Numbered from the stretch's first letter, positions 1-61,027 are shown. The stretch is DNA of 61,027 bases from a bacterium (GCA_016781505.1 JADDQF010000128.1:3021-64047); one strand, 5' to 3'. Numbers and translations are program-made. The notes: generated from the sequence alone by a model not told the origin.

Positions 1-378
1 TTGCGCGCCGTCTGGTTCTTGGTTATTGGCTGGTGGCTAGGCTTAATCTGGACCATCTGCGCCTGGCTATTCAACCTCACGCTGAGCGGGCTGCCGGTCG
101 GGCTGATGATGCTCAACCTGATCCCTCAGGTTATGACCCTTCAACCCCGTAGAACGTCACAGGTGCATATCGCCCCGGGCGGCACAGTGGTGGTGCGGCA
201 GCCCGTCGAGCATCCGCTGCCGCTGCGGGCAATTTGGTTTGTGGTGATCGGCTGGTGGGCAAGTTTGCTGTGGATGCTGGTGGCGTGGGCTTGTAGCGCG
301 ACGATCCTGTTGCTGCCGATCGCCTTCTGGATGTTCAATCGCGTACCGACGATCACCACCTTGGCAGCGGAGCAATAA
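1..378 (+). CDS. YccF-type inner-membrane protein (5' end probably cut by window)
   Basis: The 125 readable residues contain two tandem copies of the YccF inner-membrane module. Each begins R-A-[VI]-W-F and continues with a GWW motif (residues about 2-13 and 76-87), followed by a hydrophobic span of 30-35 residues. A Pro/Arg-rich linker of about 25 residues (48-73) separates the copies. The tandem organisation is normal for the family, whose molecular function is unknown. The frame opens at base 1 with TTG, so the true start may lie outside the window. The gene ends with TAA at 376-378 and converges on the downstream isopentenyl phosphate kinase gene across a hairpin. Confidence 0.75.
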   Translation: MRAVWFLVIGWWLGLIWTICAWLFNLTLSGLPVGLMMLNLIPQVMTLQPRRTSQVHIAPGGTVVVRQPVEHPLPLRAIWFVVIGWWASLLWMLVAWACSATILLLPIAFWMFNRVPTITTLAAEQ

Positions 379-427
379 CGTTGATCGTTCGCCGCGCCGA
401 CAAGCGCTGTCCCGTTCATGATCATGC

Positions 428-453
428 ACGCCGTAGCCATGAGGCTGCGGCGT
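428..453. terminator. Hairpin between convergent genes
   Basis: ACGCCGTAGCC and GGCTGCGGCGT form an 11-bp stem with one G-T wobble around the tetraloop ATGA. It sits between the convergent YccF and isopentenyl phosphate kinase genes. There is no strong T-run on either side, so its efficiency as an intrinsic terminator is uncertain. Confidence 0.55.
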
Positions 454-505
454 ACGCATGTCTTGACCGCCCAGCACAGTTGCGCCCATTACAGGTAGTG
501 CTTGA

Positions 506-1315
506 TCAGCCCCGAATGATCGTTCCTTCGGCTACTGTTTCGCCCCGTAACACGCCGCGCACGACGGCGGGCTCTGTGCCAACCAGCTGAACCTCAAGTC
601 CAGGCACCCTTTGCACCAATTGCCACATGGCCTGCACCTTGGTGGCCATGCCGCCCGTGACATCGACGCCATGCGAAGCGCCAACCTGGGCTAAAACATC
701 CTCGATATTTGTGGTTGTGATCAACGGAATCCGCACAGCGCCGGCATCTCGCCGTGGATCGGCCGTGAAAACGCCTGCCTCGCCCAGCAGCACAATCCGC
801 TTGGGTTGCAGCCGGGGTGCGAGAAAGGCAAACAACCCCTCGGTCGACACAATCGCTGCGCCCTGCTGCTGATCCAGCACGGCATCGCCGCACAGCACCG
901 GCACAAGGCCAACCCGCAACATCCGCTCAATCGTTGCCACATCGAAGTGCTGCAAGCTGCCGTGTGCAGCCAGGGCGGACGAAACCGGTTGGAGCCCTAC
1001 GGCACTTATCCCGGCTGCCAGCAACGCTTGCACAACAATGCGGTTAAGACGACCCATCGCATCCGTAACCCGCGCAAAGCCCTGCCAGCCGGTAGCATCC
1101 GTCACACCATGCTGCGTCCCATACCGGTCGGCCCAGTAATGCCCAAACGACCCGCCGCCATGCGCGATCAGCAATGGTGCTGTGCGGGGCTCGCGGACCC
1201 AATCGGCAACAACCGTTGCAATCCCATGCAGTGCTGCACGATTGACTGCCTCGGGCCGGGTCTTGTCAGTCAGGATCGAGCCGCCCAGCTTCACAAACAA
1301 GGGAGCTTCAAACAT
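506..1315 (-). CDS. ipk: Isopentenyl phosphate kinase (amino acid kinase fold)
   Basis: This gene encodes a 269-residue amino-acid-kinase-family protein that is predicted to phosphorylate isopentenyl phosphate to isopentenyl diphosphate with ATP. The N-terminal FVKLGGS (Lys9) binds phosphate. The glycine-rich AHGGGSFGHY (51-60) ends with His59, the position of the catalytic histidine that distinguishes this family from other amino acid kinases. DVTGGMATKV near the C terminus is the nucleotide-binding segment. I chose the ATG at 1315 because the preceding 19 residues of the open frame have no similarity to the fold. The enzyme completes the archaeal-type branch of the mevalonate pathway, known also in some Chloroflexi. 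Its nearest pathway partner here is the phytoene synthase 1 kb away. Confidence 0.87.
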   Translation of the reverse strand: MFEAPLFVKLGGSILTDKTRPEAVNRAALHGIATVVADWVREPRTAPLLIAHGGGSFGHYWADRYGTQHGVTDATGWQGFARVTDAMGRLNRIVVQALLAAGISAVGLQPVSSALAAHGSLQHFDVATIERMLRVGLVPVLCGDAVLDQQQGAAIVSTEGLFAFLAPRLQPKRIVLLGEAGVFTADPRRDAGAVRIPLITTTNIEDVLAQVGASHGVDVTGGMATKVQAMWQLVQRVPGLEVQLVGTEPAVVRGVLRGETVAEGTIIRG

Positions 1316-1417
1316 TCGTTTACAGGTAACCGTATCGTTCGGGCATGTTTTGCAGTTATTTATATAGATCACAATGTATCACATTTTCTACCAGCTGCTA
1401 CTCATAACGAGGTCGTC

Positions 1418-2158
1418 ATGCTACATCCCCAGCGCACCGTATCCGGCTTGAGTGTACAGTCAGCCGCTCACCTGGAACATTTCACCCGCGCTGCGTCTCA
1501 GCCAAGCGATATGGATGCGTATCAACTCAGCCGTGTATTAGTTGTTGACGACCATAGCGTCTTTCGGCGCGTTCTGCGTGAGGTGCTCGATCAACATCCC
1601 CAGCTGTGTGTTGTCGGCGAGGCGGCGAATGGGGCGAAGGCGGTTAGTCTGGCTGTGGAGTTGCAGCCTGACATCGTTGTGCTGGACATGGAACTGCCCG
1701 ACATGAACGGCGTTGTTGTTACCCAGCAGCTTGTGCGGACGTTGCCTGGGGTCCGCGTGGTTATTTTGTCATTTGCCACGGCTGACTCACTGATTGTGGA
1801 TGCTATTCGCGCCGGAGCCTTTGGCTTTTTGTCCAAAGATATTCAGCCGGATGCTTTGGCTCGGGCCCTGCTGGGCGTGGCCGAGGGCGAAGTTGCGATG
1901 TCCCGCCGTACCGCTGCGCGGGTCATGGCGCATTTTCGCCAAGGCAATGGCGCGCCGACGGAAGCAACGGTCAACCTTACCGATCGGGAGCTTGAGGTGC
2001 TGCGGCTGCTGGCCAATGGCGCGACTGATCGTCAAATAGCCGACCGGCTGGTGATTGCGGAGTCCACCGCCAAAAAGCATGTGCAACATATCCTCCGTAA
2101 GCTGCGCGCGCGCAACCGGGCCGAAGCTGTGGCCAAGTTCCGTGAAGTGCGGCGCTAA
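1418..2158 (+). CDS. NarL/FixJ-family response regulator (orphan)
   Basis: The gene encodes 246 residues with an N-terminal extension of about 38, a receiver domain (RVLVVDDHS at 39-47, phosphoacceptor Asp90 in VVLDMELPD) and a C-terminal LuxR-type helix-turn-helix starting LTDRELEVLRLL. The ATG at 1418 has GAGG five bases upstream. An alternative ATG at 1511 would remove the extension. No histidine kinase is adjacent, so the partner is unknown. The gene lies between ipk and crtB on the opposite strand. The product is expected to act as a phosphorylation-controlled DNA-binding regulator, and its targets cannot be deduced from the sequence. Confidence 0.9.
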   Translation: MLHPQRTVSGLSVQSAAHLEHFTRAASQPSDMDAYQLSRVLVVDDHSVFRRVLREVLDQHPQLCVVGEAANGAKAVSLAVELQPDIVVLDMELPDMNGVVVTQQLVRTLPGVRVVILSFATADSLIVDAIRAGAFGFLSKDIQPDALARALLGVAEGEVAMSRRTAARVMAHFRQGNGAPTEATVNLTDRELEVLRLLANGATDRQIADRLVIAESTAKKHVQHILRKLRARNRAEAVAKFREVRR

Positions 2159-2260
2159 GCGTTGCGATAGCCAACGTGCCGTAGTCAAATTGCATGTTTT
2201 GGAGGGTGATGCTGCAAGTGCGCCGATGCGGGGTGGCGCTGGAACAGATGCGGGGCTGAG

Positions 2261-3232
2261 CTACACCAGAGCAGTTGTGCCCTCGCGCAGTCGCTGGAGC
2301 CGGCGGTAGATTTGGGGCAAGAGCAGAAGCTTTTCAGCTGTTGATAGATGGGCTCGGCGGGTAAACACGTCGAAGTCGTTGTCAACGATTTTCTGCAGGA
2401 TGCCGCGATACAACAGCGCGGCGGTGGCAACCGCCATCTGCCCGTCCTGGTGCAGCAGCACAACGCCGGGCCAGCTGGCGCGATACAGGTGCTCTGCTCG
2501 TTCAATCTCGTACGTCATCAACGCGCGGAAGCGGTCGTCGTGGACTCCGTTCAGGATATCGGCTGCGCTCAGCCCAAAGCGGCGCAAATCTTCCTGGGGC
2601 AGGTAGATCCGGCCGCGGCGCGCATCTTCACCAATGTCACGTAAAATATTTGTCAGCTGAAGCGCGATCCCCAGCCTGATCGCGTAGGCTTCCGCACCCG
2701 GCTGATGCCCAATAATCCGCATCGACAGTAGCCCGACCACCGACGCAACCCGATAACAATACACCCAGAGTTCGGCAAAGGTCTCGTAGCGCTGGATCGA
2801 CAGATCCATCGCAACGCCCGCCAACAGCTCGTTGGCCAGCTCGCACGGCAGCTGATACCGTTCGCACGTATCGTTCCACGCCAGAAGCACCGGTTGATCC
2901 GCGGGTGGCACGGCTAGATTGATCTGGGCAACCCAATGGGCAAGCGCCGGGCCTGCATTGTCGCTGATATCCACCGTGTCGTCGGAGGTGCGACAAAAGG
3001 CGTAGAGCGCTTCCATGGCCAACCGTTTGGCCGGAGGGAGTAACCGACTTGCCAGAAAAAAGCTTTTCGAGTGTTCACGGGTGATTGCGCGGCACGTAGC
3101 ATAGGCTCCCGCGACCGACAACGGCTCGCTCCTGGACGATCGGCTCGTTACGTGCACCACCTGCGGCAAAGCCGAGAGATAATAATGCGCCGGATAGATC
3201 GACAGGCGGGTGTCCTTGGGTGAGTCCATCAT
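2261..3232 (-). CDS. crtB: Phytoene/squalene synthase family protein
   Basis: This 323-residue protein has both Asp-rich Mg-diphosphate sites of the trans-isoprenyl head-to-head synthases: DDTVD (84-88) and DIGED (199-203), the latter within the LTNILRDIGED region that also carries the RGRIYLP signature. Phytoene synthase condenses two GGPP molecules to give phytoene, the first committed carotenoid step. The first ~35 residues are an extension with no family similarity that I can see. Squalene or dehydrosqualene synthase cannot be excluded by motif alone. However, the CarH-type regulator directly upstream on the same strand, 91 bp away, favours carotenoid synthesis. ATG at 3232 is immediately followed by a second ATG. 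Confidence 0.87.
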   Translation of the reverse strand: MMDSPKDTRLSIYPAHYYLSALPQVVHVTSRSSRSEPLSVAGAYATCRAITREHSKSFFLASRLLPPAKRLAMEALYAFCRTSDDTVDISDNAGPALAHWVAQINLAVPPADQPVLLAWNDTCERYQLPCELANELLAGVAMDLSIQRYETFAELWVYCYRVASVVGLLSMRIIGHQPGAEAYAIRLGIALQLTNILRDIGEDARRGRIYLPQEDLRRFGLSAADILNGVHDDRFRALMTYEIERAEHLYRASWPGVVLLHQDGQMAVATAALLYRGILQKIVDNDFDVFTRRAHLSTAEKLLLLPQIYRRLQRLREGTTALV

Positions 3233-3269
3233 ACAGCCCTGTTATCCCCCTACATTTGACACTCTTTCT

Positions 3270-3278
3270 ATCATAGCA
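3270..3278 (-). promoter_or_regulatory. Possible extended -10 promoter for crtB
   Basis: On the minus strand, TGC TATGAT (reads 3278 to 3270) matches an extended -10 element 38 bp before the crtB start. No convincing -35 is present. It would let crtB be transcribed separately from the upstream carH-like gene. Confidence 0.35.
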
Positions 3279-3323
3279 GGTTATCCCGGCGACATATGGC
3301 CGCTCAATTGCTCATTGCTAGGC

Positions 3324-4256
3324 TTAAAAACTATGGCGCTGAGCTGCGAGCGTAGCTCCGATCTGCTCGACAGCAGCTAGGCCGCTGCTCAGCAGCACAT
3401 GGATCGCTGGTTGCTGAGGGTCCACTGCGCCCGCGCCTTGGCCGCCAATGAACACCAATGTTGCAGGATTATGCGCCTGTACATCACAGGCCATGCGGAG
3501 GGCATGATCGGCGGTGGTTGGCGTCGAAGTGGAGATACACACAATGTCGGGATGCACGTGATCGACCGCCTGCTGCAGGGCATCGCCCGGAACATCCGAG
3601 CCCAGAAAGACGACCCTGTAGTTGCGACGAACCAGAAAGAGTGCCAGCAGCAAAAGTCCAAGATCGTGTTGTTCGCCTGCCGCACAGGCCGCGATGATGG
3701 TGGCGCGGCCTTCCGGAACATCATAGATGTTCAGCAGGGCCAACAATTTCCGCCGCAAAAACTGGCTGGTGAAATGCTCTTGCGCAACCGAAGCCGTCCC
3801 CATGTGCCACATCGTCCCGACTTCAACCAGCACAGCCTGGATCACATTGACGCATACAGCATCCAGGGAATACAGCGCAAACGCTTCACTTAGGATCGTG
3901 TCGCCCGTGGGTGCATCAAAACGGAGCAGGGCTTGCAGCAGTTCATGCTGCAGGGCCGCGAACGAACGTGGCTGTTCGCTTGGCCCGGGCGTGTCGGCTT
4001 CGGATTCAAGCAGCGCAACCGCTTGACTAATCGTCAGCCCTTCCGTGGTACGATCCCGTAACCAGCGGATCGTGGCAATATCACGCTCCGAGTACAGCCG
4101 TTGGCCACCCTCACCCCGTTGCGGTCGAGGCAATCCATAACGTCGCTCCCACGCGCGAAATGTATCGGCGGGCACACCTGTTTCGCCCACCACCATCTTG
4201 GTGTTGAAGAGCGGTGCGGTCGAGTAGGTCTGCAAAAAACGCGAGGAGTTCGTCAT
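3324..4256 (-). CDS. MerR-family regulator with cobalamin-binding domain (CarH/LitR type)
   Basis: The 310-residue protein has an N-terminal MerR helix-turn-helix (residues 18-85, with FRAWERRYGLP) followed by the B12-binding helical bundle and Rossmann domain of CarH photoreceptors. Diagnostic residues are intact: Trp150-x9-Glu160-His161, which caps adenosylcobalamin, and EQHDLG (195-200) with His197 as the expected lower axial ligand. GGQGAG lies near the end. Known CarH proteins bind DNA as AdoCbl-loaded tetramers in the dark and release it in light, de-repressing carotenoid genes. The position directly upstream of crtB on the same strand fits that role. Light control here is inferred from the family. 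Confidence 0.88.
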   Translation of the reverse strand: MTNSSRFLQTYSTAPLFNTKMVVGETGVPADTFRAWERRYGLPRPQRGEGGQRLYSERDIATIRWLRDRTTEGLTISQAVALLESEADTPGPSEQPRSFAALQHELLQALLRFDAPTGDTILSEAFALYSLDAVCVNVIQAVLVEVGTMWHMGTASVAQEHFTSQFLRRKLLALLNIYDVPEGRATIIAACAAGEQHDLGLLLLALFLVRRNYRVVFLGSDVPGDALQQAVDHVHPDIVCISTSTPTTADHALRMACDVQAHNPATLVFIGGQGAGAVDPQQPAIHVLLSSGLAAVEQIGATLAAQRHSF

Positions 4257-4278
4257 GCGTCCAGCTCCTTGTGCTGGT

Positions 4279-4307
4279 AGTATAGGTGCGTGCTAATTGG
4301 CTGTCAA
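4279..4307 (-). promoter_or_regulatory. Consensus sigma-70 promoter of the carH-like gene
   Basis: On the minus strand TTGACA (4307-4302), a 17-bp spacer and TATACT (4284-4279) lie just upstream of the start at 4256. The -35 is a perfect match and the -10 has five of six bases. An AGGAG ribosome-binding site lies between the -10 and the ATG. Confidence 0.8.
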
Positions 4308-4313
4308 TGGTTT

Positions 4314-4326
4314 GCAAAGTCTTTGC
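4314..4326. promoter_or_regulatory. Palindrome abutting the carH promoter (candidate operator)
   Basis: GCAAAG-T-CTTTGC is a perfect 6+1+6 inverted repeat, placed 6 bp upstream of the -35 of the carH-like promoter. It also lies 24 bp from the divergent yggT -10. CarH proteins commonly autoregulate, so this is a candidate binding site, though another regulator is possible. Confidence 0.45.
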
Positions 4327-4350
4327 CTAAGCTTATATCTGGCTAAGCCA

Positions 4351-4359
4351 TGCTATAAT
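4351..4359 (+). promoter_or_regulatory. Extended -10 promoter for yggT
   Basis: TGCTATAAT gives a perfect TATAAT at 4354-4359 with the extended TGn. The -35 is weak (CTTATA-like). It is divergent from the carH-like promoter and 50 bp upstream of the yggT start. Confidence 0.6.
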
Positions 4360-4409
4360 GTAGGGAAGCTGCGCGGTGCGCGTAGCGAAGTTCTAGCGCT
4401 TGGGCAAGG

Positions 4410-4682
4410 ATGGCAAGCCGGATGAACGAATTTTTGCGAACATTTTTCTTTATGCTCTTCAGCGCACTCAATATTGCCATTATTGGCCGCATTTTGATGA
4501 GCTGGGTCGATCAAACTGGCCAGATGCGCATTACCCAGATTTTGTATGAAATTACCGAGCCAATTCTTGGTCCATTGCGGCGGATCATCCCGCAGTTTGG
4601 CATGTTTGACTTCAGCCCAATGATCGCGATCTTGTTGCTGAATTTCCTGCAAAGCCTGGTTATGAGCACACTCGGCCGATAA
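4410..4682 (+). CDS. YggT family membrane protein
   Basis: The product is 90 residues with two hydrophobic segments (about 10-28 and 62-85) flanking the family signature IGRILMSWVDQ...ITEPILGPLRRIIP. YggT proteins are small inner-membrane proteins found near cell-division or envelope genes in many bacteria, with no firmly established activity. A second ATG at 4422 (MNEFLRT) has an AAGG about 12 bases upstream and may be the true start. The gene is followed after 63 bp by the spermidine-synthase-like gene on the same strand. Confidence 0.85.
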   Translation: MASRMNEFLRTFFFMLFSALNIAIIGRILMSWVDQTGQMRITQILYEITEPILGPLRRIIPQFGMFDFSPMIAILLLNFLQSLVMSTLGR

Positions 4683-4745
4683 AAATGACATAGCCAGCCT
4701 GCACTGTGGGTGCCCCCGCTCGGTATTCAGGAGAAATAACCTTTC

Positions 4746-6365
4746 GTGCGACAACGATCTTTTTTGATTGCCGCCGTCTTGATCGGCGGCATTTGCTCGC
4801 TTGGCATTGAGTTAACCGCATCGCGCCTCCTGCAGCCCTTTTTTGGCTCTTCACAGTTGATCTGGGCGAATGTTATCGGCCTGACGCTGATTTATCTCAC
4901 CATTGGCTACCGGCTAGGTGGGCGCTTAGCAGACCGTCGGCCCGATGCGCAGGTGTTGGCGCTGATTTTGCTAGCCGCCGGCCTGGCTACCGCGCCAATC
5001 CCCTTGTTGGCGCGGCCGATTTTGGCAGCCGCGGCAACGGCGTTCAGTTCGTTCTCGATCGGCGTCTTTTTTGGCTCGTTCTTTGGCGTGCTGTTGCTGC
5101 TGTCGGTGCCGATTATTCTGCTCGGCATGGTGTCGCCGTTTGCGATTCGGCTGAGCATGAACGATCTCGAAACGGCGGGCAGTACGGCCGGTTCGTTGTA
5201 TGCCCTGTCCACGATTGGGTCGATTGCGGGCACCTTTCTGCCGGTTCTGCTGCTGATCCCGACGCTGGGGACGAACCTTACCTTTTACGTCTTTGCGTTA
5301 GCCTTGGTCGCGGTCGGCGCCCTGGGCATGCGGCGACGCATCGCACTGGTGGCAATCCCCGCGGTTATTCTGCTCGCGGTCTTCCAGCTCGGCCTGCGGG
5401 GTATTCGCGAGCCCTTCTGCCGTGACAGTGGCTGTGAGTCGCTGTACGAGCAGGAAAGCAGCTATAACTATATCCAGGTAGCCAGCCTCGGCCCGGATCG
5501 CAGTGACGCTGACCGCATTGGCCTGATCCTCAACGAAGGTCAAGCCATTCACTCAATTTACAATACGCGCTATGCCCAAACCAACGATCCGGCCGATCTG
5601 CTCACCAATGGCCCGTGGGATTTCTTCAACATCGCGCCCTATGTGTATCCCAACCGGGGCAAAGACGATGTCGATAGCCTGTTAATGATTGGCTCGGCGG
5701 CCGGGACTATTCCCAAGCAGTTTCTGGCCTTTTACGGGCAGGACGCGCGGATTGACGCGGTGGAGATCGATCCGGCGATTGTGAACGTTGGCCGCAAGTA
5801 TTTTGCGATGGAAGATCAATCCGCGCCGAACTACACTGTGTACGCGGAAGATGGCCGCGTCTTTCTCAATCGCAGCCGCGAAACCTACGATGTGATCGGG
5901 ATGGATGCGTATCATCAACCGTATATTCCGTTCCACCTGACGACCCGCGAATTTTTTGTGGCCGTGAACAATCACCTGTCGTCGGATGGGGTGGCGGTGG
6001 TGAACGCGGGCAAGCCTGGCTCAGACTATCGCCTGGTTCATGCGTTGGCCAGCACGATGCGCACGGTCTTTCCCCAGGTGTTCATTTTGGATGTGCCCTC
6101 ATTCGGCAACAGCATCGTGATCGGGGTGAAGCAGCCCGTGGGCGATGGCGTGGCGAACTTCGAGGCGAACGCCGAGCGGATGAACGATCCGGCCCTGCGG
6201 TCGGTCATGGAGCAAGCGCTGGCTAGCAACAGCCGCAAGCTGTCAATGCGCGAATGGACGGCTGAGGATGCTGCCGCAGTGCAAGCGTTTACCGACGATT
6301 GGGCGCCCGTGGAGTCGGTGATCGACCGCATTATTTTACGCGCGGCCGAGACAGGCATACAATAA
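4746..6365 (+). CDS. Membrane-fused spermidine synthase-like protein
   Basis: This 539-residue protein starts at GTG, with AGGAG 12 bases upstream. Residues 1-220 form a multi-helix membrane region, and residues about 230-520 form a spermidine-synthase-type Rossmann domain. The cofactor loop is visible as MIGSAAGT, the acidic strand end as VEIDPAI, and a third site as AEDGRVFL, followed by MDAYHQPYIPFHLTTREFF. The domain order matches the fused transporter/spermidine synthase family common in environmental bacteria. Whether it makes polyamines is unknown. Many family members lack proven aminopropyltransferase activity, and a generic methyl- or aminopropyl-transferase label is safest. Confidence 0.8.
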   Translation: MRQRSFLIAAVLIGGICSLGIELTASRLLQPFFGSSQLIWANVIGLTLIYLTIGYRLGGRLADRRPDAQVLALILLAAGLATAPIPLLARPILAAAATAFSSFSIGVFFGSFFGVLLLLSVPIILLGMVSPFAIRLSMNDLETAGSTAGSLYALSTIGSIAGTFLPVLLLIPTLGTNLTFYVFALALVAVGALGMRRRIALVAIPAVILLAVFQLGLRGIREPFCRDSGCESLYEQESSYNYIQVASLGPDRSDADRIGLILNEGQAIHSIYNTRYAQTNDPADLLTNGPWDFFNIAPYVYPNRGKDDVDSLLMIGSAAGTIPKQFLAFYGQDARIDAVEIDPAIVNVGRKYFAMEDQSAPNYTVYAEDGRVFLNRSRETYDVIGMDAYHQPYIPFHLTTREFFVAVNNHLSSDGVAVVNAGKPGSDYRLVHALASTMRTVFPQVFILDVPSFGNSIVIGVKQPVGDGVANFEANAERMNDPALRSVMEQALASNSRKLSMREWTAEDAAAVQAFTDDWAPVESVIDRIILRAAETGIQ

Positions 6366-6446
6366 ATGGAGAGACAGCGCCGCGCCGCTGTGCTTGCAGC
6401 TGATGCATAGCGTTTGTGGATGGGTGTTGTGACCGAGGATCGATCG

Positions 6447-6824
6447 ATGGAGCAGGAGCAGAAACGCCGTACTCCCCGCGGCGTGATTTTTATCGCAACG
6501 TTGCTGATAGTTGGAGCGTTCTTTGCGGGCGGCGTTGGGTCGTTATTTCCTTCGGAAACACTCGCGGCGTTTAACCAGCCTCGTTCGCTGCTGCTGGTAG
6601 GCGCTTTGATGACAACCCTGCTGGCCTATGGATTGTTGCGGCTGCGACGCTGGGCCTGGTTTGCCACGCTTTCGTTTGTGTTTGTGAATGCATACTTCCT
6701 GGTACTCCGCGCGCGGCTGGACGGCAACGTCCAATATGTAGGTCTGGCGGTGCTCGTTGCGGCAGGCCTGTACTTGTTATTGCCGTCGGTACGGGCCCTG
6801 TTTTTGCGCCGAAACCCATCGTAG
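6447..6824 (+). CDS. Small integral membrane protein, unknown function
   Basis: The product is 125 residues with four hydrophobic segments (about 13-33, 48-65, 72-90 and 96-115) and basic residues at both ends. The ATG at 6447 was chosen over upstream frames because GAGG lies eight bases before it. I do not recognise a family. The segment arrangement resembles small DoxX-like or DUF-type membrane proteins but no motif supports that. It lies 81 bp after the spermidine-synthase-like gene and may be co-transcribed with it. Confidence 0.6.
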   Translation: MEQEQKRRTPRGVIFIATLLIVGAFFAGGVGSLFPSETLAAFNQPRSLLLVGALMTTLLAYGLLRLRRWAWFATLSFVFVNAYFLVLRARLDGNVQYVGLAVLVAAGLYLLLPSVRALFLRRNPS

Positions 6825-6906
6825 GCGACGGAAACCTGCGCCGGCCGAACGATCAACTTTGCGGCATCGCTCGGTCGGCTTGCTGATTCAGAAAACTTCA
6901 CGGCGT

Positions 6907-7884
6907 CTAAACATACCGCTCCGGCTGAGCGTCGAACAGGTCGCGGCAGGCCTGCGAGCAAAAGCGGTAAATATGTGAGCGATATTCCGAGCTAAGCGCA
7001 TCCGGTCCGATCACCATGTCGCAGATCGGGTCGCGGCCATCGACGCCGGGATACGGCATGGAAATCTCCAGGCGCGTTCCTGCGTTCGGCGCGCTGGTAA
7101 TCCGCACGCTGCCCCCAACCAACATCGCGCGCTCCTGCATGCCCAGCAGCCCAAAGCGCCCACGCGGCGATCTGCCGTTGGCTTGCGGTGTAAAACCGCG
7201 GCCATTGTCGGCAACCGTAACATGCAAGCCATCGCGGTCATAGCGAAAATCGATGGAAACGTCGGTGGCCTGGGCATGGCGGCGGACATTACTCCAGGCC
7301 TCTTGGACGATCCGAAAAAGGGCCAGCTCGCTCTGCGGATCAAGGCGGCGCTCCGTGCCGTGCACTTGCGCACGGACGCGCGGCAGCTCGTCGGCGCTGC
7401 GCTTCAGCAGGAGCTCAACCGCCGGTAGCAGACCAAGCTCTTCCAGTGCCGGCGGCCGCAGGTCGCCGATCACCGTGCGCACTGATTGCACCATGGCTGT
7501 GATCTCGGTGCGCAACGCTTTGAGCCGTTCACCGGCTACCGCGGGATCCCGCTCCAAGGCTCGCTGTACCCGCTCAACGCCCAGGCCCAATGCGATCAAT
7601 CGCTGCACTGTGTCGTCATGCAGCTCACGCGCAACCCGACCGCGCTCCGCCTCCTGCGCCGTCGTCAGCGCTGCGATATAGGCCTGCATGCCGACCTGCG
7701 CTTGTTCGACATGCGCGCCCATCACATCCATGGCTCGCCGCAGATCCTCGATCTCGGAGGTGCCGCCAACCGGTTGTCCCAAGGCGCTAAAATCGCCGCG
7801 GGTCATCGCCTCAGCGCGGCGTTGAAGCTCACGCAGGGGCCCGATATGGGGATCGCGCTGTTGCCAGCCTTTTCGTCGTTTCAT
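6907..7884 (-). CDS. Cytoplasmic histidine kinase with C-terminal YHS domain
   Basis: The 325-residue NarX/DegS-type kinase has a HAMP-like segment (residues 15-62), an HisKA_3 dimerisation domain with phosphoacceptor His89 in ARELHDD, and a HATPase_c domain with the DNGRGF and RFGLLGMQERA boxes. After PYPG, in the same frame, the last ~43 residues form a YHS domain: DPICDM, then IYRFCSQACRDLF, then QPERYV. YHS domains occur in heavy-metal transporters and related proteins and bind metal through the cysteines. No transmembrane helix is present. The kinase follows its response regulator by 85 bp. The fusion suggests direct metal or redox sensing in the cytoplasm, which is inferred. Confidence 0.87.
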   Translation of the reverse strand: MKRRKGWQQRDPHIGPLRELQRRAEAMTRGDFSALGQPVGGTSEIEDLRRAMDVMGAHVEQAQVGMQAYIAALTTAQEAERGRVARELHDDTVQRLIALGLGVERVQRALERDPAVAGERLKALRTEITAMVQSVRTVIGDLRPPALEELGLLPAVELLLKRSADELPRVRAQVHGTERRLDPQSELALFRIVQEAWSNVRRHAQATDVSIDFRYDRDGLHVTVADNGRGFTPQANGRSPRGRFGLLGMQERAMLVGGSVRITSAPNAGTRLEISMPYPGVDGRDPICDMVIGPDALSSEYRSHIYRFCSQACRDLFDAQPERYV

Positions 7885-7969
7885 GATGCTCTACCACAGG
7901 CGGTACGCTGCAACCTGTTCTTGATTCAGCGTAAACGCCTTCAGCTTCTTGTTTCGCAGCCGGAAATAG

Positions 7970-8608
7970 CTACTCGCCCAACCGAAACAGGCCGCGCTGC
8001 AAACCCGCGGTAACGGCCTCGGTCCGCGACGCTACGCCCAGCTTGGCATAGATATTGGCCAGGTGATTTTGCACCGTGCGATCGCTGATGTCGAGGTCGT
8101 GGCCGATCTGTTTGTTGGTCAGGCCGCGTGCTGCCAGCCGCAACACTTCCAGCTCGCGATCCGTCAGGCTTTCACCTCCGGGAGGATGCTGTCCAACGCG
8201 CGTCACCAGCCGTGATGCAATCGCCGGGTCAAGGGCGGACTGCCCGGCAGCGACCGCCCTGATCGCCCGCACCAGCTCCCGTGACTCGGCGGTCTTGAGG
8301 ACGTACCCGCCGGCCCCGGCCTCCAACAGCCCGAAGACGTACGGATCGTCGTCATAGGCAGTGAGCGCCAAGACGCGCACCTTAGGCGCCACACTGCGGA
8401 TGCGTTTGGTAGCATCGACGCCCGAAAGCTGCGGCATTTTGATATCCATCACCACAACATCGGGCTGCAGTGTGACGGCTAGCTCAACCGCCTGCAGGCC
8501 ATCGCTTGCCTCGCCGATCACGTCAATATCCGGCTCTTCTTCCAAAAATTCACGAACACCTTTGCGCACGACACTGTGATCGTCAGCTAACACAACCCGA
8601 ATCGCCAT
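7970..8608 (-). CDS. NarL/LuxR-family response regulator (partner of the YHS kinase)
   Basis: The 212-residue protein has a receiver domain (LADDHS, Asp55 in VVMDIKMP, Lys in GYVLKTAE) and a C-terminal LuxR-type DNA-binding domain (LTDRELEVLRLAARGLTNKQ). It lies immediately upstream of the histidine kinase on the same strand, so the two are the likely cognate pair transcribed regulator-first. The esterase gene upstream ends only 17 bp before its start and may belong to the same transcript. The target genes are not evident in the window. Confidence 0.92.
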   Translation of the reverse strand: MAIRVVLADDHSVVRKGVREFLEEEPDIDVIGEASDGLQAVELAVTLQPDVVVMDIKMPQLSGVDATKRIRSVAPKVRVLALTAYDDDPYVFGLLEAGAGGYVLKTAESRELVRAIRAVAAGQSALDPAIASRLVTRVGQHPPGGESLTDRELEVLRLAARGLTNKQIGHDLDISDRTVQNHLANIYAKLGVASRTEAVTAGLQRGLFRLGE

Positions 8609-8625
8609 ACAAATGTTGCTCCCAA

Positions 8626-9789
8626 TCAGCGTTGGGCTACATGCTGTCGAAGAAACCTCAACAGTACCGGCTTGGTAACCTGCGAGCCCCAGCCATAAAA
8701 ATTATAATCGAAGCCGTGCTGCGCGTAAGGAAAAAATATCGTCTGGTGCGGAACGTCGGCGGTTTGGAGGCGCTCGCTCAGCAGCTCGGCGTGACGCTGG
8801 CCCACCAATTGATCGCGGCCACCATGGAGCAGCAGTGTCGGCGGCGTGTCGGCATTGACATGGTTGATTGGCGACGCGATTGCAAAAGCTTCGGCCGCTG
8901 TGCGCGGATCGCCGCCCAAAAAGCGTCGAAGCGTACCGGGTCCATCGATCACGTCAGGATTGGCGGGATTGTAATAGCCCCACACCAGGTCGGCCGGACC
9001 ATACAGCGACACAACTGCCTGCACCCCCGTGTCTGGCGCTTCACAGCTGGGCGGCAGCGCCGGCTCTCGGGGCGTATAGGCGGCTAGCAGCGCGAGGTGG
9101 CCTCCGGCCGAACGGCCCAACAGGGCGATCCGGCCGGCATCTACACCAAACTGCGCCGCGTTCCGCTTGACCCAGCCAATCGCGCACTTAACATCGGCCG
9201 TCGCGCTGCGCCAGTTCGGTTGCGGCGCGAGACGATACTGAATATCGAAGACCACAAAGCCTTGGTCGGCCAGCCACCGATCCCACTGCGGGAAATCGGT
9301 TTTATCGCCGCCACTCCACGAGCCGCCATGCACCACAATCACGGCTGGCCGAGCCGCTGCTTGCGCTGTCGGCAAAAAAACATCAAGCAGGAGTGACTGC
9401 CCCTCCACGGTGGCAAAAGTCGCCGTTTGGGAGGATGCTGCCGCAGGTTGCGCCCGCAGCCCCCCCAGATATTGACGCAGCGATAAGCGTACGTTGTGCG
9501 CTCGCGCGACTGGCCTGGTTTGGGTCAGTGGAACGGCTGCAAAGACCGTTGCGCTGAGGCCCAGGCCAAAAGCGACCAGCGCCGGACCGCGACTGCCCCG
9601 CGCAAAGGCGGCAACGCTAAGCCCGGCTCCAGCCAGGCCGAGCACTCCAAGCCACAGGCTCCACTCGCTGGCCCCAACCGCGACCTGCCATAGCCGATAG
9701 GTCGGAGCAGGAACCACGATCCAGACACTCAGCAGAAACGCAGTGGCACTGCACACCAGCGCGAAGATACCCAGCCCAGTCCGTAGCAT
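8626..9789 (-). CDS. Membrane-anchored alpha/beta hydrolase (esterase/lipase-like)
   Basis: The product is 387 residues. Three hydrophobic helices (about 5-25, 45-62 and 70-88) precede an esterase domain of the carboxylesterase/BD-FAE type. The oxyanion motif HGGSW, the nucleophile elbow GRSAGG, the acid in GGRDQLV and the catalytic His in QHGFD are all visible. The ATG at 9789 was preferred because AAGGAG lies four bases upstream, and two earlier ATGs lack such a site. The likely substrates are acyl or carbohydrate esters. The catalytic domain probably faces the outside, but topology is inferred. The gene is followed closely by the response regulator and kinase pair. Confidence 0.82.
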   Translation of the reverse strand: MLRTGLGIFALVCSATAFLLSVWIVVPAPTYRLWQVAVGASEWSLWLGVLGLAGAGLSVAAFARGSRGPALVAFGLGLSATVFAAVPLTQTRPVARAHNVRLSLRQYLGGLRAQPAAASSQTATFATVEGQSLLLDVFLPTAQAAARPAVIVVHGGSWSGGDKTDFPQWDRWLADQGFVVFDIQYRLAPQPNWRSATADVKCAIGWVKRNAAQFGVDAGRIALLGRSAGGHLALLAAYTPREPALPPSCEAPDTGVQAVVSLYGPADLVWGYYNPANPDVIDGPGTLRRFLGGDPRTAAEAFAIASPINHVNADTPPTLLLHGGRDQLVGQRHAELLSERLQTADVPHQTIFFPYAQHGFDYNFYGWGSQVTKPVLLRFLRQHVAQR

Positions 9790-10096
9790 ACGGCTCCTTG
9801 CAGCAATACGGAGATTGTACATCCTGTTGGACCACAACGTGCAGCCCCACGCCAGCTAGCTTCCGGCAATACGCTGGCAAATGCGGTGAAAACGACCATA
9901 GCGTCGGCAGCGAGGTCAATGCGGGGCGGAACCGAGCTTGATGAGCCGGAGGAAGATGAGCAGCAGTTTGATCACGTCCGGAACCTACACTACATGATGC
10001 GCCAAGTTAACGATACTCCCTAGCCCGGTTTGGGAGGCGTTGGAGGGGCTGCGCTGCTTGGGCTGCGGGACCGGAACGCCGTCACGTCCAGGAATG
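9790..10096. other. Intergenic region without a confident gene
   Basis: About 300 bp lie between two minus-strand genes. I see no tRNA, no long frame with protein-like composition, and no clear hairpin terminator. A 19-residue hydrophobic minus-strand frame begins GTG near 9978 but has no ribosome-binding site, so it is not called. Confidence 0.5.
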
Positions 10097-10987
10097 CTAC
10101 TCGAACGGCTTGTGTAGCAGGTCGATAAAAACCTGGGCCGCTGGCGTTGGATTGCGGTCGCGCTGATGAATGTAGTTGAAAACCCGGCGGAGCTGCACAT
10201 CGCCAAATGGCAGCGCGCGCAGCATGTCCGCCCGAACTTCGCGGCGCACTGCCAGCTCCGGCACGATCGCGACGCCCAGGCCGGCTTCGACGCTGCGCTT
10301 GATCGCTTCAAGGTTGCCCAGCGTAATGGTGCGCTCCGGAACGATGCCATGGTCGCGCAGCAGCTCATTGACCGACGCTTGCAGCGCCGAGCCTTCTTCG
10401 CGCTGCAGCAAGGGCCGGCTCTGCAGCTCCCCCAGCCCGATCGCGCGGCGCTCGGCCCATTCGTCGTCCGGCGGCACAATGACCACCAGCGCATCCCGTA
10501 AAAAGGCGTGAATCGCCAGCAGCGGATGGCTCAGCGGAGCGCCGACCAGCGCCAGCTCGACCCGATGATCCACAACCGCTGCGATCAGCTGCTCGGTGTT
10601 GCCGACCTGAACCTGGACGATCACATCCGGACGCTCCCAGCGCAGCCGCGCGAGCAGGTCGGGCAGGATATAGGTGGCAAGCGTGTTGCCCACACCCAGC
10701 CGTAGTGTCCGGGCGGCTAAACCGGCCGCCTCACGCGTAGCCGTTTCGGCTTCGCCAGCCAGCGCCAGGAGGCGTTCAGCATAGGGCAGCAGCGCTTCTC
10801 CCGCGGGCGTCAGCTGAACCCGACGGCCCATGCGCTCAAAGAGCGGAGTGCGCAGGCCGCGCTCCAGTACCTGAATTTGCTGGCTCACCGTCGGCTGGCG
10901 CAGATCAAGATCGTCGGCGGCGCGCGTAAAGGAGCTCGCACGCGCCACTGCTGCAAAGATGCGCAGCTTGGGCAAATCAAGGATCAT
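10097..10987 (-). CDS. LysR-family transcriptional regulator
   Basis: This 296-residue protein has a standard LysR winged helix (residues 3-62: FAAVARASSFTRAADDL, QPTVSQQIQVLE) and a type-2 periplasmic-binding-like effector domain beginning about 92 (LRLGVGNTLATYILP). The sequence resembles the CbbR/CysL branch of the family. Its ATG overlaps the last four bases of selA (ATGA, 10984-10987), which implies translational coupling. That would place it in the selA transcript, and the effector is unknown. A direct role in selenium metabolism is only a guess from the overlap. Confidence 0.9.
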   Translation of the reverse strand: MILDLPKLRIFAAVARASSFTRAADDLDLRQPTVSQQIQVLERGLRTPLFERMGRRVQLTPAGEALLPYAERLLALAGEAETATREAAGLAARTLRLGVGNTLATYILPDLLARLRWERPDVIVQVQVGNTEQLIAAVVDHRVELALVGAPLSHPLLAIHAFLRDALVVIVPPDDEWAERRAIGLGELQSRPLLQREEGSALQASVNELLRDHGIVPERTITLGNLEAIKRSVEAGLGVAIVPELAVRREVRADMLRALPFGDVQLRRVFNYIHQRDRNPTPAAQVFIDLLHKPFE

Positions 10988-12372
10988 GGCGTGGGCAATC
11001 CTTGGCCAAGTGCGCTGCGGACTGCCTGCAGCAGCGCCGTTGCTTGCTCGGGCAGAACCGTCCGGAAGTCGAGCAGGAGCCGGTTCTCCAAGATGCGGCC
11101 GACCACCGCTGGCGAGCCTTGGCGCAGCCGGGCATGCAGCGCGGCGGGTGGACCCGGCAGCGCAACCGCTACGCTGGGCAGCGTTTCACCAGGCAACGAG
11201 CCGCCGCCGACGGTGCTTTCGGAGGCCAGAACTTCCACTGAATGCCCCGCCTCCGCAAGCTGTGTCGCAAAGGCCTGCGCGCGGGCCTGCAGTGCGTCCG
11301 TCGTGGCGCTGATCATTTGCCAAACCGGCAGCTCCTGGTCGGCGCGGCTCCGCACGTAGCTCAGCAGGGTAGCTTCCAACGCGGCAAGGGTGAGCTTGTC
11401 TACCCGCAGCGCGCGCAGGAGCGGATGCTTGCGCAGCCGCGCGATCAGCTCTGCCCCGCCGACGATCAGTCCCGACTGCGGACCGCCAAGCAGCTTGTCG
11501 CCGGAAAAGCAGACGATATCGCAGCCCGCTGCAACCCGATCCTGAATCGTGTCTTCGGCCGCAAGGCCGTAGCGTTCGGAACGCAGCAACGAGCCGGAAC
11601 CCCAATCGTCGATCCATAAAAGACTCGCCTCATGCGCCAGGTGACGCAGCTCGAGCTCGTGAGGCTCGTGGGTAAAGCCCACGATCTTGAAGTTGGAGCG
11701 ATGCACGGTCAGGATGGCCGCTGTGTCGGCTGTGATTGCCTCGGCGTAGTCACGGGCGTAGGTGCGGTTGGTGGTCCCAACTTCAACCAGCCGCGCGCCG
11801 CTTTGCCGCAGCACATCGGGTATCCGAAAGCCGCCGCCGATCTCCACCGCTTGCCCGCGCGAGACCAGCACCTCTTTCCCCGTGCAGAAGCAGGCTAAGA
11901 CCAGCAGCACCGCCGCCGCATTGTTGTTCACCGCCAGTGCAGCTTCAGCGCCCGTGAGCCGAGCGAGTACCGCGCCCAGGTGGTCGTAGCGTGAGCCCCG
12001 CTCTCCGGCGGCCAAGTCGTATTCCAGGTTGGAATAGCCCTGTGCAACCGCCTGCATGGCTGCAAGTGCTCCGGCGCTCAGTGGCGCGCGGCCAAGATTG
12101 GTTTGGATCACCACCCCGGAAGCATTGATCACCGGGCGAAGACTGGGCTGCAGCAGCTGTTCGGCTTGGGCAACAACAACCGCCACAAGTTCCTCCAGCG
12201 CGGGAGGTGGCTCCCCATTGGCGGTAGTGCGCACGTTGTGCAATACGGCTCGCGCTATACGCACAAGCTCGTCGCGGGGCAGCTGGTCGTTGATGTGGAG
12301 CTGTGCCTGGTTCACCAGTCGATCAACCGATGGCAGAGCGCGGAGTGCTTGATGTGTCATAGCTTTGTTCAT
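10984..12372 (-). CDS. selA: L-seryl-tRNA(Sec) selenium transferase
   Basis: The 462-residue PLP enzyme converts seryl-tRNA(Sec) to selenocysteinyl-tRNA(Sec) with selenophosphate. Family signatures include the N-terminal domain beginning LPSVDRLV, INASGVVIQTNLGRAPLS (82-99), and the PLP lysine Lys293 in CFSGDKLLGGPQSG. Length is typical of bacterial SelA. It implies that the organism decodes UGA as selenocysteine, so selB, selD and a tRNA-Sec should exist elsewhere. None was found in this window. A second ATG four codons in is an alternative start. The stop codon overlaps the LysR start. Confidence 0.95.
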   Translation of the reverse strand: MNKAMTHQALRALPSVDRLVNQAQLHINDQLPRDELVRIARAVLHNVRTTANGEPPPALEELVAVVVAQAEQLLQPSLRPVINASGVVIQTNLGRAPLSAGALAAMQAVAQGYSNLEYDLAAGERGSRYDHLGAVLARLTGAEAALAVNNNAAAVLLVLACFCTGKEVLVSRGQAVEIGGGFRIPDVLRQSGARLVEVGTTNRTYARDYAEAITADTAAILTVHRSNFKIVGFTHEPHELELRHLAHEASLLWIDDWGSGSLLRSERYGLAAEDTIQDRVAAGCDIVCFSGDKLLGGPQSGLIVGGAELIARLRKHPLLRALRVDKLTLAALEATLLSYVRSRADQELPVWQMISATTDALQARAQAFATQLAEAGHSVEVLASESTVGGGSLPGETLPSVAVALPGPPAALHARLRQGSPAVVGRILENRLLLDFRTVLPEQATALLQAVRSALGQGLPTP

Positions 12373-12444
12373 TCTGCAAGAGCTTCATGGGGATAGTAGC
12401 ACGGAACGCAAATCTGCCGCCGCAAGCGCAGGCGGGCGCCTTAG

Positions 12445-12473
12445 TTGACAGGTGGCAGTTCCTGGCCTAGGAT
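12445..12473 (+). promoter_or_regulatory. Sigma-70 promoter for the M20 peptidase gene
   Basis: TTGACA (12445-12450), a 17-bp spacer and TAGGAT (12468-12473) lie 30 bp upstream of the ATG, which is preceded by an AAGGAG ribosome-binding site. The -35 is perfect and the -10 matches four of six. Confidence 0.65.
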
Positions 12474-12503
12474 CGGCGCCCAGACAAGCAAGGAGTTTCG
12501 AAT

Positions 12504-13862
12504 ATGGCACAAGCTGCAACCAGCGTGATTGATTGGCAAGCCGCAGGCGACGAGGTGATTGAGCATTTTCGGGCCCTTTTGCGTCTCGATACCCGCAATC
12601 CTCCCGGCAACGAAATCAGGGCAGCTGAGTACCTGCGCGAGATGCTGGAGCGCGAAGGGATTGCCTGCGAGATCGTCGGGCCTACGCCCGAACGTGCAAC
12701 GCTGGTTGCACGACTCTCAGGCGATGGCTCCGGCCAGCCCATTCTGCTCATGTCGCATACCGATGTGGTCGCGGTCGAGCCCGACAAGTGGACGCACGAT
12801 CCGTTTGCCGCCGAGATTGATGACGGCTTTGTCTACGCCCGCGGCGCCCTCGATATGAAGCATATGGTGACCATGGAGCTGATGACCATGGTGCTGCTCA
12901 AGCGCGCTGGCGTTCAGCTCAAGCGCGACGTGATTTATATGGCCGCGGCCGACGAAGAGGTGGGTGGTCATCAAGGCGCAGGCTGGGTCGCCACGCACCG
13001 GCCCGACTTGATCCAGGCCGAGTATGCCTTGAATGAGGGCGGCGGCTCGGAACACGAGATCAACGGACGGCGCTACTTTCCCGTCCAAACGGCGGAAAAG
13101 GGTACTGCGCGCTTTCGGCTACGGACCCGTGGCCGGCCGGGGCACGGCTCGCAGCCCCACGACGACAACGCCGTGCTGAAGTTGGCGGCCGTGCTGTTGC
13201 GGCTGCGCGATCAGCGCCTGCCGGTCCATTTTACGGCCTCACTGCGAGGCTTTGTGGAGGGGATTGCCAGCGCGCAGCCGGACGATGTAGCCCAGGCCCT
13301 GCGGGCAGTGCTTGCCGACGAGGCCAACGCGGATGCGGCGATCGATGCGTTGCCCCTTGATGACTCATTCAAGCTGGGGCTGCGGGCCAGAGTGCGCAAC
13401 ACGGTCGCGCCGACCATCCTCAAAGCAGGCTCGCAGATCAATGTGATCCCGTCCGAAGCCGAAGCATCACTTGACGGCCGGATTCTGCCCGGCTGGACGC
13501 CCGAGCGTTTCCTGGAAGAGCTGCGGCCCATCCTGGGCGACAACGTTGAGATCGAGTTTTTGGAGCCGTCCGAGCCCTTGGAAGCGGACCCGGCCTCGCC
13601 ATTGTTTGATGTGATCAAAGCTGTGCTCCAGGAGCACGCGCCCGGAGCAACCGCGATCCCAACGCTGCTCACCGGCGCAACGGATGCCAAGCATATGGCG
13701 CCGCTTGGCATCAAAGTGTATGGCTTTGCTCCCGGCCTTTACGATGGTCCAGCCGAGTGGAACCGCATTCATGGCCATGACGAGCGCTGCAGCGTGCGGT
13801 CGATCCAATGGGGTACGCGGGTGCTGTACGAAGTTGTGGAGCGCTTCGCCTCCGGCGGGTAA
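12504..13862 (+). CDS. M20/M25/M40-family metallopeptidase
   Basis: This is a 452-residue di-zinc amidohydrolase of the ArgE/DapE/carboxypeptidase-G2 group. The first metal-site motif is MSHTDVVAVEPDKWTHDPF, the bridging Asp lies in ARGALDMK, and the catalytic glutamates are in AADEEVGG. A dimerisation lid (about residues 185-330) begins after NEGGG. The motif NPPGNE near the N terminus is typical of the ArgE-like/YscS subgroup, which hydrolyses dipeptides or N-acyl amino acids. The substrate cannot be fixed from sequence. The gene starts divergently from selA with its own promoter. Confidence 0.9.
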   Translation: MAQAATSVIDWQAAGDEVIEHFRALLRLDTRNPPGNEIRAAEYLREMLEREGIACEIVGPTPERATLVARLSGDGSGQPILLMSHTDVVAVEPDKWTHDPFAAEIDDGFVYARGALDMKHMVTMELMTMVLLKRAGVQLKRDVIYMAAADEEVGGHQGAGWVATHRPDLIQAEYALNEGGGSEHEINGRRYFPVQTAEKGTARFRLRTRGRPGHGSQPHDDNAVLKLAAVLLRLRDQRLPVHFTASLRGFVEGIASAQPDDVAQALRAVLADEANADAAIDALPLDDSFKLGLRARVRNTVAPTILKAGSQINVIPSEAEASLDGRILPGWTPERFLEELRPILGDNVEIEFLEPSEPLEADPASPLFDVIKAVLQEHAPGATAIPTLLTGATDAKHMAPLGIKVYGFAPGLYDGPAEWNRIHGHDERCSVRSIQWGTRVLYEVVERFASGG

Positions 13863-13863
13863 T

Positions 13864-13888
13864 CTGCGGACGATGAGCGGGTCCGCAG
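13864..13888 (+). terminator. Weak hairpin after the M20 peptidase gene
   Basis: CTGCGGAC and GTCCGCAG form an 8-bp stem with a 9-base loop, starting one base after the stop codon. There is no T-run, so it is only a possible terminator or 3'-end stabiliser. Confidence 0.35.
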
Positions 13889-13956
13889 GAGCATGACTCG
13901 CTCGTCGACACACCGGTTAACACCACGTGTGAAATAGTGAAATACGGAGGGATGCA

Positions 13957-14820
13957 ATGCAGCATGGCTATATCACATCCCAGGGGCTTAAGCTGTATTA
14001 CGAGATCGAAGGTACCGGCGCGCCCTTGCTCTTGCTCAACGGCGGTCCCGGCTTCCCGCATGATTATCTGAAAGATCTGCGACCGCTGGCCTCAGATGTG
14101 CAGCTCATTTTCTTCGACCAGCGCGGTACCGGCAAGTCCGACAAGACCGACCCGAGCGGCTACACGATCGACGCCCATGTCGAGGATGTCGAGCAGCTGC
14201 GGCGCGAGCTTGGGCTGGAACGTTGTGGCGTGTTCGGCCATTCCTGGGGTGGCATGCTGGCTCAGGCCTACGTCCTCAAATATCCGGACCATGTTTCCAA
14301 GCTGATCCTGGCCGATACCTTCTCCTCGATTGAGGATTGCAACGAGACGCTGGCGTGTATGCGGGCGAGTGTTCCCGACGAGGTGCGGGCCGTCTACGAC
14401 AAGTATGAGCGTGAAGGCTTGTATGTTGGCCGGGATCGGTATCCCGACGAATACCAGGCGGCGCTGGATGTCGCTTACGAGCCTGTTTCGATCAGCGTAC
14501 CGCCACCGCCCGCGCTCCAAAATATGTTTGGCAACATCGCCTATGATGTGTATCGCGCGATGTGGGGTGAGGAGACGGACTTCAAGGTCACGGGCACGCT
14601 AGCACAATTCGACGTGGAGTCGCGGCTCCATCAGATTCGGGTCCCGACGCTGGTAATCGTCGGCGCCAGCGACATGCCCACGATAGCCATGGCCGAAAAA
14701 ACAGCGCGTGCCATTCCCCATGCCCGCTTGGAGGTCTTCGCGCATTCGCGCCACTTTCCGTTTCTGGAAGAGCCGGACAAGTTTTTCCACGTCATGCGCG
14801 AGTTCCTGGCGTCGGCCTGA
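13957..14820 (+). CDS. Proline iminopeptidase-like alpha/beta hydrolase
   Basis: The 287-residue protein shows the S33 family signatures: NGGPGFPHDYL (oxyanion), DQRGTGKSDK, and the nucleophile elbow GHSWGGMLA. The acid lies in VGASDMPT and the catalytic His in HSRHFPFLEEP. Members remove N-terminal proline or hydrolyse small amides. A GGAGG ribosome-binding site precedes the ATG. It follows the M20 peptidase by 95 bp on the same strand, which suggests a shared role in peptide turnover. Confidence 0.87.
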   Translation: MQHGYITSQGLKLYYEIEGTGAPLLLLNGGPGFPHDYLKDLRPLASDVQLIFFDQRGTGKSDKTDPSGYTIDAHVEDVEQLRRELGLERCGVFGHSWGGMLAQAYVLKYPDHVSKLILADTFSSIEDCNETLACMRASVPDEVRAVYDKYEREGLYVGRDRYPDEYQAALDVAYEPVSISVPPPPALQNMFGNIAYDVYRAMWGEETDFKVTGTLAQFDVESRLHQIRVPTLVIVGASDMPTIAMAEKTARAIPHARLEVFAHSRHFPFLEEPDKFFHVMREFLASA

Positions 14821-14995
14821 CAAGCTCTCCGCGCGGTCTCTTTGCCTCACACAGCAACATTCCCGGACCTATCAAGCATTCGCGCTTGGTAGGCGCGGGA
14901 GTGCCGGTTTAACTGTGGGTGTGAACCATCCAGTCGGATGTGGCTGGCCGGCAGCGATTCTAAAGATGCTGCGCTGCCTGCTGCTCACAACTGGT

Positions 14996-16150
14996 CTAGG
15001 CCAGGACGCTGACAAACTTTTCGATCCGCTCCAGTGCGTCCTCGATCTGATCCAGCGATGTTGCGTAACACGCGCGCACAAATCCAGCTCCGCTGGGCCC
15101 GAACGCGTCGCCTGGAATCACCGCCACATGCTGCTCGTTCAGCAGCCGCTCAGCAAACTCACTGCTGCTGAGTCCCAGATGGTCAATCCGAGGAAAGGCG
15201 TAGAACGCGCCCTGCGGCTCAAACGTCGGCAGCCCGATCTGGTTGAACCCATCCACGATCACCCTGCGTCGCCGGTCGTACTCGGCCACCATCCGCTGCA
15301 CGTCGCCTTCGGCATCTTTCAATGCAGCTAAGGCGGCGTGCTGACTCATCGTGGGCGCCGACATAATGGCGTACTGGTGAATTTTGCGTACCGCCGCGGT
15401 GATCTCTTCCGAAGCGGCCAGGTAGCCCAAGCGCCAGCCGGTCATAGCGTACGCTTTGCTGAAACCGCCCAGCAGCACCGTCCGTTCACGCATGTCGCGC
15501 AGTGCGGCAAAGCAGGTATGTTCCACGCCGTACACCAGCCGGTCGTAGATTTCATCCGAAAAGACGATCAGGTCATGCTTTTGGGCAATCGCGGCAACGT
15601 CCAACAGCCGCTCACGCGTCATCACGGCGCCGGTGGGATTGCTGGGATACCCAATCAGGAGCGCTTTGGTGCGGGGCGTGATGGCCGCCTCGATCGCAGC
15701 GGCGGTCACTTGAAAGCCATCCTCGACGCGCGTCGGCACGTACACCGGCACACCGCCCGCGAACACAACACTTGGTCCATACGCCACAAAGCACGGCTCG
15801 GGAATAATCACCTCGTCGCCCGGATCGATCAGCGCCAACATCGCATTTTGCATCGCCTCGCTGACGCCAACGGTGATCAACAATTCTTCGACGTCATACT
15901 CCACCCCGTACAGCGATTGCAGCTGGGCGGCAAGGGCTGTGCGCAGCTCAAGCAGCCCCGAGTTGGAGGTGTAGGCGGTGTAGCCAGCTTGGATCGAGCG
16001 AATACCGGCGTCGCGAATAACGTCCGGTGTCACAAAGTCCGGCTCGCCAATGCCCAGCGAGATCACGTCCTTCATGGTTGCGGCAATATCAAAAAAGCGG
16101 CGAATCCCTGACGGCGGGACCGCTTGAACTCGTTGTGAAAGTCGCGGCAT
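14996..16150 (-). CDS. Class I/II PLP-dependent aminotransferase
   Basis: The 384-residue fold-type I aminotransferase has SLGIGEPDF (31-39), YPSNPTGA (168-175), the PLP contact SDEIYD (198-203) and the Schiff-base Lys232 in GGFSKAYAMTGWRLGY. A C-terminal Arg for the substrate carboxylate lies in GFVRACYA. It belongs to the subgroup I-gamma aspartate/aromatic aminotransferases (AspB/PatA-like). Substrate specificity is not resolved by sequence. It stands alone on the minus strand. Confidence 0.9.
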   Translation of the reverse strand: MPRLSQRVQAVPPSGIRRFFDIAATMKDVISLGIGEPDFVTPDVIRDAGIRSIQAGYTAYTSNSGLLELRTALAAQLQSLYGVEYDVEELLITVGVSEAMQNAMLALIDPGDEVIIPEPCFVAYGPSVVFAGGVPVYVPTRVEDGFQVTAAAIEAAITPRTKALLIGYPSNPTGAVMTRERLLDVAAIAQKHDLIVFSDEIYDRLVYGVEHTCFAALRDMRERTVLLGGFSKAYAMTGWRLGYLAASEEITAAVRKIHQYAIMSAPTMSQHAALAALKDAEGDVQRMVAEYDRRRRVIVDGFNQIGLPTFEPQGAFYAFPRIDHLGLSSSEFAERLLNEQHVAVIPGDAFGPSGAGFVRACYATSLDQIEDALERIEKFVSVLA

Positions 16151-16434
16151 AGCTTAGGCTCCTCTTATAATGATGCAGTTTATCTTAAACAAAAACGTGG
16201 TTAGGCAATTCCCGGTTGGTCGTGCTTGCGCAGCACATGCCGCGCCGCAGCTCCTGTGCCGGCTTGCGCGGGAGGTTAAAATCGTTTTGTCCCGCAATGT
16301 CAAGCAATAATCATTGTATTATGGTTGGGCTACGCCAGACCGCAAGCGACAATGTGTACCTGCAGTTTTGGACATTGCCCAGTGTATGGCGGTCGCATCG
16401 TTCCTGTTGTATGGGACTGACAACGCTGGCCGGC
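16151..16434. other. Intergenic region, no gene seen
   Basis: About 280 bp lie between two minus-strand genes. The left part must hold the aminotransferase promoter. I see no RNA gene, and the open frames here have Cys/Arg/Ser-rich compositions typical of non-coding translation. Confidence 0.5.
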
Positions 16435-16698
16435 TTAGGATACTTCACCCGGAAGTGGTCGTCCCGCGACTGCTAGCTCGCTTTGCAATGCGTCCAACGT
16501 TTGCAGCAGTGCTTGCCGTTGCTCACTAAATGCCCGGAGCGTTGCTTCGGCGGCTATTCGCTGCTCCTCGGCTTGTTCGAGCAAGGTGCGGACAGTGTCG
16601 TTGCCTAGCTGCTCGGCGTTGCGCCGAATATCCTGCAACAGCTCGTCTGCGCCGCTCATAAACTGGGTCCAATTTTCAGTAAGCCATCGGTCTGTCAT
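16435..16698 (-). CDS. Small coiled-coil protein, unknown function
   Basis: The protein is 87 residues, mostly helical with long amphipathic heptads from about residue 18 to 75 and many Glu/Gln/Leu. AAGGAG lies seven bases before the ATG at 16698, so I chose that start over the ATG at 16716. I do not recognise a family. The sequence contains no membrane segment, so it is predicted to be a soluble, probably oligomeric protein. The gene is divergent from the downstream hydrolase gene. Confidence 0.6.
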   Translation of the reverse strand: MTDRWLTENWTQFMSGADELLQDIRRNAEQLGNDTVRTLLEQAEEQRIAAEATLRAFSEQRQALLQTLDALQSELAVAGRPLPGEVS

Positions 16699-16871
16699 GC
16701 CGCGTCTCCTTTTCATGGTTGCGCCAAAGTATAATCTACTTCACCGGCTGCCATGCCAACGGTGGCACTGACAGGCGTGGCAGTTTTTGGCAGCGCCGGG
16801 GATGGACATGCCAGCTGATCGGTTGCCAGGCTAGCCCATCGTAGATTAGACTCCCAATCAAAGGATCTCCT

Positions 16872-18140
16872 ATGCTTCGCCGCAGCGCGATTGGTCTCGG
16901 CATGATGTTGTTGCTCGCCGGCACTCTGTTTTTTACCAGCACAAGTCCGCGCATCTGGCCGTACCGCAATACACTGCAATATCTTCTCCGCAAACAATTC
17001 GGCACGGTGCAGCTGCCGTCCGACGCAGCGCGTGGTTCATTGCAGGGCGTGGTCCGCTCCACCTGGGGGCGGCCAATTGCGGGCGCAACCGTGCTTGTCT
17101 CCGGGCCGGACGGTACCGCTTTTGTAGGCGAGACCGACGCAGCAGGACGCTACCAGATCCCCAATGTGCCGGCAGGCAGCTACATTCCCGTCGCCGGCGC
17201 ACCGGGCTTTGCAGACTTGACGCTACGCACCTGGCTCGGCGTGCAAATTGCCTCTGGCCGCGCAACCGCGCTTGATCTGACGCTGCAGCCGCGGAGCCCA
17301 ACGCCGCTGGTTGCCGCTGCCGACGTTCGTCTGAGCTCACCGCAAACCTGGTCGATCCAGCAGCCGCTGCCGGCCCAGGCTGTACGCCGCGAGCTATCCT
17401 TTACTGTTAACGGGCGGCCCAATCAAACGACGTTGTTTTACACGCCCAACGACGGCCAGACGACCATGCTGCCCACACTCCTGGCCGTCTACCCGGGTCC
17501 CGCCGATCAATGGGAAAGCGTCTCGCTGCCGCTGGCTCAGGCGGGCTATGCCGTGATTGCGGTTGGCCCAGCCTATGCGTTGGATCTAGAGGCCGATGTC
17601 GACGATCTCCAGCGGGTGGTTGCGCTGGCCAAGGCTGGCAAGCTGCCCCGCGCGGATGGCTCCCGGATCGGGGCGCTGGCGGGCTCGTACAGCGGCTTGC
17701 ATGTGATGCGCTTTGCCGTGCGCGAGCCGGACACGCTACGGGCCGTCTTGTTGCTCGGACCGCCCACGGATATGTTTGAGCTGCGGCGCCAGTTCGAGGC
17801 CGGCACGTTGTTCCCGCCGTTTGGCCTGGACCAAGCCTTGATTGCCCTGGGGCTGCCACATCAGGAGCCCGAGCGCTACTGGCGCTATTCATCCCGCTAC
17901 CATGCGCGCGACATGCGCATGCCGGTGATGCTGATCCATTCCAAGCAAGATGAGGTGGTGCCGTTCACGCAGTCACAGCTGTTGGCGGACGAGTTCAAAC
18001 GCCTGGGCAAGCCCCATGAGCTGCATATTTTGGAAGGCATGGGCCATTATTTGCTGGCCACGGAGCGCACCCCGGCCATCGACGATCTGTTTCGCACCAC
18101 GGTTGAATTTTTTGATCAGCAGCTCGCGCCGGCCCCATAG
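16872..18140 (+). CDS. Secreted or anchored hydrolase with carboxypeptidase-regulatory-like domain
   Basis: The 422-residue protein has an N-terminal signal anchor (about 5-22), a beta-sandwich CarboxypepD_reg-like domain (about 58-140: GVVRSTWGRPIAGATV, DAAGRYQIPNVPAGSY), and an alpha/beta hydrolase domain of the prolyl-oligopeptidase/dienelactone type (about 175-420). The nucleophile elbow reads LAGSYSG, an atypical variant of GxSxG. The acid is in HSKQDEVVP and the His in GMGHYL. The regulatory-like domain probably mediates binding or folding on the outer face. The substrate is unknown. Confidence 0.78.
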   Translation: MLRRSAIGLGMMLLLAGTLFFTSTSPRIWPYRNTLQYLLRKQFGTVQLPSDAARGSLQGVVRSTWGRPIAGATVLVSGPDGTAFVGETDAAGRYQIPNVPAGSYIPVAGAPGFADLTLRTWLGVQIASGRATALDLTLQPRSPTPLVAAADVRLSSPQTWSIQQPLPAQAVRRELSFTVNGRPNQTTLFYTPNDGQTTMLPTLLAVYPGPADQWESVSLPLAQAGYAVIAVGPAYALDLEADVDDLQRVVALAKAGKLPRADGSRIGALAGSYSGLHVMRFAVREPDTLRAVLLLGPPTDMFELRRQFEAGTLFPPFGLDQALIALGLPHQEPERYWRYSSRYHARDMRMPVMLIHSKQDEVVPFTQSQLLADEFKRLGKPHELHILEGMGHYLLATERTPAIDDLFRTTVEFFDQQLAPAP

Positions 18141-18343
18141 ATTCGGCCTCCATTGCAGATTTTGGGTGGGTCATTGATAATTGCGCTCGCAAAGGAGTAT
18201 CCAGCAGCGCAACGAGCGGCCGTGACCTGTGCGTTGCGCTCCATGCCTTGGCTCAACCACCATGATTGGCTCGAGCTGGCGGCACCCACCCGTTCAGGCA
18301 GTACGTTTGTGTTTAAATCGACCGCCCAGATAAGGATAACAGC

Positions 18344-19897
18344 GTGAACACGACGACGCAGCAAAAGATTGAGGAGTTGCGCCAGCGCCGCGCGCAAGCG
18401 GAAACAACCGACCCTGCGGCTGCCCAAAAACAGCACGCCCGTGGCAAAGGCACGGCCCGTGAACGGATCGCCGCGCTGCTTGATCCCGGCTCGTTTGTGG
18501 AGCTGGATGCGTTTGCGGTTCACCGGGCTCATAGCTTCGGTCTAGAGCAACGTCAACCCCTGGGCGATGGCGTGATCACCGGGCATGGTACCATCGACGG
18601 TCGGCCGGTTTGTCTTTTTTCACAAGACTTTACCGTGTTTGGCGGATCACTCGGGGAAGTGTTTGCGGAAAAGATCGTCAAGGTGATGGATCTAGCCCTG
18701 CGCATGGGCGTACCCTGTATCGGCATCAACGACTCGGGCGGCGCGCGTATTCAGGAGGGTGTGGTTGCGCTGGGCGGCTATGCCGAAATTTTTTACCGCA
18801 ATGTGTTGTCGTCGGGCGTGATTCCGCAGCTTTCGATCATTGCCGGGCCATGCGCTGGCGGCGCCGTGTATTCGCCGGCCATGACCGATTTTATCTTGAT
18901 GGTTAAGCAGACCTCGCAGATGTTTATTACCGGGCCGGAGGTGATCAAAAGCGTCACCGGCGAGGAGGTTGGCTTTGAAGAGCTGGGTGGGGCGATGACC
19001 CATAATGCCCGCTCCGGCGTTGCGCATTTCGCCGCCGACGATGAGGCCGAGTGCTTTGAGCAGCTGCGCACGCTGCTGTCGTTTTTGCCCGCCAACAACA
19101 TGGAAGATCCGCCGGCGGTCCAGCCTATGGATCAGCCGGATCGCATGGAAGAATTGTTACAAAGTCTTATTCCAGATTCGCCGAAAAAGCCGTATGATAT
19201 GAAGCACATCGTCGAGAGCATTCTTGATGATGGCTTCTTCTTTGAAATACAGCCATTCTGGGCGCAAAATTTGGTTATTGGGCTGGGTCGATTGGATGGA
19301 CAGGTTGTCGGCATCGTTGGCAATCAGCCCCTGGCGATGGCCGGCACGCTGGATATTGACGCTTCGACCAAAGGGGCGCGCTTTGTTCGCTTCTGCGATG
19401 CATTCAATATCCCGTTGGTGACGCTGGTCGATGTGCCGGGCTTTTTGCCGGGGCTGCAGCAAGAGTACGGCGGCATCATTCGGCACGGTGCCAAGCTGCT
19501 GTATGCCTACTGTGAGGCGACGGTGCCTAAGCTCACCGTGATCACCCGCAAAGCCTATGGCGGCGCGTACGATGTGATGGCCTCCAAGCATATTCGGGCC
19601 GACTTCAACTTCGCTTGGCCGACCGCCGAAATTGCGGTTATGGGCGTTGATGCGGCGGTCAAGATCATTTTCAGAAAAGAGCTGGCCGAGGCAGACAATG
19701 TGGTTGCGCGCCAAGCGGAGCTGGTGGACGATTACCAGCGGCGCTTTGCGAATCCGTATGTGGCAGCCGAGCGGGGGTATATCGATCAGGTGATTGAGCC
19801 GCGCGAGACACGGCCGGCACTCATTAAAGCGCTCCGCTTGGCGCGAACAAAGCGGCAAAGTATGCCGCCTCGCAAGCATGGTAACATACCGTTGTGA
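18344..19897 (+). CDS. Acyl-CoA carboxylase beta subunit (propionyl/acetyl-CoA carboxyltransferase)
   Basis: The 517-residue carboxyltransferase has both crotonase-like halves. The acyl-CoA oxyanion [14 protein letters not shown] lies in the N half and [23 protein letters not shown] in the C half. The Asp in [11 protein letters not shown] is the position that helps set acyl-chain choice in this family, compatible with propionyl- and/or acetyl-CoA. It transfers carboxyl from biotin to the acyl-CoA. The biotin carboxylase and carrier subunits are not in the window. The start is GTG with AAGG upstream. In Chloroflexia such enzymes serve lipid synthesis and the 3-hydroxypropionate cycle. Confidence 0.9.
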
Positions 19898-19936
19898 TCA
19901 TTACCGACTGAGCGGTGACCAATCGAGGACGGCAGT

Positions 19937-20392
19937 ATGCGGCGACCCTGGTCTTCCAAACGTGCACGGAGCACAGAGCAACCGATTGAACTGCGGTTGC
20001 CGAGCTGCCTCGGCTATGAAAAGGTCGCGATGGATACCGCAGCGGTGATTGCGGAACGTATGGGCTTCGGGCCGGACCGAGTCGCTGGCTTGCGTACGGC
20101 GGTTTCGGAAGCGGTGACGAACGCTATTGAGCATGGAAACCAGGGCGTGCGCAACGCCGAGGTTCATGTTGTGATGGCGATTCAAGATGATACGCTCATC
20201 ATTTGCGTCCGTGATCAGAATTATCACCAGTTCGACCGGAGCTATGGCATTCAGCGTCCCGACCTGCAGCGGGCCCTGCGCGGCGAAGATGTGGGCTGGG
20301 GCATGTGGCTGATCCGGCAGTTTGTTGATGAGGTTGAATTTACCGGCGTTCCCAACGGGGGCAACGAAGTGCGAATGGTGCTGCGGGCCTAG
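19937..20392 (+). CDS. RsbW-like anti-sigma serine kinase/ATP-binding protein
   Basis: The 151-residue GHKL ATPase has an N box SEAVTNAIEHGN (about 56-67) and a G2-like box GWGMWLIRQF (about 120-129). Proteins of this kind bind a sigma factor or other partner and phosphorylate a STAS antagonist. The STAS-domain gene begins 95 bp downstream on the same strand, so this pair is a likely partner-switching module. No sigma factor gene is adjacent, so its output is not visible. Confidence 0.85.
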   Translation: MRRPWSSKRARSTEQPIELRLPSCLGYEKVAMDTAAVIAERMGFGPDRVAGLRTAVSEAVTNAIEHGNQGVRNAEVHVVMAIQDDTLIICVRDQNYHQFDRSYGIQRPDLQRALRGEDVGWGMWLIRQFVDEVEFTGVPNGGNEVRMVLRA

Positions 20393-20487
20393 CGGTAATC
20401 AAGCATTAAGACCGATGATCAAGCTTCCAGCAGCTGCTATGTATAGGTCATTGGTTATCAATAACTGCAAACTGATAAGAGGTAGTT

Positions 20488-20850
20488 ATGGCGTTTCTGG
20501 ATGATGCTTTGGAAGTGACAAGCCGCCGTCACGGCAATGTCACCGTCATCGATATTAAGGGCGATGTCACAACGTTTGCGGATGCCAAGATTACCGAAGC
20601 CTACACTGCAGCAACCGAGGCAGGTGCACAAAAGCTGGTGCTCAACTTCCATCACAGCAACTATATCAACAGCGCTGGCATTGCGATTTTGATCCGCATT
20701 GTCACCAGCTGCGGTCGGCACGGCCAAAAGCTGGCGATGAGCGGGTTGAACGAGCATTTTCAGAAGATTTTCCGGATGGTCGGCTTGTCACAGTATGCCG
20801 ATATTCACGAAACCGAAGAGCAAGCCGTCGCAGCGCTAACCGGCGCGTAG
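20488..20850 (+). CDS. STAS-domain anti-anti-sigma factor (RsbV-like)
   Basis: This 120-residue STAS protein has the conserved phosphorylatable Ser in YINSAGIAIL (about residues 54-63). When dephosphorylated, family members bind RsbW-type kinases and free the sigma factor. Good spacing of the ribosome-binding site AGAGG supports the ATG at 20488. A 5-bp inverted repeat GTTAT-CA-ATAAC lies at 20454-20465 just upstream and may be regulatory. Confidence 0.9.
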   Translation: MAFLDDALEVTSRRHGNVTVIDIKGDVTTFADAKITEAYTAATEAGAQKLVLNFHHSNYINSAGIAILIRIVTSCGRHGQKLAMSGLNEHFQKIFRMVGLSQYADIHETEEQAVAALTGA

Positions 20851-20868
20851 CAAGCGCATCGCTCGGGC

Positions 20869-20904
20869 GGAGCCGGCGGCTGTCCCCGGACAGCCGCCGG
20901 CTCC
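20869..20904. terminator. Strong hairpin between convergent genes (likely bidirectional)
   Basis: GGAGCCGGCGGCTGTCC and its exact complement (17 bp) form a very stable stem with a minimal loop, followed by TTGTTCT on the plus strand. It sits between the STAS gene and folD, which converge. Confidence 0.85.
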
Positions 20905-20928
20905 TTGTTCTCAAGGAGCCCAGCGCGT

Positions 20929-21780
20929 CTACAGCTGCTGTGCGCGCGCCGCATGCAGCACATTGCGCAGCAGCATCATGTTGGTTACCGGACCTGTCCC
21001 GCCCGGCACGGGCGTGATCGCGCCGGCGACCTCGGCCGCGCTCCCATAGTCAACATCCCCGACGACCTGCCCCGCTCCCATTTCATTGATGCCAAAGTCT
21101 ACGACGACCGCCCCCGGCTTTAACATAGCACCCGTTACGATTCCAGCTCTGCCTACCGCTACCGCCACCACATCAGCCGAACCAACAATGGCTGCAAGGT
21201 TTGGCGTGCGCGAGTGTGCAACGGTAACCGTGGCATGTTCTTGAAGCAGCAGCAACGCCATCGGCTTGCCCACGATATTTGAGCGACCCACCACCACCGC
21301 GTGTTTACCGGCAAGCGAAATGTTATAGTGCCGCAGTAGCTCCATCCCCCCGGCCGGCGTATTCGGTACCAGCGCAGGTAAGCCCTGGGCAAGGCGTCCC
21401 AGGTTGACGGGATGCAGTCCGTCCACATCCTTGCGCGGATCCAGCGCATCAATCACCGCTGCTCCGTCAAGATGCTGGGGGAGCGGCACCTGCACAATGA
21501 TCCCATGTGTTTCCGGCCGGGCATTAAGTTGCTGTATCTGGGCGATCAGCGCGTCCTGCTCAATATCGGCGGGTAGCTGCGCAAGCTGGAACGTGATGCC
21601 AACGTGCTGACAAGCGCGGCTGATCGCTCGTACGTACCAGTCCGAAGCCGCATCCCCATGCACTTGCACGACATCCAGGCGCGGTGGGCTGCTGTATTGC
21701 TGTTGAAACTCCCGAACCCCAGCGCGTAGCTCTTCCCGCAACGTCGCCGCGACGCTTCGCCCATCCAGAATGAGTGGCAT
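20929..21780 (-). CDS. folD: FolD-type methylenetetrahydrofolate dehydrogenase (cyclohydrolase lysine absent)
   Basis: The 283-residue protein is full length for FolD and has VQVPLPQHLD, DPRKDVDGLHPVN and the NADP-binding VVGRSNIVGKP. FolD normally oxidises methylene-THF and hydrolyses methenyl-THF. In E. coli the catalytic lysine for hydrolysis lies in Y-V-A-S-K; here the same block reads Y49-V-R-A-I53, so the lysine is isoleucine. I checked this codon (ATC) on the reverse strand. Dehydrogenase activity is plausible but cyclohydrolase activity is doubtful. The gene converges on the RsbV-like gene across a strong terminator. Confidence 0.92.
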   Translation of the reverse strand: MPLILDGRSVAATLREELRAGVREFQQQYSSPPRLDVVQVHGDAASDWYVRAISRACQHVGITFQLAQLPADIEQDALIAQIQQLNARPETHGIIVQVPLPQHLDGAAVIDALDPRKDVDGLHPVNLGRLAQGLPALVPNTPAGGMELLRHYNISLAGKHAVVVGRSNIVGKPMALLLLQEHATVTVAHSRTPNLAAIVGSADVVAVAVGRAGIVTGAMLKPGAVVVDFGINEMGAGQVVGDVDYGSAAEVAGAITPVPGGTGPVTNMMLLRNVLHAARAQQL

Positions 21781-21967
21781 TGCTCGTCCTTCTCGCTTAA
21801 TGACTTCCAGCGATGATAGGGATAAGTGCTGAAGCTGTCAAAAGTTCCGTCAGGGTGGGGCGGGTGATTGGTGCGCTCGGCCTTGGCTGCATAGGAGTAC
21901 TTCTGCAGATGCTCCAAAGATACTTCCCCTGACCGCCATGTTAATTGATACCATTCATTTTAACAAT

Positions 21968-21995
21968 TTGACAACTTTTCAATATTCGGTATAAT
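21968..21995 (+). promoter_or_regulatory. Consensus promoter of the first S8 protease (copy A)
   Basis: TTGACA (21968-21973), a 16-bp spacer and TATAAT (21990-21995) match the sigma-70 consensus in both hexamers. The same promoter, base for base including the spacer, recurs at 26521-26548 in front of the second S8 protease. Confidence 0.9.
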
Positions 21996-22250
21996 TTGCG
22001 CACCCAAAACAAAGTTGGTACTCCAGTACCAGCAAGATACGCTACCAAACAATAGTTGTGTGTGACACAGTCGCTCCGCACTAATCGGCAGCATAGGTGC
22101 TGCACCGTCCGTTGGTCGCCTTGTTTCCCGTGCAAGGCGTATTGTTTCGTGCGCTCTTGCGCAGAAACCCAGCATTCCCCACATCCTGTCAGTTCGTTGG
22201 TGTTTGGTTTCTGTCCTGGTCCCAGTTCGACCTTTTGAGGAGAAGCCCAC
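21996..22250 (+). ncRNA. Long structured 5' leader of S8 protease A (candidate regulatory RNA)
   Basis: About 255 nt separate the -10 from the ATG. Short hairpins are visible in order: GGTACT/AGTACC (22017-22030), GCAGCA/TGCTGC (22088-22103), GCCTTG/CAAGGC (22118-22138), and TGCGC/GCGCA (22149-22162). A ribosome-binding site GAGGAG precedes the ATG. A leader of the same length and largely the same sequence precedes the second S8 protease. Several arms differ between copies in a way that keeps or shortens the pairing. I recognise no known riboswitch class. A transcription terminator is not evident inside it. Confidence 0.55.
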
Positions 22251-25200
22251 ATGTCCATGACGTCCAAACGGTTGTTCGGTTCCCTGCTTGCTGGCGCTTT
22301 GTCGCTCGCGCTCGTCCTACCCGCTGGTGCCGCACCCAACGGCCAAAAGAACAATCAACTGGGTAAACACGACCGCGAGCTGCTCGCGGCGGCGACCGCC
22401 CGTGGCGATAAGACGGTCACGTTGCTGATTGCAGCGAAACCTGGTTCAAACAGAACCGTGGCTAGTGGCATTGCAAGCCTTGGCGGCAGCGTTCGTTACC
22501 AGGATAACGACATCAGCTACATTCGAGCCGTCGTTCCGATTGCAAAGGCGGATGCCGCCGCCAACCTAAGTGGTATCGAGGCAGCCGACATCGACGAAAT
22601 CATCCCGCTCGAAGATCCCCGCCCTGAAGCGATCGGCGAAGCGACGCAGGTTGCTCCCCCAAGCGCCACGACGCCAAACGAAAACGCCTACATGCCCACC
22701 CGCGATATCGGTGCGCCGCAGTTCGTTGCCGCCAACCCAACCTGGGATGGTCGTGGCGTGACGGTTGGTATCGTTGATACTGGCATTGACCTGGATCACC
22801 CGGCGCTGCGCACGACCACCACTGGCGAGCGCAAGGTTGTTGATTGGGTTACCTACACCCATCCAACCGACGACAACGATCCGACCTGGGTTGATATGCA
22901 GGATCAGGTAAGCGGCGCCACGTTTAGTTACAAGGATGTGAGCTACACCGCTCCTGCGGCGGCTACGTACCGCATCGGTCTCTTCAATGAGCGTGACCGA
23001 CGGCTTGGCGGCGAGGTCGGCAGCGACGTGAACCGCGACGGCAACCCGGCAGGCAGCAAAGGTACATTTGCAGTGCTGTGGGATACCGCTACCAACAACG
23101 TGTACGTCGACACCAACCAGAACAACAGCTTTGCCGACGAGCAGGCGATGACTGACTTCAGCGTTCGCAACGACGTTGGCACGTTCGGCACCGATAACCC
23201 GGCTACACCGATCCGGGAAGCTATGCCGTTTGTTGTCCAGACGAAGTCGACGGCGGGTGACGCCAAGCGCTACGTCAACATCGGCATTGTGTCAGGCGCC
23301 CACGGCTCGCACGTCGGCGGTATTGTTGCGGCGAACAACATGTTTGGTGGGGATGTAGACGGGGCGGCACCAGGCGCGAAGCTTGTATCGGTGCGAGTTT
23401 GCTTGTTCATTAGTGGTTGTACGGCACACGCCTTGATCGAGGGTATGACCTGGGTTGCCAAGCAGGGCAACGTTGACGTGATCAACATGTCGATTGGCGG
23501 CCTGCCGGCGCTCAACGATGGCAATAACGTCCGTGCTATCCTTTATAACCGCCTGATCGAGCAGTACAACGTCCAAATGTTCATCTCGGCCGGCAACAGT
23601 GGCCCTGGCATCAACACCATCGGTGACCCATCGGCGGCGAGCAAGGTGATGAGCGTGGGCGCGTATGTCCACAAAGATACCTGGCTCAATAACTATGGTG
23701 CAGAAGCGACCAAAGACGACGGCATGTTTGTCTTCTCGTCGCGCGGCCCGCGTGAGGACGGCGGCTTCAAGCCCAACATTGTTGCGCCGGGTGCGGCAGT
23801 CTCGACAGTTCCGACGTGGCAACGGGGCGGTCCTGTCCCTGGAACGTATGCGCTGCCTGCTGGCTACGCGATGTTCAACGGTACCTCGATGGCTTCGCCC
23901 CAGGCCGCCGGTGGCGCGGCACTGCTGGTCAGTGCGGCCAAGCAGTCTGGCGCGCAGCATCAGCCCGCGCAACTCCGTCAGGCGATCAACTCGAGTGCTC
24001 GCTATCTGCCGGCTTACGGCGCACACGAGCAGGGTAATGGTTTGATGGACGTGGCTAAGGCGTGGGAAGCGCTCAGGCGTAATATCAAGACGGTCGGTAT
24101 CAGCAGTAGCGCGCCGATCAATACGGTGCTGAGTGGTTTCCTGGCAACTGCCAATCAGGGCCAGGGCATTTACGAGCGTGAAGGCTGGACCGCTGGGCAG
24201 ACCGGTCAGCGCACAATTACGTTCACCCGCACAACCGGCGGGTCGCGCGCCGTTACCTATAACTTGAGCTGGGTCGGCAACGACGGTACGTTCAAGAGTG
24301 CTGCGTCGATCAGCTTGCCGCTCAACAAGAGCGTAGCGCTGCCGGTCGAAATTGGTCCGGCTGGCGCTGGAGTCCACAGCGCGATCCTTAACCTGGATGA
24401 TCCGAATACGGTTGGGATCGATTACCAGACGATGAACACGGTCGTGGCGACGGAGGCCTTTACCACAGCCAATAACTACAGCCTCTCATACTCCGGCACA
24501 GCCGACCGGCCCGACAAGGCAACGTTCTTCTTCAATGTTCCGGCCAACACGCCCGCGTTCAAGATCGATGTGACCGCGACGAATGGCGCTCGCCTGCGCT
24601 TCCTGCGCTTCCATCCATTCGGCCTGGGGATCGAAAACAGCACGGCGGGCTATCAAACCGGTGGCACGCAAAGCCGCTCCTTGTCGAACCCACAGGCAGG
24701 CGTTTGGGAAGTGACGGTTGACAGCTCACGCCTTTCGCCGGTGAGCCAGGGGACCTTCACCATCACCGGCTCGATCCTGGGCGCGGATGTTTCGCCGAAC
24801 CCGGATGTGATCAACAGAGCCGCAGTGAACACGCCGGTCAACCGTGAGTACACCTTCACCAACCGGTTTGGAACGTTCACCGGTAATGCGGCCGGTACGG
24901 CTTTGGGCAGCGCGGTTGTGGCTCGCCCGACCATCGCCAACCTGGCCCAGCAGGTGTACACCGTCGAAGTTGACGCCGGCTCGACCTCGTTGACCGCCCG
25001 CATCGGCAACCCGTCTGACACCAACGCCGACCTTGACCTGTTCGTGATCAATGCGGCAGGCCGGGTGGTTGGCCAGGCGGCGGACGGCGACTCAGAAGAG
25101 GCGGTGACGATCACGAACCCGCCGGCCGGCACATACACCATTCTGGTGGACGGCTATGCGGTTCCGGCTGGTACAACGGCCTACGATTACCTGGATGTGT

Positions 25201-25403
25201 TCGCCAACGGCAAGTACGGCTCGGTCACGGTGACCGATGCAGCGGCCGTGCGCGCTCCTGGCGCGACATGGACCGCGCCGGGCGTGGTGACGGCGCAGGC
25301 AGCTCCGGCAGCCGGCCGCATCCTGCTTGGCAACGTGCTTGTCCGGGCCGGCGCCACGACGGTCGGCTCGGGCACTGTTCAGGTCTTGAACGTCGCGCCG
25401 TAA
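22251..25403 (+). CDS. Secreted S8 subtilisin-like protease with PPC domain
   Basis: The 1050-residue precursor has a signal peptide (1-27, ending AGA), a propeptide-like segment to about 120, and the S8 catalytic domain. The triad is Asp176 (GIVDTGID), His351 (GAHGSHVGG) and Ser546 (FNGTSMASP), with oxyanion Asn449 in SAGNSG. The Asp-to-His spacing of about 175 residues is far above the ~30 in subtilisin. The extra segment carries D-x-N-x-D-G-like Ca-binding loops around 259-265 and 287-297. Beta-rich domains follow, including a PPC domain (about 895-985). Expression is through the long leader shared with the third protease. Confidence 0.92.
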   Translation: MSMTSKRLFGSLLAGALSLALVLPAGAAPNGQKNNQLGKHDRELLAAATARGDKTVTLLIAAKPGSNRTVASGIASLGGSVRYQDNDISYIRAVVPIAKADAAANLSGIEAADIDEIIPLEDPRPEAIGEATQVAPPSATTPNENAYMPTRDIGAPQFVAANPTWDGRGVTVGIVDTGIDLDHPALRTTTTGERKVVDWVTYTHPTDDNDPTWVDMQDQVSGATFSYKDVSYTAPAAATYRIGLFNERDRRLGGEVGSDVNRDGNPAGSKGTFAVLWDTATNNVYVDTNQNNSFADEQAMTDFSVRNDVGTFGTDNPATPIREAMPFVVQTKSTAGDAKRYVNIGIVSGAHGSHVGGIVAANNMFGGDVDGAAPGAKLVSVRVCLFISGCTAHALIEGMTWVAKQGNVDVINMSIGGLPALNDGNNVRAILYNRLIEQYNVQMFISAGNSGPGINTIGDPSAASKVMSVGAYVHKDTWLNNYGAEATKDDGMFVFSSRGPREDGGFKPNIVAPGAAVSTVPTWQRGGPVPGTYALPAGYAMFNGTSMASPQAAGGAALLVSAAKQSGAQHQPAQLRQAINSSARYLPAYGAHEQGNGLMDVAKAWEALRRNIKTVGISSSAPINTVLSGFLATANQGQGIYEREGWTAGQTGQRTITFTRTTGGSRAVTYNLSWVGNDGTFKSAASISLPLNKSVALPVEIGPAGAGVHSAILNLDDPNTVGIDYQTMNTVVATEAFTTANNYSLSYSGTADRPDKATFFFNVPANTPAFKIDVTATNGARLRFLRFHPFGLGIENSTAGYQTGGTQSRSLSNPQAGVWEVTVDSSRLSPVSQGTFTITGSILGADVSPNPDVINRAAVNTPVNREYTFTNRFGTFTGNAAGTALGSAVVARPTIANLAQQVYTVEVDAGSTSLTARIGNPSDTNADLDLFVINAAGRVVGQAADGDSEEAVTITNPPAGTYTILVDGYAVPAGTTAYDYLDVFANGKYGSVTVTDAAAVRAPGATWTAPGVVTAQAAPAAGRILLGNVLVRAGATTVGSGTVQVLNVAP

Positions 25404-25419
25404 ATCGTTCTTAGCGGTG

Positions 25420-25453
25420 AGCAGCTCCCGTCAACGGCGATGGGGGCTGTTCT
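25420..25453 (+). terminator. Intrinsic terminator of S8 protease A
   Basis: GCAGCTCCCGTC pairs with GATGGGGGCTG, with G-T and A-C imperfections, followed by TTCT. Its shape matches the terminators after the next two proteases. Confidence 0.6.
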
Positions 25454-25576
25454 ACGTAATTGAACGTCTCGCATTGCTGTACGGCGTAGAGCTGAACTTG
25501 ATATTTCAACATGTTCGATGCAAAGTCTCATTTGGAGCACTGCGTTGAGCTGCTGTCTAGATGGAGGAGCAATTAC

Positions 25577-26377
25577 ATGAAAGCACAACGGTTGGCAAAG
25601 CTCTTGATTGTGTGCATGATGCTGCTGTTAGCGGTCGCACCTGCTTGGGCAGTTACTTCGGGAGAGCCAGATGGCAATGACCATCCGTATGTCGGGCTGG
25701 TCGCGCTGTACGACGCCGAAGGCACCTATATCGGGCGGTGTAGTGGCACGCTGCTGTCGTCAACAGTGGTGCTGACGGCTGGTCACTGCACGTTCGATGC
25801 GGCTTCGGCTCGTGTCTATTTTGAGCCGGTTGTGGAGGCGAACCTCCGAGAACCAGGAAACACGGGGTATTTGGGAACGACGGTAACCCATCCGGAGTAC
25901 GCTAATTTCGCTGGCTTTCCCAACACCCACGACCTTGGTCTTATCTTGCTGGATGAGTCGGTCGAGACCGAAACGATTGGTGAACTTGCCGAGCCGAACA
26001 CCCTTGATGCTCTCGCAACCAAGCGCGGTCAGCAGGAAACAACCTTTGATGTCGTTGGGTATGGCCTCCAAAGCGTGAAGCCTAAGCTTCAGGCGGATCG
26101 AGTGCGCTACCAAGGCACCGTCCAGTTCGTAAATCTGCGCAGCGCCCTTACCGATGGTTTCAACTTGCAGCACTCAGGTAGCCCAGGCAAGGGCACGGGA
26201 GGAGCCGGTACCTGCTTCGGCGACTCCGGTGGTCCCGTATTCCTGCCAGGCACGAACATCATCGTGGCCGTTACGTCCTTTGGCCTGAATAGCAACTGCG
26301 CTGGACCAGGCTTTGCCTACCGTGTTGACATCGAAGAGTCGCTGGAATTCATCAACCAATACCTTACGAATTCCTAA
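25577..26377 (+). CDS. Secreted trypsin-like S1 serine protease
   Basis: The 266-residue precursor has a signal peptide (1-25, ending AWA) and a chymotrypsin-fold domain. The triad is His70 (LTAGHC), Asp119 (THDLGLILLD) and Ser217 (GDSGGP). Cys55 and Cys71 can form the bracket disulfide around the His. The ATG at 25577 has GGAGGAGC upstream. No trypsin-like Asp at the S1 base was confidently placed. It lies between two S8 genes, sharing their type of terminator but not their leader. Confidence 0.9.
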   Translation: MKAQRLAKLLIVCMMLLLAVAPAWAVTSGEPDGNDHPYVGLVALYDAEGTYIGRCSGTLLSSTVVLTAGHCTFDAASARVYFEPVVEANLREPGNTGYLGTTVTHPEYANFAGFPNTHDLGLILLDESVETETIGELAEPNTLDALATKRGQQETTFDVVGYGLQSVKPKLQADRVRYQGTVQFVNLRSALTDGFNLQHSGSPGKGTGGAGTCFGDSGGPVFLPGTNIIVAVTSFGLNSNCAGPGFAYRVDIEESLEFINQYLTNS

Positions 26378-26402
26378 GATAGCGCTGGCCTCCATCAGAC
26401 CG

Positions 26403-26441
26403 CAGCCCTCATCAATGGCGATGGGGGCTGTTCTGTTTCTT
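26403..26441 (+). terminator. Intrinsic terminator of the S1 protease
   Basis: CAGCCCTCATC and GATGGGGGCTG form a stem around AATGGC, followed by TTCTGTTTCTT. It is closely similar to the terminator after the third protease. Confidence 0.8.
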
Positions 26442-26520
26442 AATGTGATATACGTCTCTTGATACGGCAATAGCTGGAGACCTCGTCCACTTTGTTTCTT
26501 ACTTCGTCAATAAAAATAAT

Positions 26521-26548
26521 TTGACAACTTTTCAATATTCGGTATAAT
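26521..26548 (+). promoter_or_regulatory. Consensus promoter of the second S8 protease (copy B)
   Basis: TTGACA (26521-26526), a 16-bp spacer and TATAAT (26543-26548) are present. The spacer is identical to that of copy A at 21968-21995. Confidence 0.9.
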
Positions 26549-26804
26549 TTGCGCACCGAAAACAAAATTGGTACTCGTGTACCGACGAGGTACGCTACCA
26601 GACAATAGTTGTGTGTGACTCAGCCGCTCCGCACTAATCGGCAGCATAGGAGCTGCACCGCCCGTTGGTCGCCTTGTTATTTGCAAGGTGTGTTGTTTTG
26701 TGCGCTCTTTCGCAGGCGCCCAATATCCCCCTACACATCCTGTGGATTCGTTGGTGTTCGGTTTCTGTCCTGGTCCCAGTTCAACCTTTTTAGGAGAAGC
26801 CTAC
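26549..26804 (+). ncRNA. Long 5' leader of S8 protease B, homologous to the copy-A leader
   Basis: The ~256-nt leader aligns nearly end to end with 21996-22250. Hairpins correspond with sequence changes: GGTAC/GTACC here versus GGTACT/AGTACC, GCAGC/GCTGC versus GCAGCA/TGCTGC, and TGCG/CGCA versus TGCGC/GCGCA. GGTCCCAGTTC and a strong AGGAG ribosome-binding site close both leaders. I treat it as a candidate cis-acting RNA. Confidence 0.55.
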
Positions 26805-28232
26805 ATGTCCTCCACGTTCAAACGGTTGTTCGGTTCATTCCTCACGCTCATCCTTGCGCTATCGTTTGCGTTAACCGCCTCACCCGCCAGCGCTTCGAGT
26901 GACGCGAAGTCGTATGTCATCATTGCTAGGGACAATAGACTGCCAGCAAAGCTAGCAGAAGCAGTTCGGGCAAATGGTGGGACGATCACACAGGCGATTC
27001 CTGAAATCGGTGTCGCTGTAGCCACCTCAGACAATCCAATGTTTGCGGATAGCGCAGCTAAGATAGCCGGTGTCCAAGCGGTTGTGCTTAACGTGACCAT
27101 GCAGTGGCTCGAACCCAATGAAGAGCAGGTGGTTGGTGTAGCAGTTGGTGACGCTTCTGCCAGTGGTGCAAGCAACCCTGGCCTGGCGCTCCAATGGGGC
27201 CATACTGCAGTCGCGGCGCTGCCAGCGTGGGAGGCTGATGCCCGAGGCGCAGGCGTGCGGGTGGCAGTGCTCGATAGCGGTATTGATGCTGAGCATCCTG
27301 ATATTGCGCCGAACTTAAACACATCACTCAGCAAGTCGTTTGTTTCCGGTGAGCAATACAACATCCGACCCGGCACCTATTTCAACCACGGCACACACGT
27401 AGCAGGAACGATTGCTGCTGCTGACAATTCTGTTGGTACGGTCGGTGTCGCTCCCGATGCCGAAATTGTTGCGGTAAAGGTTTTATCAGAAGTTACTGGG
27501 AGCGGTTCGTTTGCTGGCGTTGCAGCGGGTATGGTGTACGCGGCGAAGATCGACGCCGACATCATCAACATGAGCTTGGGCGGGCGGTTACCATCACACC
27601 GGCTCTGCTTCCCGGAAGGTTGTCTCAGCGCCAACGCAGTGACCGAGCTAGTGAACATGATGGCCCGAGCGGCGAATTATGCGTACCAGCAAGGTACTGC
27701 CGTTATCGCTTCTGCTGGCAATTCCGCCATTGATCGCGACCATGACAACGACCAGATCAATCTACCGTCCGATCTGCCCAACGTGTTAACTATCTCCGCG
27801 ACTGGTCCTGAAGGTTGGGCGCGCAACCCTAACACTAACTTGGATACGCCGGCTTTCTACACCAACTACGGCCAGTCCGTGATTGATTTTGCTGCTCCTG
27901 GTGGTGACGTCGACTTCTCGCTCCGTCCGGGAGGCGTTGCGAATCGTGCAAATTGGCCTAAGTGCACTGTGGCTGGCCAGACAAATGAATGCTACGTGTT
28001 TGATCTCGTCTACAGTACGATCAGTGAAGGATGGGGTTGGGCTGCCGGCACGAGCATGGCAGCGCCGCACGCATCAGGTGTTGCAGCTCTCATTATTGGT
28101 CAAAATGGCGGTTCGATGCATCCAGCACAGGTTCAGGCTGCAATGCAAGCTGCCGCCGACGACCTTGGTAAGACGGGTAAAGATGATTTCTATGGTAACG
28201 GGCGGGTAAACGCGGTCAACGCCGTTCGGTAG
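26805..28232 (+). CDS. Secreted S8 subtilisin-like protease (short form)
   Basis: The 475-residue precursor has a signal peptide (1-30, ending ASA), an inhibitor-I9-like propeptide (about 34-105), and an S8 domain with Asp157 (AVLDSGID), His195 (NHGTHVAGT), oxyanion Asn306 (SAGNS) and Ser417 (GTSMAAPHA). Spacing is normal for subtilisins and no PPC domain follows. The first residues share KRLFGS and a similar hydrophobic core with protease A, although the mature parts differ. The ATG at 26805 has AGGAG upstream. Confidence 0.93.
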   Translation: MSSTFKRLFGSFLTLILALSFALTASPASASSDAKSYVIIARDNRLPAKLAEAVRANGGTITQAIPEIGVAVATSDNPMFADSAAKIAGVQAVVLNVTMQWLEPNEEQVVGVAVGDASASGASNPGLALQWGHTAVAALPAWEADARGAGVRVAVLDSGIDAEHPDIAPNLNTSLSKSFVSGEQYNIRPGTYFNHGTHVAGTIAAADNSVGTVGVAPDAEIVAVKVLSEVTGSGSFAGVAAGMVYAAKIDADIINMSLGGRLPSHRLCFPEGCLSANAVTELVNMMARAANYAYQQGTAVIASAGNSAIDRDHDNDQINLPSDLPNVLTISATGPEGWARNPNTNLDTPAFYTNYGQSVIDFAAPGGDVDFSLRPGGVANRANWPKCTVAGQTNECYVFDLVYSTISEGWGWAAGTSMAAPHASGVAALIIGQNGGSMHPAQVQAAMQAAADDLGKTGKDDFYGNGRVNAVNAVR

Positions 28233-28248
28233 CTGCCGTCCTGCTTAC

Positions 28249-28286
28249 AGCAGCCCTCATCACTCGTGATGGGGGCTGCTTTGTTT
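28249..28286 (+). terminator. Intrinsic terminator of the second S8 protease
   Basis: AGCAGCCCTCATCAC and GTGATGGGGGCTGCT form a 15-bp stem (one wobble) with loop TC, followed by TTGTTT. Confidence 0.88.
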
Positions 28287-28357
28287 AACGCGCCATTGAC
28301 GCTATGGGCCCACTCCGCTACAATCCGCGCAACCCACCGACGATGGAGCACCGGCCC

Positions 28358-28996
28358 ATGAACATGCCTGTGTTGTTGCTTGCCCTTGCGCTGAGCTACC
28401 TGCTTGGAGCGGTGCCGTTTGCCGTACTGGTGGGCAAGCGGCTGCGGGGCATCGATGTGCAGCGAACGGGTAGTGGCAATGCCGGTGCGATGAACACCTT
28501 TCGCAACGTCGGGCGTGGGGCCGGTGTGCTTGTTGCGCTGCTGGATGGCCTTAAAGCTGCCGCAGCGATGCTGTTCGGGTGCCTGCTGCTTGGCCCGGAA
28601 GGGGCGGCGCTGTGTGGAGCTGCGGGTGTAGCAGGACACTGCTTCTCGCCATTTCTGATCGTGCAAGCCCGGAACGAGCCCGCCCGTAGCTGGAAACACT
28701 GGCTGCGGCAAACGGGCGGCAAAGGCCTTGCTTCGGGCATTGTGGTGCTGCTGTTGGTCGATTGGCGGCTGGCCGTGATCGCGCTGGCGGTCTTTCTGGT
28801 GACGAGGAAGCTCGTGTTCAAGGATGAAACCTGGCCTTCGATCATCGGGGTTGGCCTAACGCCACCGTTGGTGTGGTGGTTCACGGCCAGCTTGCCGATC
28901 ACGATCGCGGTATTGCTGGTAAGCGTGATCGTGATTGTTAAGCACCTGCCAGACGCACGTGAAGGTTTTTATGTAGCCATGCGCAATGAGCAATAG
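28358..28996 (+). CDS. plsY: Glycerol-3-phosphate acyltransferase PlsY
   Basis: The 212-residue multi-pass membrane protein carries the PlsY motifs SGNAGAMNTFR (about 43-53), GHCFSPFL (about 95-102) and GGKGLASG (about 121-128). It transfers an acyl group from acyl phosphate to glycerol-3-phosphate, the first step of phospholipid synthesis. I chose the ATG at 28358 because GGAG lies nine bases upstream. It precedes trpA by 56 bp on the same strand. The segment 28997-29052 holds only a ribosome-binding site. Confidence 0.9.
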   Translation: MNMPVLLLALALSYLLGAVPFAVLVGKRLRGIDVQRTGSGNAGAMNTFRNVGRGAGVLVALLDGLKAAAAMLFGCLLLGPEGAALCGAAGVAGHCFSPFLIVQARNEPARSWKHWLRQTGGKGLASGIVVLLLVDWRLAVIALAVFLVTRKLVFKDETWPSIIGVGLTPPLVWWFTASLPITIAVLLVSVIVIVKHLPDAREGFYVAMRNEQ

Positions 28997-29052
28997 CTGG
29001 ATGGCGAGTGAAGTTGCCGTCGGCGCCTGGCTACATCTGAGTTGAGGAATGA

Positions 29053-29850
29053 ATGTCACGCATACGAGCAACCTGGGAACGCTTGCAAGCTGAAAAGCGG
29101 CGTGCCCTGATTTTATATCTTCCGGTCGGATTTCCCGAGCGGGAGTCACTGCTGGAACTTGTGCCCCAGCTGGTCGCGGCGGGTGCCGACATGATCGAGC
29201 TAGGCGTGCCTTTCTCGGATCCGGTAGCCGAAGGAACCACAATTCAGGCGGCCACACAGCGGGCATTACGGAATGGTGTCAGCGTACGCTACTGCCTTGA
29301 AACCGTGCGCACATTGCGTGAGCGCGGCATTGACGTGCCGCTGCTGCTGATGGGCTATCTCAACCCTATGTTGCGGTATGGCCTGGCTCAGTTCTGTGCT
29401 GACGCTCAGCGGGCCGGTGTCGATGGCTTGATCTTTCCGGACTTACCCCCGGAAGAGTCGGATGAGCTGCTGGCGGCTAGCCGCGCGCATGGCCTTGAGC
29501 TAATCCAGTTTTTGGCGCCCACCTCGACGGAAGCACGGATAGCGCATGTGACGGAACACGCAACCGGCTTCATCTACTGTGTGGCGGTCAAAGGCGTTAC
29601 GGGCGCGCGTGACGAGGTGTCCGCCGAGTTGCCGGAGTTTATGGCTCGGGTACGGGCACGCACCAAAACGCCGCTCGCCGTGGGCTTTGGTATTTCTCAA
29701 CCCCATCATGCGCACCAGGTAGCGCAGCTTGCCGACGGGATTATCGTCGGCTCGGCGCTCATCAATGTAGTTGCTCAAGCCGGCGATGTCATGGGCTTTG
29801 TACGTGGCCTGCGTGAAGCGATCGACGCTGCGCCCGTTAACTCGCCGTAG
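29053..29850 (+). CDS. trpA: Tryptophan synthase alpha chain
   Basis: The 265-residue TIM barrel converts indole-3-glycerol phosphate to indole and glyceraldehyde-3-phosphate in complex with TrpB. Catalytic Glu is in IELGVPFSDP and the catalytic Asp follows in the same motif. GYLNPML, GLIFPDLPPEES and the phosphate loop GFGISQPHHA plus GIIVGSALI are all present. The usual ADGP is AEGT here. No other trp gene is in the window, so it is separated from its operon partners. Confidence 0.93.
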   Translation: MSRIRATWERLQAEKRRALILYLPVGFPERESLLELVPQLVAAGADMIELGVPFSDPVAEGTTIQAATQRALRNGVSVRYCLETVRTLRERGIDVPLLLMGYLNPMLRYGLAQFCADAQRAGVDGLIFPDLPPEESDELLAASRAHGLELIQFLAPTSTEARIAHVTEHATGFIYCVAVKGVTGARDEVSAELPEFMARVRARTKTPLAVGFGISQPHHAHQVAQLADGIIVGSALINVVAQAGDVMGFVRGLREAIDAAPVNSP

Positions 29851-29987
29851 CGCACCCTTTCCTGCACCCGTGGCCACGTGGACTAGGCCAAATGACCAGG
29901 GTTGCGGTTGGTCTTTCTGCCGTCCTTTCCCATCCCGACGCCAGGTACAGTATTAGCAACACGCTAGGTTGCGCTGCGAGGTGTCAG

Positions 29988-30095
29988 ATGTTAATTTTTG
30001 ATCCCTGCATGTGTAAGCACGAAAGCCTGCCGACGATGATGCGTGCCCCCCGTCGCCGCTGGCGTCGTCCGCGTCGGCGGTACATTCCCGCTTAA
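29988..30095 (+). CDS. Possible 35-residue Arg-rich peptide
   Basis: An ATG preceded by GAGG six bases upstream opens a 35-codon frame. Its N-terminal half contains D-P-C-M-C-K-H and its C-terminal half has about ten Arg residues in clusters separated by Trp, Pro and Tyr. It lies in a 260-bp gap between trpA and the convergent uvrD-like gene. Composition is unlike random translation but the length is too short to be sure. A nucleic-acid-binding peptide is possible and not shown. Confidence 0.35.
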   Translation: MLIFDPCMCKHESLPTMMRAPRRRWRRPRRRYIPA

Positions 30096-30110
30096 AACCG
30101 CACTCGATGC

Positions 30111-32108
30111 TCAGCTCCGAACTGCTGGTTGGCGGGATCGCTCCTGTCCGTAGGCAACAATCTCGTCCAAAAAGCGGGAACGTTTGGCTGGGGCGCCCCG
30201 GTGCCGTCCGGCTGCCCATGACAGCCAAAGCTGCTCTTTGGCGCGGGTTAAGGCGACATAACAGAGCCGTCGCTCTTCTTCGATGCCCCTCACCTCGGCG
30301 AAGGCGCGCTCGTGGGGCAGCGTGCCTTCCTCCAAACCAGCGACGAACACGATCGGCCATTCCAGGCCTTTGGCGGCATGAATGGTCAGCAGCTGCACCG
30401 CATCCCGCTCGTCCTCCTTGTCGTCCACGGCGGTCATGAGCGCAATCTCCTGCAGAAACGCCGCCAGCGAGTCGTGCTCTTCCGCGGCGGTTTGCAGCTC
30501 CTGCAGGTGGCTAAGCGCGTCCGGGCGATCGGCTTCGGGCAGCGCCGTCCTGATCCAGTGGTCGTAGCCGCTCTGAGCCAGCACATCGGCCACGAGATGC
30601 GCCGGTGGGTAGCCCCGCGCCGCTTTGTCGCGCCAGCTGCCGAGCATCCCCGCAAAGCTACGGAGCGCAATCGCGGCGTTGGGCTTCAGGCCCGCGTAGC
30701 AGCGACCATCGAACAGTGCCAGTCCCGGTGCTAGGCTATGGTTCGCAGCATTGGTCGTAAACTGCTCCAAGGCAACGCCGCCGAGGCCCCTGGCAGGCAG
30801 ATTGATGATGCGGGCGAGCGACAGGCTATCCGCCGGATTGGCGATGGCTCGGAGATATGCTAGCACGTCGCGCACGACCCGCCGATCATAAAAGCCCGCC
30901 GTGCCCCGAACAGCATACGGAATGCGGGCGTGTCGGAGGGCTTGCTCCAGCCCACGGCTCATATGCCGCGTCCGAAAAAGCACCGCTAGCTCGCGTGGCC
31001 GGCGGCCTGTTCGGATCAGTTCGCCTGCCTGCCGGGCTACCCACTCGGCCTCGTCGCGGCCATCCTTAAGCTCGTGAATCTTGATCACCGTGCCGGGCTG
31101 TCCCGGACCTTGCGCCGCTTGTAATGGCAGTACGTGAATTGCCTGTGCGTGGCGAATCACGGCGTGCGCTGCGTCCAGTACCTGCTGGCGCGATCGATAA
31201 TTCGTAACTAGCTCAACCACATGCGCATCCGGGAAATCTTGGCCAAACTGGGTAATAATCGTGTGATCGGCGTTGCGAAAGGCGTAGATACTCTGTTGCG
31301 CGTCGCCCACCACAAAGAGCGAGCGCGGCTGCACAGCCGTAAGCAGTGTGATCAGTCCGTGTTGGGCGCGATCAGTATCCTGGTACTCGTCGACCAGCAC
31401 GTGCCGCCAACGAGCTTGATACTCAGCCAGAAGCTCGGGATCGTCGCTCAACAGGCGGTAGGGCAGCAGGATGCAGTCGTCGAAGTCGATGGCATTATGT
31501 TTCCGCAGGCTGCGCTGATACGTGTCGTACAATCCGGCGACGTAGGCGGCCTGGCCATCGCCACCAGCCACACGCGTCGCAAGCTGTGGCGTGAGCATGC
31601 GGCTTTTGAGGCGGGAAATCCGGCTCAGCACCTGCTCTGGCTCAAGCACCAACGGCGGCCGGCCCGTCCACTGCTCCAGCGCGGTTTGGGCCAGCTGACG
31701 TTGTTCATCCTCGCCGTAGATCGAAAAGTCTTGGGTGTAGCCTTTGATGCGGCCAGCGATCGACTCGCGTAAAATCCGCAGCCCGATGCTGTGAAACGTG
31801 CCGGATGTAATCCCGCGGCTGCGCTCTTTCAACAGTTCTCGCAGGCGGACCCGCAGCTCTTTGGCAGCTTTGTTGGTGAAGGTAACGGCCAGGATCGACG
31901 TTGGCGCGACCTGATGCTCGGCGATCAAATGCCGAATCCGCAGGGTAAGCACTCGCGTTTTGCCGCTGCCTGCACCCGCGCGGACCAATACCGGCCCGAT
32001 CGGGGCTACGACCGCGCTGCGTTGCTCGTGGTTTAACTCAGGATACATGCAGAGGTACGGCTCCTCCATACTCGCGCGGCTGCCAGGCTGCGTTGGTGCA
32101 TCGAGCAA
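30111..32108 (-). CDS. UvrD/PcrA-type superfamily 1 DNA helicase
   Basis: The 665-residue helicase has the Q motif ELNHEQRSAV, Walker A RAGAGSGKT, motif II LVDEYQDTD, motif III FVVGDAQQSIYAFR and the C-terminal motifs VEL-VTNYRS and TIHAAKGLEW...VALTRA. It unwinds DNA 3' to 5' with ATP in repair or replication restart. Length is slightly shorter than E. coli UvrD, and the C-terminal tail is reduced. ATG at 32108 begins four bases after the stop of the upstream receiver-DHp gene, so the two are probably co-transcribed. An internal ATG at 32069 is possible. Confidence 0.92.
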   Translation of the reverse strand: MLDAPTQPGSRASMEEPYLCMYPELNHEQRSAVVAPIGPVLVRAGAGSGKTRVLTLRIRHLIAEHQVAPTSILAVTFTNKAAKELRVRLRELLKERSRGITSGTFHSIGLRILRESIAGRIKGYTQDFSIYGEDEQRQLAQTALEQWTGRPPLVLEPEQVLSRISRLKSRMLTPQLATRVAGGDGQAAYVAGLYDTYQRSLRKHNAIDFDDCILLPYRLLSDDPELLAEYQARWRHVLVDEYQDTDRAQHGLITLLTAVQPRSLFVVGDAQQSIYAFRNADHTIITQFGQDFPDAHVVELVTNYRSRQQVLDAAHAVIRHAQAIHVLPLQAAQGPGQPGTVIKIHELKDGRDEAEWVARQAGELIRTGRRPRELAVLFRTRHMSRGLEQALRHARIPYAVRGTAGFYDRRVVRDVLAYLRAIANPADSLSLARIINLPARGLGGVALEQFTTNAANHSLAPGLALFDGRCYAGLKPNAAIALRSFAGMLGSWRDKAARGYPPAHLVADVLAQSGYDHWIRTALPEADRPDALSHLQELQTAAEEHDSLAAFLQEIALMTAVDDKEDERDAVQLLTIHAAKGLEWPIVFVAGLEEGTLPHERAFAEVRGIEEERRLCYVALTRAKEQLWLSWAAGRHRGAPAKRSRFLDEIVAYGQERSRQPAVRS

Positions 32109-32112
32109 AAGA

Positions 32113-32709
32113 TTAGTGCTTGCTGAGCGGCTTGAGTAAGTCGCTGATCCTGCGCGCGCTGTTGAGAATCATCTCAAGGTCGGAGCGCAGATCAACGTTC
32201 AGCAGGTCGTCGGCCATATGCAGTTGCGCCAGCCCGGTGATGCCCGCCAGTTGATTGTTAACCGTATGGACGACTTGCCATGCGATGCCCGGGCTGGCTT
32301 GCGCGGCTGTTGCTTGACGCTGCAACTGCCTCCGCTCGCGAGCCCGAACCACTGCCAATTCGACCAATTCCAGCGGACAGGGTGCGGGCAGCCAGCTGAA
32401 AACGCCGGCGGCTATGGCTGTGGGAATACTTGTCGCATGACAGTCGCTGCTAAGCACAATGGTGGCAAGCAGTGGCTGTTGCGCGTACAGCTGCCGCACA
32501 AGGTCGATCCCGGCAGCAACCGGTGTCAGATCGATGATCACCGCATCCCACAGCCGCTCGGCACTATGCGCCAAAACCTGTGCCGATTCGTGCGTGACGG
32601 CGACGAACTGACCGTGCTGTCTCAGATATTCAGGCAGCACAGTCAGCGTCGCTTCCGAGTTTGCAACGACCAGTACACGAGCGAACGATGAAGATTCCTG
32701 CTCATTCAT
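32113..32709 (-). CDS. Degenerate receiver domain fused to a kinase-like dimerisation domain
   Basis: The 198-residue protein has a response-regulator-like fold in residues 10-125. Asp60 (VIIDLTP) is present, but the acidic pair near the N terminus is replaced (VVANSEA) and the conserved lysine before Pro is missing (WLPAP). Residues 140-195 resemble a histidine kinase dimerisation/phosphotransfer helix pair, with His148 in VVHTVNNQLAGITGL. No ATPase domain follows and the protein ends there. It may be a phosphotransfer or decoy partner for another kinase. It is directly upstream of uvrD on the same strand. Confidence 0.72.
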   Translation of the reverse strand: MNEQESSSFARVLVVANSEATLTVLPEYLRQHGQFVAVTHESAQVLAHSAERLWDAVIIDLTPVAAGIDLVRQLYAQQPLLATIVLSSDCHATSIPTAIAAGVFSWLPAPCPLELVELAVVRARERRQLQRQATAAQASPGIAWQVVHTVNNQLAGITGLAQLHMADDLLNVDLRSDLEMILNSARRISDLLKPLSKH

Positions 32710-33311
32710 GACGCTGTTTCCCATTTCCGGCAGTGCGTACCCGCAGTGTATCACCAGTGCTTACACCAAGATCTGGTGCGGCTAGCCCACGCGCACTGCC
32801 AGCTCCAGATCTTCACGGCTGCCAAGCTTCCCGGAATAGCCGTCGTCCGCTGGCACAAGTCCAAAACACGTCACCGATCTGTTGGCCGCGGATCCCGATG
32901 ATCTGCTCGCCGCGAGCAACCTGATGCAGCTCCTGCTGGCTAACCCTGGTGATGTAGTTGCCACAGCGATCAATATGCCGAATGCAGGCCCTACGCACGT
33001 TTCTGGACAACGGTTGGGGGGATTCGGATGGCTGGCACGATGGTTGTCGGTCGGTTGGCCCAAGGTAATGCTGGGCGCGCCCTTGAGCCCATGTGCAGCC
33101 GTTGGTGCAACTATAGCACAGCCATAAAATCGCGCACGTATCGCCAGCAGTGTAAGCCAGCTTCGTCAGCTCGATGATCTGGAACTGTGCCCTTCATTAT
33201 GCTGCACTTGCAGGAATCAGCGCAAATACGGCGTTCCGGGACACCCAAGGTCAAGGCCCACCAGTCGTGTGTGGTCCCTAACCAGTCCCGCCTTGCCCTT
33301 GGGCTTGCCGG
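32710..33311. other. 600-bp region without a confident gene
   Basis: Overlapping short frames exist on both strands (for example 32813-33010 minus and 32882-33127 plus), and none has a convincing start or homology that I recognise. This stretch may be a decayed gene or regulatory DNA of the neighbours. No tRNA or strong terminator was seen. Confidence 0.5.
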
Positions 33312-35081
33312 CTAGCTTGCTGTTGCAATCTCAGCCCGCAGCCGCCCCAGCACACCGTCGATCGCCGCCAGCTCCTCAGTAACGGTTCCGAGCTGTTCAC
33401 GCTGAGCACGGACAAAGCGGGTGTACGGTCCGATCGCCTCGCGGATTCGTCCAGAAGAAGCTTCCAGCTCGGAGTTTACCTGCCGGGTAATCGTGCGGGT
33501 GAGCTGATCACGCAGGGTGCTAATCTTTTGATGGAAATCCTTTTTGGCCTGACGCCGTTTGCTGGGAATAATGTACAAACCGGCTCCGGCAACGGCCAAG
33601 GAGAACAGGATCCCGGTGAAGTCGGCTGCCGCGCCCGTCAGCACAGCCAACAGCACGCCGCCCAAGCCCACCGCGCCTACTTCCACGACCGCGGTCGCCG
33701 TCATCGCGCCTTGCACCCCGCGCGATAGCTCCTCAGCCTCCGCCTCACGATCATAGGTGTTGACAACTTGCCGCGCGGTTTGGCCAACCGAGGCCAGCAG
33801 CGCCGACCGATTATAGTCGAACGAGGTGCCGATGTCGCCCAGCATCTGGTCGCGGTTGCGCGCCACTTGCCGCCGATTAAGATACTCGTTCACCGCCTGC
33901 CACAGCCGAAACTGGCGATCCACAAGCCAGTCGATGATCTGCTGCACCCGCTGCTCGATCTGGGCAGTGGTATCGCCGATCACCTGTTCTTCGAACTCCG
34001 CCCGGATCTTGTCGGTCTTCATCAGATCGAACATGCGTCCAATCCGAACCGTGTCGTCAAAGAACCTGATGCCCCGCAGCTCCAGCTCGTGCAGCAGATT
34101 TTCGATCTCGGCGATATGCAGGTGAAAATCTCTTTGCAGGTCTTGGCGGTACAGTTCGATCTGCTTGTCGATCTGGTCGATCGTCGTAAAATCTTCTTGC
34201 AGCAGCCGCAGCCGCTCATCCACAGCTGTCCGGTATCTGGTCGTGATCGACTGCGCCACACCCAGCGGATTAAGCAGCTTAAGCCGGATGCGTTCGTCCT
34301 CGTCCAGAGTGTCGGTGATGTAGCGCTCGACGGCCTCGAACCGGCTCTGCTGCCACTCGTTGTCGGCGCCACCGCCCGCGGTTCCGCTGCTTTTGCTGCG
34401 CTGGGCCAACCGGGCCGAAAGCGGAAAGACTTCCGGCTGCCGGCCAAGCAGTGGCATGGCGTTGTCGCGCACAAATTGCACCACCGTTTCGACTTCCTGC
34501 GGCTGCAATATATCGACCTTGTTGACTACCAGCACGATCTTTTTGCCCCACTCTTTGATCTGCTCCAAAAAGGTGCGCTCGGACTCGGTGAAAGGACGAT
34601 CCGCCGATGTCACAAACAGTACCATGTCGGAGCGGGGGATAAAGTCCCGCGTCAGCTCCTCGTGCCGCCGGATCACCGCGTTGGTGCCGGGCGTATCCAC
34701 AATATTGATCTCGCGCAGCATGTCGGCGGGATACAATATTTCCAGCACAAACTCTTCGCGCAGCCGTTCCGTGGCTTCAGGGCCATACTTCAAAATATTG
34801 ATGCGGTCGGTCGTGGGCGTCACGCCCTCGCGCAGCACCGTTTCTCCGATCAGGGCATTAATAAACGACGATTTGCCCGAGTTAAACTCGCCGGCGACAA
34901 CCAGCAGGAATAGCTCATCCAGATGAATGATCGCTTCGTCAAGCGTCCGTTGATCCGCCGGCAGTGTATCGGCAAAGCTTGCCAGCACCTCCCGCAAGCG
35001 GTTCAGCAGCTCCCGCTCTTGCGCCAACAGGGCTTCCTGACGCTCACCTAGCACTTTTTGGCGTCCCAACAATCCGCGCAC
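33312..35081 (-). CDS. Bacterial dynamin-like GTPase
   Basis: The 589-residue protein has a GTPase domain with G1 GEFNSGKSS (64-72), G2 around TPTT, G3 DTPG (129-132) and G4 NKVD (187-190). Long helical bundle regions follow, with a hydrophobic hairpin at about 470-500 (LAVLTGAAADFTGILF, LAVAGAGLYII) that would insert into membrane, and a final coiled helix. This order matches bacterial dynamin-like proteins, which remodel or fuse membranes. There is no paired second dynamin gene beside it. The start is ATG at 35081. Confidence 0.88.
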   Translation of the reverse strand: MRGLLGRQKVLGERQEALLAQERELLNRLREVLASFADTLPADQRTLDEAIIHLDELFLLVVAGEFNSGKSSFINALIGETVLREGVTPTTDRINILKYGPEATERLREEFVLEILYPADMLREINIVDTPGTNAVIRRHEELTRDFIPRSDMVLFVTSADRPFTESERTFLEQIKEWGKKIVLVVNKVDILQPQEVETVVQFVRDNAMPLLGRQPEVFPLSARLAQRSKSSGTAGGGADNEWQQSRFEAVERYITDTLDEDERIRLKLLNPLGVAQSITTRYRTAVDERLRLLQEDFTTIDQIDKQIELYRQDLQRDFHLHIAEIENLLHELELRGIRFFDDTVRIGRMFDLMKTDKIRAEFEEQVIGDTTAQIEQRVQQIIDWLVDRQFRLWQAVNEYLNRRQVARNRDQMLGDIGTSFDYNRSALLASVGQTARQVVNTYDREAEAEELSRGVQGAMTATAVVEVGAVGLGGVLLAVLTGAAADFTGILFSLAVAGAGLYIIPSKRRQAKKDFHQKISTLRDQLTRTITRQVNSELEASSGRIREAIGPYTRFVRAQREQLGTVTEELAAIDGVLGRLRAEIATAS

Positions 35082-35106
35082 GGGTATTTCTCCTATCGCT
35101 CAGCTA

Positions 35107-35169
35107 AGCGCATATTTCTTACCCGTATCTATAGCAAAAGCAGGGCCGTGCTGGGCTGAAATATGCGCT
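35107..35169. repeat. Perfect 12-bp inverted repeat flanking a 39-bp spacer
   Basis: AGCGCATATTTC (35107-35118) and GAAATATGCGCT (35158-35169) are exact complements. They lie in the upstream region of the dynamin gene and after the LmbE gene. This could be an operator or part of a transcript hairpin. Confidence 0.6.
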
Positions 35170-35244
35170 TTCGTCGGTGCTTAGGCAATCATTTCGGGCG
35201 CAGCGAGTTGCTGCTGCACTGCCGCCCAGCAGCCAGGCTTTCCG

Positions 35245-35946
35245 TTAGCTGGTAGGCGCACTCGCAAACTCCGGCCAGCGATGGAAGCTTTCGGTTCGGC
35301 CTGGGATCTGGTCGATGGTTTTGCCCTGGTTGTGGCGAAAAAACAGGACGTGTTGCGTCTGATGAGCGTTAAACGCGGCGATCTTTTGGGCGAGCCAGGG
35401 CGTGACGTCAAGCACAATATCGGCGGGATCGTTTTTGTTCATAAACCGTTCTTGCTCGGGATCGGCATACGCTCCGCCCCAGGTCAATACCTCGGCCGGC
35501 CGCCAGGGCTGCAGCCGTGTGAGCGCGGCAAAAACGGCTTGATGCGTAAAAACATGCTGGGGATGGCCATACTCGCCGCCCGAGCCGTGGGTCAGGACTA
35601 CGTCCGGCCGCAGTTCGGCCATCACTGCAGCAATCGTTTGGCTGAACAGTTCCAGCGGCGCATCAATCGGAAACAAGGCCTCCTCCGGCCCGACCACCGG
35701 ATCCGTAAAGGGCAGAAAATGCACCCCATGGACGCCCAGTGCTGCCGCTGCCGCCCGTGCCTCGGCTTCCCGTACGGCTCCCAGTTTGTCGCGGGTTGTA
35801 AGCGGTGGATCGCCCATCTCGCCACCTTCGCCGCGGGTGGTCCAAAGCACATGCACCTCGTGGCCTTCTGCCGCATATTTGGCAATCAATCCGCCCGCAA
35901 ACGCTGACTCGTCGTCAGGATGAGCGGCAATCACGAGCACTCGCAT
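35245..35946 (-). CDS. LmbE/PIG-L-family N-acetylglucosaminyl deacetylase-like protein
   Basis: The 233-residue zinc hydrolase has AAHPDDE (residues 7-13), the catalytic Asp/His motif region and the second metal motif GHPQH in GEYGHPQHVFTH. Family members remove N-acetyl groups from GlcNAc conjugates, including bacillithiol or mycothiol precursors (BshB/MshB) and antibiotic precursors. The substrate is not determined. It lies on the minus strand between the PyrK-like gene and the dynamin gene. Confidence 0.85.
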   Translation of the reverse strand: MRVLVIAAHPDDESAFAGGLIAKYAAEGHEVHVLWTTRGEGGEMGDPPLTTRDKLGAVREAEARAAAAALGVHGVHFLPFTDPVVGPEEALFPIDAPLELFSQTIAAVMAELRPDVVLTHGSGGEYGHPQHVFTHQAVFAALTRLQPWRPAEVLTWGGAYADPEQERFMNKNDPADIVLDVTPWLAQKIAAFNAHQTQHVLFFRHNQGKTIDQIPGRTESFHRWPEFASAPTS

Positions 35947-36015
35947 CCGTACACTCTCCCCCCGAGCCGAGTACCGCCCATCGCTGCGACGCTCGGCGCT
36001 GGCTGGCTGCTGGTT

Positions 36016-36786
36016 TTATCGTACAAGATCGCGTAGGTCAAAGACCGGGCCGTCGACACAGGCCAGGCGGCTGGCGTGCCGTGTTTCAACCGCACACACG
36101 CCACACACGCCCACACAACACGGGAGCGGCGGCAGCACGGCGACCTGGGCAAAGCCACGGCTCCAGCGTATACGGACGTCGCTCACCCGCTGCGCAAGCT
36201 TGGCCCAGTATGGGTGCGGCAAGGCCGCTGCCAGCATGTCGGCCCAGCGCAGCGCGTGGTCGTCCAACAGCGCGATTGCGGCTGAGGCAAACGCTTTGCT
36301 TTGGGCCACGTTGTACTCGGCTGCTGCCGGGAGCAGAAACGGCGGCGGTGCTTCGTCCCGGCTAGCTGTGCCCAGCAGCACAGTTACCGCGACTCCCCGC
36401 GCAATCGCATGGTGGGCCAGCCCAAACAATGCGGGCGCGGTGGCAGCAGTTCCCAGAACGGCGAGGGTCCGCACATCCGCCGCGAGCTGCCAGCCCTTGC
36501 CTAGGGGTCCCAGCACGTCCAGCGTTGTGCCCGGAGCAGCGTTGCCTAAAAACCCCAGCGCGGGGCTGGTAGCCTCCACGAGGAGCTCGCAGGTTCCGGC
36601 GCGTGAGTCGGTTGTGGTCACGAACAGCGGCTGGCGCAGCAGTGGGTCAAAGCTGCCGGTGCCGGTCCAGTGCAAGGCGAGATACTGCCCCGGCTGTGCG
36701 GCAGCCAGCGCGGCGGCACCAAGGGTAACGCTGCGCCAGGGACCGAAGCTCTGTTGCTCAAGCAGGACGGCGCGGACTTCTTGCAT
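36016..36786 (-). CDS. PyrK-like flavoprotein with C-terminal [2Fe-2S] cluster
   Basis: The 256-residue protein has an FAD-binding barrel (residues 1-95), an NAD-binding domain (about 105-205), and a C-terminal Cys cluster: CCVGVCGVC, a 12-residue gap, then LACVDGP. This is the pattern of the dihydroorotate dehydrogenase electron-transfer subunit PyrK. PyrD is absent from the immediate neighbourhood, so another electron-transfer role is possible. The FAD motif RQPLF is a variant of the family RPx[ST]. Confidence 0.78.
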   Translation of the reverse strand: MQEVRAVLLEQQSFGPWRSVTLGAAALAAAQPGQYLALHWTGTGSFDPLLRQPLFVTTTDSRAGTCELLVEATSPALGFLGNAAPGTTLDVLGPLGKGWQLAADVRTLAVLGTAATAPALFGLAHHAIARGVAVTVLLGTASRDEAPPPFLLPAAAEYNVAQSKAFASAAIALLDDHALRWADMLAAALPHPYWAKLAQRVSDVRIRWSRGFAQVAVLPPLPCCVGVCGVCAVETRHASRLACVDGPVFDLRDLVR

Positions 36787-36878
36787 GATGCTGCGACCTT
36801 TGTTGTTCCTAGCGGATCGCTAAGCCACCACAGATAGCTTGGCTATCTTCCCGCGCATCGCACTGGAGGCTTGCTCCG

Positions 36879-37610
36879 CTATGCTCCAAGCCGCACGCGG
36901 ACCAGGCCCTTGATGTCTTCCCAGGCTGTTTTGACAATTTTCACGCGTGTGTCCAGATCTTCGATCCACTCAACCGGCAGCTCAAAGATTCGGTAGCCCT
37001 GGCGTTCGCCTTTGAGCAGCAGCTCGGTGTCGAAAAACCAGGCCTGGTCCTTCACCTGCGGGACAAGCTCGTTCACCGCCCGCCGGGTTGCGCCCTTGAA
37101 GCCGCATTGCGCGTCACGAAACCGGTGCCAGAACATGAGCCGGATCAGCAGGTTGTAGCTGCGTGAAATGATTTCGCGCTTCCACTGCCGGGTGACGATC
37201 GCGCCGTGCATCAGGCGGGAGCCCGTGGCAAGGTCGTAGTCGCTGTGGATCAAGGCCGCAAGCATGGGCGGCAAAGCGCGTAAATTGGTGGACAGATCGA
37301 CGTCCATGTAGCAGACCACGTCGGCCGTGCTTTGGCTCCAGGCTATCCGGAGCGCCCGGCCGCGGCCCTTTTGTTCTAGCCGCACAAAGTCAACTTCGCC
37401 GGGATATTGTGCGCGTAGCTCTTGGCAGATCGCCGGTGTGCGATCTGTTGAAGCATTGTCCGCCACCACGATCCGCCAGCGGTAGGGACAGTGCTGAAGC
37501 AAAAAGGTCCGTAGCGCTTCGACGCTGGCGGCCAGCTGCAGCTCCTCGTTCAAGACTGGAATCACGACGTCGACGGTGATATGTGCAACTGGTGTGGGCT
37601 CGGTGATCAT
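36879..37610 (-). CDS. Family 2 glycosyltransferase (dolichyl/polyprenyl-phosphate glucosyltransferase-like)
   Basis: The 243-residue GT-A protein has VDVVIPVLNEE, the nucleotide-binding ADNASTDRT and metal-binding YMDVDLSTNL, with DAQCGFKG and DTELLLKGERQGY further on. It resembles DPG/DPM synthases that load a sugar on a polyprenyl phosphate carrier. It lacks a C-terminal membrane domain. The ATG at 37610 is used because the upstream open frame lacks family similarity. The gene is divergent from rpoB. Confidence 0.85.
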   Translation of the reverse strand: MITEPTPVAHITVDVVIPVLNEELQLAASVEALRTFLLQHCPYRWRIVVADNASTDRTPAICQELRAQYPGEVDFVRLEQKGRGRALRIAWSQSTADVVCYMDVDLSTNLRALPPMLAALIHSDYDLATGSRLMHGAIVTRQWKREIISRSYNLLIRLMFWHRFRDAQCGFKGATRRAVNELVPQVKDQAWFFDTELLLKGERQGYRIFELPVEWIEDLDTRVKIVKTAWEDIKGLVRVRLGA

Positions 37611-37670
37611 GGTTGCGTTTCTGCACAAAACAGGGCCGGACCAGCTTGCCCCACCCGGCACAATGGGGTG

Positions 37671-37679
37671 ATTATAGCA
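37671..37679 (-). promoter_or_regulatory. Extended -10 promoter for the glycosyltransferase gene
   Basis: On the minus strand, TGC TATAAT (37679-37671) gives a perfect -10 with TGn, about 60 bp before the ATG. The -35 is poor. Confidence 0.5.
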
Positions 37680-37753
37680 TAGTTGCGCTTTGGCCCATTT
37701 TTGGTACACTAAAGCCGGCGCGGTTGATCGACCGGGCGCGTTTGGTCTTGGGC

Positions 37754-37782
37754 TTGACAGACCTTGACGTGCGTGATACACT
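37754..37782 (+). promoter_or_regulatory. Sigma-70 promoter of rpoB-rpoC
   Basis: TTGACA (37754-37759), a 17-bp spacer and TACACT (37777-37782) lie about 200 bp upstream of rpoB. The transcript would carry a long leader with two terminator-like hairpins. Confidence 0.8.
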
Positions 37783-37865
37783 GCGTGTTTGCAAAATCCA
37801 AATACATGTAAAGTGCGTAATATAGAGCGTTGGCATTCTGTTCGCTTGTACACATTGTCCCGTTC

Positions 37866-37886
37866 GCGCCGTAAGGCGCACTTTTT
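37866..37886 (+). terminator. Attenuator-like hairpin 1 in the rpoB leader
   Basis: GCGCC-GTAA-GGCGC is a perfect 5-bp stem with tetraloop, followed by ACTTTTTA. It lies about 85 nt into the leader. It may act as a leaky attenuator. Confidence 0.6.
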
Positions 37887-37927
37887 ATCGACTAGGAGAG
37901 GGAGCACACTTGACCGGGTCCAGAGGC

Positions 37928-37952
37928 AGACCGCCGATGGAAGGGTCTTTTT
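37928..37952 (+). terminator. Attenuator-like hairpin 2 in the rpoB leader
   Basis: AGACC and GGTCT form a 5-bp stem around an 11-base loop, then TTTT (37949-37952). It lies just upstream of the rpoB ribosome-binding site. The stem is short, so the effect is uncertain. Confidence 0.45.
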
Positions 37953-37983
37953 GTGTTTCCTGGCGCGCTGAGGAGTGCAGTAC

Positions 37984-41637
<3,654 letters not shown>

Positions 41638-41646
41638 GGAAGCGGT

Positions 41647-41723
41647 CAGCCGTCAGCTATCAGTTGTCAGCCCAAGCGCTGATGGCTGATAGCTGATAGC
41701 TGTTAGCTGTATGCTGACGGCTG
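41647..41723. repeat. Inverted and tandem repeats between rpoB and rpoC
   Basis: CAGCCGTCAGC (41647-41657) is exactly complementary to GCTGACGGCTG (41713-41723). Inside, AGCTATCAG and repeated CTGATAGCT units form a second nested arm. The element almost fills the spacer and leaves only a short gap before the rpoC start. It resembles dispersed intergenic repeats rather than a terminator, because no T-run follows. Confidence 0.65.
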
Positions 41724-41732
41724 GAGATACAA

Positions 41733-46487
<4,755 letters not shown>

Positions 46488-46504
46488 GCCCCATTGAGCT
46501 AAGC

Positions 46505-46546
46505 CAAACGACGCCAGGAGGACATGTGTCTTCCTGGCGTCGTTTG
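46505..46546. terminator. Strong hairpin after rpoC (bidirectional)
   Basis: CAAACGACGCCAGGA and TCCTGGCGTCGTTTG form a perfect 15-bp stem with a 12-base loop, followed by CTTG. It separates convergent rpoC and fadD, whose coding end lies 24 bp away. Confidence 0.8.
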
Positions 46547-46570
46547 CTTGCGTGGGGTAGCTGGCGAGGT

Positions 46571-48295
46571 CTAGCGCTGGGCCGCCTGCTGGGCTTTGAT
46601 GTGTTCCTCCACAAGCACGCGCCGCAGCACCTTGCCAACCTGGGTTTTGGGCAGCTCCTGCCGAAACTCGATCAGCCGGGGTACTTTATATGGCGCGAGC
46701 CGCTCGCGGCAAAAAGCGGCAAGCTCTTCCGCCGTACACGTTGTATTGGCCTTGAGTACAACAAAGGCCTTGACCGTTTCACCGCGGTAGCTGTCGGGCA
46801 CGCCGGCCACGGCTGCCTCCAAAACCGCGGGGTGACTGTACAATACCTCTTCGACCTCACGGGGCAGCACCTTGTAGCCGCTGGCATTGATCAGGTCTTT
46901 GATGCGGTCCACAAGGTAAAAGTAGCCGTCTTCGTCCATGCGGGCGATGTCGCCAGTGTGCAGCCAGCCATCCTCGTCGATACACTTGGCCGTTTCTTCG
47001 GGCCGGTTCCAATAGCCCTGCATCACATTCGGCCCGCGCACCAGCAACTCGCCGGTCTCGTCTGAGCCCCAGCGCACGGGCATGCCTGTTTCTGGGTTGA
47101 TCAGCATAGCCTCGACATTGGGCAAGGGCAGGCCAATCGAGCCAGCGCGGCGTTCCCCGTAGACGGGATTGCAATGTGTAACGGGTGCGGTCTCCGTCAA
47201 GCCGTAGCCTTCGACCAGCCGCCCTTGGGTCAGCTCGCCAAAGCGCTCCTGAACTTCCATCGGCAGCGGCGCTGAGCCCGAGATACACGCCTTGATACTG
47301 CGCAGATCGACGTTTTTGGCGTCCGGATGATTAATGATGCCATTGTACATCACGGGCACGCCTGGAAAGATCGTTGCACGCTCTTGGGCAATCACTCGCA
47401 TCACGTTGTCGATCGGCCGCGGGTTGGGTACGATCACGATCTCGCCGCCGAGATAAATGGCGAAATTCATGCCGACCGTCATGCCGTAGACGTGGAAGAA
47501 AGGAATGGCTGCCATCACCTTTTCTTTGCCGGGCTCGGCCGACGGCAAGAACGAGACGACCTGTAATGTGTTGGCCACGAGGTTTTTGTGCGTCAGCATG
47601 GCCGCCTTGGGCGTGCCGGTGGTGCCGCCCGTGTACTGAAAGAGGGCGACGTCGTCCGGTTCTACGTTCGGCGGTGTATATTCAGCAGCCTGGTTCGCTA
47701 GCAGTGTTTCAAACAGCTGCACGTCGCTCGACGGCTGCACATCGACCCACTCCCTTTCTTTTTGCTGCGCCCGCCGCACCAGCTGCTTGGATGGAAACGG
47801 CAACAAATCGTAGATGTGCGTCACAATCGTGTTGCGGATTGCAGTCTGAGCTTTGATCTCGGCTAAGCGCTTGGCAAACAAGTTGAGCAGCACGATGGTT
47901 GCGGCGCCCGAGTCGGCGAGCTGGTGCTGCAGCTCGTGGGCGGTGTAGGTTGGATTAATGTTGACCACGACTGCCCCGGCCTTGAGCGCGCCATAGAAGG
48001 CGATCACAAACTGCGGCGAATTTGGCAACATCAAGGCTACCCGATCGCCTTTCTGGAGGCCCTGGCGGATCAGCGCGGCGGCAAAGCGATCAGCGGCTGT
48101 GTTGAGCTCACGATACGTGAGCGTACCGCCGATGGTTAGGCGACCCCCAAGCACGTATTTAAGTACGATCTTGGTGGCGATTTTGTGGGGATAGCGGCGG
48201 GCGGAATCCTCGAGGAAGTGCTGCAGCGGTATGGCGGGATACGCCAGCGTGTGCGGGACGTTGGGCTCGTAGTGACTATACCAGGCGTTGACCAC
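46571..48295 (-). CDS. fadD: Long-chain fatty acid-CoA ligase (AMP-binding family)
   Basis: The 574-residue adenylating enzyme has the P-loop YTGGTTGTPKAAMLTHKNL, the A5 motif YGLTETAPVTH, HTGDIARMDEDGYFYLVDRIKDLI (A7-A8) and a C-terminal LPKTQVGKVLRR with the catalytic Lys. It activates fatty acids as acyl-AMP and then forms acyl-CoA. The N-terminal start at 48295 is plausible, and a palindromic site lies about 30 bp upstream. The chain-length preference is not visible. It precedes nothing in the same direction except the rpoC-end hairpin. Confidence 0.92.
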   Translation of the reverse strand: MVNAWYSHYEPNVPHTLAYPAIPLQHFLEDSARRYPHKIATKIVLKYVLGGRLTIGGTLTYRELNTAADRFAAALIRQGLQKGDRVALMLPNSPQFVIAFYGALKAGAVVVNINPTYTAHELQHQLADSGAATIVLLNLFAKRLAEIKAQTAIRNTIVTHIYDLLPFPSKQLVRRAQQKEREWVDVQPSSDVQLFETLLANQAAEYTPPNVEPDDVALFQYTGGTTGTPKAAMLTHKNLVANTLQVVSFLPSAEPGKEKVMAAIPFFHVYGMTVGMNFAIYLGGEIVIVPNPRPIDNVMRVIAQERATIFPGVPVMYNGIINHPDAKNVDLRSIKACISGSAPLPMEVQERFGELTQGRLVEGYGLTETAPVTHCNPVYGERRAGSIGLPLPNVEAMLINPETGMPVRWGSDETGELLVRGPNVMQGYWNRPEETAKCIDEDGWLHTGDIARMDEDGYFYLVDRIKDLINASGYKVLPREVEEVLYSHPAVLEAAVAGVPDSYRGETVKAFVVLKANTTCTAEELAAFCRERLAPYKVPRLIEFRQELPKTQVGKVLRRVLVEEHIKAQQAAQR

Positions 48296-48324
48296 GGCGG
48301 TCCTCCTTTGGATCGGCGCGGATA

Positions 48325-48337
48325 TGAATATAATTCA
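48325..48337. promoter_or_regulatory. Palindrome upstream of fadD (candidate operator)
   Basis: TGAAT-ATA-ATTCA is a perfect 5+3+5 inverted repeat about 30 bp before the fadD start. Half-sites TGAAT...ATTCA resemble the B. subtilis FadR operator, so a TetR-type fatty-acid regulator is possible. Confidence 0.45.
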
Positions 48338-48504
48338 ATTTTTATTGTACACCGGACCTATCCGCTGAGTCCAGATCCAACATGTGGGTTGTGATAGGCT
48401 CAGCATAGCGGCTCGCGAGCTGCCTTGTCTATGGCTGTCACTGCCTATCACTGTACGGCGGAGCAGCGTAGGTGAAGGTGGCATAGTTGGGCTATGCGCT
48501 GGAG

Positions 48505-49437
48505 CTACCCGCCAACGGTCACGGTATTGATCACGGCCTGTGCAACAACTTCAGCCGCGGCAACACCAATGACCGTGGTATCAGCCAGCGGCACTGCAGA
48601 AGTGGCAGTGGACAACACGAACAGGGTATCGCCGTCGTATTGGGTGTGAACGGGCCGAATGGTCCGCGCCAAGCCATCATGCGCCATTGCTGCGACACGG
48701 GAACAGGCAGCTTTGTCCAGCGCAGCCGTGGTTAGGATGCAGCCAAGGGTGGTATTTTCGCCGGCACGCGGGGCGGAGGGGGCGCCGGGAGCTTGCTGCA
48801 GCAAAACAGCAACACTGTCGGCGAAGGTGCCATCTGGTAGCCTAGGGCCAGCCAGAATCTTTTGCGTAGCGGGATCGACGATATGGCCGAGGGCGTTCAC
48901 CGCTACAACTGCCGTGACCACTATGCCGTCAGGCAGTGCCAGCGCGGCTATGCCGATACCCCCGGCACTGGCGCGGTTTTGGCCCAGGATCTTGCCCACG
49001 GTTGCGCCCGCTCCAGCCCCAACGCGACCCCAACGCACATCTTCATGCATGGCTGCAGCGCATGCCTGATAGCCCAGCGCTGCAGTCGGCCAAAGCGCAG
49101 CACCGACGGCCAGGTCAAAGAGTGCGGCGGCAGGCACGATCGGCACACTGACGACTCCGGTCGGAAAGCCGAACTGCCGCTCATGGAGCCAACGCATCAC
49201 GCCATCCGCGGCCGCCAGGCCAAAAGCACTCCCACCCGTCAGCAACACCGCGTGAACCCGCTCGACGAGATTGCCTGGTCGCAGCAGGTCGAGCTCGCGG
49301 CTGGCGGGCGCGGCACCGCGCACATCAACGCCGGCGACCACGCCATGGGGGCATAGAATAACCGTGCAGCCGGTCTGGGCCTCCGTGTTGGTTGCATGGC
49401 CGACGAACGTACCTTCAAAGCCTCCAAGGGTGCCCAT
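48505..49437 (-). CDS. P1-family (DmpA/NylC-type) self-processing peptidase
   Basis: The 310-residue protein belongs to the N-terminal nucleophile P1 family, whose precursor cleaves itself. The nucleophile candidate is Thr229 in GENTTLGC, where cleavage after Asn228 would free the Thr. HAVLLTGGSAFGLAAADGV and GAGAGATVGKI are family hallmarks. Activities in the family include L-aminopeptidase/D-esterase and 6-aminohexanoate-oligomer hydrolase, and the substrate here is unknown. ATG at 49437 has a short upstream spacer. Confidence 0.85.
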   Translation of the reverse strand: MGTLGGFEGTFVGHATNTEAQTGCTVILCPHGVVAGVDVRGAAPASRELDLLRPGNLVERVHAVLLTGGSAFGLAAADGVMRWLHERQFGFPTGVVSVPIVPAAALFDLAVGAALWPTAALGYQACAAAMHEDVRWGRVGAGAGATVGKILGQNRASAGGIGIAALALPDGIVVTAVVAVNALGHIVDPATQKILAGPRLPDGTFADSVAVLLQQAPGAPSAPRAGENTTLGCILTTAALDKAACSRVAAMAHDGLARTIRPVHTQYDGDTLFVLSTATSAVPLADTTVIGVAAAEVVAQAVINTVTVGG

Positions 49438-49515
49438 GGCTGTCCCACTTAAAAACCGAGAGTGCGTGATATGGGTTTGTCCCCGTCACGCACTCGTTGA
49501 AACAATAGTCGGCGG

Positions 49516-49674
49516 CTATGCCTCTTCTTTGAGCCAACCACGCTCGCGCGCAATAAACTTAATTGTTGCGTCGTCCGGTGGATACAACCCTGCCGCCTGA
49601 TACGCATATGCCAGCAGCGCGGCTCCGCCAACGAGACCAATCAGCGCGCCAACGAGAAATAGCAGTAATTTCAT
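49516..49674 (-). CDS. Small single-pass membrane protein
   Basis: The 52-residue product has a hydrophobic helix from residue 3 to 25 with a glycine-rich stripe, then a short acidic/basic tail ending GWLKEEA. An AAAGGA ribosome-binding site lies six bases before ATG at 49674. I do not recognise the family. It lies 79 bp upstream of the P1 peptidase gene on the same strand. Confidence 0.55.
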   Translation of the reverse strand: MKLLLFLVGALIGLVGGAALLAYAYQAAGLYPPDDATIKFIARERGWLKEEA

Positions 49675-49734
49675 GTACAGTCCTTTCCTTGCTTCGTCCG
49701 GCTTATGATACTCCAAGCCATGACAGCCCGTCAA

Positions 49735-50043
49735 CGTACGAGTGCCTGATCGAGACCGTGGATTTAGGAGTAGCGTTCATGGCCAGGCGGCTGCTGTCCA
49801 GGAAACGCCTGCGCTTCCGGTTCAGCCGACGAAACATCTTGTGGTCGTTCCAGCAGCCGCAGCGCTTCTGTGGCGACACACGCGGGTGTCAGGCCGAGGT
49901 TTGCTGCGTTGAGCGCTAACAACACCGCGAACTGGCGGAAAAAGCAGTGCTGCAAGATGCTCAGGTGGCTCGCTGCTGCGATCTTACGGCAACAACGGGC
50001 CTGGGAATGCTGCTTGCACGCGCAACGAACGTCGAAGCAATGC
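49735..50043. other. Intergenic region without a confident gene
   Basis: About 310 bp lie before the rny promoter. A minus-strand frame at 49764-50153 has an irregular Cys/Arg-rich beginning and no initiation signal, so I do not call it. No tRNA was seen. Confidence 0.5.
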
Positions 50044-50072
50044 TTGACAGCCCCTAGTAAACGGGCTATGAT
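50044..50072 (+). promoter_or_regulatory. Sigma-70 promoter of rny
   Basis: TTGACA (50044-50049), a 17-bp spacer and TATGAT (50067-50072) give a strong promoter 105 bp before the rny start. The spacer carries an imperfect GCCC/GGGC inverted repeat. Confidence 0.82.
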
Positions 50073-50177
50073 AACGTGACATTCCCCTGATACGGTTATG
50101 ACAACTACGCTCGGCCATAGCCCCAGGCTGTGGCTCCATGAGCACCTTAACAACTGAATACAAACAGGAGAACGAAC

Positions 50178-51737
50178 GTGAACGTGCCTGCCATCGTATG
50201 GGCACTTCTTGGAGCCCTTCTCGGAGGGCTGGCAGGCGCAGGCATGATGTGGCTAACGTATCGACCCCGCACCGAAGAGTTGCAACGCCAGGCGGAAGCC
50301 GAAGCGGAGCGGCTCGTCAGTGCTGCGCAAACAAAAAGCAGGGAAATAACCCTGCAAGCGCAGGCGGAAGCGCTGAAAGCGCGGAATGAGGCCGAGGTAG
50401 AGGCGAAAAATGCTCGTCAAGCACTGCTCAAACAAGAAGAACGCATTCAACAACAGGAAGAACGGCTGGGGCGCAGCCAGGAAAAAGTCGATCGCAGGCT
50501 GGAAGATCTTGAACGCCGCGAGCGTGGGATCAGCCAGCGTGAGCGGCACGTCGAGCGTCTGCATCGTGAAGCAGAAGAGCTCAAAGGGCGCCAACAAACG
50601 GAGCTTGAACGCGTCGCGGCCTTGTCAAACGAAGAAGCCCGGAGCATTATTTTGCAGCGTGTCGAAGCGAGTGCTCGCGAAGACGCGGCCAAAATGATGC
50701 GCCAGATCGAGCAAGAGGCCAAAGACGACGCCGACAAGCGCGCTAAAAAAATTATTGGCATCGCTATACAGCGCCTGGCGTCGGACTATGTCGCCGAGCT
50801 CACGGTGACAACCGTTCCGCTGCCGAGCGAAGAGCTCAAGGGCCGTATTATCGGCCGTGAAGGTCGCAATATTCGTGCTTTTGAGCAAATAACCGGCGTC
50901 GACATCATTGTTGATGATACGCCGGAAGCCGTCGCCCTCTCATGCCACGACCCCGTGCGGCGTGAGGTAGCGCGGCTTTCGTTGACCAAGCTCCTTAAAG
51001 ACGGGCGGATTCATCCCGCCCGTATCGAAGAGGTAGTGGAGAAGACACGCCAGGATATCGAAACAGTTATCCGCGAAGAAGGCGAGCGGGTGGTGTATGA
51101 GGCCGGTATTCAAGGTCTCCATCCCGACCTGATCAAGATTCTCGGGCGACTGAAGTATCGTACCAGCTATGGCCAGAACGTTTTGCAACATTCACTCGAG
51201 TGCGCGTTGCTGGCGGGCACCATGGCCAGCGAACTAGGCGCGAACGTCCAAATTGCCAAAACTGCCGCCCTGCTCCACGACATCGGCAAAGCTGTCGATC
51301 ACGAGGTGCAAGGGCCACATGCCTTGATTGGGGCAGACATTGCGCGGCGTTTAGGTCGATCTGCAGCGATCGTCCATGCCATTGCCGCCCATCACTTCGA
51401 GGAAGAACCGCAGACCGTGGAAGCGTTTATTGTTGCCGCCGCCGACGCAACGTCGGGCGGGCGGCCGGGAGCGCGCCGCGAGACGCTGGATTTGTATATT
51501 AAGCGGTTGGAAGCGCTGGAAACAGTTGCAACCTCGTTTCCCGGCGTGCAACGGGCATTCGCCATTCAGGCTGGCCGTGAGGTCCGCGTGATGGTGCAGC
51601 CCGATTCAATTGATGATCTTGGGAGCATGACGCTCGCGCGCAATGTTGCCAAGAAGATCGAGGAAAGTTTGCAGTATCCAGGCCAAATCAAAGTAACAGT
51701 TATTCGAGAAACGCGGGCAGTCGACTACGCGCGGTAA
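50178..51737 (+). CDS. rny: Ribonuclease Y
   Basis: The 519-residue protein has an N-terminal transmembrane helix (about 5-25), a long coiled coil (about 30-190), a KH RNA-binding domain with [15 protein letters not shown] (about 216-230), and an HD domain with [14 protein letters not shown] (about 363-376). It is a membrane-bound endonuclease that starts mRNA decay. Start is GTG with AGGAG seven bases upstream. The linked SpoVS gene is found with rny in other bacteria too. Confidence 0.96.
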
Positions 51738-51814
51738 CCAGGAGCGGAGGGAGTTTCCGTGGCGTAGCAACACTAGTACATTACTCTCCACGTCCTCAAA
51801 AGGAGGAAGCTCCT

Positions 51815-52225
51815 ATGAATCCCAGTTACGAAAACTACCGGCTCAACGAGCTCGCGGCCGGGGATGCCTCGCGGCCCGAGCCCGGTAACGAGCGGACCGG
51901 CTACACCAGCTCGGGAGCCCCAACTGGTCACGCGCACCCGCTGCCGCAGTCCAACACGGAAGTCTTGAAGGTGTCCACCCGTTCGCGGCCGAGTGCTGTA
52001 GCTGGGGCGATTGCCGGTGTCATTCGCGAAAGTGGGTTGGCCGAAGTGCAGTCGATCGGCGCTGGCGCTACCAATCAGGCCATCAAAGCGGTCGCGATTG
52101 CCCGGTCGTATCTCAGCGAGGAAGGGATCGACATCTTTTGCGTTCCGTCATTCATCGACGTGGCAATCGATGAAGAAGAGCGCACGGCGATCAAGTTGGT
52201 GATCCACCGCCGTGATAAAATTTAG
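51815..52225 (+). CDS. SpoVS-family protein (Alba-like fold)
   Basis: The 136-residue protein ends with a standard 86-residue SpoVS domain (about 50-136): VLKVSTRSRPSAVAGAIAG, IGAGATNQAIKAVAIARSYL and the ending KLVIHRRDK. The first ~45 residues are a Pro/Gly/Asn-rich, probably disordered extension that typical SpoVS proteins lack. SpoVS affects sporulation in Bacillus, but homologues occur in non-sporulators with Alba-like folds and unknown roles. It follows rny by 77 bp. Confidence 0.9.
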   Translation: MNPSYENYRLNELAAGDASRPEPGNERTGYTSSGAPTGHAHPLPQSNTEVLKVSTRSRPSAVAGAIAGVIRESGLAEVQSIGAGATNQAIKAVAIARSYLSEEGIDIFCVPSFIDVAIDEEERTAIKLVIHRRDKI

Positions 52226-52239
52226 TGGTACCTACAACA

Positions 52240-52275
52240 CCAGCCCGAGACGTAACGTTTCGGGCTGGTTTGTTT
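52240..52275 (+). terminator. Intrinsic terminator after the SpoVS gene
   Basis: CCAGCCCGA and TCGGGCTGG form a perfect 9-bp stem with an 11-base loop, followed by TTTGTTT. Confidence 0.9.
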
Positions 52276-52328
52276 AACACGGGGTGTAGCTGAGAAACAA
52301 CCTCCGCCAATGTGTGCCGCTGGCTGCC

Positions 52329-52895
52329 CTAAGCCTCGTCAGTGCCGCGCAGCCAATGCCAGTAGCGCACACCATATTGGACCCAGGAGATAGCAAACGG
52401 AATCAGGGTAGCGTTGAGCAAGCGCCGGCCCCATGGCTGCGCATCAAGCAGATACAGCAGCAGAGCGCCCGTCAGCATAGCGGTGGTCAGCTTTCCGGCA
52501 TAGATCGATGTTGTGATTTCGGTTGTTTCACGAAAGATCAGGGTCGCGCCCATCAGAATGGCGGCATCGCGGGCCAGCAGCAAATGGGTGATCCACCACG
52601 GAAATCCGCGCTTGATGCTTAACGCCAGCGCAACGCCGTCAAGCGTGAGCTTATCGGCGATCGGATCGATCAGCTTCCCGAGCTCAGATACCTCTCCTCG
52701 CCGCCGCGCCAAGGGTCCATCCACGGCATCGGTTGCCATGCCCAGCAGAATGATGCTCAACGCTTTGTTTGCGCTGTCTTCTCGCAGCACGTAATACACG
52801 GTCGGACCCACCAATGCCAACCTGATCAGTGAAAGAACGTTGGAAGGAAAGGTAAGCTCTTCGGGCTTAATCCAATCGCGAATCCTCGCCGGCAC
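52329..52895 (-). CDS. CDP-alcohol phosphatidyltransferase (PgsA-like)
   Basis: The 188-residue multi-pass membrane enzyme has the family motif DAVDGPLARRR...G...DPIAD (positions about 56-80) with DG-x2-AR-x8-G-x3-D-x3-D intact. It most resembles phosphatidylglycerophosphate synthase, which moves a phosphatidyl group from CDP-diacylglycerol to glycerol-3-phosphate. The gene overlaps the upstream membrane-protein gene by 29 bp, so the two are translationally linked. Confidence 0.87.
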   Translation of the reverse strand: MPARIRDWIKPEELTFPSNVLSLIRLALVGPTVYYVLREDSANKALSIILLGMATDAVDGPLARRRGEVSELGKLIDPIADKLTLDGVALALSIKRGFPWWITHLLLARDAAILMGATLIFRETTEITTSIYAGKLTTAMLTGALLLYLLDAQPWGRRLLNATLIPFAISWVQYGVRYWHWLRGTDEA

Positions 52896-53502
52896 GCTGT
52901 CCTCCGTAATGGACGTATAAAAGTTGCTCGCGCTGAAGCCGCATTGTCCAGGCGATGGTCGGCAGCAGTAACAGCAGCAGCAACAGCAGTGCCAGCGGCG
53001 GCAGCCAGAAGGCGAAGAGTGCTAGACCCATCAGCAGCGCGTTTTTGAGGGTTTCAAGCGCCAGCAGCACGAGCGCGCCCCGCATCATCGCGACATACTC
53101 GCGGATCCAGGCCGACAGCCAGTAGATACCCGTGGCACAGGTGAATCCGAAGACCGCAGTCATCCAATCAGGAGCGGGCAGCGGCAGGGCCGAGATAATT
53201 ACCGCGGCGGCCAGGGGCCGGAACAGCGACTGGACGCGGGCGTGCAGGTATGAATTGTGGGTTCGCTCCGGCTTGAGATACAAACGATCCTTGACCGTGA
53301 TCGGGACGAAATACAGATCGGCCAACAGCTGCACAACCAGCAGCGCTAGCGCAAACAGAAAAAACGAGGGCCGTCCAATCCAAGCAAGCTCCGGGCGTAC
53401 CTCAACCAGCCCATTCAAGACTGCAAGGCTGAACGCGCAAATGGCAAGTGGCGCATTAAGGCCGGCGAAGATAATTAACACAAGGGCGATGACCCAAAGC
53501 AT
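52867..53502 (-). CDS. Integral membrane protein, possibly DUF4126-like
   Basis: The 211-residue protein has at least four hydrophobic segments. The start at 53502 is supported by AGGA six bases upstream. The first 110 residues resemble small membrane proteins with a LAD...KDR motif (about 60-70), but I am not sure of the family. A leucine-rich final helix (about 175-190) precedes a basic tail. It ends by overlapping the pgsA-like gene. Confidence 0.6.
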   Translation of the reverse strand: MLWVIALVLIIFAGLNAPLAICAFSLAVLNGLVEVRPELAWIGRPSFFLFALALLVVQLLADLYFVPITVKDRLYLKPERTHNSYLHARVQSLFRPLAAAVIISALPLPAPDWMTAVFGFTCATGIYWLSAWIREYVAMMRGALVLLALETLKNALLMGLALFAFWLPPLALLLLLLLLLPTIAWTMRLQREQLLYVHYGGQRAGEDSRLD

Positions 53503-53612
53503 TGCTGTTCCTGACCGCAAACATGACGTACCTGAACTATACCATGCCCCCCAAGTAGGATACAGTTGCTTGTTGGCTGCTGCGTGTGGTCGGCCAGTCA
53601 GCTGTGGACAGG

Positions 53613-54356
53613 TCATGCGCGCAGCCGTGCTTGTAATGCTTCAAACTCGTGCTGTTGAATTTCGCGAGTTGCCGCGGCATACAGCTGCACGACGACCAGC
53701 CGCGCATACAGCCAAGCGGCACAGCTGATCCAGACCAGCAGCAGGGCAATCCAGCGAGACCAGGCTGTGGAGTACCAGGCCGTGCCCAGCAATGCCAGCG
53801 GTAGGAGGTACACCGGGAATGAACGGAGCCGTGCTCGGAGATAAAAATTGCGTGCGGGTTGGCGCCAAACATCGCGTACTACCCGGCTCGACAGAATAGT
53901 CTCCAGCTGCCCGTCAGCCACAAAGCGCCATTTTGCCACCGGCGACACACTGCTGAGCCAGGCAAGCATGAGCCAACCCAATCCCAGGCCGCTCGCGACA
54001 AAGCCAAGCAGGCCGAGCTGCGGACCGCCTATACCGGCAAGTACGGCCGCGAAGCCCGCACACAGCAGGAGCAAGCCGATGCACAGCAGCGGAAAAAAGA
54101 AGAAGAAAACGTCGATCACAACTGCGAGCAGGCCAACAATCGCTTTGTTGGCAAGCGCGTTCCAGCGTGGCAAAGGAGTTGGAAAACGGTTTTGGGTGTT
54201 CTCGATGCTTTCGAGCTGAAACCCTTCAACAATGGGATACCCGACAATCGTGAGCGACAGTGTCGCGCCGATCACGAGCTTCCGCCACCACTCGCGGTCC
54301 CGATGGATAATCGCGCCGGCAGCTCGGAGCGCCGACAGGTCCGTGGCCAACGACAT
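53613..54356 (-). CDS. DUF4013-like membrane protein
   Basis: The 247-residue protein has five or more hydrophobic segments and the region GYPIVEGFQLESIENTQ...PLPRWNAL (about 39-66), which matches the DUF4013 pattern of a helix followed by a Pro-Leu-Pro-x-W motif. Its function is unknown. It starts three bases from the stop of the cinA-like gene and is probably co-transcribed with it. Confidence 0.7.
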   Translation of the reverse strand: MSLATDLSALRAAGAIIHRDREWWRKLVIGATLSLTIVGYPIVEGFQLESIENTQNRFPTPLPRWNALANKAIVGLLAVVIDVFFFFFPLLCIGLLLLCAGFAAVLAGIGGPQLGLLGFVASGLGLGWLMLAWLSSVSPVAKWRFVADGQLETILSSRVVRDVWRQPARNFYLRARLRSFPVYLLPLALLGTAWYSTAWSRWIALLLVWISCAAWLYARLVVVQLYAAATREIQQHEFEALQARLRA

Positions 54357-54359
54357 GGT

Positions 54360-55556
54360 TTAGTGCTGCTCTGCAGTAGTGCTGGGCATAGGCTCAAGCC
54401 AGCGGCGCAGCAGCTCAAGCGCGGTTGACGCCACAAAATCGTGCGCTTGGGCGAGGCCAAAATCGATCCCGCGGGTGTCGTAGCGTGGTGTTTCGTTAGG
54501 AGCCGCCAAAGCCACATGGACATTGCGGATCGGCTCGCCGCCGGCCTCTGCCACAACCGCCAGCCTTGCGGTAGCCGGTTCCCGGTTTCCCGCTGTTGCC
54601 AGCGCTTGCGCGTACTCGCGCGAAGCGCTTTCCGGGTTGGTTTGGCTGGGCCTGATCATGACCTGCACCAACGCCTGTGCGCCCGCTGCGGTTTGCGTTA
54701 ACGCACGATACACTGGCGCCGCGATCTCGGTCTCCACCAGCTCAAGCTTGATCCCACGCTCAGCCAGCAGCCGCCCGACGCGCTGCTCCAGTGTTTCTTC
54801 GCCCATCAAGAAGCCGACAAAACGTTCGTTGATCGTGGCCACCAGCGGCGTAATCAGCGCTTCGGCTGCCGCTTTGCTGGGTCCCTGGGCCGCGATCCGA
54901 ATCGTATGCTGGCCCCGTTTGGCGGTGATACCGACCACGGGATTGTCGCCCAGCATGATGTCGGCAATGCGCTCACCCGCCTCGGCTTCGGTCAAGCCTG
55001 AGACCCGAACTTCACGCACGACCAACACCTCGGCCAGATTATGCTGCTCCCGAAGGTACGGCAGCAGCGCATGTTCGGTGAGATAATGCAGTTCTTGCGG
55101 TACTCCGGGCAGCGCAGCAACATAGCGTCCAGCACGCTCGGCAACAAAGGCTGGCGCGGTGCCGCGCGGATTGCGGATGATGAAGGCGTCCTGGGGCACG
55201 TACGCTTGTCGGCGATTGGACTCGCTCATCGTGCGCTGAAAGGCCGCAAAACGGGCTGCAATGTCGTCCAACAGCATTTGATGAAAGACGAGCGGCCGGC
55301 CGGTCGCCTCCGCGATCGCTTCACGCGTCAGATCGTCGCCGGTTGGGCCAAGCCCGCCTGAGCAAACAACGAGCTCGCTGCGGTCCATAGCTTGCCGCAG
55401 GACCCCGACGATCTCATGGAGATCGTCACGCACAAGTGTCACCCGGCGCACCGCAACGCCCACCGTGGCGAGCTGCTGGGCAAGATACGCGCTGTTGGTA
55501 TCGACGGTAACACCCAGCAACAGCTCTGTGCCGATGGCGACAATTTCTGCTTCCAT
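54360..55556 (-). CDS. CinA-like protein with degenerate C-terminal domain
   Basis: The 398-residue protein has a well conserved N-terminal MoCF-like domain (residues 1-170: AEIVAIGTELLLG, CSGGLGPTGDDLT, LPGVPQELHYL) and a middle domain. The C-terminal NMN-deamidase part normally starts with a motif such as AESCTGG; here the aligned block reads ELVETEIAAP, and the catalytic serine is absent. Deamidase activity is therefore unlikely, while the N-terminal pyrophosphatase-like domain may remain active. The start ATG at 55556 gives a normal length. Confidence 0.82.
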   Translation of the reverse strand: MEAEIVAIGTELLLGVTVDTNSAYLAQQLATVGVAVRRVTLVRDDLHEIVGVLRQAMDRSELVVCSGGLGPTGDDLTREAIAEATGRPLVFHQMLLDDIAARFAAFQRTMSESNRRQAYVPQDAFIIRNPRGTAPAFVAERAGRYVAALPGVPQELHYLTEHALLPYLREQHNLAEVLVVREVRVSGLTEAEAGERIADIMLGDNPVVGITAKRGQHTIRIAAQGPSKAAAEALITPLVATINERFVGFLMGEETLEQRVGRLLAERGIKLELVETEIAAPVYRALTQTAAGAQALVQVMIRPSQTNPESASREYAQALATAGNREPATARLAVVAEAGGEPIRNVHVALAAPNETPRYDTRGIDFGLAQAHDFVASTALELLRRWLEPMPSTTAEQH

Positions 55557-55693
55557 GCTTTCTGATCGTAGCCGCCCCGTCCGCTGCAGGACCACCCCTG
55601 CTCGGCGCACGCTGGCAGCTACCCCTTCCTATGTGGTTGATCCACGGTGCTGCCCACGCAGCATCGCTGCCAGCTGCTGCCTGTCGCCCAAAT

Positions 55694-55966
55694 CTAGACC
55701 GCGGTTTGCTCGTCGATCAGGCGTCCATTGGTGTGATCGGAGACCGGCAGGCCGGCTGGCGCGCGGACACGCGTATTGAAGTCGGCCCAAAGCTCCTGTT
55801 CGCGTTGCCGCGCCGCGCGCCGGCCAAGGTCCAACGCGCTGTTCCATCGCTCACTGAGCGTTTGCCGTGTTTCGCTGCCGGTCTTGGGTGCGCTGAAGAT
55901 AATAACTCCGGCGCCAATTGCCGCGCCCAAGGCCGCGCCCCCAAGGAAGCTAAAAAAATCTTTCAC
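55694..55966 (-). CDS. YtxH-like small membrane-anchored protein
   Basis: The 90-residue protein starts at GTG, with AAGGAG six bases upstream. It has a glycine-rich N-terminal transmembrane helix (about 7-25) followed by APKTGSETR, a YtxH-family signature, and a helical tail. These small proteins often take part in general stress and their exact role is unknown. It is upstream of the cinA-like gene on the same strand. Confidence 0.72.
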   Translation of the reverse strand: MKDFFSFLGGAALGAAIGAGVIIFSAPKTGSETRQTLSERWNSALDLGRRAARQREQELWADFNTRVRAPAGLPVSDHTNGRLIDEQTAV

Positions 55967-56109
55967 ACCTGTCTCCTTAGCATCAGCTGTTGCGATTATA
56001 CGGCATGTTGGCTTGCAACAAAAGCACCACGAAATGCAGCCACCGATGGCATGCGTTGCCCGCGACCAAATGCCTCGGGTCGAGGCAGATTCAGCCAAGG
56101 TTATCGTGA

Positions 56110-57108
56110 TCAGGGCTTCGCCGGCAATGGGAGGTCGTTAGCCAGCTGCTCGTAGCCCCGAAAGATCGGCTCGGCCGCCGCATTGCCACCACAGATCAGG
56201 GCCACGGGATTGGCGAAGGAATCGAGATTAACTGCGCCGTTGTGAACGGCGGCCAGCACTGCCGCTCCCGCGGGCTCAACCAACTGGTTGCACTCGGTCC
56301 AAAGCCAACGCATCGCCGCAACAATTTGCTGATCGTCAACGAGCACAATCTCGTCGACGTAGCGCTCGGCCAAGCGCAGCGTGCGCTCGCTCACGGAGCG
56401 CGGCGCGAGCGTATCGGCAATTGTGCGAACCGCGGGTAGCTCGACCACCCGGCCGGCCTCAATGCTGGGCTGCATTTTGGCCGCGCCAACCGGCTCGACC
56501 CCGACGATACGGACGTTGGGCCGCAGCTGCTTGATGGCCGCCGCCATGCCCCCGATCAAGCCGCCACCGCCAATCGCAATCAGCACACAATCAAGCTCGG
56601 GCAGATCGTCAAGCAGCTCCAGGCCGAGCGTGCCCGTTCCCTGAACTGTGCCGTCTGAGTCGAAAGGATGAACGTAGAGCAGCTCCGCGCGCTCGGCGTG
56701 CTCCAATGCATGCCGCAGGGTATCCGATGGATTGTCGCCGTAGCGCTCGACCTTGGCGCCCTGCAGCGCAATCCGGTTGGCTCGATCCTCGCTGGCTGTG
56801 TTCGGGAGGTACACGGTTGCGGGCATGCCTAGCCGCCGCGCTGCGTAGGCAATCGCCAGGCCGTGATTCCCGCCGCTGGCAACCACCACCCCGCGCTGGC
56901 GTTGCTCAGGGCTGGCCTGCAGCAAGTTGTTGAACGCGCCACGCGCCTTGAACGAGCCGCTGACCTGGAGGTTTTCCAGCTTGAGCCGCAGCTGGGGCGG
57001 CAGATCGGTTTGGGCTGCCGGCAGTGGCGCCAGTGGTGTGCGCCGCACATACGGCGCGACGCGATCCCGCGCTTGCTCCACTGCGGAGACCGGAAGTTCA
57101 AAATTCAT
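56110..57108 (-). CDS. Threonine/serine dehydratase-like PLP enzyme
   Basis: The 332-residue fold-type II PLP enzyme has the Schiff-base Lys54 in SGSFKARGAFN, SGGNHGLAIAYAA and the glycine loop GGGGLIGGMAAAI. It resembles catabolic threonine dehydratase (TdcB/IlvA catalytic domain) or serine racemase. No regulatory ACT domain is present. ATG at 57108 has AAGG upstream. It lies downstream of thrS beyond a hairpin. Confidence 0.85.
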   Translation of the reverse strand: MNFELPVSAVEQARDRVAPYVRRTPLAPLPAAQTDLPPQLRLKLENLQVSGSFKARGAFNNLLQASPEQRQRGVVVASGGNHGLAIAYAARRLGMPATVYLPNTASEDRANRIALQGAKVERYGDNPSDTLRHALEHAERAELLYVHPFDSDGTVQGTGTLGLELLDDLPELDCVLIAIGGGGLIGGMAAAIKQLRPNVRIVGVEPVGAAKMQPSIEAGRVVELPAVRTIADTLAPRSVSERTLRLAERYVDEIVLVDDQQIVAAMRWLWTECNQLVEPAGAAVLAAVHNGAVNLDSFANPVALICGGNAAAEPIFRGYEQLANDLPLPAKP

Positions 57109-57130
57109 GCTCGTTGCCTTCATGAAACTG

Positions 57131-57157
57131 CCGGGGCAGGGTTTGTCCCTGCCCCGG
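57131..57157 (-). terminator. Hairpin after thrS
   Basis: CCGGGGCAGGG and CCCTGCCCCGG form a perfect 11-bp stem with 5-base loop, followed by a weak T-run (CAGTTTC) on the minus strand. It separates thrS from the dehydratase gene. Confidence 0.6.
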
Positions 57158-57175
57158 AATGTGATCCACCGTGGG

Positions 57176-59005
57176 TTACAACTCTTTCGCCTTTGTCCGG
57201 ACCTGCTCTTGAATCCGTGCGACCACATCGGCGACGGGCAGCGGACCAAGATTTTCGTTGTTGCGCAGCCGCACGGCGACCGCTCCGGCCTCTTGCTCCT
57301 TGTCGCCGATCACCAGCATATACGGAATCTTTTGCAGCTGAGCGTCCCGAATTTTGGCGTTCATCCGGGCATCGCCCAGGTCAAGCTGGGCCCGAATGCC
57401 GGCAGCCTTGAGCCGCTGCTCGACCTCGCGGGCATACTCCACGTGCCGATCCGTGATCGGAATGAGCGCCGCCTGCACCGGGGCAAGCCATACAGGAAAC
57501 GCGCCCGCGTAGTGCTCGATCAGCACGCCGTAAAAGCGCTCCCACGAGCCTGTCACCGCCCGATGCATCACCACCGGCGTGTGTCGCTGACCGTCTTCGC
57601 CAACATATTCGCAGCCCAAACGAGCGGGTTGAATGAAATCAACCTGGATCGTGGAGAGCTGCCATTCACGGTCAAGCACGTCGCGGGCAATAAAGTCGGC
57701 TTTCGGGCCGTAGAACGCGGCCTCGCCCTCGGCTGGAACGTACTGCACGTTGTTGGCGTCCAAGGCCGCTTTGAGCGCGTCCGTCGCCTTTGACCACTTC
57801 TCGTCGTCGGCCACGAACTTACCCTCGTTGCCCCGCAAGCTGAGCCGCACGTAGTAGTCGTAAAAGCCGTACGTTTCAAAGACCTCACGAATCATCTGCA
57901 GCGCGCGTGAGAACTCGCTTTCGATCTGCTCGGGTGTGCAGAAGATATGGCAGTCATCCTGCGTGAGGGCGCGCACGCGCGTCATGCCGTTGATCTCACC
58001 CGCCTTTTCGAAGCGATACAGCGTGGCGAATTCGGCGAAGCGCAGCGGAAACTCGCGGTATGAGTGCAGACCCATCTCCTTGTACAGCGTCATATGCGAT
58101 GGACAGTTCATGGGCTTGAGGCGATACACCTGCCCATGCTCGGCATCCTCCACCATGGGCGGAAACATCGCGTCGGCGTAGTTTTCAAGATGGCCCGATT
58201 TGGCAAACAGGGACTCCTTGACCAGATGGCCCGTCCAGACGTGTTCGTAACCGTAGCGCGTTTGCGTTTCCCGCACATACTCTTCCATGATATGGCGCAT
58301 CACCGCGCCTTTCGGCGTCAGCAATGGTACACCCGGTCCGACATCCTCCGAAAAGTGGAACAGGCCCAGGTCTTTGCCCAGCTTGCGATGGTCGCGTTTT
58401 TTGGCCTCTTCCAGCCGCTGGAGATAGGCCTCCAGCTCTTTTTTGTTCGGCCAGACCGTGCCGTAGATGCGCTGAAGCTGGGGCCGCTTGTCGTCGCCGC
58501 GCCAGTACGCGCCCGACACGCGCAGCAGCTTAAAGGCGTCAGGCTTGATCGCGCCGGTATCGTCTACATGCGGACCGCGGCACAGGTCTTCAAACGTGTC
58601 ATGCTTGTATGTCGAGATCACAACGCGGTCACCCTCGCGTTCCGCCCCAGCCGTGCCTGCTTGCGCCTCGCCATATTCGTCGGCGCCCTGCTGCAACCCT
58701 TCAATCAGCTCAACTTTGTAGGGTTGGTCGCTGAACAACGCTTTGGCCTCCTCGGCCGAAACTTCGCGGCGCACAAACGTATGCTTGCCTTGCGCGATAC
58801 GGCGCATCCGCTTCTCGATCTCTTGGAGATCGTCCGGTGTGAGCGTACGCGGCAAGTCGAAGTCGTAATAAAACCCATTTTCAACGGGTGGGCCGATGGC
58901 GATCTTGCCGTCGGGAAACATTTCCAACACCGCCTGGGCCATGACGTGCGCTGTGGAGTGGCGTAAACGATACAGCGGATCGTTATCAGGTGTGACGACT
59001 GGCAT
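57176..59005 (-). CDS. thrS: Threonyl-tRNA synthetase lacking the N-terminal TGS domain
   Basis: The 609-residue class II synthetase begins directly at the editing domain (LRHSTAHVMAQAV, residues 14-26; second metal motif DLCRGPHVDD). Catalytic motifs follow: PMNCPSHM, GMTRVRALTQDD, VVMHRAVTGSWERF (motif 3) and an anticodon-binding domain to the end. The TGS domain of about 60 residues found in typical ThrS is absent. A threonine T-box lies upstream across the small membrane gene, so thrS is probably read through from that promoter. Confidence 0.95.
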   Translation of the reverse strand: MPVVTPDNDPLYRLRHSTAHVMAQAVLEMFPDGKIAIGPPVENGFYYDFDLPRTLTPDDLQEIEKRMRRIAQGKHTFVRREVSAEEAKALFSDQPYKVELIEGLQQGADEYGEAQAGTAGAEREGDRVVISTYKHDTFEDLCRGPHVDDTGAIKPDAFKLLRVSGAYWRGDDKRPQLQRIYGTVWPNKKELEAYLQRLEEAKKRDHRKLGKDLGLFHFSEDVGPGVPLLTPKGAVMRHIMEEYVRETQTRYGYEHVWTGHLVKESLFAKSGHLENYADAMFPPMVEDAEHGQVYRLKPMNCPSHMTLYKEMGLHSYREFPLRFAEFATLYRFEKAGEINGMTRVRALTQDDCHIFCTPEQIESEFSRALQMIREVFETYGFYDYYVRLSLRGNEGKFVADDEKWSKATDALKAALDANNVQYVPAEGEAAFYGPKADFIARDVLDREWQLSTIQVDFIQPARLGCEYVGEDGQRHTPVVMHRAVTGSWERFYGVLIEHYAGAFPVWLAPVQAALIPITDRHVEYAREVEQRLKAAGIRAQLDLGDARMNAKIRDAQLQKIPYMLVIGDKEQEAGAVAVRLRNNENLGPLPVADVVARIQEQVRTKAKEL

Positions 59006-59088
59006 ATGTGTCTCCTTTTCTGCAATAAACTCAACGCGCCAACGCTGAACTTCGTACCGTGCTTGGGTCGGTTGTACTGCCGGCGGGT

Positions 59089-59691
59089 TTACTCGACCGT
59101 GATCACGGCCTGCCCTTGCTCGACTTGCACACGTGTAATGGTTCGTCCTTGGGCGGTTACTTCGCCGTTAACGCGATCCAAGAGCGCCTGCATCAGCGGA
59201 TCGATCGACAGGAATGAGCCCAATGGTTGTCCCAACGACGTGTTTGTCGCCACCAGTTGGCCATTCTGCACCGCGGGCTCCATGGTTGCGGTGCCGGTAA
59301 ACCCGCGAACGGTGATATCTGCCTGCACCTGCCCAGGCACAAAGCGCACCCGAACATCATCGACTCCAGAGAGCCGTGACTCATATGCCGCGACGAAGCG
59401 GTTTGCCTCCTGCTCGGTAATCGTCCGCGTGCCTGCAGGAATCTCGAAGGGAATTTGGACTTGCTCAAGACTTTCCTGCAGTGCGTCACCCGGATTGCGG
59501 TCGGCCGGCACCTCCGGATCGAGCGCCACGGCAACCTGTCGATTTACATAATCGGTTACAGCCGGCCGGAGCAAATAGCGCGCTCCCAGGCAGCCCAGCA
59601 CCAGCATCCAGACGATAACGGTCAAGGCAAGCAGCCCCCAGCGCCCTTTCCGCGGTGGTCGCTCATGGTAGCGCTCGTAGCGATAGCTCAT
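59089..59691 (-). CDS. Membrane-anchored protein, DUF2993-like
   Basis: The 200-residue protein has an Arg/Tyr-rich cytoplasmic start, one transmembrane helix (about 18-41) and an extracytoplasmic beta-rich domain with a repeated pattern of short strands (VRVRFVPGQVQADITVRG). It resembles DUF2993/LmeA-like lipid-binding proteins, though weakly. ATG at 59691 has AAGGA upstream. It is the first gene after the T-box leader, so it is likely to be controlled by tRNA-Thr charging along with thrS. Confidence 0.6.
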   Translation of the reverse strand: MSYRYERYHERPPRKGRWGLLALTVIVWMLVLGCLGARYLLRPAVTDYVNRQVAVALDPEVPADRNPGDALQESLEQVQIPFEIPAGTRTITEQEANRFVAAYESRLSGVDDVRVRFVPGQVQADITVRGFTGTATMEPAVQNGQLVATNTSLGQPLGSFLSIDPLMQALLDRVNGEVTAQGRTITRVQVEQGQAVITVE

Positions 59692-59812
59692 GCTTAATCC
59701 TTCCACTCTTTTGCTAGCTTAGGCAACAACTCCAAGCCGACCTCATTTGCAACCTGCCGAATCGGTGGTGCAGAATTGCTGCATCTTCCAACCCCCGACC
59801 GTACGTATATTA

Positions 59813-60091
59813 AACAAAAACGCCTCGTCCTCACTGGGACGAAGCTATGCTCCGCGGTTCCACCCGGTTTTAGATCACGCCCACAGGGCACGAGCCGTAC
59901 TGGCGTTGATCTCACTTGATCGCCCGCTAACGAGGGCTAGCCGCACCCGCTTACTCTCGCACAGCGATTTCGGGGATGAGCTCGGAGGTGGTCTTCGCAC
60001 TGTCGCTTGCCGCAGCCGCTCTCAATCGGTGGCGGTTGCTCCCTGGTGGTGCGGCCCAGTGCTACTCTCCTCGTCACTGCCGATAACACAG
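59813..60091 (-). ncRNA. T-box leader, threonine-specific
   Basis: The antiterminator box GGGTGGAACCGCGG lies at 59865-59852 and the competing terminator GCTTCGTCC...GGACGAGGC at 59845-59822, followed by GTTTTT (59821-59816). In stem I, GAGAGTAGC (60069-60061) provides the AGTA element, and the specifier position after GCGAAG reads ACC (59992-59990), a threonine codon followed by A. Together with thrS downstream this makes a threonine T-box riboswitch very likely. Uncharged tRNA-Thr would allow read-through. Confidence 0.9.
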
Positions 60092-60120
60092 ATTGTAGCA
60101 CGCTGGTGCGGCATCGGCAA
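60092..60120 (-). promoter_or_regulatory. Promoter of the T-box transcript
   Basis: On the minus strand TTGCCG (60120-60115), a 17-bp spacer and TACAAT (60097-60092) with TGC before it make an extended -10 promoter. Transcription would begin just at the start of the T-box leader. Confidence 0.75.
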
Positions 60121-60374
60121 GCGCGACTTAAGGCTGACTTAGCGGCGAGCTGCTGCTTCACAGCGCGGATCTGCTTGGAACGCTCGGCCACGACGCCCTA
60201 ACGTCCTGTCAAACGGTGCAACCTCCCAAGCGGGAAACTCTGGTCCTGCTTCGAAAGATCCAAGTGGATCAAGCCGTATCGAAAATCGACCTTCTGCGGT
60301 ATTACACATGAACGTAGCCCAACACCGCCCTACAACAGCCAAAAACGTTGAATACCACTCTTGGAGAGCTTGTC

Positions 60375-60560
60375 ATGCAATTGATGTCCTATCCCTCAGC
60401 CGTTGCCGTCCCTATGATTCGCTTTGTTGCGGACATAGACACCGGCATTGTTCACGCTGCACACAGCGATTGTCAGGTTGATACGCAAGAGGCATTTCTG
60501 GATGTGCGGACAGCCATTGTTCGTGGTTACCGCTTATGCAAATGCTGCCGCGGAGCCTAG
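60375..60560 (+). CDS. Small Cys/His protein, Ada-type zinc-site-like
   Basis: The 61-residue product has HAAHSDC near the middle, then FLDVRTAIVRGYRLCKCC at the C terminus. The layout H-x5-C...GYR-x-C-K-x-C is like the zinc-binding module of Ada-type proteins, which ends GYRPCKVC. ATG at 60375 has GGAG seven bases upstream. A nucleic-acid or metal-binding role is guessed. Confidence 0.55.
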   Translation: MQLMSYPSAVAVPMIRFVADIDTGIVHAAHSDCQVDTQEAFLDVRTAIVRGYRLCKCCRGA

Positions 60561-60910
60561 CGCGAGCTGGTAGTGCGGTGGATGCCAAAGCACCAGTTGG
60601 TTCTTAACAAAGCTGAGTTTCCGGAATTCGGAAAATACCCCGTATCGTTATAAACCAAAGCCACGTTTTCTATATTAGAGCGGAACAGTTTATTTTAAAG
60701 ATTGTGGGTGGTCTTTTTTACATAGCTAATCCTTGATAGCCACAATGATGATGTGTATTAGGCGTTTTCTTTGAAATATTGTATCCGTTTATTAACAATA
60801 TCATGCTGTTGATTAACCTGATGGCATAGAAGCACTTCTTCCACGTCACCCCCCATGCGCTCTATGGCCCATCGTCGTTCTCCTTTATAGCAAATGGATA
60901 GGAGCGCGCT
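60561..60910. other. AT-rich intergenic region
   Basis: About 350 bp holds no gene that I can support, and 60600-60850 is strikingly AT-rich compared with the rest of the window. TTTCCG and CGGAAA (60618-60634) form a 6-bp inverted repeat. It may be a promoter-rich or acquired segment. Confidence 0.55.
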
Positions 60911-61021
60911 GTGGCTAACTCGGTTTTAGTTGTGGAAGACAATGTTACCGTCCGCACGTTGCTCATTCGTCTGATTCGGCGAGCCAATCCAGAAGCGTGT
61001 GTTGTCGATGTTGAAGGTTGA
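60911..61021 (+). pseudogene. N-terminal fragment of a response regulator, interrupted
   Basis: A GTG start with AGGAG upstream opens SVLVVEDNVTVRTLLIRLIR, the beginning of a receiver domain. A stop codon TGA appears after 36 codons, only a few bases before the window ends, within a short tandem repeat of GTTGAAG. This could be a real truncation or an error at an assembly edge, so the rest of the gene cannot be assessed. Confidence 0.6.
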
Positions 61022-61027
61022 AGGTGG

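Follow-up and report, generated by a model that had tools for sequence, protein, structure and literature searches.

We analysed a 61,027-nt stretch of DNA from a bacterium of the Chloroflexota (GCA_016781505.1 JADDQF010000128.1:3021-64047; hereafter, the window), in which two genes for secreted S8 proteases lie between folD and plsY. Its genome is referred to as G000, and five relatives of the same family as G001 to G005. The features of the locus are as follows, with positions counted from the first letter of the window.

20929-21780, minus strand: folD, left border of the slot; syntenic in G002, G003 and G005
21968-21995, plus strand: promoter 1, TTGACA-16-TATAAT, 12/12 consensus, spacer common with promoter 2
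21996-22250, plus strand: leader 1, 255 nt from the -10 box to ATG (sequence; homologues in 5 other genomes)
22014-22033, plus strand: predicted hairpin of pseudo-palindrome 1 plus flanks, 8 bp with a 4-nt loop
22017-22030, plus strand: pseudo-palindrome 1, GGTACTCCAGTACC (sequence and promoter comparison)
22117-22139, plus strand: central helix 1, CGCCTTG...CAAGGCG, then a broken U-run (weakly terminator-like)
22238-22242, plus strand: Shine-Dalgarno sequence AGGAG of leader 1 (sequence)
22251-22286, plus strand: first 12 codons, conserved (MSMTSKRLFGSL), a positively charged export-signal start
22251-25403, plus strand: secreted S8 protease 1, 1050 aa, Peptidase_S8 and PPC (Pfam)
25577-26377, plus strand: secreted trypsin-family protease between the two S8 units, without such a leader (Pfam)
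26521-26548, plus strand: promoter 2, TTGACA-16-TATAAT, 12/12 consensus
26549-26804, plus strand: leader 2, 256 nt from the -10 box to ATG (sequence, alignment)
26570-26583, plus strand: pseudo-palindrome 2, GGTACTCGTGTACC; with flanks, a predicted 7-bp hairpin
26670-26690, plus strand: central helix 2, CGCCTTG...CAAGGTG
26792-26796, plus strand: Shine-Dalgarno sequence AGGAG of leader 2 (sequence)
26805-28232, plus strand: secreted S8 protease 2, 475 aa, start MSSTFKRLFGS (Pfam)
28304-28996, plus strand: plsY, right border of the slot, then trpA and uvrD; syntenic in G001, G002, G003 and G005

The stretches 21968-22286 and 26521-26840 are 85-87% identical (BLAST E 5.5e-106) in an alignment that runs from AATTTGACA to the codons for KRLFGS, and the similarity is gone upstream of the -35 box and past about codon 12. 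Both promoters, of the sigma-70 type, score 12/12 against the consensus. A first-pass annotation of the window had described two starts matching in promoter, spacer, leader length and KRLFGS codons, and its coordinates and lengths proved accurate. It had also held that the mature proteases differ strongly, and indeed the two proteins, each with a Peptidase_S8 domain above the curated Pfam cut-off (145.7 and 169.6 bits), are 1050 and 475 aa long and ~29% identical over matched stretches. A genome search found exactly two leader copies in G000.

Plain BLAST of the DNA against 100 relatives returned nothing but the two window copies and was too insensitive, and profile models were used instead. 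In the congener G003, the orthologue of protease 1 (70-71% amino acid identity) has the ATTCGGTATAATTTG promoter end found in the window, the pseudo-palindrome consensus GGTACTTTAGTACC, a 264-nt leader and the protein start MSTPFKRLFGS. Searching 60 genomes with a promoter-plus-palindrome pattern gave four matches, all in the window's genus (a reversed control pattern gave one), the new one being a G003 copy before a propeller protein. A first sequence profile, built solely from the window and G003 copies (four sequences), yielded full-length leaders in G002 (E 1.5e-13), G001 (E 3.1e-10) and G005, which belongs to another genus (E 5.8e-10); G004 has two weaker, shorter copies, with leaders of 109 and 205 nt. 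Profile searches thus place the module in 6/6 genomes of the family, with nine clear copies and one tentative copy, and the leader measures 227-264 nt in seven of them. The tentative copy, in G003 (E 0.02; GGTACTTTAATCCC; palindrome score 12/14; a leader of ~400 nt and a BNR-type secreted protein behind it), was left out of every model. The last model was trained on all nine clear copies, whose separation there is partly by construction, and the independent evidence for leader homologues is the search with the window and G003 model. S8 proteases that belong to different subfamilies (~25-33% identity) stand behind the module, as do BNR/sortilin-like propellers and a single unassigned secreted protein.

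Beyond the family, a search of 114 genomes from its order and class, which scored few candidates per genome and could miss weak copies, found no convincing leader copy; those sub-threshold profile matches that were inspected sat in unrelated or coding sequence. No leader was seen by eye at protease 1 orthologues outside the family (Anaerolineales, Thermomicrobiales, actinomycete and other records). The actinomycete orthologues, in records L037, L038 and L042 (a Nocardioides MAG, Terrabacter and Terracoccus), are ~61-66% identical to protease 1, suggesting transfer between phyla, and do not share the leader.

Four genomes, G000, G002, G003 and G005, share the gene order ACC carboxylase, (RsbW-like), STAS, folD (divergent), slot, plsY, trpA, uvrD, and in all four the slot contains a leader copy. 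In G000 the slot holds leader-S8 (1050 aa), the trypsin-family gene and leader-S8 (475 aa); in G002, leader-S8 (515 aa); in G003, promoter/palindrome-propeller, leader-S8 (1058 aa) and a second S8 gene without its own leader; and in G005, leader-S8 (882 aa) and a trypsin-family gene, whose product is a 44% homologue of that encoded at 25577-26377. The G001 contig begins within the slot, with an S8 protease of the 1050 type there. Protease 1 of G000 and that of G003 are orthologues, and the other slot proteases are about 25-33% identical. The leader is thus handed down at this position with differing proteins behind it. Away from the slot, it precedes sortilin/BNR-like propellers in G003, G001 and G004, and the unassigned secreted protein in G004.

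Conservation, expressed as the median pairwise z over seven copies, was 5.5 for the promoter, 5.2 for the whole leader and 6.0 for codons 1-12, as against 0.9 for the 250 nt upstream, 1.8 for the leader middle and 2.0 for codons 13-95; the sole high upstream value (9.7, leader 1 with G002) corresponds to the shared folD gene. The 70%-identical protease 1 pair shows 48% identity at fourfold sites, close to the overall leader identity of 55%, which indicates that the leader middle is near-neutral and both ends are held. The constrained parts are the promoter, the pseudo-palindrome, a central helix (5/7 leaders), the last ~45 nt and codons 1-12. All seven aligned leaders have a strong ribosome-binding site, AGGAG or GGAGG, a few nucleotides ahead of the ATG, and the protein start MSxxxKR(L/F) is kept across the aligned proteins, with departures in G003b (KQF) and G004a (MPKLSKR). 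Control through a leader peptide was considered and rejected: the leaders contain no conserved uORF with a start codon and ribosome site, no reading frame is conserved, and substitutions between leaders 1 and 2 are spread evenly over the three phases (12/11/10).

The pseudo-palindrome lies 19-30 nt past the -10 box and scores at least 10/14 in 9/10 module promoters, compared with 1/43 of the other strong promoters examined. It could be a DNA operator, with RGTAC(T)nn(A)GTACC, just past the promoter, as the binding site of a dimeric regulator of the LexA kind or another; the exoprotein regulon would be very small and the rest of the leader mostly passive. We consider this quite possible, at somewhat less than even odds. 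There are ten GGTACTTTAGTACC-like sites, whose inner T and A would be unable to pair in an RNA hairpin, and these loop letters are kept (T at position 6 in 8/10, A at position 9 in 7/10) even where pairing fails. The mispaired versions, in G002, G004a and the tentative G003 copy, likewise retain the sequence. Furthermore, 5/10 palindromes fit the cyanobacterial LexA box consensus RGTACNNNDGTWCB (PMC3091678), whereas the other half do not, and no SOS gene came up with the motif. However, a genome-wide scan across the genus for the exact motif GGTACN4GTACC found no enrichment, with counts overall no higher than for the reversed control, so that no larger operator regulon is visible. The variable spacing from the -10 box and the stems that reach beyond the 14-mer in leader 1, G001 and G004b also speak against an operator, which would leave the conserved 3' end of the leader and codons 1-12 unexplained.

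Alternatively, the palindrome could act as RNA, forming a hairpin ~10-20 nt from the 5' end that shields the mRNA from 5'-end-dependent decay in the manner of aprE, which we consider only slightly less probable than an operator. With the 5' end inferred from the promoter, such a stem-loop is predicted in most copies and mispaired in three: stems of 5-8 bp closing 4-nt loops occur in the two window copies, the two G003 copies and G004b, and G001 has a longer stem with a bulge. Pair changes, from U-A to G-C in G005 and from G-C to A-U in G004a and G004b, are consistent with this view. Against it, 72% of the palindrome cells are paired, compared with 68.7% in shuffles (101/500 as high; slid controls, 20-43%); the pairing being no better than in shuffles, the palindrome is best described as an inverted repeat with little covariation. 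The broken pairs in three members and the hairpins of similar strength after several unrelated strong promoters in these genomes weigh in the same direction; the 5' hairpin was accordingly rejected as a rare feature, only the shared sequence being distinctive. The first-pass annotation had read a paired arm change, GGTACT/AGTACC versus GGTAC/GTACC, into the two window copies. That reading fails, as the GGTAC/GTACC core is identical in both and the extra T and A, opposed with a gap of 2 nt between them, are unable to pair; the changes in the outer pairs are confined to G-U/A-U exchanges in the 3' arm and the loss of one pair. Because the palindrome's sequence, loop letters included, is kept better than its pairing, we lean slightly towards recognition of the sequence.

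The nearest functional precedent is the Bacillus subtilis aprE leader, in which a strong promoter, a 5' stem-loop (here a predicted one) and a strong ribosome-binding site likewise precede the gene for a secreted S8 protease. At about 58 nt, that leader is much shorter, whereas the present one, at 227-264 nt in the seven copies, is common to several genes and is joined to conserved first codons. The 5' hairpin would thus have a precedent in a subtilisin gene, whose stem-loop confers a very long mRNA half-life according to passages in PMC11805744 and PMC3997798 that cite Hambraeus 2000 and 2002.

Within the leader, the central helix gives moderate support for RNA covariation. Its seven pairs are complete (35/35 cells) in five of the seven leaders, with double changes at three positions (C-G to U-A, U-A to C-G and U-A to A-U), and 0.85% of shuffles did as well, a figure that depends on a hand alignment with one bulge in G003a and on a helix chosen after inspection. 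Clean double changes are seen only in the central helix; palindrome covariation does not rise above shuffles. It appears improbable that the leader is a riboswitch sensing a ligand, or an attenuator, in which the central helix would serve as terminator. A U-rich run does follow the helix in both window copies, and a 59%-identical protease gene lies behind two c-di-GMP-II aptamers in another Chloroflexota genome. However, the U-run is absent in G005 and the helix is incomplete or absent in G001 and G003b; a transcription attenuator with a conserved terminator stem and U-run was rejected on these counts. Rfam covariance models gave no gathering-level match in the window and none up to E 10 on either leader. 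A globally folded regulatory RNA was likewise set aside, with 6/7 leaders not clearly more stable than dinucleotide shuffles and leader 1 alone standing out (z -4.2). The c-di-GMP-II aptamers mentioned above, to whose family the window leaders do not match, are two in tandem, one a GAG variant, at 5464-5684 of L041 (JACRPR010000085.1, a groundwater Chloroflexi MAG), on the same strand as the protease 1 orthologue and ~220 nt before its start.

Leaders 1 and 2 are 85% identical, compared with 55% between leader 1 and the orthologous G003 leader, which implies that one window leader was recently copied or converted; yet mere duplication or gene conversion between neighbours, without function, is very improbable except as the origin of the second copy, being contradicted by the occurrence of homologous leaders, in some cases ahead of unrelated genes, in five other genomes and by the sharp conservation of particular parts.

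We therefore favour, with a probability of roughly 0.6, a portable expression cassette, conserved throughout this family of Chloroflexota, that serves secreted proteins. The presence of homologous leaders in all five relatives indicates that the leader is under separate selection and runs counter to the possibility, raised at the outset, that conservation ends at the promoter. The first-pass annotation had left the choice between a regulatory RNA and a secretion cassette; the relatives and the syntenic slot support the cassette well, and the case for RNA is weaker. The cassette would join a strong housekeeping promoter to a pseudo-palindromic control element located where the transcript starts, then a long untranslated leader, a strong ribosome-binding site and the opening codons of the export signal. 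It would give exoproteins high, common expression, with new ones recruited behind it by recombination. The palindrome would be its control point, whether it is an operator bound by a regulator around +15 to +25 or an aprE-like, mRNA-protecting 5' hairpin, and the central helix and leader length may serve mRNA stability or ribosome access. As judged from sequence comparison, the cassette persists at the folD-plsY slot while the protease changes; at other loci, copies precede unrelated secreted proteins. Weighing against the cassette are the barely conserved leader middle, an overall leader identity near that of the fourfold sites, the short leaders of G004, and the palindrome's mispaired members, low covariation and lack of a larger regulon.

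More tentatively, the slot could be a leader-exchange locus, in which promoter, palindrome, leader and signal start form a stable, selected unit and the exoprotein is swapped by recombination in this start unit and in the downstream flank. Regulatory starts are usually regarded as belonging to a gene; here, the start would be inherited at the locus and the gene would be replaceable, so that a lineage could change its secreted proteases with regulation kept. Such exchange would account for the diversification of secreted enzymes in free-living Chloroflexota with no need to rebuild the signals for expression and export, and could offer a natural secretion cassette for a phylum with few genetic tools. 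The lactobacillar slpA/slpB S-layer cassettes also combine a common promoter, a long leader and a signal-peptide start with exchangeable exported proteins, but they belong to another phylum and other proteins, and no inversion switch is seen here, which makes the likeness one of analogy alone.

Near-copies of one terminator-like hairpin (core GATGGGGGCTG) stand at 25419-25452, 26402-26431 and 28249-28280, after protease 1, the trypsin-like gene and protease 2, respectively, and the cassette may include a shared terminator. Elsewhere, other consensus promoters in L125, L134 and L156 (G000, G003 and G002, respectively) are followed by strong hairpins of 9-10 bp (GCTGCCCCG...TGGGGCGGC and similar) that are conserved between the three species; in G002 (L156), the first ORF called downstream is a candidate NADH dehydrogenase subunit B.
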